A stretch of DNA of 45,782 bases from a virus. The notes under the pieces were generated by a model. The model saw nothing but the letters and a program-made list of their open reading frames with translations. It did not search any database and was not told the DNA's origin. The DNA lies in IMG/VR virus record IMGVR_UViG_3300033153_005646, positions 1-45,782 of that record; one strand, 5' to 3'. The translations under genes were made by a program, and so were the position numbers. This document shows positions 1 through 45,782 of the stretch, piece after piece (the first letter of the stretch is position 1; the number at the start of each line of letters is the position of its first letter).

Positions 1-58
1 AGGTGTGGAAAGTTTTGAATTTAATGTTAGCGGATATGTAAACCAACAAAAAGGATAA
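1..58 (+). CDS. C-terminal end of small hypothetical protein (continues from 45511)
   Basis: These bases are the 3' end of the 71-residue gene that starts at 45511. They repeat 45669-45726 exactly and end with the TAA at 56-58. The reading frame enters at the third base of a codon, so the gene is cut only by the arbitrary linearisation of a circular assembly. See the full entry at 45511 for the protein. Confidence 0.75.
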   Translation, partial: GVESFEFNVSGYVNQQKG

Positions 59-114
59 ACAAAAATGTACGTTGAAAAAATAACAAAAGAAGTAATTAAA
101 GATTTTAAAGAACG
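1..114. repeat. Terminal direct repeat (left copy)
   Basis: Bases 1-114 are identical to 45669-45782. Both copies fall in the same coding context: the end of one small gene and the start of the next. This is what a circular or circularly permuted phage molecule looks like after assembly, and gives a unique length of about 45,668 bp. A genuine short terminal repeat on the packaged DNA cannot be excluded, but an assembly overlap is simpler. Confidence 0.9.
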
Positions 115-403
115 AGCATGTTGTTTAATTCCTAAAGATTGGTCGAAATTTGATGGTATCACTTGTCATGAGTACGATTTTTGTGGTTGCGAGGTTTTGG
201 CATTAATAAAAGAAATTGAGCAGTTAAAAGGCGTTGAGGCAATAGCTAAACCAATAGCCGAAATGTCCGTTTATTCCGGAAAAGATATATTTACAGTTTG
301 CGAGGCCATAGTTGGTGCCAAGCGATTAGAGCAACAAAACGGATTATTAAAAATTAAAATAACGTCGATCGAGCGGCAAATAAAGTTTTTGAAGCGGCGA
401 TAA
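65..403 (+). CDS. Hypothetical protein, Cys-rich N-terminal half
   Basis: A 112-residue protein I do not recognise. The first 55 residues hold five cysteines (a CC pair, then C, then a CxC in an FCGCEV context) and could bind a metal. The rest is predicted helical and basic, ending in KFLKRR, with a heptad-like stretch from about residue 85. The start has an AAAGGATAA-type ribosome site and follows the upstream gene by 6 bases, so the two are probably co-transcribed. It lies at the start of the left accessory region, before the kinase gene. The protein is soluble, with no signal peptide or membrane segment. Confidence 0.7.
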   Translation: MYVEKITKEVIKDFKERACCLIPKDWSKFDGITCHEYDFCGCEVLALIKEIEQLKGVEAIAKPIAEMSVYSGKDIFTVCEAIVGAKRLEQQNGLLKIKITSIERQIKFLKRR

Positions 404-444
404 ACCGCTTAATTTCCCCTTAAATTTGCAACCCCTTAATATCA

Positions 445-476
445 TACTTTAGCGTACTACTTTAGTGTGATACTAT
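445..476 (+). promoter_or_regulatory. Direct-repeat control site upstream of histidine kinase gene
   Basis: Two 11-base copies of TACTTTAG(C/T)GT start at 445 and 458, 13 bases apart, followed by a -10-like TACTAT at 471-476. The repeats sit where the -35 region would be, so this could be an activator or repressor site on the promoter of the kinase operon at 502. No good -35 hexamer is seen. The assignment rests on the repeat and its position. Confidence 0.35.
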
Positions 477-501
477 TATGCAATACACCTAGGGGGCAAA
501 T

Positions 502-1110
502 ATGACGACAATGGTAAGCATAAGCGACATTCAAGAACTAGTTCATGACTTAATGAACGATATTGCAATTATTGACGGAAACGCTCGTCTTGCGATGATG
601 AAAGACCAACCAAGCGCCAATATGGGGAAAAGATTAACCCAGATAAGAAATGCAGTTACAAGAATGCAGCAATACTGCAAAAATGTATTACATTCGGCAA
701 TGGAACCCAAAATAAACCTAATTGAATGCCTTGAAAAAAACATTGATGAAATAAAGAGGGATTACCCGGACACTATTATTAAATTAAATATTGCTGATAA
801 TCATTCGTTTGAAAAAGCAGTAATAAAAAACAGTGACTTTTTCAGAGTCGTTAATAACATCATCAAAAACGCAGTTGAGGCAAAATCGAAGTGCGTTAGC
901 GTTAATGTGAGTTATGAGTTTATAGCGTTTAAGGACGACGGCGAAGGCTTCGACAACAATGTTTTAAGCGGAAAGGTTAAGACCACGAAAGAAGATGGCC
1001 ACGGCATAGGGCTAGAGTCTATAAGAAAAATATGCTCCAAAAACAATCTTAATTTAGATTTAAAGAAATCATTAAATGGCTCGACTGTTCTTTTAAAATT
1101 GAGGAAATAA
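502..1110 (+). CDS. Stand-alone histidine kinase core (DHp plus HATPase), no sensor domain
   Basis: The 202-residue protein has a phospho-acceptor-like H-box near its start (LVHDLMND, His15) and a helical dimerisation segment to about residue 70. A complete GHKL ATP-binding domain follows: N-box NNIIKNAVEA (Asn119, Asn123), G1 box DDGEGF (145-150) and G2 box GHGIGL (166-171). All nucleotide-contact motifs look intact, unlike degenerate ChpT-type phosphotransferases. There is no signal peptide, membrane helix, PAS or receiver domain, so it is cytosolic and about half the size of a usual kinase. No response regulator is encoded in this genome, so its partner would be a host protein. The ribosome site AGGGGG precedes ATG 502. 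Its stop overlaps the next ATG (TAATG). Anti-sigma or other GHKL roles are possible alternatives. Confidence 0.85.
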   Translation: MTTMVSISDIQELVHDLMNDIAIIDGNARLAMMKDQPSANMGKRLTQIRNAVTRMQQYCKNVLHSAMEPKINLIECLEKNIDEIKRDYPDTIIKLNIADNHSFEKAVIKNSDFFRVVNNIIKNAVEAKSKCVSVNVSYEFIAFKDDGEGFDNNVLSGKVKTTKEDGHGIGLESIRKICSKNNLNLDLKKSLNGSTVLLKLRK

Positions 1111-1286
1111 TGAAAATCAAAATCAGAGCTAAAGATTTAGATAAAAATACCCCGAAAAGCGTTAGGGTTAATGACGAAATATTAAAGCTCATTAAAGATA
1201 AGGGGCTAACCGTTCAAAAGATTTTTGACGACAAGCTCGACGAACTCTTTAATGTCGAAGTTGCCATTACCGATAAGGACGAATAA
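1110..1286 (+). CDS. Small ribbon-helix-helix-like protein
   Basis: A 58-residue ORF translationally coupled to the kinase, its ATG overlapping the kinase stop as TAATG. After a basic start the pattern is strand (KSVRVN), helix (DEILKLIKDKG), turn, helix (TVQKIFDDKLDELF), which is the ribbon-helix-helix order of CopG/Arc-type DNA-binding or antitoxin proteins. The acidic tail ends in DKDE. The fold is inferred from the residue pattern, not from a search. Coupling to the kinase suggests it is an output or modulator of that protein. A promoter for the next gene begins only 4 bases after its stop. Confidence 0.6.
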   Translation: MKIKIRAKDLDKNTPKSVRVNDEILKLIKDKGLTVQKIFDDKLDELFNVEVAITDKDE

Positions 1287-1290
1287 AAAT

Positions 1291-1348
1291 TTGACATACC
1301 CTTTTTGTAACTTTAGCATTTCAGTCTAATAATAATTTACAAAAAGGG
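1291..1348 (+). promoter_or_regulatory. Promoter with perfect 12-bp inverted repeat, upstream of Rrf2 gene
   Basis: TTGACA at 1291-1296 and TAGCAT at 1314-1319 are separated by 17 bases, a good sigma-70 promoter. A perfect inverted repeat has CCCTTTTTGTAA at 1299-1310 (between -35 and -10) and its complement at 1337-1348 (after the predicted start of transcription). The right arm also supplies the AAAAAGGG ribosome site of the gene at 1354. The layout suggests an operator, most simply for autoregulation by the Rrf2 protein. The left arm would not be transcribed, so an mRNA hairpin is less likely. Confidence 0.65.
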
Positions 1349-1353
1349 ATTTT

Positions 1354-1749
1354 ATGAGACTTACGACGAAAACTCAGTACGCGCTTATGGCGCTAACTTA
1401 CATGAAAGAGAACAAAAGAATGGCCGAAAGAGAGATTGGCGGAAATATCAAACTTACAGCTTTGCCAATTCAAATAAAAGAAATAGGCGAAAAGACAGAA
1501 ATTTCGACTCATTTTCTTGAGCAAATTTTTCGGGCCCTAAGAGTCGCCGGATTAGTCAAAAGCGTTCGTGGGCCAGGCGGCGGATACATATTAAGGTCAA
1601 AAGAAATCAATTATTGCGAAGTTCTTGACGCCGTGGACGAGAAAATAGTACTAAACACCGTGGCTCCGAAAGACTCCAAAATAGCCCAAAACTTAGGCGC
1701 TATGACGGATTATTTTAGAAAAGATATGTTCGAAACATTATTTATTTAA
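1354..1749 (+). CDS. Rrf2-family transcriptional regulator lacking Fe-S cysteines
   Basis: This 131-residue protein starts MRLTTKTQYALMAL, the usual N-terminus of Rrf2/IscR winged-helix regulators. It has the recognition helix region (IGEKTEISTHFLEQIFRAL, about 45-62) and the wing motif RGPGGGYIL (about 72-80). In IscR and NsrR three cysteines after this point hold a cluster. Here that stretch (about 95-120) has none, and the only cysteine is in YCEVLDAV. It is therefore probably a cluster-free regulator, as known for CymR-like members. An insertion around residues 20-37 is longer than usual. It has its own promoter and operator and ends before the late promoter at 1827. Rrf2 proteins are uncommon in phages. 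Confidence 0.9.
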   Translation: MRLTTKTQYALMALTYMKENKRMAEREIGGNIKLTALPIQIKEIGEKTEISTHFLEQIFRALRVAGLVKSVRGPGGGYILRSKEINYCEVLDAVDEKIVLNTVAPKDSKIAQNLGAMTDYFRKDMFETLFI

Positions 1750-1797
1750 TTTATTGGGGCCTGGCCAGGCCTCATATTCACACAACAATAGTCAAGC

Positions 1798-1855
1798 ATA
1801 CTCGAGTATTCCAAAACCTTATAACATTGCACAAATCGAAAAAATAATTAATAAT
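1798..1855 (+). promoter_or_regulatory. Candidate late promoter with upstream 12-bp palindrome
   Basis: ATACTCGAGTAT at 1798-1809 is a perfect palindrome. TTGCAC at 1827-1832 and AATAAT at 1850-1855 are 17 bases apart, a plausible sigma-70 promoter whose transcript would start near 1862 and run into the terminase genes. The palindrome lies just upstream of the -35 box, a usual place for an activator. A second palindrome, GGCCTGGCCAGGCC at 1758-1771, follows the stop of the Rrf2 gene but has no T-run. Confidence 0.45.
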
Positions 1856-1873
1856 TAAGTATAGTCCACGGAA

Positions 1874-1918
1874 ATGGTCGACGGTAAAGAAGTAGCGAAA
1901 AAGTTAAACGCACTATAG
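1874..1918 (+). CDS. Possible 14-residue leader peptide
   Basis: An ATG at 1874 opens a 14-codon frame (MVDGKEVAKKLNAL) that ends with TAG at 1916-1918, exactly at the foot of the terminator hairpin at 1916-1952. This arrangement can couple translation to attenuation. The frame is short, its ribosome site (ACGGA) is weak and chance is possible. Confidence 0.2.
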   Translation: MVDGKEVAKKLNAL

Positions 1919-1959
1919 GCCGCCCCGGCCCGGGCTTAAAAGAGGCGGTCTATTTTTTT
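1916..1959 (+). terminator. Intrinsic terminator in the leader of the terminase operon
   Basis: The 9-base arms 1916-1924 and 1944-1952 pair fully except one G-T wobble (TAGGCCGCC against GGCGGTCTA). They enclose a GC-rich loop and are followed by seven T at 1953-1959. It sits between the promoter near 1827 and the small terminase start at 1976, so it acts as an attenuator unless transcription is made termination-resistant or the terminase gene is read from elsewhere. Confidence 0.7.
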
Positions 1960-1975
1960 ATAGAATAGGGAAACC

Positions 1976-2713
1976 ATGGAAAAGAATATTGAAAAGACCA
2001 CGACAAAAAAGAAGAAAGCCACAACCAAAAAACCCTCGAAGTCCCCTGCAAAGAAAAAGGCGAAGAGAAAAGCGTCTGAAAAAACGTCGGTTCGCAAATA
2101 TAGACTCAGGCCCGAAGAAAGAATTTCGATCAAGAGCCGATTGGTTGCTCATTTTGGAAAAACTAAAGTCGCAACGGCCCTAAGTAATTGTAAGCTTAAA
2201 GCCGACCTAGATGCCGTTCTCCTGCAATGGAAAAGGAAACTTGAGCAAGAGATCGAAGACGAAGAAAGAAACGTCAATGAGTACTATACGCAAATTGACA
2301 AGGAATATAAGTCCGTAGGGCGACCAAAATCAGTTTTTAACTGGAAAGAATTCGATTATCTTTGTTCGATTGGTTGTACTTTAGAGGAAATGGCCGGGTT
2401 TTTTCAGCTATCAAAGTGCGAGCTTCAAAGAAAAGTTAAGCAAGAATATAGCGAAAGTTTCTCAGAATACTACGAAAAGAAATCCCAAGGAATAAAGATC
2501 GGTTTACGTCGTCGCCAAATCCAAGCGGCTATGGACGGCTCAGATACTATGCTTAAATTTTTAGGTAAAAACATACTAGGACAAAAAGAGAAACTTGACT
2601 TTGAAGGCGAAGTCAAAGTTAATTCATGGGTCGATTTAGTTAACAATTTAGACCCTAGCGAGAGCGAAAAGGATGCAAGCACAAATGAAGAACAAGCCGA
2701 AAACGAATCTTAA
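1976..2713 (+). CDS. terS: Terminase small subunit
   Basis: This 245-residue protein has a Lys-rich disordered N-terminus (about 1-37). A helical segment follows, then an HTH-like region beginning GRPKSVFNWKEFDYLCSIGC (about 115-134). The C-terminal block around DTMLKFLGKNILGQKEK (about 190-206) is the TMLKFLGK/LGQ signature common in small terminases. The protein recognises phage DNA and loads the large subunit for packaging. The poly-Lys tail is longer than usual and would add nonspecific DNA binding. The ribosome site AGGGAAA precedes ATG 1976. The large subunit follows after an unusual structured gap and one small gene. Confidence 0.85.
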   Translation: MEKNIEKTTTKKKKATTKKPSKSPAKKKAKRKASEKTSVRKYRLRPEERISIKSRLVAHFGKTKVATALSNCKLKADLDAVLLQWKRKLEQEIEDEERNVNEYYTQIDKEYKSVGRPKSVFNWKEFDYLCSIGCTLEEMAGFFQLSKCELQRKVKQEYSESFSEYYEKKSQGIKIGLRRRQIQAAMDGSDTMLKFLGKNILGQKEKLDFEGEVKVNSWVDLVNNLDPSESEKDASTNEEQAENES

Positions 2714-2877
2714 CGGGGGCTTTTCATATGGGTGCAGGCGACGTGCCTCTTAATTAGGTTTCCCCCGTGGTGTTTGGCGAGTTACCTCGCCGCATTAATC
2801 ATGATGGCCTAATTAATATCCTTCGGTGTATTTCCGGTCATATGTCGATAAGTAACGTTGCCAGGCCGGGTTTTTTT
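2713..2877 (+). ncRNA. Candidate structured RNA with pseudoknot between terS and terL
   Basis: The gap holds no gene but many exact pairings. A 7-bp stem pairs ACGGGGG (2713-2719) with CCCCCGT (2762-2768). A perfect 9-bp helix pairs TTAATTAGG (2750-2758), inside that loop, with CCTAATTAA (2808-2816), outside it, forming a pseudoknot. GGCGAG-TTAC-CTCGCC is a tight hairpin at 2776-2791, and a UUCG-capped hairpin lies around 2814-2831. GGCCT (2806-2810) can instead pair with AGGCC (2863-2867), directly before GGG and seven T (2871-2877). Two exclusive folds, one terminator-like, resemble a riboswitch or attenuator. I know no family that matches. A packaging site acting as DNA, or a put-like antitermination RNA, are alternatives. 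Confidence 0.5.
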
Positions 2878-2880
2878 AGA

Positions 2881-2942
2881 TTTTAGTGTTGAGATATTTT
2901 AGGTTTTAGTGTTAATAAACGTTAGTAATCAATGGCGCCATT
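2881..2942 (+). promoter_or_regulatory. Repeats, candidate promoter and palindrome before terL operon
   Basis: TTTTAGTGTT occurs at 2881-2890 and again at 2904-2913, with a looser copy near 2973. TTGAGA at 2889-2894 and TTAATA at 2912-2917 are 17 bases apart and could be a promoter. AATGGCGCCATT at 2931-2942 is a perfect 12-bp palindrome just downstream. Together they look like a controlled start for the large terminase operon, though the promoter match is only moderate. Confidence 0.35.
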
Positions 2943-2992
2943 AACAAAAACGGGCGTTTATGTTAGTAGATATTTTAGAGTTTAGGGTAATT

Positions 2993-3289
2993 ATGATTGA
3001 GATAAAAGTTTACACAAGCGAAAAAGGTAAGATTAAATCAAAAACATGCAAAGGCCCGGACGGGTATTCCGCAGTAAATAACTCTGAGATATTAGAAATA
3101 ATCAGAGAATACCCCGACCATGATTTTGTATTCATAAACGCCAGAACAAAGGCGAACATGACGGACGAGTGCTTAGTCTCGATATTAATGCAAATGGAAA
3201 GCGAAAAATTAACCAAAGACTCCGACTTGGTTAATATAATAAAAAATGGCGGATATATTAACTATATTAAAAAGCTAGAAAATGAATAA
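2993..3289 (+). CDS. PhaR-like (PHB accumulation regulator DNA-binding) domain protein
   Basis: I prefer the ATG at 2993 (98 residues) because TTAGGGTAA lies just upstream and the recognisable domain starts there. An in-frame ATG at 2960 would add 11 residues. The sequence IEIKVYTSEKGK ... YSAVNNSEILEIIREY ... FVFINARTKANMTDECLVSILMQME follows the order of the PhaR/PHB_acc_N domain, whose hallmark is a D-x-K-T-x-x-D-(I/L)-T-x-x-x-L-like block. The match is by eye and distant. Its stop overlaps the large terminase start by 8 bases. Phage proteins at this spot often assist terminase or regulate the late operon; a specific role is not evident. Confidence 0.55.
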   Translation: MIEIKVYTSEKGKIKSKTCKGPDGYSAVNNSEILEIIREYPDHDFVFINARTKANMTDECLVSILMQMESEKLTKDSDLVNIIKNGGYINYIKKLENE

Positions 3290-4943
3290 ACAAATAATGG
3301 ATAGGGTTCAAAAGGAACCCGTTTTATTTATAGAAAAAGTGCTCGGTTGTACGACCATGGAACAGTATCAAAAGGATATTTGTAACGAGGTCGCCAAGTA
3401 TGACCGTGTCGCAATTTCAGCTTGTCACGCGGTCGGAAAAACGTTTCTCCTGGCCAGAATAGTCCTATGGTTTCTCTATTGCTTTACTGAAAAACACGGC
3501 GGTAAAAAGCATCCTGAGACCGTCGTGATAACAACCGCGCCAACGAACCGGCAAGTCGAAAAATTGCTTTGGGGTGAAATTGGATCGGCGGTAAGGTCAT
3601 CAAACTATAATCTAGGCGGACACTTAACAAACAAGGAAATTAAGATAGCCGACAAATGGTATGCAATGGGGTTCTCTCCTCAAAAGACCGCCGGTGGTGA
3701 TGAGTCAAAAGAACAAAAAGGATCAACGTTCCAAGGGTTCCATGCGGATCATGTTTTAATAGTATTCGACGAGGCCGTTGGTGTTCCGCCTGATATTTGG
3801 ACGCAAGTAGAGGGGCTTTTAACGTCCGGGGCCATCGTTAAATTTGTTTGTATAGCAAATCCGACAACAAAGAATTGCGACTTTTTCAATTGCTTCAAAT
3901 TGCCGTCATGGCGGAAAATAAAACTTAATTGTTTTAACTCTCCAAACCTATTAATTAATGGAATAAAAGACTTTGAATCTCTTGAAAAAGAATTTAATCG
4001 ATTAAGGGAAATGGGCGAAATCGACCGGCTCGAGACAATTAAGAATTACAAAAAACCCGTCACTCATTTAATTTCATGCCAATGGGTTATGGAAAAAGCT
4101 TTAGAGTGGGGCATTGAGCATCCATTATTTCAATCTAAAGTTTTAGGAGAATTTCCGGATTTTGACGACACTGTTTTAATCCAAGAAAAAGACGTCGAAA
4201 AAGCTCAGGGCCGTAAAAGCATAGCAAAAGAAAAGGGCAAGAGATTTATTGGGATTGACGTCGCTCGTTATGGTGATGACACAACGGTTTTCACGGAACT
4301 AATTGAAAGCGAAAAATTAAGCGTAATCGATAACGATGGAAAAACAATATACACGGAAACGGAAACAAAAATAGTCCACACGCGCACCAAAAAGCTGGCC
4401 AAGAGGGATTTAATGGAAATAACTGGCCATGTAGTTAGGTTTATTATGGACGATTACGAGGGCGAAGATGTTATCGTTGTCGTTGATGCTACTGGTTTGG
4501 GCTCCGGGGTTTATGATAGGCTTGTTGAATTGAAGGGCGAAAAGGACGAAAACGGCAAAGGTATAATATCTAGCAAAATAAGATTAGTTGAGATTCATTA
4601 TGCCGGAGCGGTTACAAACTTAAGAAAATCTAAAAAGAAACCAACTAAAAAAGAACTAGAGAACGAAAAAACTTATCACAATATTAAGGCCATAATGTTT
4701 AAAGAGCTTGGCGACGCGTTAAAAAATGATTTAAGATTACAAAAAGACTCGACATATAATGCAGAATTGCCAACAATAAAATACAAATTTAGTTCAACCG
4801 GTAAAATGATAATTGAATCTAAAAAAGATTACAAAAAAAGAACCGGAAAACCTTCGCCAGATGCGTCCGACTCGCTGGCCATGGCAAATTTAGCTCGTCG
4901 ATTCTCAGGATATGGCGATTATTTAAGGAAATTAGTTAAATGA
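3282..4943 (+). CDS. terL: Terminase large subunit (ATPase and nuclease)
   Basis: A 553-residue packaging motor. The ATPase half has a variant Walker A, SACHAVGKT (46-54), and Walker B VLIVFDEA (158-165). The C-terminal nuclease half has the metal-binding acidic residues of the RNase H-like fold: GIDVARYGDD (Asp326), VVDATGLGSG (Asp402) and PDASDSLAM (Asp527, Asp530). Full length for the family, with both halves intact, so headful or site cutting is expected. Translation is coupled at both ends: its ATG overlaps the previous gene by 8 bases and its stop overlaps the next ATG (ATGA at 4940). Confidence 0.97.
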   Translation: MNKQIMDRVQKEPVLFIEKVLGCTTMEQYQKDICNEVAKYDRVAISACHAVGKTFLLARIVLWFLYCFTEKHGGKKHPETVVITTAPTNRQVEKLLWGEIGSAVRSSNYNLGGHLTNKEIKIADKWYAMGFSPQKTAGGDESKEQKGSTFQGFHADHVLIVFDEAVGVPPDIWTQVEGLLTSGAIVKFVCIANPTTKNCDFFNCFKLPSWRKIKLNCFNSPNLLINGIKDFESLEKEFNRLREMGEIDRLETIKNYKKPVTHLISCQWVMEKALEWGIEHPLFQSKVLGEFPDFDDTVLIQEKDVEKAQGRKSIAKEKGKRFIGIDVARYGDDTTVFTELIESEKLSVIDNDGKTIYTETETKIVHTRTKKLAKRDLMEITGHVVRFIMDDYEGEDVIVVVDATGLGSGVYDRLVELKGEKDENGKGIISSKIRLVEIHYAGAVTNLRKSKKKPTKKELENEKTYHNIKAIMFKELGDALKNDLRLQKDSTYNAELPTIKYKFSSTGKMIIESKKDYKKRTGKPSPDASDSLAMANLARRFSGYGDYLRKLVK

Positions 4944-5122
4944 CAACAAAGCAAGAAAGAGAATTAAAAATTAAATCACTCCAGGCCGGGGCCGTCATAA
5001 GGCCGACACGCCAAACTTGCCCAATTTGCTTCGGTATGGGCGTCAAAGAAATCCGAAACGGCGATGACACTATTGATTGTCCTAATCGTTCGTGTGAGAA
5101 TGGATACATAAAAATTAAATAA
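4940..5122 (+). CDS. Small zinc-ribbon protein
   Basis: A 60-residue protein with CPICFGMG (Cys28, Cys31) and CPNRSCENG about 16 residues later, giving two Cys pairs of a DnaJ-central-domain-like zinc knuckle. Coupled to terL by ATGA and 11 bases before the portal gene. Small zinc proteins in this position are common and mostly uncharacterised. A chaperone-like or terminase-assembly role is only a guess. Confidence 0.75.
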   Translation: MTTKQERELKIKSLQAGAVIRPTRQTCPICFGMGVKEIRNGDDTIDCPNRSCENGYIKIK

Positions 5123-5133
5123 GGAATTTTAAA

Positions 5134-6531
5134 ATGGACATTGTAAACAGAGCGCTTTTAATTGGTTCCAAGGTTTCCAAGAAGGCCGCCGACGGTTGGT
5201 CTAATATTTTTACAGGTATTGGCGTCGACGGAAAAGACAAAAGAAACGGCGGTCAAATTAAGCGAAAAAGGACATTTCAGGCCGAGGTAGAAACCTTGCA
5301 CGATAGCGATGATTTGGCCAAACTCGCCGTTAACGAGGTTCCGGATCGAGGAACGTCAAAATGGATCGATCATAAAGTCGGCCAGGATGACGGCGGAATT
5401 GACAAGGCAAATGAGATCGTTGACGAATTCAAAAGACTCGGAGTTAAGAAGAAATTTAACAAAGGTTGGCGATGGGGTCGGCTATACGGTGGCGCAGGCG
5501 TGTTTGTTTCGGTTGACGATGGCCTTGAATTAAGCGAGCCGTTAAATCTAAATAGAATTGTGAAAGTTAATTCTCTAACTGTTTTGCATAGATATGAACT
5601 TCAAAGAGGCGAGTTAAATAATGATATAAATGATCCGAACTTTGGGTTGCCAGACCATTACGTTGTTTCTGGCCGAGCCGTTGAGAATTTGCCCAAAATA
5701 CACCATTCAAGAATATTAAGATTTGACGGAGCGCCGTTAAGTGAACAAGAGTTTAAGAATAATGATTATTGGAATGATAGCGTTCTTAATATTTTATCGG
5801 ATATAATTCGAGACTATAACGGCGCATATAATGGCGTCGCTCATGCTATGCAAGATTTTGACGTTTCCATTTTGAAGCTTAAAAATTTAGCTGAAATCAT
5901 TGGCGCGGACGAGGACGATTTAGTTGTTGGTAGACTTAAATTAATGAACCTTGCAAAATCTGTTCTTGGTTCAATTTTGATCGATGCCGAAGAAGAAGAT
6001 TTTACGACCATGAGCCGTCAATTTACGAACGTCGATAATGTTCTCGGTAAAATGGATCAACGACTTGTAATGGCCATGAGAATGCCTCACACGGTTGTTC
6101 TTGGTAATGGATCGACGGGCGGATTAAACGGCGGCGGAAAAACTGAGAATGATAATATGAACTCTCTAATATCGGCACAACAAGAGGAAGTTCTCGAAGA
6201 CCCAATTGATAGAATAAGCGAAATAATTATGGCGGCAAAGCAAGGGCCAACAAGTGGGGAAATTTTAAAATCTCACTCATGGTTATTTAATCCATTGAGC
6301 GAGCCAAGCGAAAAAGAGGTTGCAGAGACTAGAAAATCGGTTGCTGAGACTGATAAAATTTATATTGAACAATCCGTTGTATCGTCTAGCGAGGTTGCAG
6401 AATCAAGATTTGGCGGCGATGAATATTCTATGGAAACAAGCATCGACGTTAATGCTAGAAAAGAACAAAAAGAAACTGATTTAATATCAGAAAAAGAAAC
6501 AAAAGAACTAATGAAAGGAATCGAAAAATGA
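5134..6531 (+). CDS. Portal protein (DUF1073-like)
   Basis: A 465-residue protein between terL and head genes. It has the DUF1073-type portal features: an N-terminal segment with DDLAKLAVNEVPDRGTSKWI, a central WRWGRLYGGAGVFV (about 113-126), and near the C-terminus MRMPHTVVLGNGSTGGLN followed by a Gly-rich turn and NDNMNSLISAQQEEVLEDPI. The dodecameric ring is the DNA gate at the capsid vertex. Ribosome site AAGGAATTT before ATG 5134. Its stop overlaps the next ATG (ATGA). Length and order match other members. The C-terminal tail is Lys/Glu-rich and probably helical. Confidence 0.9.
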   Translation: MDIVNRALLIGSKVSKKAADGWSNIFTGIGVDGKDKRNGGQIKRKRTFQAEVETLHDSDDLAKLAVNEVPDRGTSKWIDHKVGQDDGGIDKANEIVDEFKRLGVKKKFNKGWRWGRLYGGAGVFVSVDDGLELSEPLNLNRIVKVNSLTVLHRYELQRGELNNDINDPNFGLPDHYVVSGRAVENLPKIHHSRILRFDGAPLSEQEFKNNDYWNDSVLNILSDIIRDYNGAYNGVAHAMQDFDVSILKLKNLAEIIGADEDDLVVGRLKLMNLAKSVLGSILIDAEEEDFTTMSRQFTNVDNVLGKMDQRLVMAMRMPHTVVLGNGSTGGLNGGGKTENDNMNSLISAQQEEVLEDPIDRISEIIMAAKQGPTSGEILKSHSWLFNPLSEPSEKEVAETRKSVAETDKIYIEQSVVSSSEVAESRFGGDEYSMETSIDVNARKEQKETDLISEKETKELMKGIEK

Positions 6532-7334
6532 AGAACTTAATTTTATTATTTATTTTATTATTTGTACATTCAAAAGCTTTTGCAGTTTTAAACTTAAATC
6601 AAACACCCCGACTAAGCTATGGGTTGGCCGTTTCCGCCGATAAGATTTCGAACGCTAGAGTTGTTCATGGGTTTTTTGAAGCTCATGATTTGACAACTAC
6701 AGAAAAAACGGTTTGGCATGGGCCTGGCATTTATGTTTACCCGCCATCGGCTACACAAATGACAGTATCAAGCTCAGACGCATTGGATACTTTGCTCGGC
6801 ACCGGAATGCAAAAAGTTCAAATATATGGTTTGGATGCAAACCACAATGAAATTTCAGAAATAATAGAATTAGATGGTCAAAATCCCGTCACGACTGTTA
6901 ATTCTTATTTTAGATTGCAAGGAACAATGTTTTTTGGAACTGCGGTCGGATCTTTAGAGTCAAATGCCGGTTCGGTATATATCGGAGTTGGAACAGTTAC
7001 GGTGGGGGTTCCGGCAACAATTTACAATTTAATTTATATAAATGAAAACTCTAGTCATTCGGGATTTTTCACGATTCCGGCCGGATATGAAGGTTTTTTC
7101 TATGACTACCAAGCTAGCTCAGTCTCGAATAAACCATTATTACTTAGAGGTTTAGAGCGAAACGGAACACCCGTATGGTTTCAATTTGCCGGAACGCATA
7201 TAGATGGTTTTGTTAATTCAAGGCCACCTTTTCCGGATCATATCCATGAAAAAACAGACTTGCAATTTAGATCAAAAATGTTATCCGGAACAGGCGAAGT
7301 TTTGGCCCACGCCCATTTATTATTAATTAAATAG
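6528..7334 (+). CDS. Virion-type beta-rich protein with Sec signal peptide
   Basis: Residues 1-19 form a classical Sec signal: Lys at position 2-3, a Leu/Ile/Phe core and a SKAFA cleavage site before Val20. The mature part (about 249 residues) is beta-rich and resembles a capsid- or tail-associated family I recognise from marine phages: GIYVYPPSATQMTVSSSDALDTLLGTGMQKVQIYGLDANHNEISE, then a NG-turn and TTVNSYFR. It has no cysteine. It is coupled to the portal by ATGA and sits in the head module, so an export signal here is unexpected. It could be exposed in the periplasm or delivered to virions at lysis. The family call is by eye. Confidence 0.75.
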   Translation: MKNLILLFILLFVHSKAFAVLNLNQTPRLSYGLAVSADKISNARVVHGFFEAHDLTTTEKTVWHGPGIYVYPPSATQMTVSSSDALDTLLGTGMQKVQIYGLDANHNEISEIIELDGQNPVTTVNSYFRLQGTMFFGTAVGSLESNAGSVYIGVGTVTVGVPATIYNLIYINENSSHSGFFTIPAGYEGFFYDYQASSVSNKPLLLRGLERNGTPVWFQFAGTHIDGFVNSRPPFPDHIHEKTDLQFRSKMLSGTGEVLAHAHLLLIK

Positions 7335-7342
7335 ATTTTATT

Positions 7343-7879
7343 ATGAGCAATAATTTTAAAATAGATATTCATAATTTAAAGAATTTTTCAGCTAGAGAAA
7401 CTTTAAAATTTGTTGAGGCAATGAAAAGGCTAGAAAGAACTATTGAGTCTCGAGGTTTTTATGATGCCATAATGAACCACGAATTTGACCAGGCCAATGG
7501 AAAATCAAACCTTGAACTATATCAGCACTTCATGGACGGGACGGATAACTTTAACTTAATGCTCGATTACGATATTGACGTTAATTTGACCTTGTATTAC
7601 TCATGGAAAAATACAGTTGGTTATACTTATCCAACTACTTTTTTTACTTGGCTTAATCGTAAATTCTTTTCAAAGTTTAACGACGCTCAAGTGAGCATGA
7701 ATGTGGTTCATGAAAACCGTCACAATGCCGGGTATGGACATAGGCGGGCCTCGGATCATGATTCGGTTCCATATGCGTTCGGGTTCATTGTGCGCGATTT
7801 GATGAACGGAATTGTTCCGCCAAATAGATATGTTAAAAAAAGAACATATAAAAAAAGATGGTGGCAATTTTGGCGATAA
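7343..7879 (+). CDS. Putative metzincin-type zinc metalloprotease
   Basis: The 178-residue protein contains HENRHNAGYGH at residues 123-133, which fits HExxHxxGxxH exactly: His123, His127 and His133 as zinc ligands and Glu124 as catalytic base. A hydrophobic VSMNVV strand/helix precedes it and SDHDSVPYAFGFIVRDLM follows. The C-terminus is very basic (KKRTYKKRWWQFWR). There is no signal peptide, so it would act inside the cell or in the head. The usual prohead protease is a separate gene at 8734. A Met-turn is not clear; M154 is the only candidate. It overlaps the minor head gene by 22 bases. It could process a head protein, disarm a host factor, or be inactive. Confidence 0.65.
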   Translation: MSNNFKIDIHNLKNFSARETLKFVEAMKRLERTIESRGFYDAIMNHEFDQANGKSNLELYQHFMDGTDNFNLMLDYDIDVNLTLYYSWKNTVGYTYPTTFFTWLNRKFFSKFNDAQVSMNVVHENRHNAGYGHRRASDHDSVPYAFGFIVRDLMNGIVPPNRYVKKRTYKKRWWQFWR

Positions 7880-8694
7880 AAAAACTCTCCAAATTAACGC
7901 CACCTTTAGGTATCGAAAGAGAATATCAAAAACGCATTCGCTCAATAGTTACGAGGGTTCGAAATATAATCGACGATAATATCGTTAAAAGCTTACCGTC
8001 TATTATGTCTCAAGTTGAGACCGGGCGACCTAGGGCGGACTCTCATAGCGATGACATCGGCGAAGATGTTAGGGACTTATTTATTGCGACTAGAATCCAG
8101 GCCGAGAGAGATATTTCGTCTTTCGAAATAAATGCGATGGTTCAATCGACGGCCGCCGAAATGAACGGTTGGAATAAAAACCAAATAACTAGAGTCGTAA
8201 AACAGGGCTTAGGGGTCGACTTATTCATGGGGGAACCATGGTTAAAAGAGGAGCTTTTAATTTTCACGACAAATAATGTCAACTTAATTAAGAACGTTAA
8301 TGCGGCGTTTATCAATGAAACCGAGACAATCGTTTTCGATGGTATGCGTAGAGGTTTGAGGCATGAGGAAATCGCAAAGCAAATATTAGGCACTGGAAAA
8401 GATGAGCTAAATCATGTATCTAAGTTTAAAAGGGCCAAAACTAGAGCCAATCTAATTGGTCGGGATCAAATAAATAAACTAAATGGAAATTTAACAAAAT
8501 TGCGACAAACTGACATTGGCGTCAAAAAATATACTTGGATCGACGTTGGCGATACTAGAGTTAGGCATAGTCACGAAGCGCGTGGCGGTCAAGTATATAC
8601 TTGGAAAAAAGGGTCGGAATTGGGGACTCATCCGGGCGATGAAATCCAATGTCGATGCTACGCCGAACCAATTTTTGACGACTTGCTCAAATAA
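7858..8694 (+). CDS. Minor head protein, SPP1 gp7 / Mu F family
   Basis: 278 residues. The C-terminal half carries the family signature: ARTRANLIGRDQ-like segment (KTRANLIGRDQINKLNG), YTWIDVGDTRVRHSHEARGG, and GTHPGDEIQCRCYAEPIF. These proteins sit on the portal inside the capsid and help head assembly and DNA ejection. The N-terminal half is helical. The start at 7858 lies inside the previous gene. Expected length and neighbours. After it comes a 39-base gap and the protease. Confidence 0.9.
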   Translation: MVAILAIKKLSKLTPPLGIEREYQKRIRSIVTRVRNIIDDNIVKSLPSIMSQVETGRPRADSHSDDIGEDVRDLFIATRIQAERDISSFEINAMVQSTAAEMNGWNKNQITRVVKQGLGVDLFMGEPWLKEELLIFTTNNVNLIKNVNAAFINETETIVFDGMRRGLRHEEIAKQILGTGKDELNHVSKFKRAKTRANLIGRDQINKLNGNLTKLRQTDIGVKKYTWIDVGDTRVRHSHEARGGQVYTWKKGSELGTHPGDEIQCRCYAEPIFDDLLK

Positions 8695-8733
8695 ACGATT
8701 GTAATTTTTAAAAAAAACGGTAAAAATAGAATT

Positions 8734-9933
8734 ATGAAAACTTTAAAAAGATATGACGTAAACAAATTAACGCTTGGAAAGAATGTAAAAGAGACGCCTC
8801 AAGGCTTTCTTATCATTCCGGCCTTTACTGCTAGAACTGGAATTCAATCATATAGAATGGGCGATGGAACGGTTTTAAAAGAGTTTCGCTCCGAGGACGA
8901 GGTTTTCTCCGACTCAAGTATGAGCTCACTCAGGACGGCCGCCGTAACTGATGGGCATCCTAAAGATGATGTTTCTCCGGAAAATGCCCATGAGTTAATG
9001 CTTGGCCATACAAATGGAGTAATTGAAAAAGTTAAAGACGGAGAACATTTTCTAAAAACCCACTTAATCGTTACTCACAAGAAAGCAATAGACGCAATTA
9101 GGGCCGGCAAAGCTGAGCTATCGAATGGCTATAACTGCGATCTCGAATTTGCCCCCGGAGAATATAAGGGTCAAAAATATGATGCCGTTCAAACAAATAT
9201 TGTTAACAATCACATTGCAATAGTTTGGAAAGGTCGGGCCGGAAAAAAAGCAAGCTTGCGTTTGGACGAAAAAGACGCAATACTTTTAACAGACGAAAAT
9301 AATATTAAACCTAAAGAGGAGTGTTCAAAAATGAAACTTAAAATTGGTGATAAAGAATTTGAGGTTGCCGACGAAATCGGAACCGCAGTAAAAGACGAAA
9401 TGGCGAAACTTTCTAAGACTCACAAAGATTCTGAGAGCGAAGTTTCCGAGTTAAAAACAGAGGTTGAAGTTTTAAGAACTCACAAAACCAACATGACGGC
9501 GAAGATCGACAATCTTGAAAGTGACCTTGAAAAAGCTAAGACTCCAAAAATGGACGAAGCCGAAGTTACTAAAAAAGTTAAAGAAACTATTTCCGTAAGA
9601 GACAACGCTACTAAAATTTTAAGCAAAGAGGTTCTTGCTAAAATGGACGAAATGTCTAACGTTGAAATTAAAAAAGAAGTCATTAAAGCGGATTCTCCAA
9701 AAGTTGACGAAAGTAAACTTGAGGACGATTCTTACGTTAATGCTCGTTATGACCATATTTGTGAAAACTTTGTTGAGTCTAAAAAAGGAACAGAGCAAAT
9801 TGGCAAAGATGTCGTGAAAAATAGAGACGAAGGGAACGAGGACGATTATGTTTCTCCGGCGCAAAAACGTCTCGACAACATGGAGCAAGCAAAGAAAGAT
9901 TCTTTAGGGCCGATTGGCGTATCTAAAGAGTAA
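8734..9933 (+). CDS. Fused prohead protease (DUF2213) and scaffold
   Basis: 399 residues. The first about 170 residues match the DUF2213 prohead protease type, with AVTDGHP (His near 74) and AELSNGYNCDLEF (Ser near 128) as the likely catalytic pair. From residue 200 the chain becomes highly charged, with heptads typical of a scaffold core (about 215-285). The protease would clear the scaffold after assembly. An in-frame internal start at 9331 probably makes the scaffold alone. The region between (about 180-199) is a linker. Cleavage of the capsid protein itself is not evident. Confidence 0.85.
   Translation: MKTLKRYDVNKLTLGKNVKETPQGFLIIPAFTARTGIQSYRMGDGTVLKEFRSEDEVFSDSSMSSLRTAAVTDGHPKDDVSPENAHELMLGHTNGVIEKVKDGEHFLKTHLIVTHKKAIDAIRAGKAELSNGYNCDLEFAPGEYKGQKYDAVQTNIVNNHIAIVWKGRAGKKASLRLDEKDAILLTDENNIKPKEECSKMKLKIGDKEFEVADEIGTAVKDEMAKLSKTHKDSESEVSELKTEVEVLRTHKTNMTAKIDNLESDLEKAKTPKMDEAEVTKKVKETISVRDNATKILSKEVLAKMDEMSNVEIKKEVIKADSPKVDESKLEDDSYVNARYDHICENFVESKKGTEQIGKDVVKNRDEGNEDDYVSPAQKRLDNMEQAKKDSLGPIGVSKE
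9313..9333 (+). promoter_or_regulatory. Internal ribosome binding site and start codon
   Basis: AAAGAGGAG at 9313-9321 lies 9 bases before an in-frame ATG at 9331, codon 200 of the protease-scaffold gene. It is one of the best Shine-Dalgarno sites in the head module, stronger than that of the full-length gene at 8734, and falls exactly at the domain junction. Confidence 0.65.
9331..9933 (+). CDS. Nested scaffold protein (internal start)
   Basis: Translation from ATG 9331 would give a 200-residue protein, starting MKLKIGDKEFEVADEIG, that equals the C-terminal part of the gene at 8734. It contains the coiled-coil and acidic-basic segments of a scaffold and none of the protease. Nested protease/scaffold genes are known in lambda (C/Nu3) and related systems, where scaffold must outnumber protease. 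The evidence is the strong ribosome site and the domain boundary; expression is inferred. Confidence 0.6.
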   Translation: MKLKIGDKEFEVADEIGTAVKDEMAKLSKTHKDSESEVSELKTEVEVLRTHKTNMTAKIDNLESDLEKAKTPKMDEAEVTKKVKETISVRDNATKILSKEVLAKMDEMSNVEIKKEVIKADSPKVDESKLEDDSYVNARYDHICENFVESKKGTEQIGKDVVKNRDEGNEDDYVSPAQKRLDNMEQAKKDSLGPIGVSKE

Positions 9934-9967
9934 TATTTTTATTAACAAATAGAAAGGAGTGTTTATT

Positions 9968-10459
9968 ATGCAATCTGCTGTAAACGAACAAAGTTCCGCA
10001 CTAATCGGCCTAAAAGGTAATTTATCATTAAGCAAGGTAATGAGCTATGCCGCCGAAGGTGCAATTAAAATTGGCCGTTTCTGTTCTCTTGGAACAGACA
10101 AAGAGGCCCAAGTATTAATTCCGGCCGCTGCCGGCAGTATTACGAGTATTTTTGCAAAGAGAGGGGTTGCCCTTCATTCTCATGCAAGAGAAAACGCGCA
10201 AGATGGTTTAGACCCTCAATATGCGGACAAAGAAACCGTTTCGGTAATGACCAAAGGTGATGTTTACGTTGAGGTTGAAGCCGACGTTGATCCAACCGAT
10301 GAGGTTTGGGTTCGTCATACGGTTGATTCGTCACTTGACCAATTGGGAATTTTTGCACCGGCAACGGGGACGGGATTGTCTCAGCTTGCGGACGCAAGAT
10401 GGTTAAGAGTATCCGAAACAATTGACGGGAAAAAAGTAGCTCTTTTAGAACTATTATAA
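9968..10459 (+). CDS. Head decoration / capsid cement protein (DUF2190-like)
   Basis: I take ATG 9968 because AGAAAGGAG sits 9 bases upstream. A GTG at 9959 overlaps that site and is unlikely to be used. The 163-residue protein is beta-rich and runs from LIGLKGNLSLSKVMSYAAEGAIKIGRF through TKGDVYVEVEADVDPTDEVWVRHT to ARWLRVSETIDGKKVALLEL, the layout of small structural cement proteins found just before the major capsid gene. It would stabilise the expanded shell. Assignment is by pattern and position. Confidence 0.75.
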   Translation: MQSAVNEQSSALIGLKGNLSLSKVMSYAAEGAIKIGRFCSLGTDKEAQVLIPAAAGSITSIFAKRGVALHSHARENAQDGLDPQYADKETVSVMTKGDVYVEVEADVDPTDEVWVRHTVDSSLDQLGIFAPATGTGLSQLADARWLRVSETIDGKKVALLELL

Positions 10460-10539
10460 AAAAAATAAACCTCAAGGCTAAGCAAATAAATAGTAAAAAA
10501 TGATTTTTTAATAATAACCATGGACTAGGAGCTATAAAA

Positions 10540-11502
10540 ATGAAACCTACTTTTAAAAAGTTAGACGAAGCGCCAAGAGAGTATCAAGACTTTAAAAATC
10601 TTGATGAAGGCGAGTCGATCTTTTTTGCCCGTGAATTAGAACACGTTAAATCTAAATCTTACGATATTAAATTTCCATTCCTAAAGGCCAGACTTTTATT
10701 TCCTTTGGATTTTGAAACGAATGCCGGAGCGGAAACAATTACTTATGAGCAATACGACCAAGTTGGTATGGCAAAAATTATAAGTAATTACGCGGACGAC
10801 CTTCCAAGGGCGGACGTAAAAGGGAAAGAATTTACTTCAAGAGTTAGAACGATCGCATCTTCTTACGGTTATAACTACGACGAAGTTCAAGCGGCAAGCA
10901 TGGCCGGAAAACCTTTAGCGACAAGAAATTCAAACGCTGCGAAAAGAGCTAACATGGTTCTTGAGAACAAAATTGCTTTCTTCGGTGATGCTACTCACAA
11001 TATCCAAGGGTTTTTAACCAACGCTAATATCCAAGAGGTAACACTCGCGGCCGACGGTTCTGGGTCAAGTAAAACATTGGCGTCAAAAACTGGCGATCAA
11101 ATGGTTAGAGACATCGCGTCTTTATTTACTGCGGTTCATGACGTATCTAAAGGCGTCGAGGTTGCTGATACTTTAATGCTTCCTATCACTCAATTTAATT
11201 TGATTGCAAATACAAGAATCGCAGATATTAACATGACTGTTCTTAAGTTTGTAATGGAAAACAACCCACACTTAAAAGAAATTGTTTGGGTTACTGAGTT
11301 GAAAGGTGCAGGGGCCGGAGCGACCGATAAAATGGTTGCATATAGAAGAGACGCGGACGCTCTTACTATGGAAATTCCTAGCGAATTTAAACAACTACCA
11401 GTTCAAGAGAAAAACCTTGAATATGTTGTTCCTACGCATCAAAGATTTGGCGGCGTGTTAATTTATTACCCGCTAAGTGTTGCATACGCAGACGGAATTT
11501 AA
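10540..11502 (+). CDS. Major capsid protein (DUF2184-like, HK97 fold)
   Basis: 320 residues between the decoration gene and a terminator. The sequence matches the DUF2184 capsid type: early YDIKFPFLKARLLFPLDFET, YEQYDQVGMAKIISNYADDLPRADV, GYNYDEVQAASMAGKPL, RANMVLENKIAFFGD, and C-terminal VPTHQRFGGVLIYYPLSVAYADGI. The shell is built from several hundred copies. AGGAGC precedes ATG 10540 and the gene is followed by terminators at 11529 and 12142, fitting high, separately controlled expression. No cleaved N-terminal delta domain is evident. Confidence 0.92.
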   Translation: MKPTFKKLDEAPREYQDFKNLDEGESIFFARELEHVKSKSYDIKFPFLKARLLFPLDFETNAGAETITYEQYDQVGMAKIISNYADDLPRADVKGKEFTSRVRTIASSYGYNYDEVQAASMAGKPLATRNSNAAKRANMVLENKIAFFGDATHNIQGFLTNANIQEVTLAADGSGSSKTLASKTGDQMVRDIASLFTAVHDVSKGVEVADTLMLPITQFNLIANTRIADINMTVLKFVMENNPHLKEIVWVTELKGAGAGATDKMVAYRRDADALTMEIPSEFKQLPVQEKNLEYVVPTHQRFGGVLIYYPLSVAYADGI

Positions 11503-11528
11503 TTAAAGTTATACGAAACGTATAAAAT

Positions 11529-11558
11529 AGGGGCTAGGAAACTGGCCCTTTTCTTTTT
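11529..11558 (+). terminator. Intrinsic terminator after the major capsid gene
   Basis: AGGG-(G)-CTAG pairs with CTGGCCCT around a GAAA loop (11529-11549), with one bulged G and a wobble, followed by TTTTCTTTTT. Another small hairpin, TATACG-AAA-CGTATA, sits at 11510-11524. Partial termination here would raise capsid mRNA over downstream genes. Confidence 0.65.
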
Positions 11559-11621
11559 GTAAAACTTGGGGAACAATATTACCTAATTTAACAATCACAA
11601 ACCAAATAAGGAGCGTTTGAA

Positions 11622-12107
11622 ATGCTAGTAAAATGGAACAGAAAACATGTATGGTCAATAGGCACGGGTTCAATGGACACGTCGGTTATCCAATTCATAC
11701 CAGGCCCGAATGAAATCAAAAAAGAATTATGGGATAAAATAAAAAACCATCCTGTTATCAAAGAAAGAATGGAGCTTGATGTTATCGACGAAAAGCGCGG
11801 AAAAGTTAAAATGTTAGAGGTTATCATGCCAAAAGCAGACGATAGCGATGATAGCGATAATGGCGACGACCAAGATAGCGACGACCAAGATCAAGGGTCT
11901 ACTTCAATTTCGAGTTTAAACGCGACTGACGCCGTAAGTTTAATCAAAGAAACTTACAATGTTGAGCTTTTAAGAAGTTGGCAAGAATCGGAATCAAGAG
12001 CAAAGCCGACGAAAGCGATCGAGTCTCAATTCAAAAAAATTGAAGATATGAGAGTTTCCGACGAAGCCGACAAAAACAGTTCTGGTGATTCGTCTATTGT
12101 TGAATAA
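11622..12107 (+). CDS. Hypothetical head-region protein with Asp-rich linker
   Basis: 161 residues, unknown. Three parts are visible: a folded N-terminal domain (about 1-67, WNRKHVWSIGTGSMDTSVIQFIPGPNEIKKELWDKI), a strongly acidic low-complexity linker rich in Asp and Ser (about 68-95), and a C-terminal helical part with SLNATDAVSLIKETYNVELLRSWQ (about 96-135). The last part looks like short adaptor domains of head-completion proteins. It follows the capsid gene behind a terminator and is itself followed by one, so it forms its own short transcript segment. Confidence 0.7.
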   Translation: MLVKWNRKHVWSIGTGSMDTSVIQFIPGPNEIKKELWDKIKNHPVIKERMELDVIDEKRGKVKMLEVIMPKADDSDDSDNGDDQDSDDQDQGSTSISSLNATDAVSLIKETYNVELLRSWQESESRAKPTKAIESQFKKIEDMRVSDEADKNSSGDSSIVE

Positions 12108-12141
12108 TAAAAACTTGTTATAATATTTATATAAGTTTATC

Positions 12142-12170
12142 AAGGGGCGTAAATTTCGCCCCTTTTTTTT
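12142..12170 (+). terminator. Strong intrinsic terminator between head and neck genes
   Basis: AAGGGGCG (12142-12149) pairs perfectly with CGCCCCTT (12157-12164) around a 7-base loop, followed by six T. It splits the head genes from the neck and tail genes. Downstream transcription then needs read-through, antitermination or a local promoter. Confidence 0.85.
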
Positions 12171-12182
12171 GAGAGGTTTAAA

Positions 12183-12551
12183 ATGCTTAATTACGATTTA
12201 TTTATGTATGTTGTCGCCCCTGAGTATGCTTCGAAAACAAAAACCGAACTCGATATGTTCGCCTCAGAGGCCGAGAAAGAGATTTCGATCAATGCCTTTG
12301 GTAAGTTCTACGATAGGGCCGTTGCATTGATTACGGCGCATTTAATAGCTATGTCAGAGCGACATAAGAAAATGGGCGGAAACGCAGCGACCGGGCAATT
12401 AACAGGAACAAAAGTCGGGGATCTTAGTCGGCAATTTTCTAAGTCGTCAGACTCTACAAATAAAAACGGATCTTACGATCTAACGATCTACGGCGTTGAG
12501 TATCTAAGGATTAGAAAGAAGATTTTAATGGGCCCTAAATTTGTGAGTTAG
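12183..12551 (+). CDS. Head-tail connector protein (DUF4054-like)
   Basis: 122 residues with the DUF4054 layout: an early PEYASKTKTELDMFASEAEKEI helix, then AVALITAHLIAMSERHKK, a flexible Gly/Thr/Ser segment (TGQLTGTKVGDLSRQFS) and a short C-terminal YGVEYLRIRKKILMGPKF. Such proteins form the adaptor ring under the portal. GAGAGG precedes the ATG. First gene of the neck block, directly after the terminator. Confidence 0.8.
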   Translation: MLNYDLFMYVVAPEYASKTKTELDMFASEAEKEISINAFGKFYDRAVALITAHLIAMSERHKKMGGNAATGQLTGTKVGDLSRQFSKSSDSTNKNGSYDLTIYGVEYLRIRKKILMGPKFVS

Positions 12552-12554
12552 GAA

Positions 12555-13037
12555 ATGGCAAAAGTTCGAACAAAAGAAATCGACCATGGTTTTAAAGGGA
12601 TAATTAAAGAGCTCAGAAAGCTTGAGTATAAACCTTTTGTAAAGATCGGATACCCTGCGGAAAGTAAAAAAACAAACGAGGAACATGTAGAAAGTGAATT
12701 TGTTACTGTTCTCGACATTGCCATTTGGCATGAGTTTGGAACCGAAAGCGGTAGTTTACCGGAACGCTCTTTTATTAGGTCGTCTTTTGATAATAATAGA
12801 AAAAAATATGAGAAATTAAACAAAAAATTACTTGAAAGAATATACTCCGGGAGAATGACGGTCGAAAAAGCACTTGATATTTTGGGCGAAACGATCTTAA
12901 ATGATATTAAGGCATTTTTAAAAAACAATGAAGTAACACCAAAGTCGCTGCGAGCAATTGCACAAAATGGTAAAACTTTGGTTGATACGGCCCAATTGAT
13001 GAATTCATTAACTTATAAAAAGGTGATGCGCCCATGA
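12555..13037 (+). CDS. Neck / tail-completion protein (HK97 gp10-like)
   Basis: 160 residues. The markers are FVKIGYP near the start, IAIWHEFGTESGSLPERSFIRSSFD (about 56-80), and LVDTAQLMNSLTYKKV at the end, the order seen in gp10-like head-tail joining proteins. It starts 3 bases after the connector stop and its stop overlaps the next ATG by 4 bases, so the neck genes are translationally linked. Confidence 0.85.
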   Translation: MAKVRTKEIDHGFKGIIKELRKLEYKPFVKIGYPAESKKTNEEHVESEFVTVLDIAIWHEFGTESGSLPERSFIRSSFDNNRKKYEKLNKKLLERIYSGRMTVEKALDILGETILNDIKAFLKNNEVTPKSLRAIAQNGKTLVDTAQLMNSLTYKKVMRP

Positions 13038-13399
13038 TTGATATACCTACGGAAACATTGACAGGCGAAAGAAACGGAACCGGCATATGGGTCGAGGGTC
13101 GATTTGTTAAATCTTCTCAGGAAATATTATCTTTCGAGGCGTCCGTTCAACCGACAAGAGGAAACGATACAAAAGTTTTAGAGGAGCATTTGCGATCGGC
13201 CGAATCGATTAAAATATATACAGAATTTAAATTAAGAATACCGGACGAGCAAAACCAACTACCCGGCGACACTGTTAACCACGACGGGAAAGTGTTCGAA
13301 ATTCACTCAGTTGCCAATTGGGCCATCGGAACGGACATTCCGCACTATAAATGCATTGGCGTAAAACAAGACGGGCAAGGGGGCGGGAATGCAACGTAG
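13034..13399 (+). CDS. Head-tail joining / tail-completion protein
   Basis: 121 residues. It is beta-rich with GIWVEGRFVKSSQEILSFEASVQPTRGNDTKVLEEHLRSAESIKIYTEF and a C-terminal KVFEIHSVANWAIGTDIPHYKCIGVKQ, resembling small stopper or completion proteins of contractile phages. The C-terminus is Gly-rich and flexible. Overlaps both neighbours (4 and 11 bases). Position between the gp10-like protein and the terminator protein supports the call. Confidence 0.7.
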   Translation: MIDIPTETLTGERNGTGIWVEGRFVKSSQEILSFEASVQPTRGNDTKVLEEHLRSAESIKIYTEFKLRIPDEQNQLPGDTVNHDGKVFEIHSVANWAIGTDIPHYKCIGVKQDGQGGGNAT

Positions 13400-13928
13400 T
13401 GTTATAGAAAAAGCATGGTTTGATTATTGCGAAAATGTTTTAAGCGAAGAGTGGACGGTTACGTTTGCGGAGTCTATTTCCGGGGCGAATGGGGCCAGGC
13501 CGCCAAAGCCTTATGTTTCATTAAAGGTAATTTCGGGCCCTAGGAGAATTTCGATTGACGACAATCACACATTTGAAGACGATCAAGTTCATCTTGTTGG
13601 CCAGCGAGGCTATACGGTTTCTATAAAGGCTTATGGTCAAGAATACATTGACGGGCTAAATGATATTGAAACATGCGTTGAAGACCCTGAGTTTTGGGAA
13701 CAATTAAAAAACGACGCCGATATATCAGTCCAAAGCACGGCCGGAATATTGGACATTTCGTCAAAGCTTGAAACTGGTTTTGAAAAACGAGCTTCATTGG
13801 ACATTATTTTTAATTCAAGTAATAATAAAATAACAAACATTGGCCCAATTGAAAGTGTCGAGGTTAGCGGAACTATGGAAAGTTCTAAAACTGTAAATAC
13901 CAACATGCCAATAATAACCAAGGAGTAA
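13389..13928 (+). CDS. Neck / tail terminator protein (LIC_12616 type)
   Basis: 179 residues. ARPPKPYVSLKVISGPRRIS (about 34-53), followed by LVGQRGYTVSIKAYG and a helical ETCVEDPEFWEQL, is typical of the LIC_12616-type terminator proteins that cap the tail tube and join it to the head. The C-terminal part (about 140-179) is Ser/Thr-rich. It starts within the previous gene and ends 5 bases before the sheath gene. Confidence 0.8.
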   Translation: MQRSVIEKAWFDYCENVLSEEWTVTFAESISGANGARPPKPYVSLKVISGPRRISIDDNHTFEDDQVHLVGQRGYTVSIKAYGQEYIDGLNDIETCVEDPEFWEQLKNDADISVQSTAGILDISSKLETGFEKRASLDIIFNSSNNKITNIGPIESVEVSGTMESSKTVNTNMPIITKE

Positions 13929-13933
13929 AAACT

Positions 13934-15292
13934 ATGTCTTTAGACTCAATTGTAAAAGTAAACATTACAAGAGAAACAAAGGTTCCGACTCAAAAAGGTT
14001 TTGGTATTCCGGCGATTCTTTCGACCGAGGCCAGTATCTTGTCCGAGCTCGTAACCACTTACGAAAGTGATACGGCTTTAGCGAGCTTGATCGCGGACGG
14101 CTTTACGACTTCAAGCGAAGTTTATAAAATGGCCGTTGCTTTAATTTCACAAAGCCCAAAGGTTGAGAAATTTAAAGTTATTCAACAAACGGCGTCAGTT
14201 GTTCAAGTTGACACGAACACCGTCGACACTGTTTTGAGCGACACGACTTATCAGTGTACTATTAACGGCGAGTTGTTCGAATATACTTCGGACGCAGACG
14301 CTACGGATGCGGAAATTGTTGCCGGTCTTAGAGCGTTAATCGATGCTTCGGATCAACCGGTTGTAACTGCAAACGGCGGCGGAACTGACGATTATACCAT
14401 TACGGCGAGTAATGCCGGCGAAGGTTTTTCGAATGTTGTTGATGCGAATCAAAGCATTGTTTTAACCACTCCAAATAATGGCCCGATTGAGGACATTGTT
14501 GCGGCGAGAGACATTGACGATGATTGGTATTTTTTATTAACGACCACGGCGACTAATTTACAGACAAAAATAATTTCCGGTTATATAGAAACTGCAATTA
14601 AATTATTTTGTTATCAAACTGACGATGCCAACTCTAAAGATTTGGCCGAAGCTTCGGACACCGTCGGTATTATCAAAATTCTTAAGGACTTAAATTACGA
14701 TCGTTCTTTTGGTGTATGGGTTCCGACCGCAGACTTGCCAGAACACAAACAAGCGGCTTGGGTTGGTCTTATGGCCCCTAAAGATCCGGGATCGGCTACT
14801 TGGAAGTTTAAAAGTGCAAAAGGTGTTACAACCGACAGTTTTACGGCAAACGAGAAAAAGAACATTGAAGATAAAAACGGAAATGTTTATATCGTGGTTG
14901 CTAGTATCAATATGTTTGAGCAGGGCGTTTCCGCAAGCGGCGAATTTGTTGACATTATGAGAGGGACGGATTGGATTCAAGCAAGAATTCAAGAACAAGT
15001 TTTTGGCCTGCTCGCAAGCCAAGACAAAGTTCCTTATGATGATGGCGGAATTGAATCGATCGGCGTTCAAGTTGAGGACGTTTTGGATCGTGCAGTTGAT
15101 AGAACGATTCTTGTTGGTCACGACAACGTCGACGAAGACGGGAACAGTCTAGGGCCTGCGGTTACGGTTCCAAGGCGATCAGAAACAACAATTGCGGATC
15201 GTGCCGCTAGATTCTTGAGAGACGTTAAGTTTACAGGAAACTACGCCGGAGCTATCCATAAAGTACAAATCGACGGAACGCTAAGCGTATAA
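13934..15292 (+). CDS. Tail sheath protein (DUF3383-like)
   Basis: 452 residues, the subunit of the contractile sheath, which makes this a myovirus. The family pattern is seen in SLDSIVKVNITRETKVPTQKGFGIPAIL at the start, the repeated SSEVYKMAVALISQSPKV segment, a central immunoglobulin-like insertion rich in Thr/Asp (about 95-175), and the C-terminal RAARFLRDVKFTGNYAGAIHKVQI. DFxxxRGTDW-like block MRGTDWIQARIQEQVFGLLA is near 340. AAGGAGT precedes the ATG. Expected length and neighbours. Confidence 0.92.
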   Translation: MSLDSIVKVNITRETKVPTQKGFGIPAILSTEASILSELVTTYESDTALASLIADGFTTSSEVYKMAVALISQSPKVEKFKVIQQTASVVQVDTNTVDTVLSDTTYQCTINGELFEYTSDADATDAEIVAGLRALIDASDQPVVTANGGGTDDYTITASNAGEGFSNVVDANQSIVLTTPNNGPIEDIVAARDIDDDWYFLLTTTATNLQTKIISGYIETAIKLFCYQTDDANSKDLAEASDTVGIIKILKDLNYDRSFGVWVPTADLPEHKQAAWVGLMAPKDPGSATWKFKSAKGVTTDSFTANEKKNIEDKNGNVYIVVASINMFEQGVSASGEFVDIMRGTDWIQARIQEQVFGLLASQDKVPYDDGGIESIGVQVEDVLDRAVDRTILVGHDNVDEDGNSLGPAVTVPRRSETTIADRAARFLRDVKFTGNYAGAIHKVQIDGTLSV

Positions 15293-15302
15293 GGGGGCAG
15301 AA

Positions 15303-15728
15303 ATGTTAGAAGGTACTTACAATTTTAAAGAAGTAAATTTTATTTTTGGTGTAAGACAAATAAGAGGTTTTGAAGAGGGAACAGAAATCGTTTGCGAAAG
15401 GAACGAAGATTCTTTTACCGCAAAAGTTGGTGTCGAAGGCGATGTTACTAGGTCAAAAAGTAACAACACCATGGGAACGGTAACTTTTTCATTGTCTCAA
15501 TTTTCTGAGTTAAATCAGTATTTGACCACCATTATGAATTTGGACGAAAAGGTTGGAATTGGCGGGATTTTGCCAATGAAGATTTCCGACAAATCAAATC
15601 CAAGAGTTGAACATGCGGTTGCCACGCAGGCCTGGATTACAAAGCCAAGCTCAAAAAGCTACGGCAATGAAAGCGGCGCGAGAGAGTGGGTTATTCATTG
15701 TGCTGATTTAAATTTTTTACAAATATAA
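15303..15728 (+). CDS. Tail tube protein (DUF3277-like)
   Basis: 141 residues following the sheath. GTYNFKEVNFIFGVRQIRGFEEGTEIVCERNEDSFTAKVGVEGDVTRS and the later GTVTFSLSQFSELNQYL match the DUF3277 tube fold. Hexameric rings stack to form the inner tube. GGGGGC ribosome site. A hairpin at 15742 follows and may set the tube-to-chaperone ratio. Confidence 0.9.
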   Translation: MLEGTYNFKEVNFIFGVRQIRGFEEGTEIVCERNEDSFTAKVGVEGDVTRSKSNNTMGTVTFSLSQFSELNQYLTTIMNLDEKVGIGGILPMKISDKSNPRVEHAVATQAWITKPSSKSYGNESGAREWVIHCADLNFLQI

Positions 15729-15741
15729 TAAACTAAAACAA

Positions 15742-15769
15742 GGGCCGGCGCTTTTGCTGGCCCATTTTG
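15742..15769 (+). terminator. GC-rich hairpin, weak terminator or attenuator
   Basis: GGGCCGGC and GCTGGCCC pair (one wobble) around a short CTTTT-containing loop between the tube gene and the tail chaperone gene, followed only by ATTTTG. The T-run is short, so partial termination or mRNA 3'-end protection is more likely than a full stop. Confidence 0.5.
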
Positions 15770-15783
15770 AATAAGGTAAAATT

Positions 15784-16278
15784 ATGAGAGATAAAACGCA
15801 AGTTATAACTTACAAAAACGAAGAGACTGAATTCCATTTACAATTTACACAATTGGTGCCATCGAAATCATTAAAATTCATGATGTATGTTGGTAAAATT
15901 TTAGGTGGTAGTGCCGGAAAACTTATCGGTTCACTTGGAACGGATTCAATAAAAAATTTATCAGAAATGAAAGAAAAAGATTTTAATCTTGAAAAAATCG
16001 GAGACTCGTTATTTGGTATTTTTGATAGATTGGACGATGACGCTTTTATAGAGAAATTAAATTTGTTATTTGGTTCGGTTACAAATGAGGGCCAGGTTTT
16101 AAATGTTGACCATTTATTATTTCAGGGCCAACCGATGTTAATTTTTAAAGTAGCGCGAAAAGCTTTAGAGGTTAATTATGGCAATTTTTTGGACGAAAAT
16201 TCCGGCGTAATCGGAAAATTATTAAAAAGCATAAAAATGATAGCAAGTTCGAAGGACTCGCAAAAGACACAAACGTAA
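15784..16278 (+). CDS. Tail assembly chaperone, upstream frame
   Basis: 164 residues between the tube and tape-measure genes, the fixed place of the tail assembly chaperone. The content is helical with LVPSKSLKFMMYVGKILGGSAGKLIGSLG and FDRLDDDAFIEKLNLLFGSVT, as in DUF6246-type chaperones. The protein coats the tape measure during tube growth and is not in the virion. The reading frame ends at TAA 16276, but the -1 frame is already open well before and continues to 16445. A programmed frameshift is therefore expected near 16224-16240, where A-rich runs occur. Confidence 0.8.
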   Translation: MRDKTQVITYKNEETEFHLQFTQLVPSKSLKFMMYVGKILGGSAGKLIGSLGTDSIKNLSEMKEKDFNLEKIGDSLFGIFDRLDDDAFIEKLNLLFGSVTNEGQVLNVDHLLFQGQPMLIFKVARKALEVNYGNFLDENSGVIGKLLKSIKMIASSKDSQKTQT

Positions 16279-16280
16279 AT

Positions 16281-16445
16281 TGGTTTTTGTGGCGACCCGT
16301 TCTTTCGGAACCAAGACTTGCAAGTTATGAGGAAATAGAGAGATTTTGGAGTGTTGATGATTTGTTTGATGCTCACGAAATTTTGGACGTAATACAAGCA
16401 ATAAAAGAGATTGAAAACAAAGAAGTTACAAAAAAAGGAAAATAA
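16281..16445 (+). CDS. Tail assembly chaperone, frameshift extension (-1 frame)
   Basis: In the -1 frame relative to the gene at 15784, an open stretch starts with WFLWRPVLSEPRLASYEEIE and ends ..EVTKKGK with TAA at 16443-16445, about 55 residues. WFLWRP followed by ...DDLFDAHEILDVIQA is typical of the second cistron of phage tail chaperones. It has no start codon of its own nearby, and the frame is open back to at least 16215, overlapping the first cistron. This is the classical layout for a minor frameshifted product. Candidate slip sites are the A-runs A-AAA-AGC (16224) and A-AAA-ATG (16233); neither is a textbook heptamer. Confidence 0.75.
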   Translation, partial: WFLWRPVLSEPRLASYEEIERFWSVDDLFDAHEILDVIQAIKEIENKEVTKKGK

Positions 16446-16447
16446 AA

Positions 16448-18133
16448 ATGGCCGGCAAAAGCGTTGTAAGAGAATTGGTAACACTTTGGGGCTTTGACAT
16501 TGATAAGCAACCATTACGAGAGCTCGACGCCGGAATTAATACTATAAAGAGTAGTTTAAAATCCGTCGGTATTGCCGTTGCCGCCACGGCCGGGGCCCTT
16601 GGGGTTCTTTTAAATGAGGCCGGAAAGCAAGAGCAAGTAAACGTTGCTTTTGAAACCATAATTGGCGATGCTGAAAAAGCAAAAGAAACCATTAAGGACT
16701 TACAGGAATTTGCCGCAAAAACTCCTTTTACAATTCCGGGTATAGAACAAAACGCAAAGCAATTATTAGGTATGGGCATTGATGTTAATAAGCTCTTACC
16801 AACACTAAAGGCTTTAGGTGATGTTTCCGCCGGTCTTTCTGTTCCGCTTAGTAGGATAGCTTTAAACTATGGGCAAATAAGAACTCAAGGGAGATTAACA
16901 GGGCGAGAATTAAGAGATTTTGCAGTTGCCGGGGTTCCGCTACTTGATACACTTGCAAAACAATTCGGAAAGACGACGGCCGAAGTTACAAAGATGGTTT
17001 CAACCGGAAAGGTTGGATTTGCGGACGTTGAAAAAGCTTTTGTTTCTATGACTTCAAATGGCGGACGATTCGACAATTTAATGATTAAGCAATCAAAAAC
17101 CCTTAAGGGGCTTATTTCTAATATGCAAGATTTTGGAATAATTTTCGCAAGAGAACTAGGTCAAGAAATTTTACCGATGGCCAAAGAGATAATTTCCGAA
17201 ACTGCGGAATGGTTAAAGGTAAACAGAAAATTAATAATGAGTAAGTTTAAGGAGTTTTTAAAAATTTTAGTCGAACTCTTTAAAGATTTAATTTCCTTGA
17301 TAAGTACATTTAAAACGGCACTAGACGGAGCCGTTGGAATTCTTGGCGGTTGGAATAGCACATTGAGTAAAACATTTAAAATATTTACGGCGATAATGGG
17401 GCTCGGTTTATTGACCGGTATTGGCCTGGTAACAAAAGCGATCTACGGCCTGGCCGTTGGTTGGACGACTATGGGGAACGCCGCCTTGTTCGCACAGGCA
17501 AAAATGGCGTTAGTCCCTCTAGCTATTGGCGCCATAGTTGTGGCCATTGCATTAATCGCCGAAGATATCTTGGCATTTTCTCAGGGGCGTGATTCTGTTT
17601 TTGGCAGAATGATGGCGGGGTTAGATAGTATTTTCAAAGCAATGAAAGAAAAATTTGGAATATTCGGAACAATAGGAAACTGGTTAATCGCTACAATGGT
17701 GACGCCTTTAAGGGCGATAATAAGCACGTTTAGAATGGTTGGAACCATAATTGATATGATAATGGGGAAAGTTAGTGCAATGCAGGGCATAACGTCAATT
17801 TTGCAAAGAGGCCTAAGTATTGTCGGTCTTGGCGGTGCAAATTTAACAGATTCTTTTAGTAACGCAATTGGGCTTGGCGAAAACTTGCAATTGGCCAACA
17901 ACCAAGTGGCGGAAAATAATACACCAATAAAAGGGCTTGGCGGAAAACCGTTCTCGAAAGAGGGTGATTCTCAGAAAGCCATTACCGTTTCCGCTAAGAA
18001 TGAAATAAATCTAAACGTTGCCGGAATGAACCCGGACGACGCCAAAGAGCTAGTCACAACCACTCTAGATGATAAGTTGGGTGGAATGCTTAGGGAAACA
18101 ATAAGAGACGGCGAGAGCCAAATAGAAAGGTAA
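16448..18133 (+). CDS. Tail tape measure protein
   Basis: 561 residues. The N-terminal part has the tape-measure domain: helices around NTIKSSLKSVGIAVAATAG, FETIIGDAEKAKETIKDLQEFAAKTPFTIPGIEQ, LKALGDVSAGLSVPLSRI and RLTGRELRDFAVAGVPLLDTLAK. NGGRFDNLMIKQSKTLKGLISN (about 198-219) follows. The middle holds several hydrophobic stretches (about 285-400) that could enter the membrane on ejection. It is short for a myovirus, so the tail should also be short. It follows the chaperone frameshift extension by 2 bases. Confidence 0.92.
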   Translation: MAGKSVVRELVTLWGFDIDKQPLRELDAGINTIKSSLKSVGIAVAATAGALGVLLNEAGKQEQVNVAFETIIGDAEKAKETIKDLQEFAAKTPFTIPGIEQNAKQLLGMGIDVNKLLPTLKALGDVSAGLSVPLSRIALNYGQIRTQGRLTGRELRDFAVAGVPLLDTLAKQFGKTTAEVTKMVSTGKVGFADVEKAFVSMTSNGGRFDNLMIKQSKTLKGLISNMQDFGIIFARELGQEILPMAKEIISETAEWLKVNRKLIMSKFKEFLKILVELFKDLISLISTFKTALDGAVGILGGWNSTLSKTFKIFTAIMGLGLLTGIGLVTKAIYGLAVGWTTMGNAALFAQAKMALVPLAIGAIVVAIALIAEDILAFSQGRDSVFGRMMAGLDSIFKAMKEKFGIFGTIGNWLIATMVTPLRAIISTFRMVGTIIDMIMGKVSAMQGITSILQRGLSIVGLGGANLTDSFSNAIGLGENLQLANNQVAENNTPIKGLGGKPFSKEGDSQKAITVSAKNEINLNVAGMNPDDAKELVTTTLDDKLGGMLRETIRDGESQIER

Positions 18134-18137
18134 TAAA

Positions 18138-18377
18138 ATGAAAAACAGATTAATCGGATTTAAATGGAAAGTTAAAAGGTTTGTTTATAAGCTATTTAAA
18201 ATTAATACAGAACCAGTTTTGACAAAAAATCCATTGTTAGAATGGCCCAGAAACTTTAATTGTGTATGCGGGTCGGGTAAAAAATTTAAAAAGTGTTGTT
18301 TGAATGATTTGGCGAGACGGGTTACAATTGAGGACGCAATAGGAATTAATTTAAAATTAGAAAAATATAGGGTTTAA
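18138..18377 (+). CDS. SEC-C zinc motif protein inserted in tail module
   Basis: 79 residues with NFNCVCGSGKKFKKCC in the middle, the SEC-C metal-binding motif (CxC...CC) of SecA tails and many small accessory proteins. The N-terminus is very basic, with an aromatic FKWKVKRFVYKLFK helix; the C-terminus is ordinary. It lies between the tape measure and the first baseplate gene with 2-4 base gaps, so it is co-translated with tail proteins. A chaperone or protein-delivery role is possible; the sequence does not show which. Confidence 0.8.
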   Translation: MKNRLIGFKWKVKRFVYKLFKINTEPVLTKNPLLEWPRNFNCVCGSGKKFKKCCLNDLARRVTIEDAIGINLKLEKYRV

Positions 18378-18379
18378 AT

Positions 18380-19039
18380 ATGTCGTTACTAGCTACGGTT
18401 TTTAAAATTCCAACAAAAGCACAAGTCGGCTTTTTGAAGCTAGACGCCTCTTTAGGTGAGACGCATACAAGAACGGCCCAAGTAACTGACAACGAAGTCG
18501 AGGACGGCGTTGTTGTTTCCGACCATGTTAAATTAAATCCAAAAGCTTTAAACATTACGGGTCAAATATCAGATGCGCCAGTTTCAATTTTAGGCCTGGG
18601 CGTTTCTTCTGACGATATACTTGGCGCCGCAAATGATTTTTTAGACGGAGACAAAAGCTCCTTTGAAGGCTTGGCCAAAAACGAAAGACGAACACCAATA
18701 GAGGCATGGACTTATCTAAATCAGTTAATGGAAAAAAGAACTCCTTTTTCAGTTGTTACCGGGTTACAACGCTATGAAAATATGCTTTTGACTAGCTTGT
18801 CCGCTCCTAGAACTGCAAAGGATGGCAAGAGTTTAATTTTTACAGGCGAATTAAGACAAATTGTAATTGTTGAAAGTTCGACTATAAAAATACCGGCCTT
18901 TAAAATGAAAGGCGACACCGGGAATTCGGCCTCGTCTAAGGGCAAGTTAGGAAAGCAATCAACGAAAGGCGCCACCGATGCGCAAGCCGATAATTCATCA
19001 TTATTACTTAAAGGTTTTAAAAAGGTAGGAATTTTTTAA
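18380..19039 (+). CDS. Baseplate protein, Dit-like
   Basis: 219 residues. An N-terminal beta domain includes HVKLNPKALNITGQISDAPVSI (about 50-71), followed by TPIEAWTYLNQLMEKRTPFSVVTGLQRYENMLLTSLSAPRTAKDG and SLIFTGELRQIVIV. This is the Dit-like tail protein pattern that forms the hub ring at the tube end. The C-terminus is Gly/Ser/Lys-rich. The stop abuts the next ATG (TAATG at 19037-19041). Confidence 0.8.
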   Translation: MSLLATVFKIPTKAQVGFLKLDASLGETHTRTAQVTDNEVEDGVVVSDHVKLNPKALNITGQISDAPVSILGLGVSSDDILGAANDFLDGDKSSFEGLAKNERRTPIEAWTYLNQLMEKRTPFSVVTGLQRYENMLLTSLSAPRTAKDGKSLIFTGELRQIVIVESSTIKIPAFKMKGDTGNSASSKGKLGKQSTKGATDAQADNSSLLLKGFKKVGIF

Positions 19040-19362
19040 TGGCAATTATAGTTATTCCAATTCGTTCCGATTTTCCGGCATACCAATTTCAAGCCGATCT
19101 CGAGGGAACAATTTACACTTTAGATTTTGGTTTTAATACAAGATCAAATCGTTGGTATATGTCAATTTTTGATTCTAGCGGAGAGATTTTACTAATTGGT
19201 GATATTCCAATTTTGGTAAACATACCCCTGGCCGATCAATACATCGACAAAAGATTGCCGTTAGGACGATTCATAGCAATTGACGAAACCGGAGAAAATA
19301 AAAATCCCGGAATTGATAATTTTGGAACTGATATAAAATTATTATATGAGGAAAGCGAATAA
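19039..19362 (+). CDS. Baseplate plug protein (Pam3 gp18-like)
   Basis: 107 residues, all-beta, with IPIRSDFPAYQFQADLEGTIYTLDFGFNTRSNRWYMSIFDSSGEILLIGDIPI and KRLPLGRFIAID, the pattern of the small plug protein described in the cyanophage Pam3 baseplate. It closes the tube until contraction. Overlaps the neighbours on both sides by one base-sharing stop/start. Confidence 0.8.
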   Translation: MAIIVIPIRSDFPAYQFQADLEGTIYTLDFGFNTRSNRWYMSIFDSSGEILLIGDIPILVNIPLADQYIDKRLPLGRFIAIDETGENKNPGIDNFGTDIKLLYEESE

Positions 19363-20210
19363 TGAGTGTTGGGAATGTTTTATTCAACCGAAAAGCCACG
19401 TTGGCGATAGGCAAAAAAATTAAAGGCTCAAAGGGCCCGGTCGAGCCTATTGATGCGCGAGAGTTTAGAACAAGGCTAAAGTTTAAAATTGTAAAAGATG
19501 AAACCGGAGACGCTAACAAGTCGACAATTTCAATATTTAATATTTCCGAAGACTCTAAAACATTTCTCGAACAAGACGATCTAGTTGTTTTTTTTAATGC
19601 CGGTTATGGTGATAATGTTTCGAATGTTTTCTTTGGTGATTTGATAAGATTTAATGAGAAAAGAAATGGCCCGGACATATTAACAACTTTAGAAATTGGC
19701 GATGGCGAGGTTGCTCTAAGAGAATCAAACGTTCAAATAGGGCTTGGGCCAGGGGCCACAAATCATCAAGTTATAGATATAGCCGTCAAGGCGTTTAATG
19801 TTTCGAAATCATTTACTACGGACATACCTTTAATTAAATACCAAAATGGGTTTTCTTATTCCGGTTCTGCAAAAAAATTAATGATTGAGCAAATGAAAGC
19901 TGTAAAACTTACTTGGTCAATCCAAAGCGGCGAAATGCAAATTTTACAAAAACTGCAAACTGACGAACAAACCGCAATCGAGATTTCTCCGAAAACTGGT
20001 TTAATTGGTATGCCAACAAAAACAAAAGATGGCGTTGAATTTATAAGTCTTTTGAATGCAGGGTTAAGGCCAGGCCGATCCGTTGTCCTTAACTCAAAAA
20101 GATTTTTGGACGGCTCAGGCGCAAACGTAAAGCTTCAAAAAACAACCTTCGAAGGCGATACTCACGAAGGGAAATGGCAAGTTAAATGCGAAGGTCTTAT
20201 TATAAAATGA
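19362..20210 (+). CDS. Baseplate hub protein (gp27-like)
   Basis: 282 residues between plug and spike. LKFKIVKDETGDANKSTISIFNISEDSKTFLEQDDLVVFFNAGYGDNVSNVFFGDLIR (about 30-90) and the closing FEGDTHEGKWQVKCEGLI match hub proteins of simple contractile phages, which link the tube to the spike trimer. Stop overlaps the next ATG as ATGA (20207-20210). Confidence 0.8.
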   Translation: MSVGNVLFNRKATLAIGKKIKGSKGPVEPIDAREFRTRLKFKIVKDETGDANKSTISIFNISEDSKTFLEQDDLVVFFNAGYGDNVSNVFFGDLIRFNEKRNGPDILTTLEIGDGEVALRESNVQIGLGPGATNHQVIDIAVKAFNVSKSFTTDIPLIKYQNGFSYSGSAKKLMIEQMKAVKLTWSIQSGEMQILQKLQTDEQTAIEISPKTGLIGMPTKTKDGVEFISLLNAGLRPGRSVVLNSKRFLDGSGANVKLQKTTFEGDTHEGKWQVKCEGLIIK

Positions 20211-20887
20211 CAAGACAAAAGACACCTACATTAATAGAAACCATGGATGCGGTCGTTGATCGTCACTTGACGGAAATGCACGTCGCCTTAGCGGTTGAGG
20301 TTGTTAGTTACGACTATGATAAAAACATGGTTGTTGTTCAACCTGTTTTAAAAAGAAAATATAAAAATGAATCTAGCGCAGTAAAATTGCCGACAATCTC
20401 AAATGTTCCGGTCGCATTTCAAAGAATGGGAAAAGGTCATTTGAGAATTCCAGTTAGCAAGGGCGATACTGGCCAGATGATTATAAATGAAAGGTCGCTC
20501 GACGGGTGGCTTGCGTCTGGCGGAATTATTGACCCGAACGATACGAGAAAACACGCCTTAATAGATGGTGTTTTCTATCCCGGCCTAAACCCTAACAATA
20601 ATCCAATCTCTAGTTCTGCGGCCCAAAGCTCGCTTGAATTAAAATTAAAAAATTCCTATTTTGAAATACTAGATAATGGTAAGTTTAAAATAACAAATGG
20701 AACCGAGGAACTTTTTGATTTGGTTATACAATTAGCGGATGAGGTTATTAATATCGCCGCAAATATTCAAACATCAACAACAAACACAACGTTTGGCCCA
20801 ATGAAATGGAATGATTCGGCCGGCTATAGTGCATATGAGAGCGCGGTCGATGCGATAAAAACAAAACTAACAAGCATGAAGGGGTAA
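20207..20887 (+). CDS. Baseplate spike, Gp138 N-terminal-domain type
   Basis: I take the ATG at 20207, coupled to the hub stop as ATGA; an upstream in-frame ATG at 20186 lies within the hub gene. The 226-residue protein has the OB-type N-terminal domain of Gp138-like puncturing proteins (HVALAVEVVSYDYDKNMVVVQPVLKRKY ... VPVAFQRMGKGHLRIPVSKGDTGQMIINERSLDGWLASGG). DTRKHALIDGVFYPGLNP follows, then beta repeats and a final helical part. Trimeric tip that pierces the outer membrane. Confidence 0.85.
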   Translation: MTRQKTPTLIETMDAVVDRHLTEMHVALAVEVVSYDYDKNMVVVQPVLKRKYKNESSAVKLPTISNVPVAFQRMGKGHLRIPVSKGDTGQMIINERSLDGWLASGGIIDPNDTRKHALIDGVFYPGLNPNNNPISSSAAQSSLELKLKNSYFEILDNGKFKITNGTEELFDLVIQLADEVINIAANIQTSTTNTTFGPMKWNDSAGYSAYESAVDAIKTKLTSMKG

Positions 20888-20890
20888 TCT

Positions 20891-21106
20891 ATGGGAATGG
20901 ACGCGACAAGATTAGGTGAAAAACTTGCGACCGCAGTTACAAACGGAGCGCCGAGCGATGACTCTCCGGTTTCCGCGTCGGCACTAGAGGCGATTTGGAT
21001 AGCTATAGCCCAAGAGATAATTACAGAAATAACAGGAAATGCAACCGTTCAAGTTGTTAGCGTCCAACCGGGCGCCGGAACTGCGGACGGAACGGTTACG
21101 GGGTAA
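20891..21106 (+). CDS. Small baseplate-region protein, unknown
   Basis: 71 residues starting MGMDATRLGEKLATAV, with a helical ALEAIWIAIAQEIITEIT and a Gly/Thr-rich end (VQPGAGTADGTVTG). Proteins with this opening are often found between the spike and the gp25-like gene in simple contractile phages, but I know no function. The small Gly-rich tail suggests a linker or trimer-tip role. Confidence 0.7.
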   Translation: MGMDATRLGEKLATAVTNGAPSDDSPVSASALEAIWIAIAQEIITEITGNATVQVVSVQPGAGTADGTVTG

Positions 21107-21110
21107 TATT

Positions 21111-21476
21111 ATGACTCAATTAAAAATGGATGATAACGACGACATAGCTATCGAAAACAATAGCTTTGTTTTGACTGAAAATAATTCAGATGAAGAAATT
21201 CGTCAAAGATTAATTCAGAGGCTTAAGTTTTTCTTAGACGAATGGTTTCTTGATAAAACCGAGGGATTACCATATTTTCAAGCTATTTTTGTAAAAGGAA
21301 CCTCTCCGGACATTATAGACGCAGCGTTTAAAGATAGAATAATTGGAACTAGGGGCGTCGTTACTCTTGACAGATTCGATCCAATTGAATACAGCGCGTC
21401 AACAAGAACGGCGAATGTTAGCTTTGACGTTACGACAATTAACAGCGAAACTTTAACCATAGACATCGAGGTTTAA
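21111..21476 (+). CDS. Baseplate wedge protein (gp25-like / Mu gp46)
   Basis: ATG 21111 is used, 5 bases after the previous stop; an upstream in-frame ATG at 21039 lies within the preceding gene. 121 residues: a dispensable N-terminal strand, then SDEEIRQRLIQRLKFFLDEWFLDKTEGLPYFQAIFVK and ending VSFDVTTINSETLTIDIEV. The gp25-like pattern is clear; this sheath-nucleating protein sits in the wedge. Confidence 0.85.
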   Translation: MTQLKMDDNDDIAIENNSFVLTENNSDEEIRQRLIQRLKFFLDEWFLDKTEGLPYFQAIFVKGTSPDIIDAAFKDRIIGTRGVVTLDRFDPIEYSASTRTANVSFDVTTINSETLTIDIEV

Positions 21477-21478
21477 AA

Positions 21479-22666
21479 ATGGCTTTTGGATTAACTGCGG
21501 ACGGATTTAAAATAAAACGTCTCGAAGACATTAAATTAGAAATTGAGCAATCGTATAAAAGTAAATATGGAGACGGAATAGATTTATCGGCGGAGTCTCC
21601 GGCCGGTCAAGACATCGCTATATATGCAGAACGTGAAAGTAAGTTATGGGAATTGGCGCAAGATAATTATAATTCTCAATATCCAATAACGTCCGAAGGT
21701 AAGCAATTAGATAATGTCGTTTCCCTTACCGGGACGACTAGGCGGGGCCCTGAATTCTCAAGAATAGAAAGCGGAGTTGCTAGGGGCGATGAAAACACCA
21801 TCGTAACCGACGGAACCATTATTTCGGTCGACGGAAACCCTAACGCTCGATTTGTTGTTCAAGGAAATTACACGATTAACGTCGTTGATGGCGCTACGTT
21901 TAAAGTCGAAAATATTATTTTAATAGCCGAGACCGAAGGGCCAGTCCAAGCAATCGCCGACTCTTTAATAGTTATAGAAACGCCGATTTCTGGAATGGAT
22001 TCATTTATAAACGACCTTGACGCCGAGCTTGGTTCCGAGACCGAAACCGACCCGGAACTAAAAGCAAGGCGAGACGGCGAACTTCAAATTGCCGGATCAT
22101 GTACAATAGAGGCCATATTGTCAGAATTAAGAGCGCGAGAACTCGTCGAAGCTGTAATCGTTTTTCAAAATAAAAGCGCGATCGAAGACATTGACGGGCG
22201 ACCGCCGAAATCGCTCGATATTGTTGTTTTGGGCGACGACGAACAAGACCTTGCCGACGCAATCTTTCTTGTCGCAGGCGGCGGAATAGAGACGATTGGC
22301 GATATAACAAAAACGGTCGTTGACTCTCAAGGTTTTAATCAAACAACAAAATTTTCAAGGCCAAGTTCGGTAAGTATTTGGATAGAAATGGACTTAACAG
22401 TTGATTCGAATTTTTACCCGGTCGATGGCGACGACCAAGTTGAGGCGGCATTGTTGGCCTATGGTGATTTACAAAGCGTTGGCCAGGACGTTGTTGTAAG
22501 AGGGTCGAACTCTCTCGAGTGCGCAATAAATGACATTCCGGGAATAACTGACGTTGTTACAAGAATAGGAAAAGCGGTTTCGCCGACGACGGATGATAAT
22601 GTTATTATAGAACCAAGAGAAATTGCGGACTTTGATTCGTCAAGAACTACAATCGTAAGCAGTTAG
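21479..22666 (+). CDS. Baseplate J-like protein (Mu gp47 family)
   Basis: 395 residues. AESPAGQDIAIYAERESKLWELAQDNYNSQYP near the start, GTTRRGPEFS, and ETDPELKARRDGELQIAG (about 196-213) are classical baseplate J features. The C-terminal half includes the REIADFDSSRTTIVS end. It forms the wedge body with the gp25-like and DUF2612-like proteins. Starts 2 bases after the previous stop. Confidence 0.9.
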   Translation: MAFGLTADGFKIKRLEDIKLEIEQSYKSKYGDGIDLSAESPAGQDIAIYAERESKLWELAQDNYNSQYPITSEGKQLDNVVSLTGTTRRGPEFSRIESGVARGDENTIVTDGTIISVDGNPNARFVVQGNYTINVVDGATFKVENIILIAETEGPVQAIADSLIVIETPISGMDSFINDLDAELGSETETDPELKARRDGELQIAGSCTIEAILSELRARELVEAVIVFQNKSAIEDIDGRPPKSLDIVVLGDDEQDLADAIFLVAGGGIETIGDITKTVVDSQGFNQTTKFSRPSSVSIWIEMDLTVDSNFYPVDGDDQVEAALLAYGDLQSVGQDVVVRGSNSLECAINDIPGITDVVTRIGKAVSPTTDDNVIIEPREIADFDSSRTTIVSS

Positions 22667-22672
22667 GATTTT

Positions 22673-23365
22673 ATGAGCGATATAATAAAAATTGATAACC
22701 ACGTTGAACAAGGCCTAGATAGACGGCTTGAGCAATGGAAGGACAAACCAAACCTTGAGGGAAAGATAGTTGCCCACAATACGGGACTCCAAGAACTAGA
22801 GGACGTTTTTTTTGATTTATTAAACAAAAGGCTTGATTTAAGCCAGACCGAGGGCGAGCAACTAGACCAAGTTGGAACTATTGTCGGACAAGAAAGATTA
22901 AATTTTGATGATGATTTTTATAGAATTCTTTTACAGGCCAGAATAGGAATAAACGTTTCAAATGGCGAGCCGGAAAGAATAATTGATACTTTAAAATTGT
23001 TAACTTCGGCGAACTTTGTCCATTATATGAATTTAAATAATGCTGAAATCGCCGTTGGTTCTGACGGGATAATAAACCCGCTAACCGTGGAATTCTTAAT
23101 TAATAATTTGCAGCGCGTAGTAATGGGCGGCGTTCGCGTAAATTATCTTTGCATTTATGATGGCGAAGATTCTTTTTCTATGGACGGGCCAAATCCAAAA
23201 ACAATCGGAAAAGGTTTTGGTGATCTTTCCGACCCCGTAAATATTGGCGGAAAGTTTGGCGAGTGCTACAATATTAAAAATAAATTTAGCTTTGCAGGAA
23301 ATAACACAAGCGACGACGGGTTTGGGGATATAAACGACCCTCTAGTTGGCGGAGTTTTTGAATAA
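22673..23365 (+). CDS. Baseplate protein (DUF2612 / Mu gp48-like)
   Basis: 230 residues. LNKRLDLSQTEGEQLDQVGTIVGQERLNFDDDFYRILLQARIGINVSNG (about 50-98) and VEFLINNLQRVVMGGVRVNYLCIYD are DUF2612 hallmarks. The C-terminus holds two short repeats around GFGDLSDPVNIGG and GFGDINDPLVGG that may bind the first fibre. It completes the wedge set. Confidence 0.85.
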   Translation: MSDIIKIDNHVEQGLDRRLEQWKDKPNLEGKIVAHNTGLQELEDVFFDLLNKRLDLSQTEGEQLDQVGTIVGQERLNFDDDFYRILLQARIGINVSNGEPERIIDTLKLLTSANFVHYMNLNNAEIAVGSDGIINPLTVEFLINNLQRVVMGGVRVNYLCIYDGEDSFSMDGPNPKTIGKGFGDLSDPVNIGGKFGECYNIKNKFSFAGNNTSDDGFGDINDPLVGGVFE

Positions 23366-23382
23366 TTAAAAGGAGTTAGGAT

Positions 23383-24003
23383 ATGGTAAAACCAGTAAGT
23401 TTTATAGATTGGACGGACGGAAACCCCGATCAAGCTACGATTTCCGTCGAACCGTCGGCGGCAAAAAAAGAGGCCGGTTGGCTCCAAGATGAAAGGCCAC
23501 CGCGTCAAACTATGAATTGGGTTTTCCAAAACGTTGATGAATGGATTAAGTATTTAGATTCTCAGGTTGACGCATTTGCTAACCAAGGGATTATTTACGA
23601 TGCATTTGTTGGCGCCGGCGGAACCCACGCAGACATAAACGCTTTAATGGCGGACGGAGACATTGCAAATATTAAAAATGTTTTGGTTGTTTCTGCATTG
23701 GCCGTCGACACTACTCAGGAAATAGACCAAGACGGAATGAACTTTTATTTCAAAGCAGGCGCCGGAATTACTAAGAACGGGCCAACGGGCGCAGATATTG
23801 GCTTGCAAATTAACGCCGATCGAGTAAGAATTAAAGACGCGAGGTTTATCGGTTTTAATGATGTTGGTGTTGACGAAGCGTTAAAAATCCTAGCAACCAA
23901 GAAAAATAATTTAATTCATGGTTGTATGTTTAGCGATTGCGACACTCAAATAAATGACCTTGGAACTAATAACGTTTTAAATGCAAACATAGAAGAGGTG
24001 TAA
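23383..24003 (+). CDS. Tail fibre / short beta-helix protein
   Basis: 206 residues. The N-terminal WLQDERPPRQTMNWVFQNVDEWIKYLD is a recurrent attachment segment of tail fibres in several Gram-negative phages. The rest (about 75-206) has alternating hydrophobic turns such as VRIKDARFIGFNDV and NLIHGCMFSDCDTQI, like a right-handed beta-helix. It has no signal peptide, in contrast with the next two genes. Stop TAA is followed 2 bases later by the next ATG. Confidence 0.8.
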   Translation: MVKPVSFIDWTDGNPDQATISVEPSAAKKEAGWLQDERPPRQTMNWVFQNVDEWIKYLDSQVDAFANQGIIYDAFVGAGGTHADINALMADGDIANIKNVLVVSALAVDTTQEIDQDGMNFYFKAGAGITKNGPTGADIGLQINADRVRIKDARFIGFNDVGVDEALKILATKKNNLIHGCMFSDCDTQINDLGTNNVLNANIEEV

Positions 24004-24005
24004 TA

Positions 24006-25973
24006 ATGAAAAAAATTCTAATAAGTTTATTATTTTTTACCTTAACGCTCAGTGCGTTTGGGGAAATACCGGAAAGGTTACAATCTGATAATTTAACTTT
24101 TGGTCGTGGCGCAAACGCGGTCGACAAAGAGTTAATATTTGACGTTGGCGACGGCGCAAGTAATCCAAAACTATTGATTGATGAAACTTTGAAAATATTT
24201 AGTTTCAATAAAGACCTAGATAGTTCGGGTAATAACTTCACGTTTGGAGACGAAACAACGGCCGACAAGTTTATTAATTTTAATATCGGCGGCGAAGACG
24301 TTGGTTTTAAATATGACAATGCGAGCGGCGAGATTTTACAAAAAAAGAAAGTTGGCGATACTTATAAAAAATTAGGAACTGGCGCCGGTGGCGGTGGCGG
24401 AGAAAATTTTAATAATGCCTTTAATGAAGATCAAAACGCAGACGCAGAGGACGGAGTTCTTGGTTGGACGGAAACCGGCGGCGGAACTTTTACGGCCCCG
24501 ACGAACACTCCAATAAATGGCCCGCTAGGAGAAAAGTCTTTTTCTTTTTCTTCGTCGGCGCAAAATGACGAGGTTTGTTCCGCTTTATTGGATTTCGATC
24601 AAAATATTCTTTATCAAAAATCTTGCGAGGCCAGCATTTTTTATAAAGGAAGTGATTTGAACTTAGACTTGCTGGTCGTGAATGGTGATAGCGAAATTTT
24701 AAACCCATTATTCGGATCGGCCAGCTCAGAGGGAAATAATAGATCGTTAAAAGCTCAAACAATAATGGAAAAACATACCGTTTCTTTTGCTTGTCCGACC
24801 GCCGCAGAAATTGGGGCGGATGCTGATAAGGGAGATATTAAACTTTGTGTTAAAAACGTTGGAGCAAGTACGGCCCCAACTATTGTTTGGGATAAATCTT
24901 ATCAAGGGACTTTGCAGGGCCTTGTTGAGTCTGTTTTGCCGGATATTTCAAGCGCAAAAATATCATCAGCAGGTGCGGTAAACTCGTCAAGTGTTGATTT
25001 TTTACAGTCATGTAGCAATAGTGCAGGAAATTTTTCTTGCACATATAATACTGGTATATATTCGGTAACTCCAACGGTTCATGTTGTGACAAATGTTGAT
25101 GATACCGATGCAAATAACCTTACAATAAGAGTTGAATCAATGACTTCATCTGGGTTTTCTGGGATCGTTGGTTATCAAGCGGGCGCAGACGCTACCTTTG
25201 TTAAGAACTCATACGCATTCGACGTTATAGTGACCAAGCAAGGTGCGGACGCAAAACAATCCGTTCAAGTTTATAAATCTATTCCTAAAGTTGCTGAAAA
25301 TATAAATTCATTTACTGCAAGAATTAATGGGACAACAAATCAACCAATAAGCCAAAACACGCCGTGGGTTGAGGCCACATGTAGTAATCCGGCTGCCGGA
25401 ACATATGTTTGCGATCATTTAAGCGCTGATATTTTTGGGGTTGAACCATCTTGTACATGCAACATGGATTCAGCGGTAGCAAACACAGTAAGTTGCTCAA
25501 CAGTAGGTACTGCTAACGATTTTACAATTAGAACATCAGTTCTTGACACATTAACCGACGCAGATTTTGACATTCAATGTGACAAGCAAGAAGCAGATTT
25601 TAAAACACCAACGCAGCAACTTGTTATAGTCGGGCAAACCGTAAATAGTTACGCGGAGTCTAGCGGGAAAAATGCTCGAATTGAAAGCTGTACTGTTAAT
25701 AATTCCGGGACTCCGACCGTAAGCGCAGAAAGTGGGCTATGTGAGCCGTGGGTTTTATCTTTGACCGATACTGCGCCCGGAGATTCAACAGTGACAACAA
25801 ATGCTAATATTTTTTCAAAAGTGCCAGTTTGTACTTGCACCACCGATTCGGCCAATGTGCTTTGTAGGACGTCGGTTGCAAGTTCTAACGCAATAAGAGT
25901 TTATACTTACACAGCAACCACGGCCGCACTTGTCGATGCTGATTACTCAATTACATGTATGGGAGCGAGATAA
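24006..25973 (+). CDS. Exported, Cys-rich tail-fibre-like protein
   Basis: 655 residues. The first about 19 residues are a Sec signal peptide (KK, hydrophobic core, SAFG before EIPERLQ). Residues 25-125 resemble fibre head repeats (DNLTFGRGANA, KELIFDVGDG), ending in a Gly-rich linker (GAGGGGG). The C-terminal half (about 325-655) has about three modules of roughly 110 residues. Each holds paired cysteines (SCSNSAGNFSCTY; CTCNMDSA; CTCTTDSA), and the later two end DADFDIQCD and DADYSITCMG. Even cysteine spacing suggests disulfides formed in the periplasm. A fibre that must be exported is unusual and puts its target or assembly outside the cytoplasm. Confidence 0.8.
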   Translation: MKKILISLLFFTLTLSAFGEIPERLQSDNLTFGRGANAVDKELIFDVGDGASNPKLLIDETLKIFSFNKDLDSSGNNFTFGDETTADKFINFNIGGEDVGFKYDNASGEILQKKKVGDTYKKLGTGAGGGGGENFNNAFNEDQNADAEDGVLGWTETGGGTFTAPTNTPINGPLGEKSFSFSSSAQNDEVCSALLDFDQNILYQKSCEASIFYKGSDLNLDLLVVNGDSEILNPLFGSASSEGNNRSLKAQTIMEKHTVSFACPTAAEIGADADKGDIKLCVKNVGASTAPTIVWDKSYQGTLQGLVESVLPDISSAKISSAGAVNSSSVDFLQSCSNSAGNFSCTYNTGIYSVTPTVHVVTNVDDTDANNLTIRVESMTSSGFSGIVGYQAGADATFVKNSYAFDVIVTKQGADAKQSVQVYKSIPKVAENINSFTARINGTTNQPISQNTPWVEATCSNPAAGTYVCDHLSADIFGVEPSCTCNMDSAVANTVSCSTVGTANDFTIRTSVLDTLTDADFDIQCDKQEADFKTPTQQLVIVGQTVNSYAESSGKNARIESCTVNNSGTPTVSAESGLCEPWVLSLTDTAPGDSTVTTNANIFSKVPVCTCTTDSANVLCRTSVASSNAIRVYTYTATTAALVDADYSITCMGAR

Positions 25974-26479
25974 TGAAATTTTTAATACTATTTTTAATGA
26001 GTTTTAATTTGTGGGCCAGTTATTTGCCAGAATCAAAAATTGGACAAGACACAAGCGGGGTGGCGATTCATTCTAAAAAATCAAAATGCGAGGTTCAATA
26101 TTCTGAGCCATGCATATCAATAAAAGAAATGGGCAATCATTCTTATTCAAAAGTTATTCAAAGCGAAACGCTTGAAAGTAATAATGAACCTTGCGTTCCT
26201 CTTGTTGATTGCGATGAAAAATATATTGCTTTAAATTGTGACGAAGGATGGTCGAAAAGTAGAGGCTTGTTAAGCGTTTATTGTTACAAGTACACGCCTA
26301 GGCATGTTGGGCATGACTTAGCATTAAAATCATCTTACGAAGCCTTAGAACAAGAAAAAGAAGACGCTAAGCAATTATTAAAAGATACATTTAAAAACAA
26401 AAAAGGCGTTGGATTTAGCAACATGACAAAAGAAGAGCAAGATTCTTTGATTGAATATTTAATAGATAAAGTTAATTAG
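25973..26479 (+). CDS. Exported Cys-rich hypothetical protein
   Basis: The ATG at 25973 overlaps the fibre stop (TAATG). The 168-residue protein has a signal peptide ending near NLWAS|YLPE, eight cysteines between residues 35 and 105 (e.g. CEVQYSEPC, CVPLVDCDEKY, LNCDEGW, VYCYKY), and a charged helical C-terminus (KSSYEALEQEKEDAKQLLKDTF). Coupling suggests it works with the exported fibre, for example as its periplasmic chaperone or partner, but no family is recognised. Confidence 0.75.
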   Translation: MKFLILFLMSFNLWASYLPESKIGQDTSGVAIHSKKSKCEVQYSEPCISIKEMGNHSYSKVIQSETLESNNEPCVPLVDCDEKYIALNCDEGWSKSRGLLSVYCYKYTPRHVGHDLALKSSYEALEQEKEDAKQLLKDTFKNKKGVGFSNMTKEEQDSLIEYLIDKVN

Positions 26480-26491
26480 ATAGGATATTCC

Positions 26492-26704
26492 GTGTATAAT
26501 AAAAGAATGAATGAAAATGAATTATCAGTTGTGGCGGCAAACGAAATAGAATGGCGCAAACTTATGTGGCGAAAACTAGAAAGGGTTGAAGAAAACCAGG
26601 CCACAACGGATAACAGAGTCGTAAAGCTCGAAGTAAAAAACGCGGTGTTTGGGTCTATTTTCGGATTTGTGTTCGGAATAATTGGCTCGTATATATTTAA
26701 ATAA
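26492..26704 (+). CDS. XhlA-like membrane protein, possible holin partner
   Basis: The GTG at 26492 has a GATAGGAT ribosome site; an ATG at 26507 is the alternative. About 70 residues: acidic/helical EWRKLMWRKLERVEENQATTDNRVVKLEVK, then a C-terminal membrane helix (about 49-69: AVFGSIFGFVFGIIGSYIF). This matches the haemolysin XhlA type, a coiled coil with one membrane span that acts with holins. First gene of the lysis block. Confidence 0.75.
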   Translation: MYNKRMNENELSVVAANEIEWRKLMWRKLERVEENQATTDNRVVKLEVKNAVFGSIFGFVFGIIGSYIFK

Positions 26705-26726
26705 ACAACTAACAAAGGAATTTAAA

Positions 26727-26975
26727 ATGGAAAAAAAGCAAGACATTGACAAATTATTGAGGTTGGCCGGTTCTTTTAAAAGAACAATTAAAATTGGCGA
26801 AGATGTTATGGACGACAGTAAAGTGGACTTCAATGATATTGAACATTTGGGGCCCTTAGCAAAAGAAGTCAAGGAAATGGTTGCGCTTAAAAAACACTAC
26901 AAAGAAATGATTGCCGAGGGGAAAGACATCGACCCTATCGAAGCCGTTCAATTGTTGCAAGCAATCTTAGGTTAA
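26727..26975 (+). CDS. Small helical protein in lysis block
   Basis: 82 residues from ATG 26727 (AAAGGAA upstream). The sequence is charged and helical (LLRLAGSFKRTIKIGEDVMDDSKVDFNDIEHLGPLAKEVKEMVALKKHY ... DPIEAVQLLQAILG), with no membrane segment. I have seen similar small proteins next to holin genes but cannot assign a role. Its stop overlaps the next ATG as TAATG. Confidence 0.7.
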   Translation: MEKKQDIDKLLRLAGSFKRTIKIGEDVMDDSKVDFNDIEHLGPLAKEVKEMVALKKHYKEMIAEGKDIDPIEAVQLLQAILG

Positions 26976-27094
26976 TGAAAAAATTTTTGAAATTATTATT
27001 AAAAATAATTTTAGTCATAGGGGTCTGTTCGACCCCTATTTTTTCGGATGATATAAAAAAAATATTAACCATTTTAATTACAGGGGGTTTTTGA
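26975..27094 (+). CDS. Tiny membrane peptide, candidate small holin or lysis regulator
   Basis: A 39-residue frame coupled on both sides, TAATG to the gene before and TGATG to the gene after. The basic start (MKKFLKLLLK) is followed by a hydrophobic run IILVIGVC, then DDIKKILTILITGGF, a second amphipathic helix. A signal-like N-terminus plus short second helix fits a minimal holin or a secreted peptide. Against it: a strong terminator hairpin lies inside the frame at 27017-27044. Coupled overlap is the main support. Confidence 0.5.
   Translation: MKKFLKLLLKIILVIGVCSTPIFSDDIKKILTILITGGF
27017..27044 (+). terminator. Intrinsic terminator inside the lysis block
   Basis: ATAGGGGTC (27017-27025) pairs perfectly with GACCCCTAT (27031-27039) around TGTTC, followed by TTTTT. 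It lies inside the 39-residue frame at 26975, so the hairpin bases are also codons. It would cut transcription before the coiled-coil protein, lipoprotein and endolysin unless read through. Confidence 0.8.
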
Positions 27095-27321
27095 TGTTTG
27101 AAATATTAGAGTTGATAACTATGGGCGCCAAACTTTTTGGTAGCGAAAGAACTTTATATTATTACAAAAAAGCCAAGCAACTTGAAAATAAAATAAACAG
27201 GGTTGTCGATTCTGAGTTTTATAAAAAAGATATGGAATCTAAAGGTAAGGCCGAAAGGGAGCTCCAAAGCGAAACCAATAAACTAAGATTAGAATTCGTT
27301 AGCGAGGCAAAGAAATTATGA
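27094..27321 (+). CDS. Coiled-coil protein upstream of lipoprotein
   Basis: 75 residues from ATG 27094 (the TTG just before is not needed). The sequence is highly charged and helical (YYYKKAKQLENKINRVVDSEFYKKDMESKGKAERELQSETNKLRLEFVSEAKKL). A membrane span is not convincing in the first 20 residues. The stop overlaps the lipoprotein ATG. Position and coiled coil recall an i-spanin, but the missing anchor argues against a normal Rz. Confidence 0.6.
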   Translation: MFEILELITMGAKLFGSERTLYYYKKAKQLENKINRVVDSEFYKKDMESKGKAERELQSETNKLRLEFVSEAKKL

Positions 27322-27611
27322 AAAAAATATCGATATTATTACTTTTGTTTGTCATGGGTTGCGCCACCGGAATAAGCGGGCTTTTGAGATTTCAAGACAG
27401 AGAACTTTTAATTCATCCCGACAAGCCTGGCCTTGCATATCCGCACAACATTCAAGTTTGTGTTGAAAGGAGACGGGGGTTAAGGTGGTTAGGTAAAAAA
27501 TGCCACGTAGAGCACAGGATTGATTTTTATGACTTAAATGATAAGCCAACAAGAGACAAGCTTAGAGCGGCGGTTTTTAGCTGTAAATCAGCATTAAGAT
27601 TTAAATATTAA
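27318..27611 (+). CDS. Lipoprotein (lipobox), possible outer-membrane lysis partner
   Basis: 97 residues with a signal peptide ending in a lipobox, VMGC, cysteine at about 15, so it should be lipidated. The mature part is basic (CVERRRGLRWLGKKCHVEHR) with three more cysteines. It is larger and less Pro-rich than typical o-spanins, yet lies directly before the amidase. It may be an unusual outer-membrane spanin or an anti-superinfection lipoprotein. Confidence 0.75.
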   Translation: MKKISILLLLFVMGCATGISGLLRFQDRELLIHPDKPGLAYPHNIQVCVERRRGLRWLGKKCHVEHRIDFYDLNDKPTRDKLRAAVFSCKSALRFKY

Positions 27612-28036
27612 TGAGAAATATAAACAAAGCCGTTGTTCACTGTACAGGGTCGGACGAGAAAAAAGATAGCTCATTCGAGAGAGTGAAATTACTACACACT
27701 GGAAATAAAAAAACTCCAATATCATGGGGAAAATATCAAACATTTTGTCGCGGTTGGTCTGATATTGGTTATAATTTTTTAATAATGAACGATGGCGAAA
27801 TTTTACCAGGCCGGCCAATTCACAAAAAAGGCGCTCACTGCAAAGGTCACAACCATGACTCTATTGGCATTTGCTTGATCGGAAACAAAGAGTTTTCAAA
27901 AGAGCAGTTTGAATCTTATAAAAAGTTAAAAGAGGAGTTAAAGGTTGAGTTCGGATTAAAAGACTCAGGCTTTTACCCTCACAACCACTTTAATAAGAAT
28001 AAGACTTGCCCTAATTTCGATTTAAATTCTTTATAA
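27611..28036 (+). CDS. Endolysin: N-acetylmuramoyl-L-alanine amidase (Amidase_2, T7 lysozyme type)
   Basis: 141 residues, single catalytic domain, no signal peptide. Zinc ligands are likely His10 (AVVHCTGS), a His in YPHNHF (124 or 126) and Cys133 (KTCPNF), with Lys131 before it. WSDIGYNFLI (about 49-58) and HDSIGICLIGN (about 82-92) complete the family pattern. It cuts the amide bond between MurNAc and the peptide. The absence of a signal implies holin-dependent release. Coupled to the lipoprotein stop (TAATG). Confidence 0.92.
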   Translation: MRNINKAVVHCTGSDEKKDSSFERVKLLHTGNKKTPISWGKYQTFCRGWSDIGYNFLIMNDGEILPGRPIHKKGAHCKGHNHDSIGICLIGNKEFSKEQFESYKKLKEELKVEFGLKDSGFYPHNHFNKNKTCPNFDLNSL

Positions 28037-28093
28037 AACCGATAATTCGTGACAAAATGTAATAAGTACACAACTTAAAAAAAGAGGTTTAAA

Positions 28094-29539
28094 ATGGCCA
28101 ATCCGGGCGTAGAGACTACAATAAATTTTTCCGATAGCGAAGCATTTACTTTCGATGCTGAAAAAATAGAATTTGCCGAAGGGAAAGCAAAGCTAAAAAA
28201 GGTTTCTTATCCAAACGAGGCCGGTTATTATAATTTCAATACTGACGATGACCTTGACCCTATAAGGGGTGCGTACTCAATGACCCTAGTTGGAGTTCCA
28301 AGCAATACCGCGACGGTATCAGGCGGTAAATTAAATTTTGTTGATAGCAATCAATCAAGGGCGGTATTAAGTAAAGACATTTTAGACCCTACCAAAGGAA
28401 CGATACATTTTAAATTTACTCCTAATTTTGCCGACACCACCTTAAAGCAATATATTTTTTCTGTATTTGATCCCACACTAACAAATCCAACATTAATAGA
28501 GTTATCCGCTCTCCACTCAGCGTTAGGCGGTGTTAATTTTTCTCTTATAGTAAAGGATTCATCTGGTAGTACTGTTTTCACACAAACAAAAAGAATAGAC
28601 CCACTTGTTGCAGGACAAGAATACGATATGAAATTATGTTATGACTTTGTAGCGGGAAATTCGAGATTTTTTCTTGATGGTGTTCAAGGGTGGGAATCAA
28701 GCGCCACAGCAACCATGACGTTTGGTGCAAGTCATACTTTCCAAATTGGCGAAGCTAGGGTTCATATAGAAAACGCTGACTTTTCAATTGATGATTTACA
28801 AATCAGCAATATAGCAACCGAGTCGGACGATACTGGGTTTGCCGTCCCGGTTGCGGAGTTTAAAGATTATCCAAACGGCGATAGCAGTAATATTTTGTCC
28901 GACCTACCAATGTATATGTCCGATTTGATCGCCTTTGATTCTGCGGAAACGAAACTCGAACAGGACGAAATTAAATACCAAATGAAATATAGGGGCAATG
29001 CATATTATATTGTTGATAATGTTGCTACTATTTCAGATGGCTCTTATGCCCAAAGCAATACTCTTGCCGAGATACAAGCGTCTTTGGCGCTAGGTGAAAT
29101 CGACATATCGCCAGACTCTCCGGTTCAAATGATTACACTGCTCCACGCGGACGATGGTTACTCTACGCCCGAAATAGAAAGTATGACTCTTGGATATGGT
29201 TTTTATTTTGAATCGTCAGAGATTCCGAAATGCGTGGTCTCCGGCACTGTTTTGGATAATAATGGCCTTCCAGTTTCCGGGGCAATCGTAGAGTTTGATT
29301 CCTTGGAAAATTATTTTTACGGGGAACATTTAATTGCAAAAAAAGCAGTATTTACGACGGACGATCTTGGTCAATTTTATGCTCAATTAATTGAAACGGA
29401 AACCACGGCAAAAACCGTTAACTGCAAAATATCTTATACAGAAAACGGAAAAACCGTTGTTGATATATATCCGAAATTAACAATCCCAAATCTTGCCAAT
29501 GAAGAGTTTCAAAAAATAGTTGCCGATTCAAAATTGTAA
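28094..29539 (+). CDS. LamG-like / fibre-type surface protein with C-terminal Ig-like domain
   Basis: 481 residues after the lysis genes. Residues about 65-235 form a concanavalin/LamG-like sandwich (GTIHFKFTPNFADTTLKQYIFSVF, YDMKLCYDFVAGNSRFFLDGVQGWES). Residues about 370-455 include CVVSGTVLDNNGLPVSGAIVEF, a carboxypeptidase-regulatory-like beta domain. It begins AAAGAGG-ATG after a 57-base gap. Likely a second receptor-binding or capsid-attached fibre. It has no signal peptide. Confidence 0.75.
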   Translation: MANPGVETTINFSDSEAFTFDAEKIEFAEGKAKLKKVSYPNEAGYYNFNTDDDLDPIRGAYSMTLVGVPSNTATVSGGKLNFVDSNQSRAVLSKDILDPTKGTIHFKFTPNFADTTLKQYIFSVFDPTLTNPTLIELSALHSALGGVNFSLIVKDSSGSTVFTQTKRIDPLVAGQEYDMKLCYDFVAGNSRFFLDGVQGWESSATATMTFGASHTFQIGEARVHIENADFSIDDLQISNIATESDDTGFAVPVAEFKDYPNGDSSNILSDLPMYMSDLIAFDSAETKLEQDEIKYQMKYRGNAYYIVDNVATISDGSYAQSNTLAEIQASLALGEIDISPDSPVQMITLLHADDGYSTPEIESMTLGYGFYFESSEIPKCVVSGTVLDNNGLPVSGAIVEFDSLENYFYGEHLIAKKAVFTTDDLGQFYAQLIETETTAKTVNCKISYTENGKTVVDIYPKLTIPNLANEEFQKIVADSKL

Positions 29540-29547
29540 AAATAAAA

Positions 29548-29567
29548 AAGGGCCAATTCTGGCCCTT
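29548..29567 (-). terminator. Terminator between convergent operons
   Basis: AAGGGCC (29548-29554) pairs perfectly with GGCCCTT (29561-29567). Read on the minus strand it is followed by six T, so it mainly ends the YqaJ gene; on the plus strand the T-run is missing, but the stem may also slow readthrough from 29539. Confidence 0.75.
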
Positions 29568-29578
29568 GTAAAAACCTT

Positions 29579-30955
29579 TTAGTTTTCGAAAGTTATCCCG
29601 CCGATTGTCTCGGGTTCTTTTTCTTTTTTTCGTAACGATAATATATCAACCATTTTTTTAATTTCTTCGTTTTTGGATTTCTTAAATTGTCCGATACAAT
29701 ATTTTATTCGCCATTCATCGCCTTTGGTTTTCCAACCTTTTGGCATTTTCCCAGTTATCGGATTTTTCCAATTTTCAACGTAACTTTCATGCTCTTGATT
29801 CGCGACAATTTCATCTATCCTATTAATGACCGGTTCAACGTTGCATTGAATTTCTTCGGGCAATCTTTTTAAATCATCAACAAGCTCGCTTGTGGCCTCG
29901 GCTTTTGTTTTTACTTTAGGGATAGTTATTTTAAAGCTTGGTTTTCCGGCCGAAGTATATTTTTCCATACTTGGTTCGTCTGGGAATTGTTCAATTGAAT
30001 CGACTATAATTCCGGGGTTTCCGCATTTTTTTAGCTCATTTAACCATAAGACAAACGCGTCAAACGCCGCCTTATAATCGACCTTTTCCGAACCGAAAAC
30101 CTCTGTTAACTTAAAGCCCATGCAATCCATTTTATTGTGATTTCTTAGCGGGTGGTTATATATTTCATCTTTTGATTTTGACAATCTGTCTACTATGTCG
30201 CCAAGAATTTCATCGCTTGAGCTTTTTGCATCTTCTTTTAATTTTTTCTCTTCTTTTTTTAATAACTCATAACCTAAAACCATATTAACAAATGCTTCGT
30301 TTGTTATTGGCAAGACGTCAACCTTTTCGGCTTCTGGGCGAATTCCGTCTTGTACACTTTTCCAAAATTCAAACATTGCGGGAACGAGCGTTTTGTTAAT
30401 ATACTCTTCGATTGTTGAGTCTCTTAATATTTTTAAAGTGTAGGCCTCTTTCATGTTTTGGCCGTCGATGTCCTTTGTTTCAATTATTCCCGTTAAGTGA
30501 ATCGCCTTAGCTCCTGACACAAAAAATTGTTGGCAAATTTGATCTAAATATTGGCGCGGGATTCTTTCGAAAAAACTTAGACTTTCGTTTTTCATTGCTT
30601 CGAATATTTCTTTTCCCATAAACTTACATTCCCAACCTTCGCAAACCTGAGAATTCCAACCATCTAGCGAGGCCCTTAAAAATTCAAAACTTGAGTGTGT
30701 AAAAGTTGCCGGTTTCCAAGTTAGCCCTGTACTGAATTCAAAACCTGGCCTGGCCCAAGCTTCAAACCTATGCCCCTTATCCTGTATAAACGTATTTTCT
30801 TGATCGTCCTCATTTATGGTTTTATTAAATTTTTCATCCCACAATTGTAGTTTAGTTTTAAATTTTGATTTGCCCATTATAATCGGCGCGTCACTTGCTC
30901 CGATACCCTCTAAGCGCCATTTGAGCCAATCTAGTGTATTTTGCGAATGTTCCAT
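29579..30955 (-). CDS. YqaJ-type viral recombinase / exonuclease
   Basis: 458 residues. The N-terminal PD-(D/E)XK domain shows WLKWRLEGIGASDAPIIMGKSKFKT (about 10-34), FIQDKGHRFEAWARPGF (about 55-71), RASLDGWN (Asp near 96), ECKFMGK (Glu/Lys near 108) and RQYLDQICQQFFVSGAKA. It degrades 5' strands to give 3' tails for annealing with the Sak4/SSB set at 31281-33424. The C-terminal half is helical and family-variable. Sole gene on this strand here, transcribed divergently from the recombination operon via the overlapping promoters at 30987-31038. Confidence 0.9.
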   Translation of the reverse strand: MEHSQNTLDWLKWRLEGIGASDAPIIMGKSKFKTKLQLWDEKFNKTINEDDQENTFIQDKGHRFEAWARPGFEFSTGLTWKPATFTHSSFEFLRASLDGWNSQVCEGWECKFMGKEIFEAMKNESLSFFERIPRQYLDQICQQFFVSGAKAIHLTGIIETKDIDGQNMKEAYTLKILRDSTIEEYINKTLVPAMFEFWKSVQDGIRPEAEKVDVLPITNEAFVNMVLGYELLKKEEKKLKEDAKSSSDEILGDIVDRLSKSKDEIYNHPLRNHNKMDCMGFKLTEVFGSEKVDYKAAFDAFVLWLNELKKCGNPGIIVDSIEQFPDEPSMEKYTSAGKPSFKITIPKVKTKAEATSELVDDLKRLPEEIQCNVEPVINRIDEIVANQEHESYVENWKNPITGKMPKGWKTKGDEWRIKYCIGQFKKSKNEEIKKMVDILSLRKKEKEPETIGGITFEN

Positions 30956-30986
30956 TTTTATCCTTTTGAAAAAGTTTTAAATTGAT

Positions 30987-31038
30987 TTGACAAATTAATC
31001 ATTAAGTTCGAATATGTCAATCACAAATTAATCATTAA
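30987..31038. promoter_or_regulatory. Face-to-face overlapping divergent promoters with twin 16-bp operators
   Basis: Rightward: TTGACA (30987-30992) - 17 bases - GAATAT (31010-31015). Leftward: TTGACA (complement 31015-31020) - 17 bases - TAATTT (complement 30992-30997). The two promoters occupy the same 34 bp, so only one polymerase can bind at a time. A 16-base direct repeat ACAAATTAATCATTAA occurs at 30990-31005 (covering both promoters) and at 31023-31038 (just after the rightward start). The HTH gene at 31060 is a likely binder. This is a compact switch between the exonuclease and the rest of the replication genes. Confidence 0.7.
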
Positions 31039-31059
31039 TTAATCAAAAGGAGAAAACAA

Positions 31060-31272
31060 ATGAAGTCCAAAGTTAGAAAAAAGACCATTCACATCGTAAG
31101 ACTTAATAGCTTTATAAAAAGAAACGGAAAGGTGGTTACGGCCTTAGCGCTAGGATTGAAAGAAACCAACGCAATCAATAATTGGATTTCAAGAAATCAC
31201 GTTCCCGATATGCACAAAGAAAGTATTTTAGGTTTAAAAAAACAAGAGTCAATTTTAGTAAAATTTAAATAA
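31060..31272 (+). CDS. Cro/YdaS-like small HTH repressor
   Basis: 70 residues, basic, with an HTH pattern in GKVVTALALGLKETNAINNWISRNHVPDMHKESILGL (about 23-59): helix 2 ALALGL, recognition helix around TNAINNWI, then the HVPD turn of Cro/YdaS-type regulators. It is the first gene after the divergent promoters, with AAAGGAG just upstream. It probably binds the 16-bp repeats and shuts its own promoter. No long N-terminal region or peptidase, so not a CI. Confidence 0.75.
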   Translation: MKSKVRKKTIHIVRLNSFIKRNGKVVTALALGLKETNAINNWISRNHVPDMHKESILGLKKQESILVKFK

Positions 31273-31280
31273 GGAATTTT

Positions 31281-32279
31281 ATGTCAGATTTAATCGAAGG
31301 TGTACAAAGAGAGCCGCTAGTAATTGTTGCTTATGGTGTTCCGGGTGTTGGTAAGTCAACATTTGCGGCCGGGTCTGAAAGCCCGATTTTCATTGGGCCA
31401 GAAAGGAACGGTTCTTTAAATGTGTCAAAGTTAAAAAGAACAATAAGCCACGATCAATTGTGCCAACAATTAAGAGATATATCGATTGGTAAGTATGATT
31501 CTAAAAATTTTAGGACTTGCGTTCTTGATTCTATTGATATGCACGAAAAAGATATTCACAAAGGGATCATGGATCGAGAAAAAGGTTCAACAATGGCCAC
31601 CGCAATGAAAGGTTTCGGGAAAGCTTATAATTTTGCCGGAAATCAATTGCTAGAGGTTAGAACGCTTTTGGACGAAGTGAGAAACAAAAAAGAAATGGGC
31701 CTAATTGTTCTTGGTCATTCAATTGTTACGAAATTTACCGACCCAATGCTTGCGACCGATTACGATGTTTATGAAATGTGCTTGCACAAGACAAAAAGAA
31801 TTGATTATAATTCTTTGTTCACAGATTGGGCCGATATGGTTTTGTTTTTAAATTGGAAAACATACAAAACCGAAGACGGAAACCACGCAGTTTCCATTGG
31901 TAAGAGGGAAATTTTAACCGAGTACAGACCGAGCCATTTAGCAAAGAATAGATTTAATTTGCCTTATTCGATTGAAATGTTGGACGATTCACAAGACTTA
32001 AAAATGGGTCGAAGACCGCAAACTTTTGGCATCTTACAAAACTATGTAAATGATTTTTACAATTCCGGCTCAATTGCAAATACATTTCAAAATGATTTTA
32101 ACATTATAGTCCATGAGTGCAAACAAGGAATAAGCGAGATAAGAGACGAATCAATCAAGCCATTAATCGAAAAATCAATTAATGATATATGCACAAATGC
32201 TACAACAAACCCACAAAACACTTTAAATAATTTAATAATAATACGCGATAGAATAAAAGAAATCGTCGCAAACCAATAA
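31281..32279 (+). CDS. Sak4-like RecA-fold ATPase (annealing/recombination)
   Basis: 332 residues. Walker A GVPGVGKST (19-27) follows a VIVAY strand; a Walker-B-like CVLDSIDM is near 85 and LIVLGHSIV near 140. SLNVSKLKR and TDPMLATDYDVYEM are typical of phage Sak4-type ATPases. Together with YqaJ exonuclease and SSB it makes a recombination/annealing unit. The C-terminal 70 residues are an added helical tail. Confidence 0.85.
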   Translation: MSDLIEGVQREPLVIVAYGVPGVGKSTFAAGSESPIFIGPERNGSLNVSKLKRTISHDQLCQQLRDISIGKYDSKNFRTCVLDSIDMHEKDIHKGIMDREKGSTMATAMKGFGKAYNFAGNQLLEVRTLLDEVRNKKEMGLIVLGHSIVTKFTDPMLATDYDVYEMCLHKTKRIDYNSLFTDWADMVLFLNWKTYKTEDGNHAVSIGKREILTEYRPSHLAKNRFNLPYSIEMLDDSQDLKMGRRPQTFGILQNYVNDFYNSGSIANTFQNDFNIIVHECKQGISEIRDESIKPLIEKSINDICTNATTNPQNTLNNLIIIRDRIKEIVANQ

Positions 32280-32288
32280 GGAGAAAAA

Positions 32289-32693
32289 ATGTTAAGTGAA
32301 CTAGCTATGAAAATCGACGTTGAGAAAACCTCTTTTGAAGATGCTAAAACTTTAATCGAAGAAAAGATTGAGGACGAACTTTGTCGCGTAAAAGATCGCA
32401 TAAAGACGGGCGGATTAAAAATCGAGGCGGGCCAGGTAGAAAGCGGATTAAAAAGCGCAAAAGACGAGGTTATTTCTAATTTAAAAAGCAAGTATGTTCA
32501 AAAAGAAATCAGAGACGCGCTTATCCCAATAGTTGAAAAGTTTGAACTAAAAAGTGTTGCTTGCGTTTTTTCTGACATTTCAAGCGTTGGCCTTGCCACC
32601 TATACGGATGACGAAATTGGCAAAATATCAAGAGTCGCATCAAGCGCATTATTAAAATCAACTCTAAATGAAGCTTTAGAGAGTATTCAATAA
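32289..32693 (+). CDS. Hypothetical protein in recombination operon
   Basis: 134 residues, charged, helical (SFEDAKTLIEEKIEDELCRVKDRIKTGGLKIEAGQVESGLKSAKDEVISNLKSKYVQKEI), no motif that I recognise. Located between the ATPase and SSB genes behind an AAGGAGAA site, so it likely serves in DNA replication or recombination. Confidence 0.7.
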   Translation: MLSELAMKIDVEKTSFEDAKTLIEEKIEDELCRVKDRIKTGGLKIEAGQVESGLKSAKDEVISNLKSKYVQKEIRDALIPIVEKFELKSVACVFSDISSVGLATYTDDEIGKISRVASSALLKSTLNEALESIQ

Positions 32694-32710
32694 ATAATAA
32701 GGAGAAAATT

Positions 32711-33424
32711 ATGATTGGAAAGTTTTTAGGAAAAATTAAAGATTACGGAGTAAGTGAGAGTACGGCCGGAAACCCTCAAGTTTTCATTTCGTTTGAATTC
32801 GAACATGACGGGGCCTCGAAAACGATGTCTTGGTATGGTAGTTTTGCGGGCGGAGCGAAAGACATTACTTTAAAAACGTTGATTTATTGCGGTTTAATGC
32901 CACAATTTTACAATCAATTAGTTAACTTGAAGAACGGTATTGCTGCAAACATGCTTGATCTTAACAAGGTTCTTGAGTTAGATATTCAAGAGGAGCCAAG
33001 CTACAAAGACCCAAGCAAAATTGTTTCAAAAATTAATTGGGTTAATGATCCAAACTCAGCACCTCAAATTAAAAAAATTGACGAGGCTAAAAATGCTCAG
33101 TTCTTTGGAACTATGGGATTCGACGGCGACCTAATTAGATTGGCCACCGAAATGGGAATCTCTTTAAATAATGGAGCAAACGCAACAATGGGGGCTAATC
33201 AAAATATGCAGAATACGAACCCTCATAACCAACAAATGCAAAATCAAAATCAACAAATGAATACGCAGCAAAATCAAGGGCAAAATCAACAACAAAATTT
33301 TGACCAACAAGCGAATAATCAGCAAATGAATACGCAGCAAAATCAACAAATGAATAATCAACAAATGAACAACCAACAAACTCAAGGTCAAAACACAAAT
33401 GGAACGTTTAAAGCCCCATTTTAA
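32711..33424 (+). CDS. DUF669-like single-stranded-DNA-binding protein with Q/N-rich tail
   Basis: 237 residues. The first about 155 residues fit a DUF669-like SSB: GKFLGKIKDYGVSESTAGNPQVFISFEFEHDG, SWYGSFAGGAKDITLKTLIYCGLM, and VSKINWVNDPNSAPQI. Residues about 160-230 are almost only Gln, Asn and Met in short NQQMN-type repeats, ending GTFKAPF. SSB tails usually end acidic with a PF tip; here APF is kept but the acidic part is missing. Tail length and Q/N content are prion-like. The last codons overlap the next gene. Confidence 0.8.
   Translation: MIGKFLGKIKDYGVSESTAGNPQVFISFEFEHDGASKTMSWYGSFAGGAKDITLKTLIYCGLMPQFYNQLVNLKNGIAANMLDLNKVLELDIQEEPSYKDPSKIVSKINWVNDPNSAPQIKKIDEAKNAQFFGTMGFDGDLIRLATEMGISLNNGANATMGANQNMQNTNPHNQQMQNQNQQMNTQQNQGQNQQQNFDQQANNQQMNTQQNQQMNNQQMNNQQTQGQNTNGTFKAPF
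33254..33346 (+). repeat. Imperfect tandem repeat encoding the Q/N-rich tail
   Basis: A 24-base stretch (CAAATGAATACGCAGCAAAA plus TCAA) occurs at 33254-33277 and again at 33323-33346. AATCAACAAATGAA-like units fill the surroundings from about 33223 to 33385. The array is in frame and can grow or shrink by slippage without breaking the gene. Confidence 0.75.
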
Positions 33425-34076
33425 AATTGTAATTGACTTAGAAACAAGCGGTTCTTGCCCCATTAAAAACGGGGTAATTTCCGCTTGTGTTTTAATCATA
33501 AATGAATTCGACGTCGTTGTAGACGAAATGGTTTGGTATATTTGCCCGCCGGATCATACTCGATACAATTGGAGCGAAGAGGCCCAAGGCATTCACGGAA
33601 TGACCTTCGAGCAAGTTTCCGGCTTTATTCCAAACGATCAATTCTGCTATGAGCTTTTATGTTTTTTAGGAAAATATAAACAATATGGGCCGCTAGAATT
33701 AATTTGCCATGCCTCGCCGAATGGTTGGTTTGATGGCAAAGAGTGGAAAATAGTCAAATGGTTCGATTACATGTTTTTGGAGTGGTGTTTTAGGAAAGCA
33801 AAGTTTTCGAATGGCTCGGAAATGGTTTGGACAATGTACAAGGTTTTGTGTCCATTAAAATTAATAAGCACCGTAAAAATGGGACGCGACGCCGGATACA
33901 AGGGAAACAAATTAAACCAATGGGCCGAAAGATTAAATTTAAATCTCGATCATCACGAAGTTAGGAGCGACACTTATGTTTGCTTTGAAACTTATAAATA
34001 TTTAAAGGCAAGAAATGGAACAATCAAAACAGATAATAAAACAGGAAAAAAAGTATCGGTCGGGACTCTTATTTAA
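33399..34076 (+). CDS. DnaQ-like 3'-5' exonuclease (DEDDh)
   Basis: 225 residues. Exo I motif IVIDLETSG (Asp13, Glu15), HASPNGWFDGKEW in the middle, and Exo III DHHEVRSDT near residue 186-194 with the His-x4-Asp spacing. It stands alone with no polymerase in the window. It may proofread for a host polymerase or trim recombination intermediates. The start overlaps the SSB gene by 26 bases with a weak ribosome site, so translation is probably coupled. Confidence 0.85.
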   Translation: MERLKPHFKIVIDLETSGSCPIKNGVISACVLIINEFDVVVDEMVWYICPPDHTRYNWSEEAQGIHGMTFEQVSGFIPNDQFCYELLCFLGKYKQYGPLELICHASPNGWFDGKEWKIVKWFDYMFLEWCFRKAKFSNGSEMVWTMYKVLCPLKLISTVKMGRDAGYKGNKLNQWAERLNLNLDHHEVRSDTYVCFETYKYLKARNGTIKTDNKTGKKVSVGTLI

Positions 34077-34088
34077 GAGAGCTTTTTA

Positions 34089-35747
34089 ATGGCCTTCGCT
34101 CTCAGGGATTACCAACAACATGGAAAGGGTTTAATTTCCAGTGAATTTGCCAAAGGCAACACTAGAGTAATGCTATGGGCGCAAACCGGCTCGGGAAAAG
34201 GTCTTTGGATGGCCGACTTTGTCAGAGAGGCGACCGAAAAAGGAATGAAAGTTTTATCCGTTATGAAGCGGAGAGAAATTATATTCCAAACAATCAAAAA
34301 TTATAAAAAATATTACGGAATAGAATCAAACCCGATAATGGGAAATCTTAAAGGTCATGGCGGGCACTTAAGCACGGTCGCAAGTATAGACACTTTAAGA
34401 AATAGAATAAAAAATGGAAAATATGACCATCTAAGGGACGTTGATTTAGTAATAATCGACGAATGCCACGACCTGACAAGTTCGTCTTATAAGCGTTTGA
34501 TTTGGTTTCTTGAAGGCTACAACTTAAACGAATACGACGAAAAAGAATTTGAAAAACAAAAGCAATATTTTAAAAAAATATATATAGGCCTAACCGCAAC
34601 GCCGTTTAGGGTTGGAAAACAGACGCATACTTTTTGGCAATCCGTAGTTAAACCGATTGAAGCGCACGAATTAAGGGATCGAGGCTACCTAGTCCCGGTC
34701 AAGGTTTACGCACCTAAAAAAATAGACACGACCGGGCTAAGAATTACGGGCCAGGACTTTAACCAAAAAGAATTATTCGAAAGGGTTTCGAAATTACAAG
34801 TAATTGGTGACGTCGTGGAAACATATAAAAAATACGGAATGAATAAAGCCGCTATTTGTTTTTGTGTTAACCAGGCCCATTCGAAAATCATGGCCCAGGC
34901 CTTCAGAAACGCCGGTATTTCGGCGATTCATTGCGATGCCGATCATTCGCAAGAGGAAAGAGACGAAGCTTTAAACGGCTCAAAAAGCGGGAAATATAAA
35001 ATAGTTGTAAATTGTAATATTTTCAGCACCGGAGTAGACGCCCCTTGGGTCGAGGTTGAAATCTCGGCCAGGCCAAGCGATTCGGAAAACTTGGTTTTAC
35101 AGCAATGGGGCCGAGTATTAAGACCTTACAAGGTTTGCGCAAACTGCGGAACAGAATACGGCGGAGACGATTCTTGTTATGTCTGTAAATCAACATTGAC
35201 AAGCTACGTTAAAAGCCATGCAATTATTTTAGACCATGCAAATAATACTAACCGTTGGGGCCTTCCTTACGATATAAGACAACCCGAACTAGAGCCAATT
35301 GACTCCGCAAGGAAAAATAGAATACTAGGGATAGGTGTTAAAACTTGCCCTAAATGTTTCGCCGTTGTTCACAATAATGAGAGAAATTGTATTTGCGGAT
35401 ATGATTTCGTTTTTGGTGCAGAACAAAAAGGCGAGGAACAAATTATTCATACGGGCGGAGAGTTGCACGAAATAGATGCTCAATTTTTAAAGGAACAGAA
35501 TTACCAAAAAATAAAACAAAAATATAACACTTATAAGAGGCTTGAAATGCTGAGGCATTGGGGGCCAAATGCTAAGTTTTTTAAATTATACGAAGACTTT
35601 GGGGAAATTCTTTTTAATTATTCGTCTGAGTTTGGAATTTCAAGACAGTTAAAAAAGAAGTTACAAGAAAATGAATTAAATAAAGGAATAAAGGGTTTTA
35701 TGGACGATGTGTCTAACTCTGAAATTAATACAAAAGTGATAACATGA
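34089..35747 (+). CDS. SF2 DEAD/DEAH-type helicase with C-terminal zinc ribbons
   Basis: 552 residues. Motif I AQTGSGKG (31-38), motif II IIDECHDL (DECH variant), motif III GLTATPFR, motif VI QQWGRVLRP. The C-terminal part has two Cys clusters, CANCGTEYGGDDSCYVC (about 349-365) and CPKCFAVVHNNERNCICG (about 419-436), as in RadD-like/ phage UvsW-like helicases. It remodels branched DNA. Stop overlaps the next ATG. Confidence 0.9.
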   Translation: MAFALRDYQQHGKGLISSEFAKGNTRVMLWAQTGSGKGLWMADFVREATEKGMKVLSVMKRREIIFQTIKNYKKYYGIESNPIMGNLKGHGGHLSTVASIDTLRNRIKNGKYDHLRDVDLVIIDECHDLTSSSYKRLIWFLEGYNLNEYDEKEFEKQKQYFKKIYIGLTATPFRVGKQTHTFWQSVVKPIEAHELRDRGYLVPVKVYAPKKIDTTGLRITGQDFNQKELFERVSKLQVIGDVVETYKKYGMNKAAICFCVNQAHSKIMAQAFRNAGISAIHCDADHSQEERDEALNGSKSGKYKIVVNCNIFSTGVDAPWVEVEISARPSDSENLVLQQWGRVLRPYKVCANCGTEYGGDDSCYVCKSTLTSYVKSHAIILDHANNTNRWGLPYDIRQPELEPIDSARKNRILGIGVKTCPKCFAVVHNNERNCICGYDFVFGAEQKGEEQIIHTGGELHEIDAQFLKEQNYQKIKQKYNTYKRLEMLRHWGPNAKFFKLYEDFGEILFNYSSEFGISRQLKKKLQENELNKGIKGFMDDVSNSEINTKVIT

Positions 35748-35854
35748 TTGAAAGTTTTATGATTTTAATGGACGAGGACGATTTCTTTTTTGTCTTAGTT
35801 TTTTTTGCGATTTTTATTTCAGTTTATTTTTTTAATTGGGTGGTGAGAAGATGA
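35744..35854 (+). CDS. 36-residue membrane micro-protein
   Basis: ATG 35744 overlaps the helicase stop (ATGA). The peptide starts acidic (ESFMILMDEDD), then has one membrane span (FFFVLVFFAIFISVYFF) and ends NWVVRR, so the C-terminus is expected in the cytosol. Its stop overlaps the next ATG (ATGA at 35851). Confidence 0.55.
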   Translation: MIESFMILMDEDDFFFVLVFFAIFISVYFFNWVVRR

Positions 35855-35922
35855 AATATTTAGTTATTTATATAATTATAATTTTAATAGTATCGATGTT
35901 TTTTAAGGGGGCAAAGTCATGA
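35851..35922 (+). CDS. 23-residue membrane micro-protein
   Basis: Starts ATG 35851, overlapping the previous stop. It is almost entirely a hydrophobic span (YLVIYIIIILIVSMFF) plus KGAKS. The last bases hold the AGGGGGC ribosome site of the methyltransferase and the stop overlaps its ATG (ATGA at 35919). It may be only a coupling frame, though a tiny membrane peptide is possible. Confidence 0.4.
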   Translation: MKYLVIYIIIILIVSMFFKGAKS

Positions 35923-36821
35923 AGTATTTTAGCACGTTTACAGGAATAGGCGGGTTCGAGCTTGCAATTCATGACACTTTAAAAGATGCAAAATGCGTCG
36001 GTTATTCTGAAATCGATAAATTTGCAATCGAAACCTATGAAAAGAATTTCCCAAGTCATAAGGGAAAGAATTTTGGCGATATTGAAAGGCTTGTTTTTGA
36101 TGTGGACAAGAAAGGAAATTTTACAGTAAACGAAGCAAGGGTTAAAAGTTTGCCAAATTTTGACTTGCTCGTTGGTGGCTCTAGTTGTCAAGACTTAAGC
36201 ATTGCGAAAGGCAATCGCCAAGGTCTGGCCGGAACAAAATCAAGGGTGTTTTTTGCTTATCTTGAAATTTTAAGAATTAAAAAACCTAAATATTTTATTC
36301 TTGAAAATGTCGCCAGTATGTCAAAAGAAAATAAAAATAAAATTACGGAGCTTATTGGTGTTGACCCGGAATTGATAAGCTCAGATAAGTTTACACCACA
36401 AAAAAGACGTCGCTTATATTGGTTTAATTGGGACTTGTCAGAACTGCCAAAAGAAGATGGCCCTCGCTGGCCTGGACTTGTCGCGTGGTCGTCTAGCAAT
36501 GATTATAATAAAGATGGCACTCATGACAAAAAAAGAGAGCGAGAGACAAGGGACGGGCGAGCTAACACATTAACAACCGGCCGAGGTTGTGGGTCTTATT
36601 CTAGTAAAAATTTTGTTGATGTTTTTAATGCGCCATTTGGAGAAAATGAAAAGAGAATTTTAAACCCAATAGAGTGCGAACAATTACAAGGCTTCCCGAT
36701 AAATTGGACTATTGGCGTCTCGGACACTCAACGCTATAAGCAATTAGGAAACGCCGTAAATGTTCCAACTATCAAGCATATATTTAAAAGATTTAACAAT
36801 CAAATAAAAATGGATTTATAA
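35919..36821 (+). CDS. C5-cytosine DNA methyltransferase
   Basis: 300 residues. SAM motif FTGIGGFE (7-14), catalytic motif IV GGSSCQDLS (Cys90; the usual Pro before Cys is Ser), motif VI LENV (128-131), motif VIII QKRRRLYW, and motif X QLGNAVNVP. The target-recognition region is short. It protects phage DNA from host restriction or changes regulation; no partner nuclease gene is adjacent apart from a VRR-NUC protein. The Pro-to-Ser change in motif IV occurs in some active enzymes. Confidence 0.9.
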   Translation: MKYFSTFTGIGGFELAIHDTLKDAKCVGYSEIDKFAIETYEKNFPSHKGKNFGDIERLVFDVDKKGNFTVNEARVKSLPNFDLLVGGSSCQDLSIAKGNRQGLAGTKSRVFFAYLEILRIKKPKYFILENVASMSKENKNKITELIGVDPELISSDKFTPQKRRRLYWFNWDLSELPKEDGPRWPGLVAWSSSNDYNKDGTHDKKRERETRDGRANTLTTGRGCGSYSSKNFVDVFNAPFGENEKRILNPIECEQLQGFPINWTIGVSDTQRYKQLGNAVNVPTIKHIFKRFNNQIKMDL

Positions 36822-36822
36822 A

Positions 36823-36918
36823 ATGGATACTTGGATTTTAGTTGCTATAACTTTTTGGTTAATAGTTATAGAGGGCAAACTTGGAAAAATATTAGAAGAA
36901 TTAAGGCGGAATAAATGA
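36823..36918 (+). CDS. 31-residue membrane micro-protein
   Basis: ATG 36823 is 1 base after the methyltransferase stop; its stop overlaps the VRR-NUC ATG (ATGA). One span, WILVAITFWLIVI, then a basic end (GKLGKILEELRRNK). Third micro-membrane frame in this operon. Confidence 0.5.
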   Translation: MDTWILVAITFWLIVIEGKLGKILEELRRNK

Positions 36919-37310
36919 ATAATTATCATAACCATCAAGAATTAATTAAAAGATTCAAACTCCTGGCCACAAGAGAGTTACCGCAAATGCGAATTTTTGA
37001 TCGAACCGTCGGGCTTTTTTATGCCAAAAGAATTAACGGCGGAATAATCGATTACACTCCGATTTCTATTAACAAAAAAGGAATGGCGGACGCTTACGCC
37101 CTTTATAATGCCGGCCAATATGGGTTAATTCATATTGAAATAGAATTCAAAACAGGAAAGGCCGTCCAAAATGAAGACCAAAAAATTTGGGAAAACTTCA
37201 TTAATAATATGAATGGTTTTTATTTATTAATCAGAGACGAAAAGCAAGGCATAAAAAACATAAAAGATTTTTTACTAGCAAAAGGGTATTCAAATGGGAA
37301 TTGGAGATAG
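36915..37310 (+). CDS. VRR-NUC nuclease domain protein
   Basis: 131 residues. GMADAYALYNAGQYGLIHIEIEFKTGKAVQNEDQKIWENFINNMNGFYLLIR contains the VRR-NUC pattern: Asp in GMAD, Glu-x-Lys (IEFKTG) and Gln in QNEDQ. A small stand-alone nuclease, possibly for replication or host-DNA breakdown. It overlaps the next gene by 17 bases. Confidence 0.85.
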   Translation: MNNYHNHQELIKRFKLLATRELPQMRIFDRTVGLFYAKRINGGIIDYTPISINKKGMADAYALYNAGQYGLIHIEIEFKTGKAVQNEDQKIWENFINNMNGFYLLIRDEKQGIKNIKDFLLAKGYSNGNWR

Positions 37311-37491
37311 AATTTTAGAATTTTTTAATTTTTGTTTTATCAATAATCTCGAACACGGAATTTGTTATTTTGAAAACGAATACCACGTTACGGTTTCGAG
37401 GGATGGAAAAATTTATTCGTATGGCCAGCAAAAAACTTTAACTGCGGCAATGGATGAATGCGGACAAGGTTTAGCGAAAGGGGGTTTTTAA
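37294..37491 (+). CDS. Small hypothetical protein
   Basis: 65 residues, start inside the VRR-NUC gene end. FVNNLEHGICYFE-like region (INNLEHGICYFENEYHVTVSRDGKIYSYGQQKTL) looks like a small beta/alpha fold. Unknown. Stop is immediately followed by the next ATG. Confidence 0.65.
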   Translation: MGIGDRILEFFNFCFINNLEHGICYFENEYHVTVSRDGKIYSYGQQKTLTAAMDECGQGLAKGGF

Positions 37492-37716
37492 ATGAAAGAA
37501 ATAAAAGAAAAATTTATAATGAATGGGACTTATGCCTATATAGGTGAATCAATTCTTGGAAAAGGAAATAGATATTTAGTCCAAAGAATATTAAAAATGA
37601 AAAATCCACAAACTAGAAAGTGGGAAAAAGCTGTTTTATATACCGATCGCAAAGCGGATAATTTTTATGTGAGAGAAATAGGCGAATTTAAAAGAAAATT
37701 TAAATTAATAGAATAA
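37492..37716 (+). CDS. Small hypothetical protein
   Basis: 74 residues, basic, beta-rich (FIMNGTYAYIGESILGKGNRYLVQRILKMK ... YTDRKADNFYVREIGEFKRKF). Probably a small SH3-like or OB-like fold; function unknown. Last gene before a hairpin-rich gap and the primase. Confidence 0.65.
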   Translation: MKEIKEKFIMNGTYAYIGESILGKGNRYLVQRILKMKNPQTRKWEKAVLYTDRKADNFYVREIGEFKRKFKLIE

Positions 37717-37721
37717 AAAGA

Positions 37722-37776
37722 CCTCTCCGGCAAAAGAGAGGCCTAAACCTCAAAACTTTTTGCAATTAAGCAAAAA
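37722..37776 (+). other. Two hairpins before the primase gene
   Basis: CCTCTC (37722-37727) pairs with GAGAGG (37736-37741). TTTTTGC (37757-37763) pairs perfectly with GCAAAAA (37770-37776). Neither has a proper T-run, so they may shape the primase mRNA or protect RNA ends rather than terminate. Confidence 0.4.
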
Positions 37777-37824
37777 ATGGAATAGTATTTTTTACCTCAA
37801 GATTTTTTAAAAGGCAAAATATAA

Positions 37825-40380
37825 ATGGATTTAACTTTCTTAAACAAATTAAACGATGAAATAAGCGAACATTTTGGCCTCGTCTCTCCGGTTTCCGACA
37901 TAGTAGCAAATGGAGCGGTTCATAGGTTTGACTCGACAAAAACAGGCGACAAAGCGGTTTGGGTTTGTATTCATGAAAATGAATTCAAGGGCAATATGTA
38001 TTATAATGCCGTCTATGGGTCTTGGCGCCAAGGTGTTCAATACACTTGCACAAGTTACGACAAGGACGCTCAAACTCAATCTAAGGAGTTTAGGCAATCA
38101 ATAAAAAAGCAAATGGAAACAACCAAGGAAAATCTCGAACGAGAAAAACAAGAAAAATATAAAGCTTGTCGTGAAAAGTGGACTCCTTACTACTATGGTT
38201 TAATTGCAAACTCTCCGATCCATGATTATTTGAAAAACAAAAAAATAAGCTCAAATTTTCACGCAAGAATCGACAAATATAATGTTTTAATTGTTCCGGC
38301 CTGGAATTCGGACGGCTTACTTGTTGGAGCTCAAAGAATTTTTCTTGATCCCGAGACTAATAAGTTTGAAAAAAGATATACCTACGGCATAGAAAAGCAG
38401 GGCTCATTTTGCCCTTTTGGCGACGTCAGAAACGCAGAGTTTGTTTATATATGCGAAGGCTTTGCAACTGCGGCCTCTGTTTATATGGGCTTTAAGAATC
38501 AAAAAAACGTTGCCGTCGTTTCCGTTTGGGATACTTCGAATTTGCTCGCCGGAGCTCAGGCCGTCAGAAGAATGAACCCAAACTCCTATTTAATATTTGC
38601 CGCAGACAAGGACATAAATTCTGACCCAAAATGGCATAATATTGGTGAGAGGAAAGCAAAGTACGCATCAAATAAACTAAGTAATTCAATAGTAAGAACC
38701 GTTAAATTCAACGGAACAAATGACAAGTGGTCGGACTATAACGATTTACATCAATTCGAAGGTCTTGACAAAGTTATCGCTCAGCTACACGCCGACGAAT
38801 CCGAGTTTGTCGAGATTATTCCGCTTGGCTTTGATGATGATAAATATTATTATTTTTCTAGTAGTAAAAAACAAATTCTTAAATATAGTTCAAGCGATCA
38901 CAATCCCACAAAAATGACCCTAGATGCTCCGGCAAAATATTGGGGCGACCGATACGGATACGTTAAAAATAAAGAGGGCGAAAACACATTAAACCCAAAC
39001 TGGAAAGTTGTTATCGAAAAACTCGGGGTCGAATCGTCAAAGTGTGGAATGTTTAATCATTCAAAAATAAGAGGAATAGGGGCCTGGGAGCACAAAAAAG
39101 ACATTCTCGTAAATATAGGCGACAAACTTTATTATAAAAATGAATTATTCCCATTATTTAATAACGGTATTGATTCGGAATTTTTTTATCAATCTGGCGA
39201 GTCAATAGCGGTTGATTTTAGCAGGCCTCTTGGAAATTCTGATATGCTTAAGTTTGTCGAAGCGTTTCAAATGCTTAAGTATAAAAACCCTAGTGATTAT
39301 ATAATTGCTTTAGGTTGGATTTTTTCGGCCCAAATATTTGCGGCATTGCCTTGGCGTCCACATATATGGTTTACAGGGCCAAGGGGTTCGGGAAAGTCTA
39401 CGGTTTTAAATTATATTAATGACGCAATATTTTCGTCCCTTCTAACTCAAGACTCTACGGCGTCCGGGATTAGACAAGAAATAAAAAACGATGCTATTTG
39501 TGTCGTTTCGGATGAGGCGGAGCCAAACACCGAAAAAGATAGGGCCAAATTAAATGAGGTTTTACTTTTGGCGCGTCAATCAAGTACTCGCTCAAACTCT
39601 AGGACTTTAAGGGGTTCAGCATCCGGAAAATCGGTTTCATATAACACTAACACTTGCTTTTGTATGGGCTCAATTCAGCTATCAAGTATGGGCGGAGCGG
39701 ATACGTCGAGGTTTTTTGTTATTGAAATGGAGCATTTAAAAAACCAAACACACGAAGAGTTTGTTAGGATCGAAAACTCTATGGCCGAAATAAAAGATTT
39801 ATCGAGCGGTCTTTTTGTTCGCGCTGTAAATATGTATCAAAACCATATAACAAATATTGAGCTCGCCAAAAAGGTTATAAAAGAAAAGAGAATCGAGGCG
39901 AGACAAGCGGATCAATTGGCGCCTATAATCGCCGGCTATTGGGCGTTTTTTAGCGTCGATTTAATGGACGAGCAATTCGTTCTAAATACTATTAAAGAGC
40001 TTGATTTCGAGCATTCTGTCTATGCAGAGGCCAACGAAATAAACGATTCGGAAAAATGTCTTGATGATATTTTTGGCCTTCAAATTCCTGGCCGGGCCAT
40101 TACGGTCGGGCAAATGGTTTCTCGCTATCCTTACGAGACAAATGGGGCCGCAAAAGATGAATACGATAACATGTTAGGACTTATCGGCTTGAAGTATTTA
40201 GAGCAAGAAAAATCCATATTTGTTTCTGCTAGATCGTCTGCTCTCAAAAACCAAATGGAAAGGTTTTCCGATTTCTCGGATTATTCAAACGTTTTAAAGC
40301 GTCATGATAATTTTATTGAAAACAGACGACTAAGAGTTGATGGTTCTCAGAGAAAGGGGTTAATAATTAGGGTCAATTAA
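37825..40380 (+). CDS. TOPRIM primase-helicase fusion
   Basis: 851 residues. The N-terminal part has a TOPRIM site with YICEGFATAASVY (Glu211) and IFAADKDIN (Asp261, Asp263). A second half has Walker A GPRGSGKST (518-526), Walker B-like CVVSDEAE (Asp563, Glu564) and a sensor region with NSRTLRGSASGKS. A primase joined to a hexameric DUF927-like helicase would start and drive phage DNA replication. A zinc-binding N-terminus is not evident. The end of the gene lies in the terminator at 40366. Confidence 0.9.
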   Translation: MDLTFLNKLNDEISEHFGLVSPVSDIVANGAVHRFDSTKTGDKAVWVCIHENEFKGNMYYNAVYGSWRQGVQYTCTSYDKDAQTQSKEFRQSIKKQMETTKENLEREKQEKYKACREKWTPYYYGLIANSPIHDYLKNKKISSNFHARIDKYNVLIVPAWNSDGLLVGAQRIFLDPETNKFEKRYTYGIEKQGSFCPFGDVRNAEFVYICEGFATAASVYMGFKNQKNVAVVSVWDTSNLLAGAQAVRRMNPNSYLIFAADKDINSDPKWHNIGERKAKYASNKLSNSIVRTVKFNGTNDKWSDYNDLHQFEGLDKVIAQLHADESEFVEIIPLGFDDDKYYYFSSSKKQILKYSSSDHNPTKMTLDAPAKYWGDRYGYVKNKEGENTLNPNWKVVIEKLGVESSKCGMFNHSKIRGIGAWEHKKDILVNIGDKLYYKNELFPLFNNGIDSEFFYQSGESIAVDFSRPLGNSDMLKFVEAFQMLKYKNPSDYIIALGWIFSAQIFAALPWRPHIWFTGPRGSGKSTVLNYINDAIFSSLLTQDSTASGIRQEIKNDAICVVSDEAEPNTEKDRAKLNEVLLLARQSSTRSNSRTLRGSASGKSVSYNTNTCFCMGSIQLSSMGGADTSRFFVIEMEHLKNQTHEEFVRIENSMAEIKDLSSGLFVRAVNMYQNHITNIELAKKVIKEKRIEARQADQLAPIIAGYWAFFSVDLMDEQFVLNTIKELDFEHSVYAEANEINDSEKCLDDIFGLQIPGRAITVGQMVSRYPYETNGAAKDEYDNMLGLIGLKYLEQEKSIFVSARSSALKNQMERFSDFSDYSNVLKRHDNFIENRRLRVDGSQRKGLIIRVN

Positions 40381-40395
40381 GACCCTAATTTTTTA
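40366..40395 (+). terminator. Terminator at the convergent ends of the two replication operons
   Basis: ATTAGGGTC (40366-40374) pairs perfectly with GACCCTAAT (40381-40389) around AATTAA, then TTTTT. The primase stop codon lies in the loop. The minus-strand gene ending at 40377 also stops here, so the hairpin separates the two operons. Confidence 0.85.
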
Positions 40396-40703
40396 TTTTT
40401 ATTTAACTCATATTTCTTAATTGCTTCGATGTGCTTATCAATCAACTCTAGCGATCCGTTATCCATATCTAGTTCGTCACTCAAATCAATTTTCGCCTCT
40501 GCGTATGCAATCAAGTTCATCATTCCATTTTTGGTTTGTTCTAAATCTTTAATTTTGCCGTCTTCAATTGCGCAAGATGCAACCGCTAACTCTTTTTTCA
40601 TTCTTTCAAGCTTGGCCTCAAGACATAGTTTTTGGGTTAAAACAATCTCGTAAACTTGTGCTAGTGCCTCTTTTGATAATCCGCTTGTGTTAAATTCTCT
40701 CAT
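40377..40703 (-). CDS. Hypothetical coiled-coil protein
   Basis: 108 residues, highly helical (SKEALAQVYEIVLTQKLCLEAKLERMKKELAVAS; later LEQTKNGMMNLIAYAEAKIDL). No motif recognised. Last gene of the minus-strand operon; its stop overlaps the terminator hairpin. Confidence 0.65.
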   Translation of the reverse strand: MREFNTSGLSKEALAQVYEIVLTQKLCLEAKLERMKKELAVASCAIEDGKIKDLEQTKNGMMNLIAYAEAKIDLSDELDMDNGSLELIDKHIEAIKKYELNKNKKLGS

Positions 40704-40714
40704 AATTTAGCTCC

Positions 40715-40912
40715 TTATTTTTTGTTAATTTTAATAAAAGTTGTCTCACAATGTAAACAATTAAACCAATATGCTCGCTTTTCGTTAAGTTCGTTTTCGC
40801 CTATATACTCGGCATCTTTTTCAAATAATATTCTTTTACAATTGCACACTCTTGGGAAAACTTTGTTTTTTATTTTTTCCGACAAAGGACTGACGCCATC
40901 TTTTGTTTTCAT
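40715..40912 (-). CDS. Small zinc-ribbon protein
   Basis: 65 residues with CNCKRI (CxC) and FNCLHCETTF (CxxC), about 30 residues apart, so it probably binds zinc. In the minus operon 11 bases before the next ORF. Function unknown. Confidence 0.7.
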   Translation of the reverse strand: MKTKDGVSPLSEKIKNKVFPRVCNCKRILFEKDAEYIGENELNEKRAYWFNCLHCETTFIKINKK

Positions 40913-40913
40913 A

Positions 40914-41198
40914 TTATTTCTCCTTTTTGTAGATTGTAGGCTCTATTTGGCAAAGATTTATTTTGTTTTCTACTTCATAGCAAGCGCAAGTAAAACTAAC
41001 TCTTTGGTCGCGCCTCGGAATCTTGGCCTCGTTTACGGTCATTTCATTTTTAACAAATTTAAGCTCTGTTTTATACTCTCGGATTTCGCCATAAATTGCG
41101 CAAGTTGGCGATTCATATTTTAAATAAGTCCCGTAAATGGTGGCCAACATATAAAAGACCGCCAACGCCCAAAAAGTTAATTTAAAAATCTTTTTCAT
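40914..41198 (-). CDS. Membrane-anchored hypothetical protein
   Basis: 94 residues. Basic start and one span (FKLTFWALAVFYMLATIYG), then a soluble part with CAIYGEIREYKTELKFVKNEM and FTCACYEVENKINLCQ. Most likely the C-terminus is in the periplasm, where its cysteines may form bonds. Coupled to the ORF before it (ATGA at 41195-41198). Confidence 0.7.
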   Translation of the reverse strand: MKKIFKLTFWALAVFYMLATIYGTYLKYESPTCAIYGEIREYKTELKFVKNEMTVNEAKIPRRDQRVSFTCACYEVENKINLCQIEPTIYKKEK

Positions 41199-41329
41199 AA
41201 CTCGCCTTTTATGACCATGTTTATAATTCTGGTTATCCCGTAAAGCGATTTCTCTAATTTTAGAATCATCGCAAATGGCAATATGAGCATTATCATTATT
41301 AATAAAATTATTCTTGATATAAAATTCAT
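41195..41329 (-). CDS. 44-residue membrane micro-protein
   Basis: The ATG (complement 41327-41329) follows directly after the stop of the upstream gene (TAAATG), and its stop overlaps the next ATG (ATGA). FISRIILLIMIMLILPFAMIL is a long hydrophobic span; the rest is basic (KLEKSLYGITRIINMVIKGEL). Absence of gaps is the main support. Confidence 0.55.
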   Translation of the reverse strand: MNFISRIILLIMIMLILPFAMILKLEKSLYGITRIINMVIKGEL

Positions 41330-41680
41330 TTAATCACTCCCTTTTATTTGCTCTTTTTTACCTAAATAATAACCCAACCTAACGCCTATTAAATGGTTTA
41401 TATCCTTGCAATAATCTTTTAAATATTTTTCTGTTAATTCGTCAAGTTCCTTTAAAAATTGATCCATAGTTAATTTTTCTTTTAACTTTTCCGAACTATT
41501 CGGAACCATATTTTCAATTGAAAAGCCGCCGGCTTGGGCTAAACAAGTTAGCCTTTCAAGTAGATCGACAACTTGTTTAATTGTGTACGGTGTCGTATTT
41601 GCCAAATTAATAATGTGGGTTCCGATTTCTTGTTTAATTTTAAATAGCTCTAAATTTCCATTATTTTTTAATCGTGTCAT
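41330..41680 (-). CDS. Hypothetical helical protein
   Basis: 116 residues, helical, with a Leu-rich middle (TIKQVVDLLERLTCLAQAGGFSIENM) and DQFLKELDELTEKYLKDYCKDINHLIGVRLGYYLG. No recognisable family. Between the helicase and a micro-protein of the minus operon. Confidence 0.65.
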   Translation of the reverse strand: MTRLKNNGNLELFKIKQEIGTHIINLANTTPYTIKQVVDLLERLTCLAQAGGFSIENMVPNSSEKLKEKLTMDQFLKELDELTEKYLKDYCKDINHLIGVRLGYYLGKKEQIKGSD

Positions 41681-41682
41681 AA

Positions 41683-42996
41683 TTAAATTTCCCCTCTATT
41701 TTTCAGATTCATATAAAATTCAAATGCGTCTTTATTGCACCTAACCGCCCCGCGACGCCAATTAATTACCTTTAAGCCTTCGTATGTTTTGGCCCTCGAT
41801 AACGCGACGTATGCCATTCCCTCGGCAAAGCAACGTACTAAGTCGACTTGCAAGTAGTCCAACGTCATGCCTTGAGATTTATGGACAGTTATGGCCCAAC
41901 CGAGTTTAACTGGGAACTGTTCTAGCCTGGCCAAGACCTTAATTTTATCATTAACTTTTTTCTCGACTCGCCATTCATAAATTGGAATTATTGCGCGTTC
42001 GCCGGAATCAAATAATTTAACGATCACAGCATCCTTTTCCTCTTCGAATAATCCGGAACCGACACTTGCCTTGCACATTCCCAAATACTCGCCCATAGAG
42101 CCGTTTACGAACTGATAGTCGGGGCTATTGACTAAGATCATGACTTGAGCTCCGATCTTTAATTCTAGCATTTCCATGGCCGGAGAATCCCTCTTGATTT
42201 GGTCTTTTAACTTTTGAGTATCGCCGAAAATCTTGGCCTTATATGTCTCTAGTTCTGCGTCTATTTTATTCAATCGTTTTTCGTTTACTCGATTAACTTC
42301 GACGTTTGTACTCAATAAATTTACGGGCTCTATTCCATCTGGAAATTTATGCTTATAAGTATTAAAAAAATACTCGTCGACCGCATCGTTGACAACTCCG
42401 GCCCTCAACATATTTAAGGCCATACAAAATTTATTGTCGTCTTGGCGCTTGATTTCTTTTAAATAGATTATCTCGAAATTTAGATCACGAAAAACATCGG
42501 ATTGAAACGACCACGGCCTTGGTAGTTCTTTCTTTTCTTCTGGTTTCACAATCGGCGGTAACTGCATAAAGTCGCCGGAGAATATGACTTGAATTCCGCC
42601 AAAAGTCTTATCGTTTCCGTGTACATATTTCAATAGCTCGTCGATCAATTCCAACAAATCCGATCTCAGCATTGAAACCTCATCTATTATTAATATATCA
42701 ATTGCTTGAATTTCCCAACGAGTGGTTTTCACAAATTTAAAACTTTGCGTTAATGTACTTAGGTCGGATTTATTTTTTGCAAACCCAATCCCCATACAAC
42801 GGTGCAAAGTTTCGCCAAAATCGAATTGCAAGCTGGCCATTCCCGTTAAGGCGGTTCTTGCAACATTAAGATTTTGATCGTCGGCCCATTCGATTACTTT
42901 TCTAAGGTTATATGATTTTCCAACACCGGCGCCGCCAGTTATCAAGAGATTTTTGCCGTCCTCTAGTGCGGGAATTATTCGCTCGATTGGTTCCAT
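41683..42996 (-). CDS. Pif1/RecD-like helicase (SF1)
   Basis: I choose the ATG at complement 42996, which overlaps the previous stop as TAATG; a start at 43029 would lie in the upstream gene. 437 residues. Walker A GGAGVGKS (21-28), Walker B ILIIDEVSM (101-109), GDFMQLPP in motif III, and later GWAITVHKSQGMTLDYLQVDL and YVALSRAKT, the motifs V/VI of Pif1/Dda helicases. It unwinds 5'-3' and may load on replication or recombination forks. Confidence 0.92.
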   Translation of the reverse strand: MEPIERIIPALEDGKNLLITGGAGVGKSYNLRKVIEWADDQNLNVARTALTGMASLQFDFGETLHRCMGIGFAKNKSDLSTLTQSFKFVKTTRWEIQAIDILIIDEVSMLRSDLLELIDELLKYVHGNDKTFGGIQVIFSGDFMQLPPIVKPEEKKELPRPWSFQSDVFRDLNFEIIYLKEIKRQDDNKFCMALNMLRAGVVNDAVDEYFFNTYKHKFPDGIEPVNLLSTNVEVNRVNEKRLNKIDAELETYKAKIFGDTQKLKDQIKRDSPAMEMLELKIGAQVMILVNSPDYQFVNGSMGEYLGMCKASVGSGLFEEEKDAVIVKLFDSGERAIIPIYEWRVEKKVNDKIKVLARLEQFPVKLGWAITVHKSQGMTLDYLQVDLVRCFAEGMAYVALSRAKTYEGLKVINWRRGAVRCNKDAFEFYMNLKNRGEI

Positions 42997-43136
42997 TAAA
43001 GCGCCTTTTTGGAAAGACTGTCCGCCCAAAGCATGAACGTAACGCCTATAAAAATCCTAGCGTCGTCAATTATAAAAATGCCTGTAGTTGCCAAAATTGC
43101 TACTAAGAAATATTTTAATATTTCTTTTCTTTCCAT
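42996..43136 (-). CDS. 46-residue membrane micro-protein
   Basis: Fits exactly between two genes: its ATG overlaps the upstream stop (TAATG at 43134-43138) and its stop overlaps the helicase ATG (TAATG). One span (YFLVAILATTGIFII), acidic DDAR turn, then a second weaker one (IFIGVTFMLW). Its exact coupling decides the helicase start. Confidence 0.6.
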   Translation of the reverse strand: MERKEILKYFLVAILATTGIFIIDDARIFIGVTFMLWADSLSKKAL

Positions 43137-43495
43137 TACAGATACCTCTTTTTAAATTGTTTCAAACTTAATGTTTCCCGATTTTGAGTCCGGCAAATAT
43201 CAACATATTCATCGTATATAATAAACGGATTAACTATACCCCTATAGTCCGGAATTGCAACCGACATTTCCATCCTGGCCCGCATTCCATATAAATGTCT
43301 ATTAAATATCTCGCGGTCGAAATGGGGCTCAATTGCCATTGTTTTGGGCATGTTTTCAAATATTGTCGTTTGCCATAAATCCGGCTTAAATTTGCCAAAA
43401 ACTTCGGCGAATCTCAAAAGACTTGTTTTCATTTCCTCGATGTTAATTTCGGGTAATTCACTATTTGCAGCAATTGAATACGTTTTGTTTCCCAT
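43136..43495 (-). CDS. Hypothetical protein
   Basis: 119 residues of unknown family. MKTSLLRFAEVFGKFKPDLWQTTIFENMPKTMAIEPHFDREIFNRHLYGMRARMEM looks like a folded domain with several conserved-type Trp, His and Arg. A role in replication or initiation is a guess from its operon. 57 bases from the next upstream gene, across the TTGCG repeats. Confidence 0.65.
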   Translation of the reverse strand: MGNKTYSIAANSELPEINIEEMKTSLLRFAEVFGKFKPDLWQTTIFENMPKTMAIEPHFDREIFNRHLYGMRARMEMSVAIPDYRGIVNPFIIYDEYVDICRTQNRETLSLKQFKKRYL

Positions 43496-43527
43496 TTTTT
43501 GCCTTAATTTTGAGGTTAAATAAATTG

Positions 43528-43566
43528 CAAATTATTGCGTAAAAATTGCGAATTATTGCGAATTTT
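43528..43566. repeat. TTGCG tandem repeats
   Basis: Two imperfect 20-base units of ATTGC(A/G)AATTATTGCG plus A/T spacer occur back to back, giving four TTGC(A/G) blocks about 10 bases apart. They overlap the last codons of the gene at 43553. Phased repeats like these could bind an initiator or repressor. Confidence 0.55.
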
Positions 43567-43822
43567 CTGCCAATTTATTCTTCACAGTTGTTTCGATCGA
43601 TTCCAAGTCAACAACGTCGGAATTCTCTAAAAACCTTTCTAGCATGTAAATCATGAAGTCAACTTGCTCGGATTGGCCCAATAAATCAAAAAGATTCGAC
43701 TTTCTTAGGATTGCGTTCTCGATATTCTTTAAACGATCGGCGACGACGGTAATATTTAAACTTTTTTTAGGTAGCTTTGTTCTCTTTTTCTTGAAGCTTA
43801 TAATCTCATTTGTCATATCCAT
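43553..43822 (-). CDS. Hypothetical first gene of minus-strand operon
   Basis: 89 residues. Basic N-terminus (SFKKKRTKLPKKS), then helices (RLKNIENAILRKSNLFDLLGQSEQVDFMIYMLERFLENSDVVDLESIETTVKNKLAENSQ). No match recognised; early small basic proteins like this may bind DNA or a host factor. Driven by the near-consensus promoter at 43862-43890. Confidence 0.65.
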   Translation of the reverse strand: MDMTNEIISFKKKRTKLPKKSLNITVVADRLKNIENAILRKSNLFDLLGQSEQVDFMIYMLERFLENSDVVDLESIETTVKNKLAENSQ

Positions 43823-43861
43823 GCTTAATTTCCTTGTATGAATGTTTCTATTTGTTTAAGA

Positions 43862-43890
43862 ATATTAATTTATCTACGCATTTGTGTCAA
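43862..43890 (-). promoter_or_regulatory. Strong sigma-70 promoter for the minus-strand operon
   Basis: Read on the minus strand, TTGACA (complement 43885-43890), 17 bases, then TAATAT (complement 43862-43867). Near-consensus; it should give strong early expression of the genes from 43822 to 40377. An AAGGAA ribosome site precedes the ATG. Confidence 0.85.
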
Positions 43891-44000
43891 TTGATTTATA
43901 AATGAATTGAATTATTTTCACGTTTACATCATAAATAAGCGGGGCCGAGCATATATATCTCTGCGTGAGAACTTGCTAGGACTATAGGTAAGCTCATGAA

Positions 44001-44270
44001 ATCATTCGGGAATTACCCCTCTGTGCCCCGAGTCCTATATATATATAACTTAATGGAAATATTATTATTATTAGAGGGGTCTTTCTCCATAGAGTTATAT
44101 ATCCGGAAAATAGGGACTCAGGGGCACACATTTATACAAACCCCTTGATATCATTCGATTTAACGCGTGCCCCAACGTGAGTCCCGTGAGTCCCTGCTAT
44201 GCGTAAACGTAACGATATCATATGGTTAATAGGGACTCACGTGTTGCGTTGTGAATAATAGGATCATTCG
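44001..44270. repeat. Alternating inverted-repeat array with AT-rich core, origin-like
   Basis: Blocks sharing GTGCCCC and/or GAGTCCC-TAT elements alternate in strand: A 44022-44038 (+), B 44110-44128 (-), C 44167-44200 (+, with GTGAGTCCC twice in tandem), D 44229-44243 (-, half unit). A and B enclose a further 10-bp inverted repeat (ATATATAACT, ending 44050, and AGTTATATAT at 44093-44102) and an AT-rich middle. ATCATTCG occurs three times (44001, 44150, 44263). No ORF crosses it. This resembles a replication origin or a master control site; the left minus promoter is about 110 bases away. Confidence 0.6.
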
Positions 44271-44390
44271 ATTAGTATGGTTGTGTGAACAGACGTATGG
44301 GATGGCGAACGATTGTATGATGAGCCTAACAAGTGTTCGGTATGCCAAACAAAACAAAAGCGGGACGGTCAAGTAATATTTATAATTCGC

Positions 44391-44419
44391 TTGACAGGAT
44401 TTTGATTGTGTATTAATTT
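44391..44419 (+). promoter_or_regulatory. Promoter of a candidate non-coding RNA
   Basis: TTGACA at 44391-44396, 17 bases, then TAATTT at 44414-44419. No gene with a ribosome site follows; instead a structured stretch ends at the terminator near 44598-44624, so an RNA of about 200 bases is expected. Confidence 0.6.
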
Positions 44420-44425
44420 GATCCC

Positions 44426-44624
44426 GTTAAGACGTTCGATTAATTGGTTAAGGAAAAACCACCCCGAATTAATTTTCGGTCTGAGAAATAAACGTCAGTC
44501 TTACAAGTACCGGGTCGAACGGTAATCTTGTCGCCAGTAGCTAGGTCGTAAAGGGGGTTCCAGATTATGTCTCCTCAAAGCTATAAATGATAATCCAAAA
44601 GACTTGCGAGGGTCTTTATTTTTG
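44426..44624 (+). ncRNA. Candidate structured ncRNA (promoter, folds, terminator)
   Basis: Nested pairings: GACGTT (44431-44436) with AACGTC (44491-44496); inside it ATTAATT (44439-44445) with AATTAAT (44467-44473) and GGTT with AACC. Next, ACAAG (44503-44507) with CTTGT (44527-44531), enclosing ACCG-GGTCGAA-CGGT. It ends with AAAGAC (44598-44603) and GTCTTT (44612-44617), then ATTTTTG. The ACCG hairpin loop recalls a tRNA T-arm, but the whole is not a tRNA. No known RNA family recognised. Confidence 0.6.
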
Positions 44625-44626
44625 TT

Positions 44627-44663
44627 TGTCGTTCTTTGATATGCAAAAAAACGACACCTTTTT
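44627..44663 (+). terminator. Second terminator-like hairpin
   Basis: TGTCGTT (44627-44633) pairs perfectly with AACGACA (44650-44656), followed by CCTTTTT. It would stop transcripts that read past 44624, or be the first domain of the next RNA. Confidence 0.55.
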
Positions 44664-44733
44664 ACTTGAAACCTGTTTTAGTTCAGAGTGTTCTTTTGAG
44701 GGTAATCAAAAAAGCGGAAAAAAACTTAACAAG

Positions 44734-44812
44734 ATTCTGGTAACTGCACCGTGGAATTTTTTATTGTTTATGAGCTCTAAAAAATTGACGACAAAGCTAC
44801 CAGAATTTTTTT
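44734..44812 (+). ncRNA. Long two-stem RNA hairpin ending in T-run
   Basis: ATTCTGGTA (44734-44742) pairs perfectly with TACCAGAAT (44798-44806), followed by six T. Inside it AATTTTTTA (44755-44763) pairs perfectly with TAAAAAATT (44778-44786). Two exact 9-bp stems in one hairpin plus a T-run make it either an RNA 3' end or a strong terminator. A frame across it (44587-44820) has the composition of folded RNA, not a gene. Confidence 0.6.
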
Positions 44813-44816
44813 ATGT

Positions 44817-44870
44817 TTAAATTGCTAGGAAAGTAACCGATTCCGGAGTTGGCCAAACCTAGCAATTTAA
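44817..44870. repeat. Perfect 13-bp inverted repeat
   Basis: TTAAATTGCTAGG (44817-44829) and CCTAGCAATTTAA (44858-44870) are exact complements with a 28-base loop that contains CCGATTCCGG and GGCC. It follows the previous T-run directly. As RNA it is a stable stem; as DNA it could be a protein site. Confidence 0.7.
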
Positions 44871-44894
44871 GCACCATTAATTTGATTCATTTTT

Positions 44895-44915
44895 TAGCGT
44901 TTTGCGAAAACGCTA
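44895..44915. repeat. Perfect 9-bp hairpin TAGCGTTTT/AAAACGCTA
   Basis: Arms 44895-44903 and 44907-44915 with loop GCG. A T-run lies before it on the plus strand and no T-run follows, so it is not a plus-strand terminator. It may be the start of the next structured RNA. Confidence 0.6.
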
Positions 44916-45023
44916 CTTTCATACTGTTTGACTGGTTTGTGAAAGGGCCACGAGGACTTTAGGGTTGAGACGGATAGCTCACTGGTCATGACCGAGCAAA
45001 ACGAAGCAAAGGCCCAAAAACGG

Positions 45024-45219
45024 CACTGATAATGCTAGAGATTGGTTATATCTAGGTAAACGATTAACCCTATGACAACAAACAACGGTTATCAGTGTAG
45101 CAAAAGAGAGTTTAGGTTTGGGGATGATCTTGAAGCTTTTTGGTAAAAGCAATCATTAGCTAAGTGAGAGATTGGCGTTTTCGATTTTCGCCCAAGGTAT
45201 CAAATCTAAACTCTCTTTT
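45024..45219 (+). ncRNA. Candidate structured ncRNA with 14-bp closing stem and T-run
   Basis: First domain: CACTGATAA (45024-45032) with TTATCAGTG (45089-45097), holding inner helices such as CTAGA/TCTAG. Second domain: a perfect 14-bp stem, AAAAGAGAGTTTAG (45102-45115) with CTAAACTCTCTTTT (45206-45219), enclosing GCTTTT-TGGT-AAAAGC and a TTGGCG/CGCC-CAA hairpin, and ending in TTT after the stem. No reading frame fits. Upstream bases from about 44930 may belong to it (GCTC/GAGC and GGTC-AT-GACC stems near 44977-44998). No promoter was found. Confidence 0.55.
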
Positions 45220-45304
45220 TTTCTTATTATGTCCGACCGATCCTTTTAACAATTAACGAATGTCAGTGTGTGTAATACTTTTTCGAGGGTCGGCCGGGCA
45301 CCAT

Positions 45305-45333
45305 TTGACAAGCCATATAATCCATTAAATAAT
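45305..45333 (+). promoter_or_regulatory. Promoter of a small RNA
   Basis: TTGACA at 45305-45310, 17 bases, AATAAT at 45328-45333. The expected start near 45340 is about 85 bases before a strong terminator. Confidence 0.65.
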
Positions 45334-45339
45334 TCATTT

Positions 45340-45424
45340 GTGTGTGTGTTGAAATTTGCCTATGCGAATTTCTCCTTATGTCTCTCAGAAAGGCCCAGAA
45401 TCCGTATTTCTTGGGCCTTTTTTA
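45340..45424 (+). ncRNA. Small two-hairpin RNA with strong terminator
   Basis: After the promoter at 45305, GAAATTTGC (45351-45359) pairs with GCGAATTTC (45364-45372), one wobble, loop CTAT. AAAGGCCCA (45389-45397) then pairs perfectly with TGGGCCTTT (45412-45420), followed by a T-run. A short linker (CTCCTTATGTCTCTC) lies unpaired between the hairpins, where base pairing with a target could occur. It looks like a bacterial regulatory sRNA of about 85 bases. Confidence 0.65.
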
Positions 45425-45510
45425 TTTCCGAATACATTTTACTTGGTTTTAGTTTTGGGGTTGCTAGGGGGCGGGCTTGGGCGTATAAGGTCGGATAAAA
45501 CGGGGGTTGC

Positions 45511-45726
45511 ATGACAAAAGAAGAATTAATAAACCTTATTGATGGAATGGGCTGTGATTGGTTCAAGGTTGATATTAAATTGCAATCACCACCTAGAATT
45601 ACCGAGACTGTAGACATTCGTCGAGGGCCAATCTACCCGCCGCAACCCTTTACGTCGAAAACAATTGTAGGTGTGGAAAGTTTTGAATTTAATGTTAGCG
45701 GATATGTAAACCAACAAAAAGGATAA
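45511..45726 (+). CDS. Small hypothetical protein (first gene after the non-coding region)
   Basis: 71 residues: MTKEELINLIDGMGCDWFKV, then a Pro-rich middle (ITETVDIRRGPIYPPQPFTSKTIVGVE) and FEFNVSGYVNQQKG. Soluble, unknown family. GGGGG lies 5-9 bases upstream of the ATG. In the circular molecule its end is also bases 1-58 of this window, and the gene at 65 follows 6 bases later, so the two form one unit. Confidence 0.7.
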   Translation: MTKEELINLIDGMGCDWFKVDIKLQSPPRITETVDIRRGPIYPPQPFTSKTIVGVESFEFNVSGYVNQQKG

Positions 45727-45782
45727 ACAAAAATGTACGTTGAAAAAATAACAAAAGAAGTAATTAAAGATTTTAAAGAACG
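45669..45782. repeat. Terminal direct repeat (right copy)
   Basis: Identical to 1-114. See the left copy; the repeat marks circular closure of the assembly, so nothing is missing between the window ends. Confidence 0.9.
45733..45782 (+). CDS. Start of the gene also present at 65 (truncated by window end)
   Basis: The ATG at 45733 and the following codons repeat 65-114 exactly. This is the same Cys-rich 112-residue protein gene, cut by the end of the window. Confidence 0.75.
   Translation, partial: MYVEKITKEVIKDFKE

Follow-up and report, generated by a model that had tools for sequence, protein, structure and literature searches.

A phage non-coding RNA locus with a homologue of a chromosomal small RNA of Bacteriovoracales

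The phage genome and the setting of the locus

The window, meaning the whole stretch of viral DNA analysed (45,782 nucleotides), is a complete phage genome and can be read as a circle, since the 114 bases at its start recur without change at its end; the circular unit is 45,668 bp. Its genes include those for a terminase, a portal, a head protease, a tail sheath, a RecE-like exonuclease, a Sak4-like protein, a helicase and a primase and, judged by this gene set, the phage is contractile-tailed. A C5 cytosine DNA methyltransferase gene is present at 35919-36821 (Pfam E=2.8e-44). No near relative was found among the GenBank phages searched (the top terminase match is 30% identical), no nucleotide-level relatives in phage and plasmid records, and no tRNA or tmRNA in the window.

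The 1.7-kb gap that holds the RNA locus has a leftward gene (43553-43822) on one side and, on the other, a rightward gene that begins at 45511. Two related phages were recovered, L003 by a terminase search (its terminase is 76-80% identical to that of the window) and L006 by means of a sequence pattern drawn from the last element of the locus. All three phages have a common layout, consisting of a small leftward gene (39-42% identity across the related phages), an AT-rich repeat region, the RNA stretch and an Rrf2-type regulator gene (43-45% identity, with a Pfam Rrf2 match in the window). Two further Rrf2 matches (L009 and L010) were rejected as unrelated, being iscR-type host genes of other bacteria. 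Directly upstream of the RNA locus, each phage carries dense direct and inverted repeats with a motif of its own: AATAGGGACTCA in the window (43950-44245), GGTAACGGCC in L003 (about 900-1200), and GTTACACC and GGCCGTAACC in L006 (about 2660-2330, minus strand). These repeats may be a replication origin or an operator cluster, with the motif swapped between relatives. The locus of the window is also adjoined by genes for a 202-aa histidine-kinase-type ATPase protein (502-1110) and an Rrf2/IscR-type regulator (1354-1749), both putative phage-borne host-signalling proteins.

A stem-rich stretch devoid of recognisable genes

Within 1040 nt (44391-45430) there are 8 perfect stems of at least 9 bp, as against 0.58 +/- 0.76 (maximum 3) in dinucleotide shuffles of the stretch and 0.81 +/- 0.98 (maximum 4) in other 1040-nt stretches of the same phage. 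The excess of stems described in a first-pass annotation of this DNA is therefore real, and all the promoters, hairpins and T-runs that it had listed from 44391 to about 45425 were found where it placed them. It had also called the stretch gene-free; indeed, the three small ORFs that overlap it have no PHROG match and no gene is recognisable. Folding energy singles out no more than 44726-44875, 45201 and 45326-45450 (z of -3 to -6). Searching the stretch against Rfam 15, at both gathering and permissive thresholds, returned nothing credible. A consensus terminator scan of the region gave zero sites on the plus strand, at least in part since it permits loops of at most 8, so that the term "terminator" is used here from reading of the sequence. 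The stretch is several distinct things and not one.

The first element, RNA1

A promoter-like sequence on the plus strand (44391-44419) was read as TTGACA (44391-44396), a spacer of 17 nt and TAATTT (44414-44419); the TTGACA and a GTATTAA of this region are kept in L003. It precedes RNA1, a phage-specific structured RNA on the plus strand that ends in a hairpin and a T-run, with inferred ends at about 44420 and 44624. RNA1 is conserved in L003 (1384-1632), and 10 of the 48 consensus pairs given by RNAalifold on this longer alignment are changed on both sides. Its core (44497-44600, plus strand, compared with L003 1501-1606; model R2) comprises three helices and a conserved loop motif, GCCAGTANCNAGGTYGTAAAGGGG. 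Between the window and L003 the 21 pairs of the core show five double-sided changes and no broken pair, and in a control where the partner was slid by 1-3 columns 31-52% of cells were paired. The folding energy of RNA1 is unremarkable (44420-44624, z -0.3); support comes from conservation. RNA1 is very probably a real structured RNA, on covariation that comes from two sequences and is good but not final. Pattern and model searches found it in none of 129 genomes of Bacteriovoracales, the likely hosts (see below), and on this ground the idea that RNA1 copies a host RNA was rejected.

At the position of RNA1, L006 carries a tRNA-like gene whose anticodon loop is abnormal (2097-2171, minus strand; Rfam tRNA 29.6 bits, ARAGORN "tRNA-???"), which may be a tRNA decoy. 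Additionally, a second structured RNA (RNA2; model R3, motif GGCGTARTTCGATATTGGRCGCCAGG) is found in L003 (1683-1802) and in L006 (1920-2040, minus strand) and is missing from the window and from the 129 host genomes; as a host copy it was likewise rejected (0/129). Because the place of RNA1 is taken by the tRNA-like gene in L006, and RNA2 is present in L003 and L006 and not in the window, the locus seems to accommodate interchangeable structured RNAs, among which the last element, a version of a host small RNA (sRNA), is the one constant across the three phages available.

The middle hairpins

A 7-bp hairpin (TGTCGTT/AACGACA, 44627-44656) and the T-run that follows it (to 44664, plus strand), read from the sequence and lacking relatives, are a possible second transcript end. 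They are followed on the plus strand by two perfect 9-bp stems (44734-44742/44798-44806 and 44755-44763/44778-44786) with a T-run, the whole at 44734-44815; a folding window starting at 44776 has a z of about -6. A perfect 13-bp inverted repeat, TTAAATTGCTAGG/CCTAGCAATTTAA (44817-44829/44858-44870), could be an RNA or a DNA site and, like the perfect 9-bp hairpin TAGCGTTTT-GCG-AAAACGCTA at 44895-44915, is assigned to neither strand. Last come stems of 9 bp (45024-45032/45089-45097) and 14 bp (45102-45115/45206-45219) with a T-run at the end (45024-45226, plus strand). None of these structures has relatives either: scores of the middle hairpins against L003 and L006 fall inside the shuffle range, and the 129 host genomes yield only chance matches of 24-34 nt. 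Their stems are beyond chance, and they are probably transcript ends or unconserved parts of RNAs.

The first-pass annotation had proposed a non-coding locus with more than one structured RNA. That proposal is upheld, and for the first and last elements a comparison with related phages, where a coding gene and an absence of compensatory changes would have spoken otherwise, favours the RNA reading. Conservation of every stem is not supported, since the middle hairpins (44627-45219) have no relatives in either phage or in the 129 host genomes, and an anti-defence role for the RNAs of the locus is not supported.

The last element

The best promoter of the region is sigma70-like and lies at 45305-45333 on the plus strand (TTGACA, 17 nt, AATAAT; 11 of 12 consensus matches). 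The RNA downstream (45340-45425, plus strand) begins with an unpaired 5' (GU)n tract (45340-45349), which is conserved in host and phage copies. It continues with a hairpin, GAAATTTGC-CTAT-GCGAATTTC (45351-45372), which is devoid of GGA and replaces an AGGA-loop hairpin of the host copies, and with the single-stranded motif AUGUCUCUCA (45378-45387), which is common to the host copies and varies in some diverged hosts. It ends in a terminator hairpin and T-run (45389-45425) with a perfect 9-bp stem (45389-45397/45412-45420). Having its own promoter and terminator, the element looks independent, in agreement with the separate sRNA first proposed here.

All three phage copies retain, in this order, the GU tract, AUGUCUCUC and a terminator, and AUGUCUCUCA is present in each of them. 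The hairpin between them keeps its position and still folds with a changed sequence, and none of the three has a GGA in the 5' half. An AATAAT box lies 6 nt upstream of the GU tract in each copy; a perfect TTGACA 17 nt further upstream is present in the window, whereas L003 and L006 are without a clear -35 box. The possibility that translation of a small protein starts at AUGUCUCUC was rejected, as the downstream peptides differ or stop at once in L003 and L006, and a coding reading is also opposed by third codon positions that hardly vary within the motif.

A chromosomal sRNA family of Bacteriovoracales

The strict pattern TTTGTGTGTGTG-N10-40-ATGTCTCTCA was searched in 84,980 bacterial and archaeal genomes (257 billion bases) and matched at only two places, both in Bacteriovoracaceae MAGs and both with ordinary chromosomal surroundings; elsewhere it occurs only in two related phages. 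NCBI taxonomy places this family in the order Bacteriovoracales of the Bdellovibrionota. Those Bacteriovoracales that have been studied are predators of other bacteria. A looser pattern matched 67 of 129 Bacteriovoracales genomes, a few of the matches being due to chance (e.g. extra ones in G008, G014 and G082), versus none for a reversed-pattern control. A covariance model, R1, was then built from 21 host copies and no phage copies. Across the phylum it detects the RNA in 97/129 Bacteriovoracales genomes and in 0 of about 240 others. Two copies (L092 and C1:419900) occur in a single genome, G028, where both have ordinary chromosomal surroundings and adjoin an arginase-type gene.

The host RNA is about 90 nt long and consists of an unpaired 5' (GU)n tract, a hairpin, an unpaired AAUGUCUCUC and a terminator. 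RNAalifold returned no structure from the host alignment, probably owing to misaligned terminators, and single folds with a hand-set structure were used instead. A sigma54 promoter (TGGCAC-N5-TTGC) is situated 10-13 nt before the GU tract at 26 of 28 loci, and at 35 of a further 39 that are more diverged; the predicted start of the RNA at the GU tract follows from this distance. The loop of the hairpin is AGGA at every host locus checked (28/28 and 39/39). AGGA is the core of the CsrA site (ARGGAU), and CsrA was found in 20 of 20 host genomes tested. Hfq was detected in none of the same 20 (both searches included a positive control), from which it follows that sRNAs in Bacteriovoracales would have to work without the usual chaperone. 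The genes that flank the host sRNA vary between clades, which marks it as a free-standing gene. A search for an mRNA target paired through two seeds gave 11 of 129 host genomes, about equal to the reversed control. To our knowledge, few sRNAs have been described in such predatory bacteria. No report of this host sRNA was found in the open-access papers searched, and a study of Bdellovibrio describes sRNAs that lack relatives in other genomes (PMC3627812).

Homology and host assignment

The host-only model R1 finds the window RNA at 45340-45422 (52.6 bits, E=1.4e-9) and the copies in L003 (E=6e-6) and L006 (E=3.5e-5); nothing else has an E below 0.9. Together with the ordered GU tract, AUGUCUCUC and terminator, this makes it almost certain, as far as sequence comparison goes, that 45340-45425 is homologous to the chromosomal sRNA of Bacteriovoracales. 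Two features of the family are absent. The AGGA loop of hairpin 1 is found in 67/67 host loci and 0/3 phages, and the sigma54 promoter 10-13 nt upstream is found at none of the phage copies, its place in the window being held by TTGACA/AATAAT. Because the AGGA loop is missing, the phage RNA is filed as a homologue or variant rather than an ordinary member. The first-pass annotation had recognised no known family. This is correct for Rfam 15 but does not hold for the last RNA, which belongs to a chromosomal family of Bacteriovoracales and escaped recognition because that family is not in Rfam.

The host of the phage is likely to be found within Bacteriovoracales, an assignment that depends mainly on the sRNA; a search of the 129 host genomes for terminase kin (prophages) gave one distant match only. 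A 17-nt run, TTCTCCTTATGTCTCTC, common to the window copy and one host subgroup, hints at the host clade. The copies of L003 and L006 are close kin around the sRNA, so that the loss of AGGA among the three phages may represent two events or one.

Proposed mechanism and alternative readings

With homology and host assignment at its core, the combined reading is one that we favour with modest confidence: the stretch would be a phage non-coding RNA locus whose best-understood product is a sigma54-independent, CsrA-blind phage version of an order-wide Bacteriovoracales sRNA. The host sRNA would be made only upon sigma54 activation and, to judge from its loop, be read by CsrA through AGGA. The phage sRNA would be made from a sigma70-type promoter whatever the state of the host. 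As the GU tract, AUGUCUCUC and terminator are kept while the CsrA site is missing, it would reach the partners of the host sRNA (mRNAs or a protein) free of CsrA control. The host circuit would then be switched on out of turn, or the host sRNA displaced. That the phage RNA actually works as such a version is a tentative proposal, somewhat short of an even chance. Carriage of an altered host sRNA suggests that the phage seizes one host regulatory circuit. More speculatively, a core host sRNA that has lost its CsrA site and come under sigma70 instead of sigma54 control might form part of an RNA locus (RNA1 and others) that reprograms the regulatory state of the predator during infection, a takeover of a host sRNA circuit by homologous imitation in bacteria without detectable Hfq. 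Since activators of sigma54 are often under histidine kinase control, the histidine-kinase-type ATPase beside the locus, together with the Rrf2 regulator, may bear on the mechanism, as a lead only.

The same conservation of partner-binding motifs, combined with loss of the most conserved host element (AGGA), would also be expected of a dominant-negative competitor, which would take up the partner of the GU and AUGUCUCUC elements and so keep the host sRNA from acting; the evidence fits agonist action equally well, and we consider the competitor unlikely. Phages do pick up host genes, and a hairpin that has diverged beyond recognition and lost AGGA could indicate a mere passenger, an acquired sRNA gene that is decaying and has no present role. 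However, decay would strike the motifs too, whereas the unpaired motifs are kept letter for letter beside a changed hairpin that still folds, in three phages with terminases at most 76-80% identical (window and L003), and each copy has a good terminator and an AATAAT box at a fixed distance. A passenger is therefore quite improbable. Alternatively, the hairpins could be DNA sites (operators, origin or packaging) with incidental T-runs: palindromic repeats extend upstream (44041-44242), and at 44726 both strands fold about equally well. This is possible for 44817-44915 but fits neither the sRNA homologue nor the compensatory changes of RNA1, and for the hairpins at large it is improbable indeed. 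Finally, dense stems downstream of a single promoter with no gene, and the occurrence of such RNAs in phages, might suggest that 44420-45219 (0.8 kb) is one large ornate RNA of the GOLLD, ROOL or OLE type with the sRNA as a separate neighbour, but this is very improbable given that there is no Rfam match, that T-run hairpins near 44624, 44664, 44815 and 45226 would cut the transcript, that conservation in L003 is limited to the first ~200 nt and does not reach the middle, and that a tRNA-like gene and another RNA hold this place in L006.

Significance and comparison with known systems

The locus has brought to light an sRNA family outside Rfam, present in most genomes of a predatory order, whose sigma54 promoter is clear and whose CsrA-type loop is invariant, and also phages that carry this RNA minus exactly its two apparent regulatory inputs, the promoter and the AGGA loop. 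The open-access papers searched describe no phage-borne homologue of a chromosomal sRNA that lacks the control parts. Comparison of the phage and host copies suggests how the host sRNA divides into acting and controlling parts, and the locus opens a direct experiment on phage rewiring of a host RNA circuit. Furthermore, the sRNA is a sequence handle that ties otherwise hostless phage contigs to predatory bacteria.

Large ornate phage RNAs of the GOLLD and ROOL type are single conserved structured RNAs of several hundred nt; here about 200 nt are conserved in one relative, next to an unconserved middle. The sigma54-driven, trans-acting Qrr sRNAs of Vibrio (~100 nt) resemble the host sRNA; nevertheless there is no sequence match, Qrr sRNAs need Hfq, and the phage copy does not look sigma54-driven. 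Like CsrA-sequestering sRNAs of the CsrB/RsmY/McaS type, the host RNA exposes GGA in a hairpin loop in organisms that possess CsrA, but its GGA motifs number just one or two. The phage RNA, whose 5' half is free of them, cannot titrate CsrA in this way. RNA anti-CRISPRs (Racrs) are also phage RNAs that imitate host RNAs; in their case CRISPR repeats are imitated and Cas proteins bound, whereas the window RNA imitates a chromosomal regulatory sRNA.

Interference of phage sRNAs with host sRNAs has precedents, AgvB imitating targets and others binding or destabilising host sRNAs (PMC12197685). AgvB and AsxR, from EHEC prophages, are likewise phage-borne and act on a host sRNA circuit (PMC12197685). 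In the window RNA the motifs of the host sRNA are present in sense orientation; it is not complementary to the host sRNA as a sponge would be. AgvB is a sponge that mimics the mRNA targets of GcvB and competes for Hfq (PMC12197685), whereas the window RNA imitates the sRNA itself, in hosts where Hfq was not detected.
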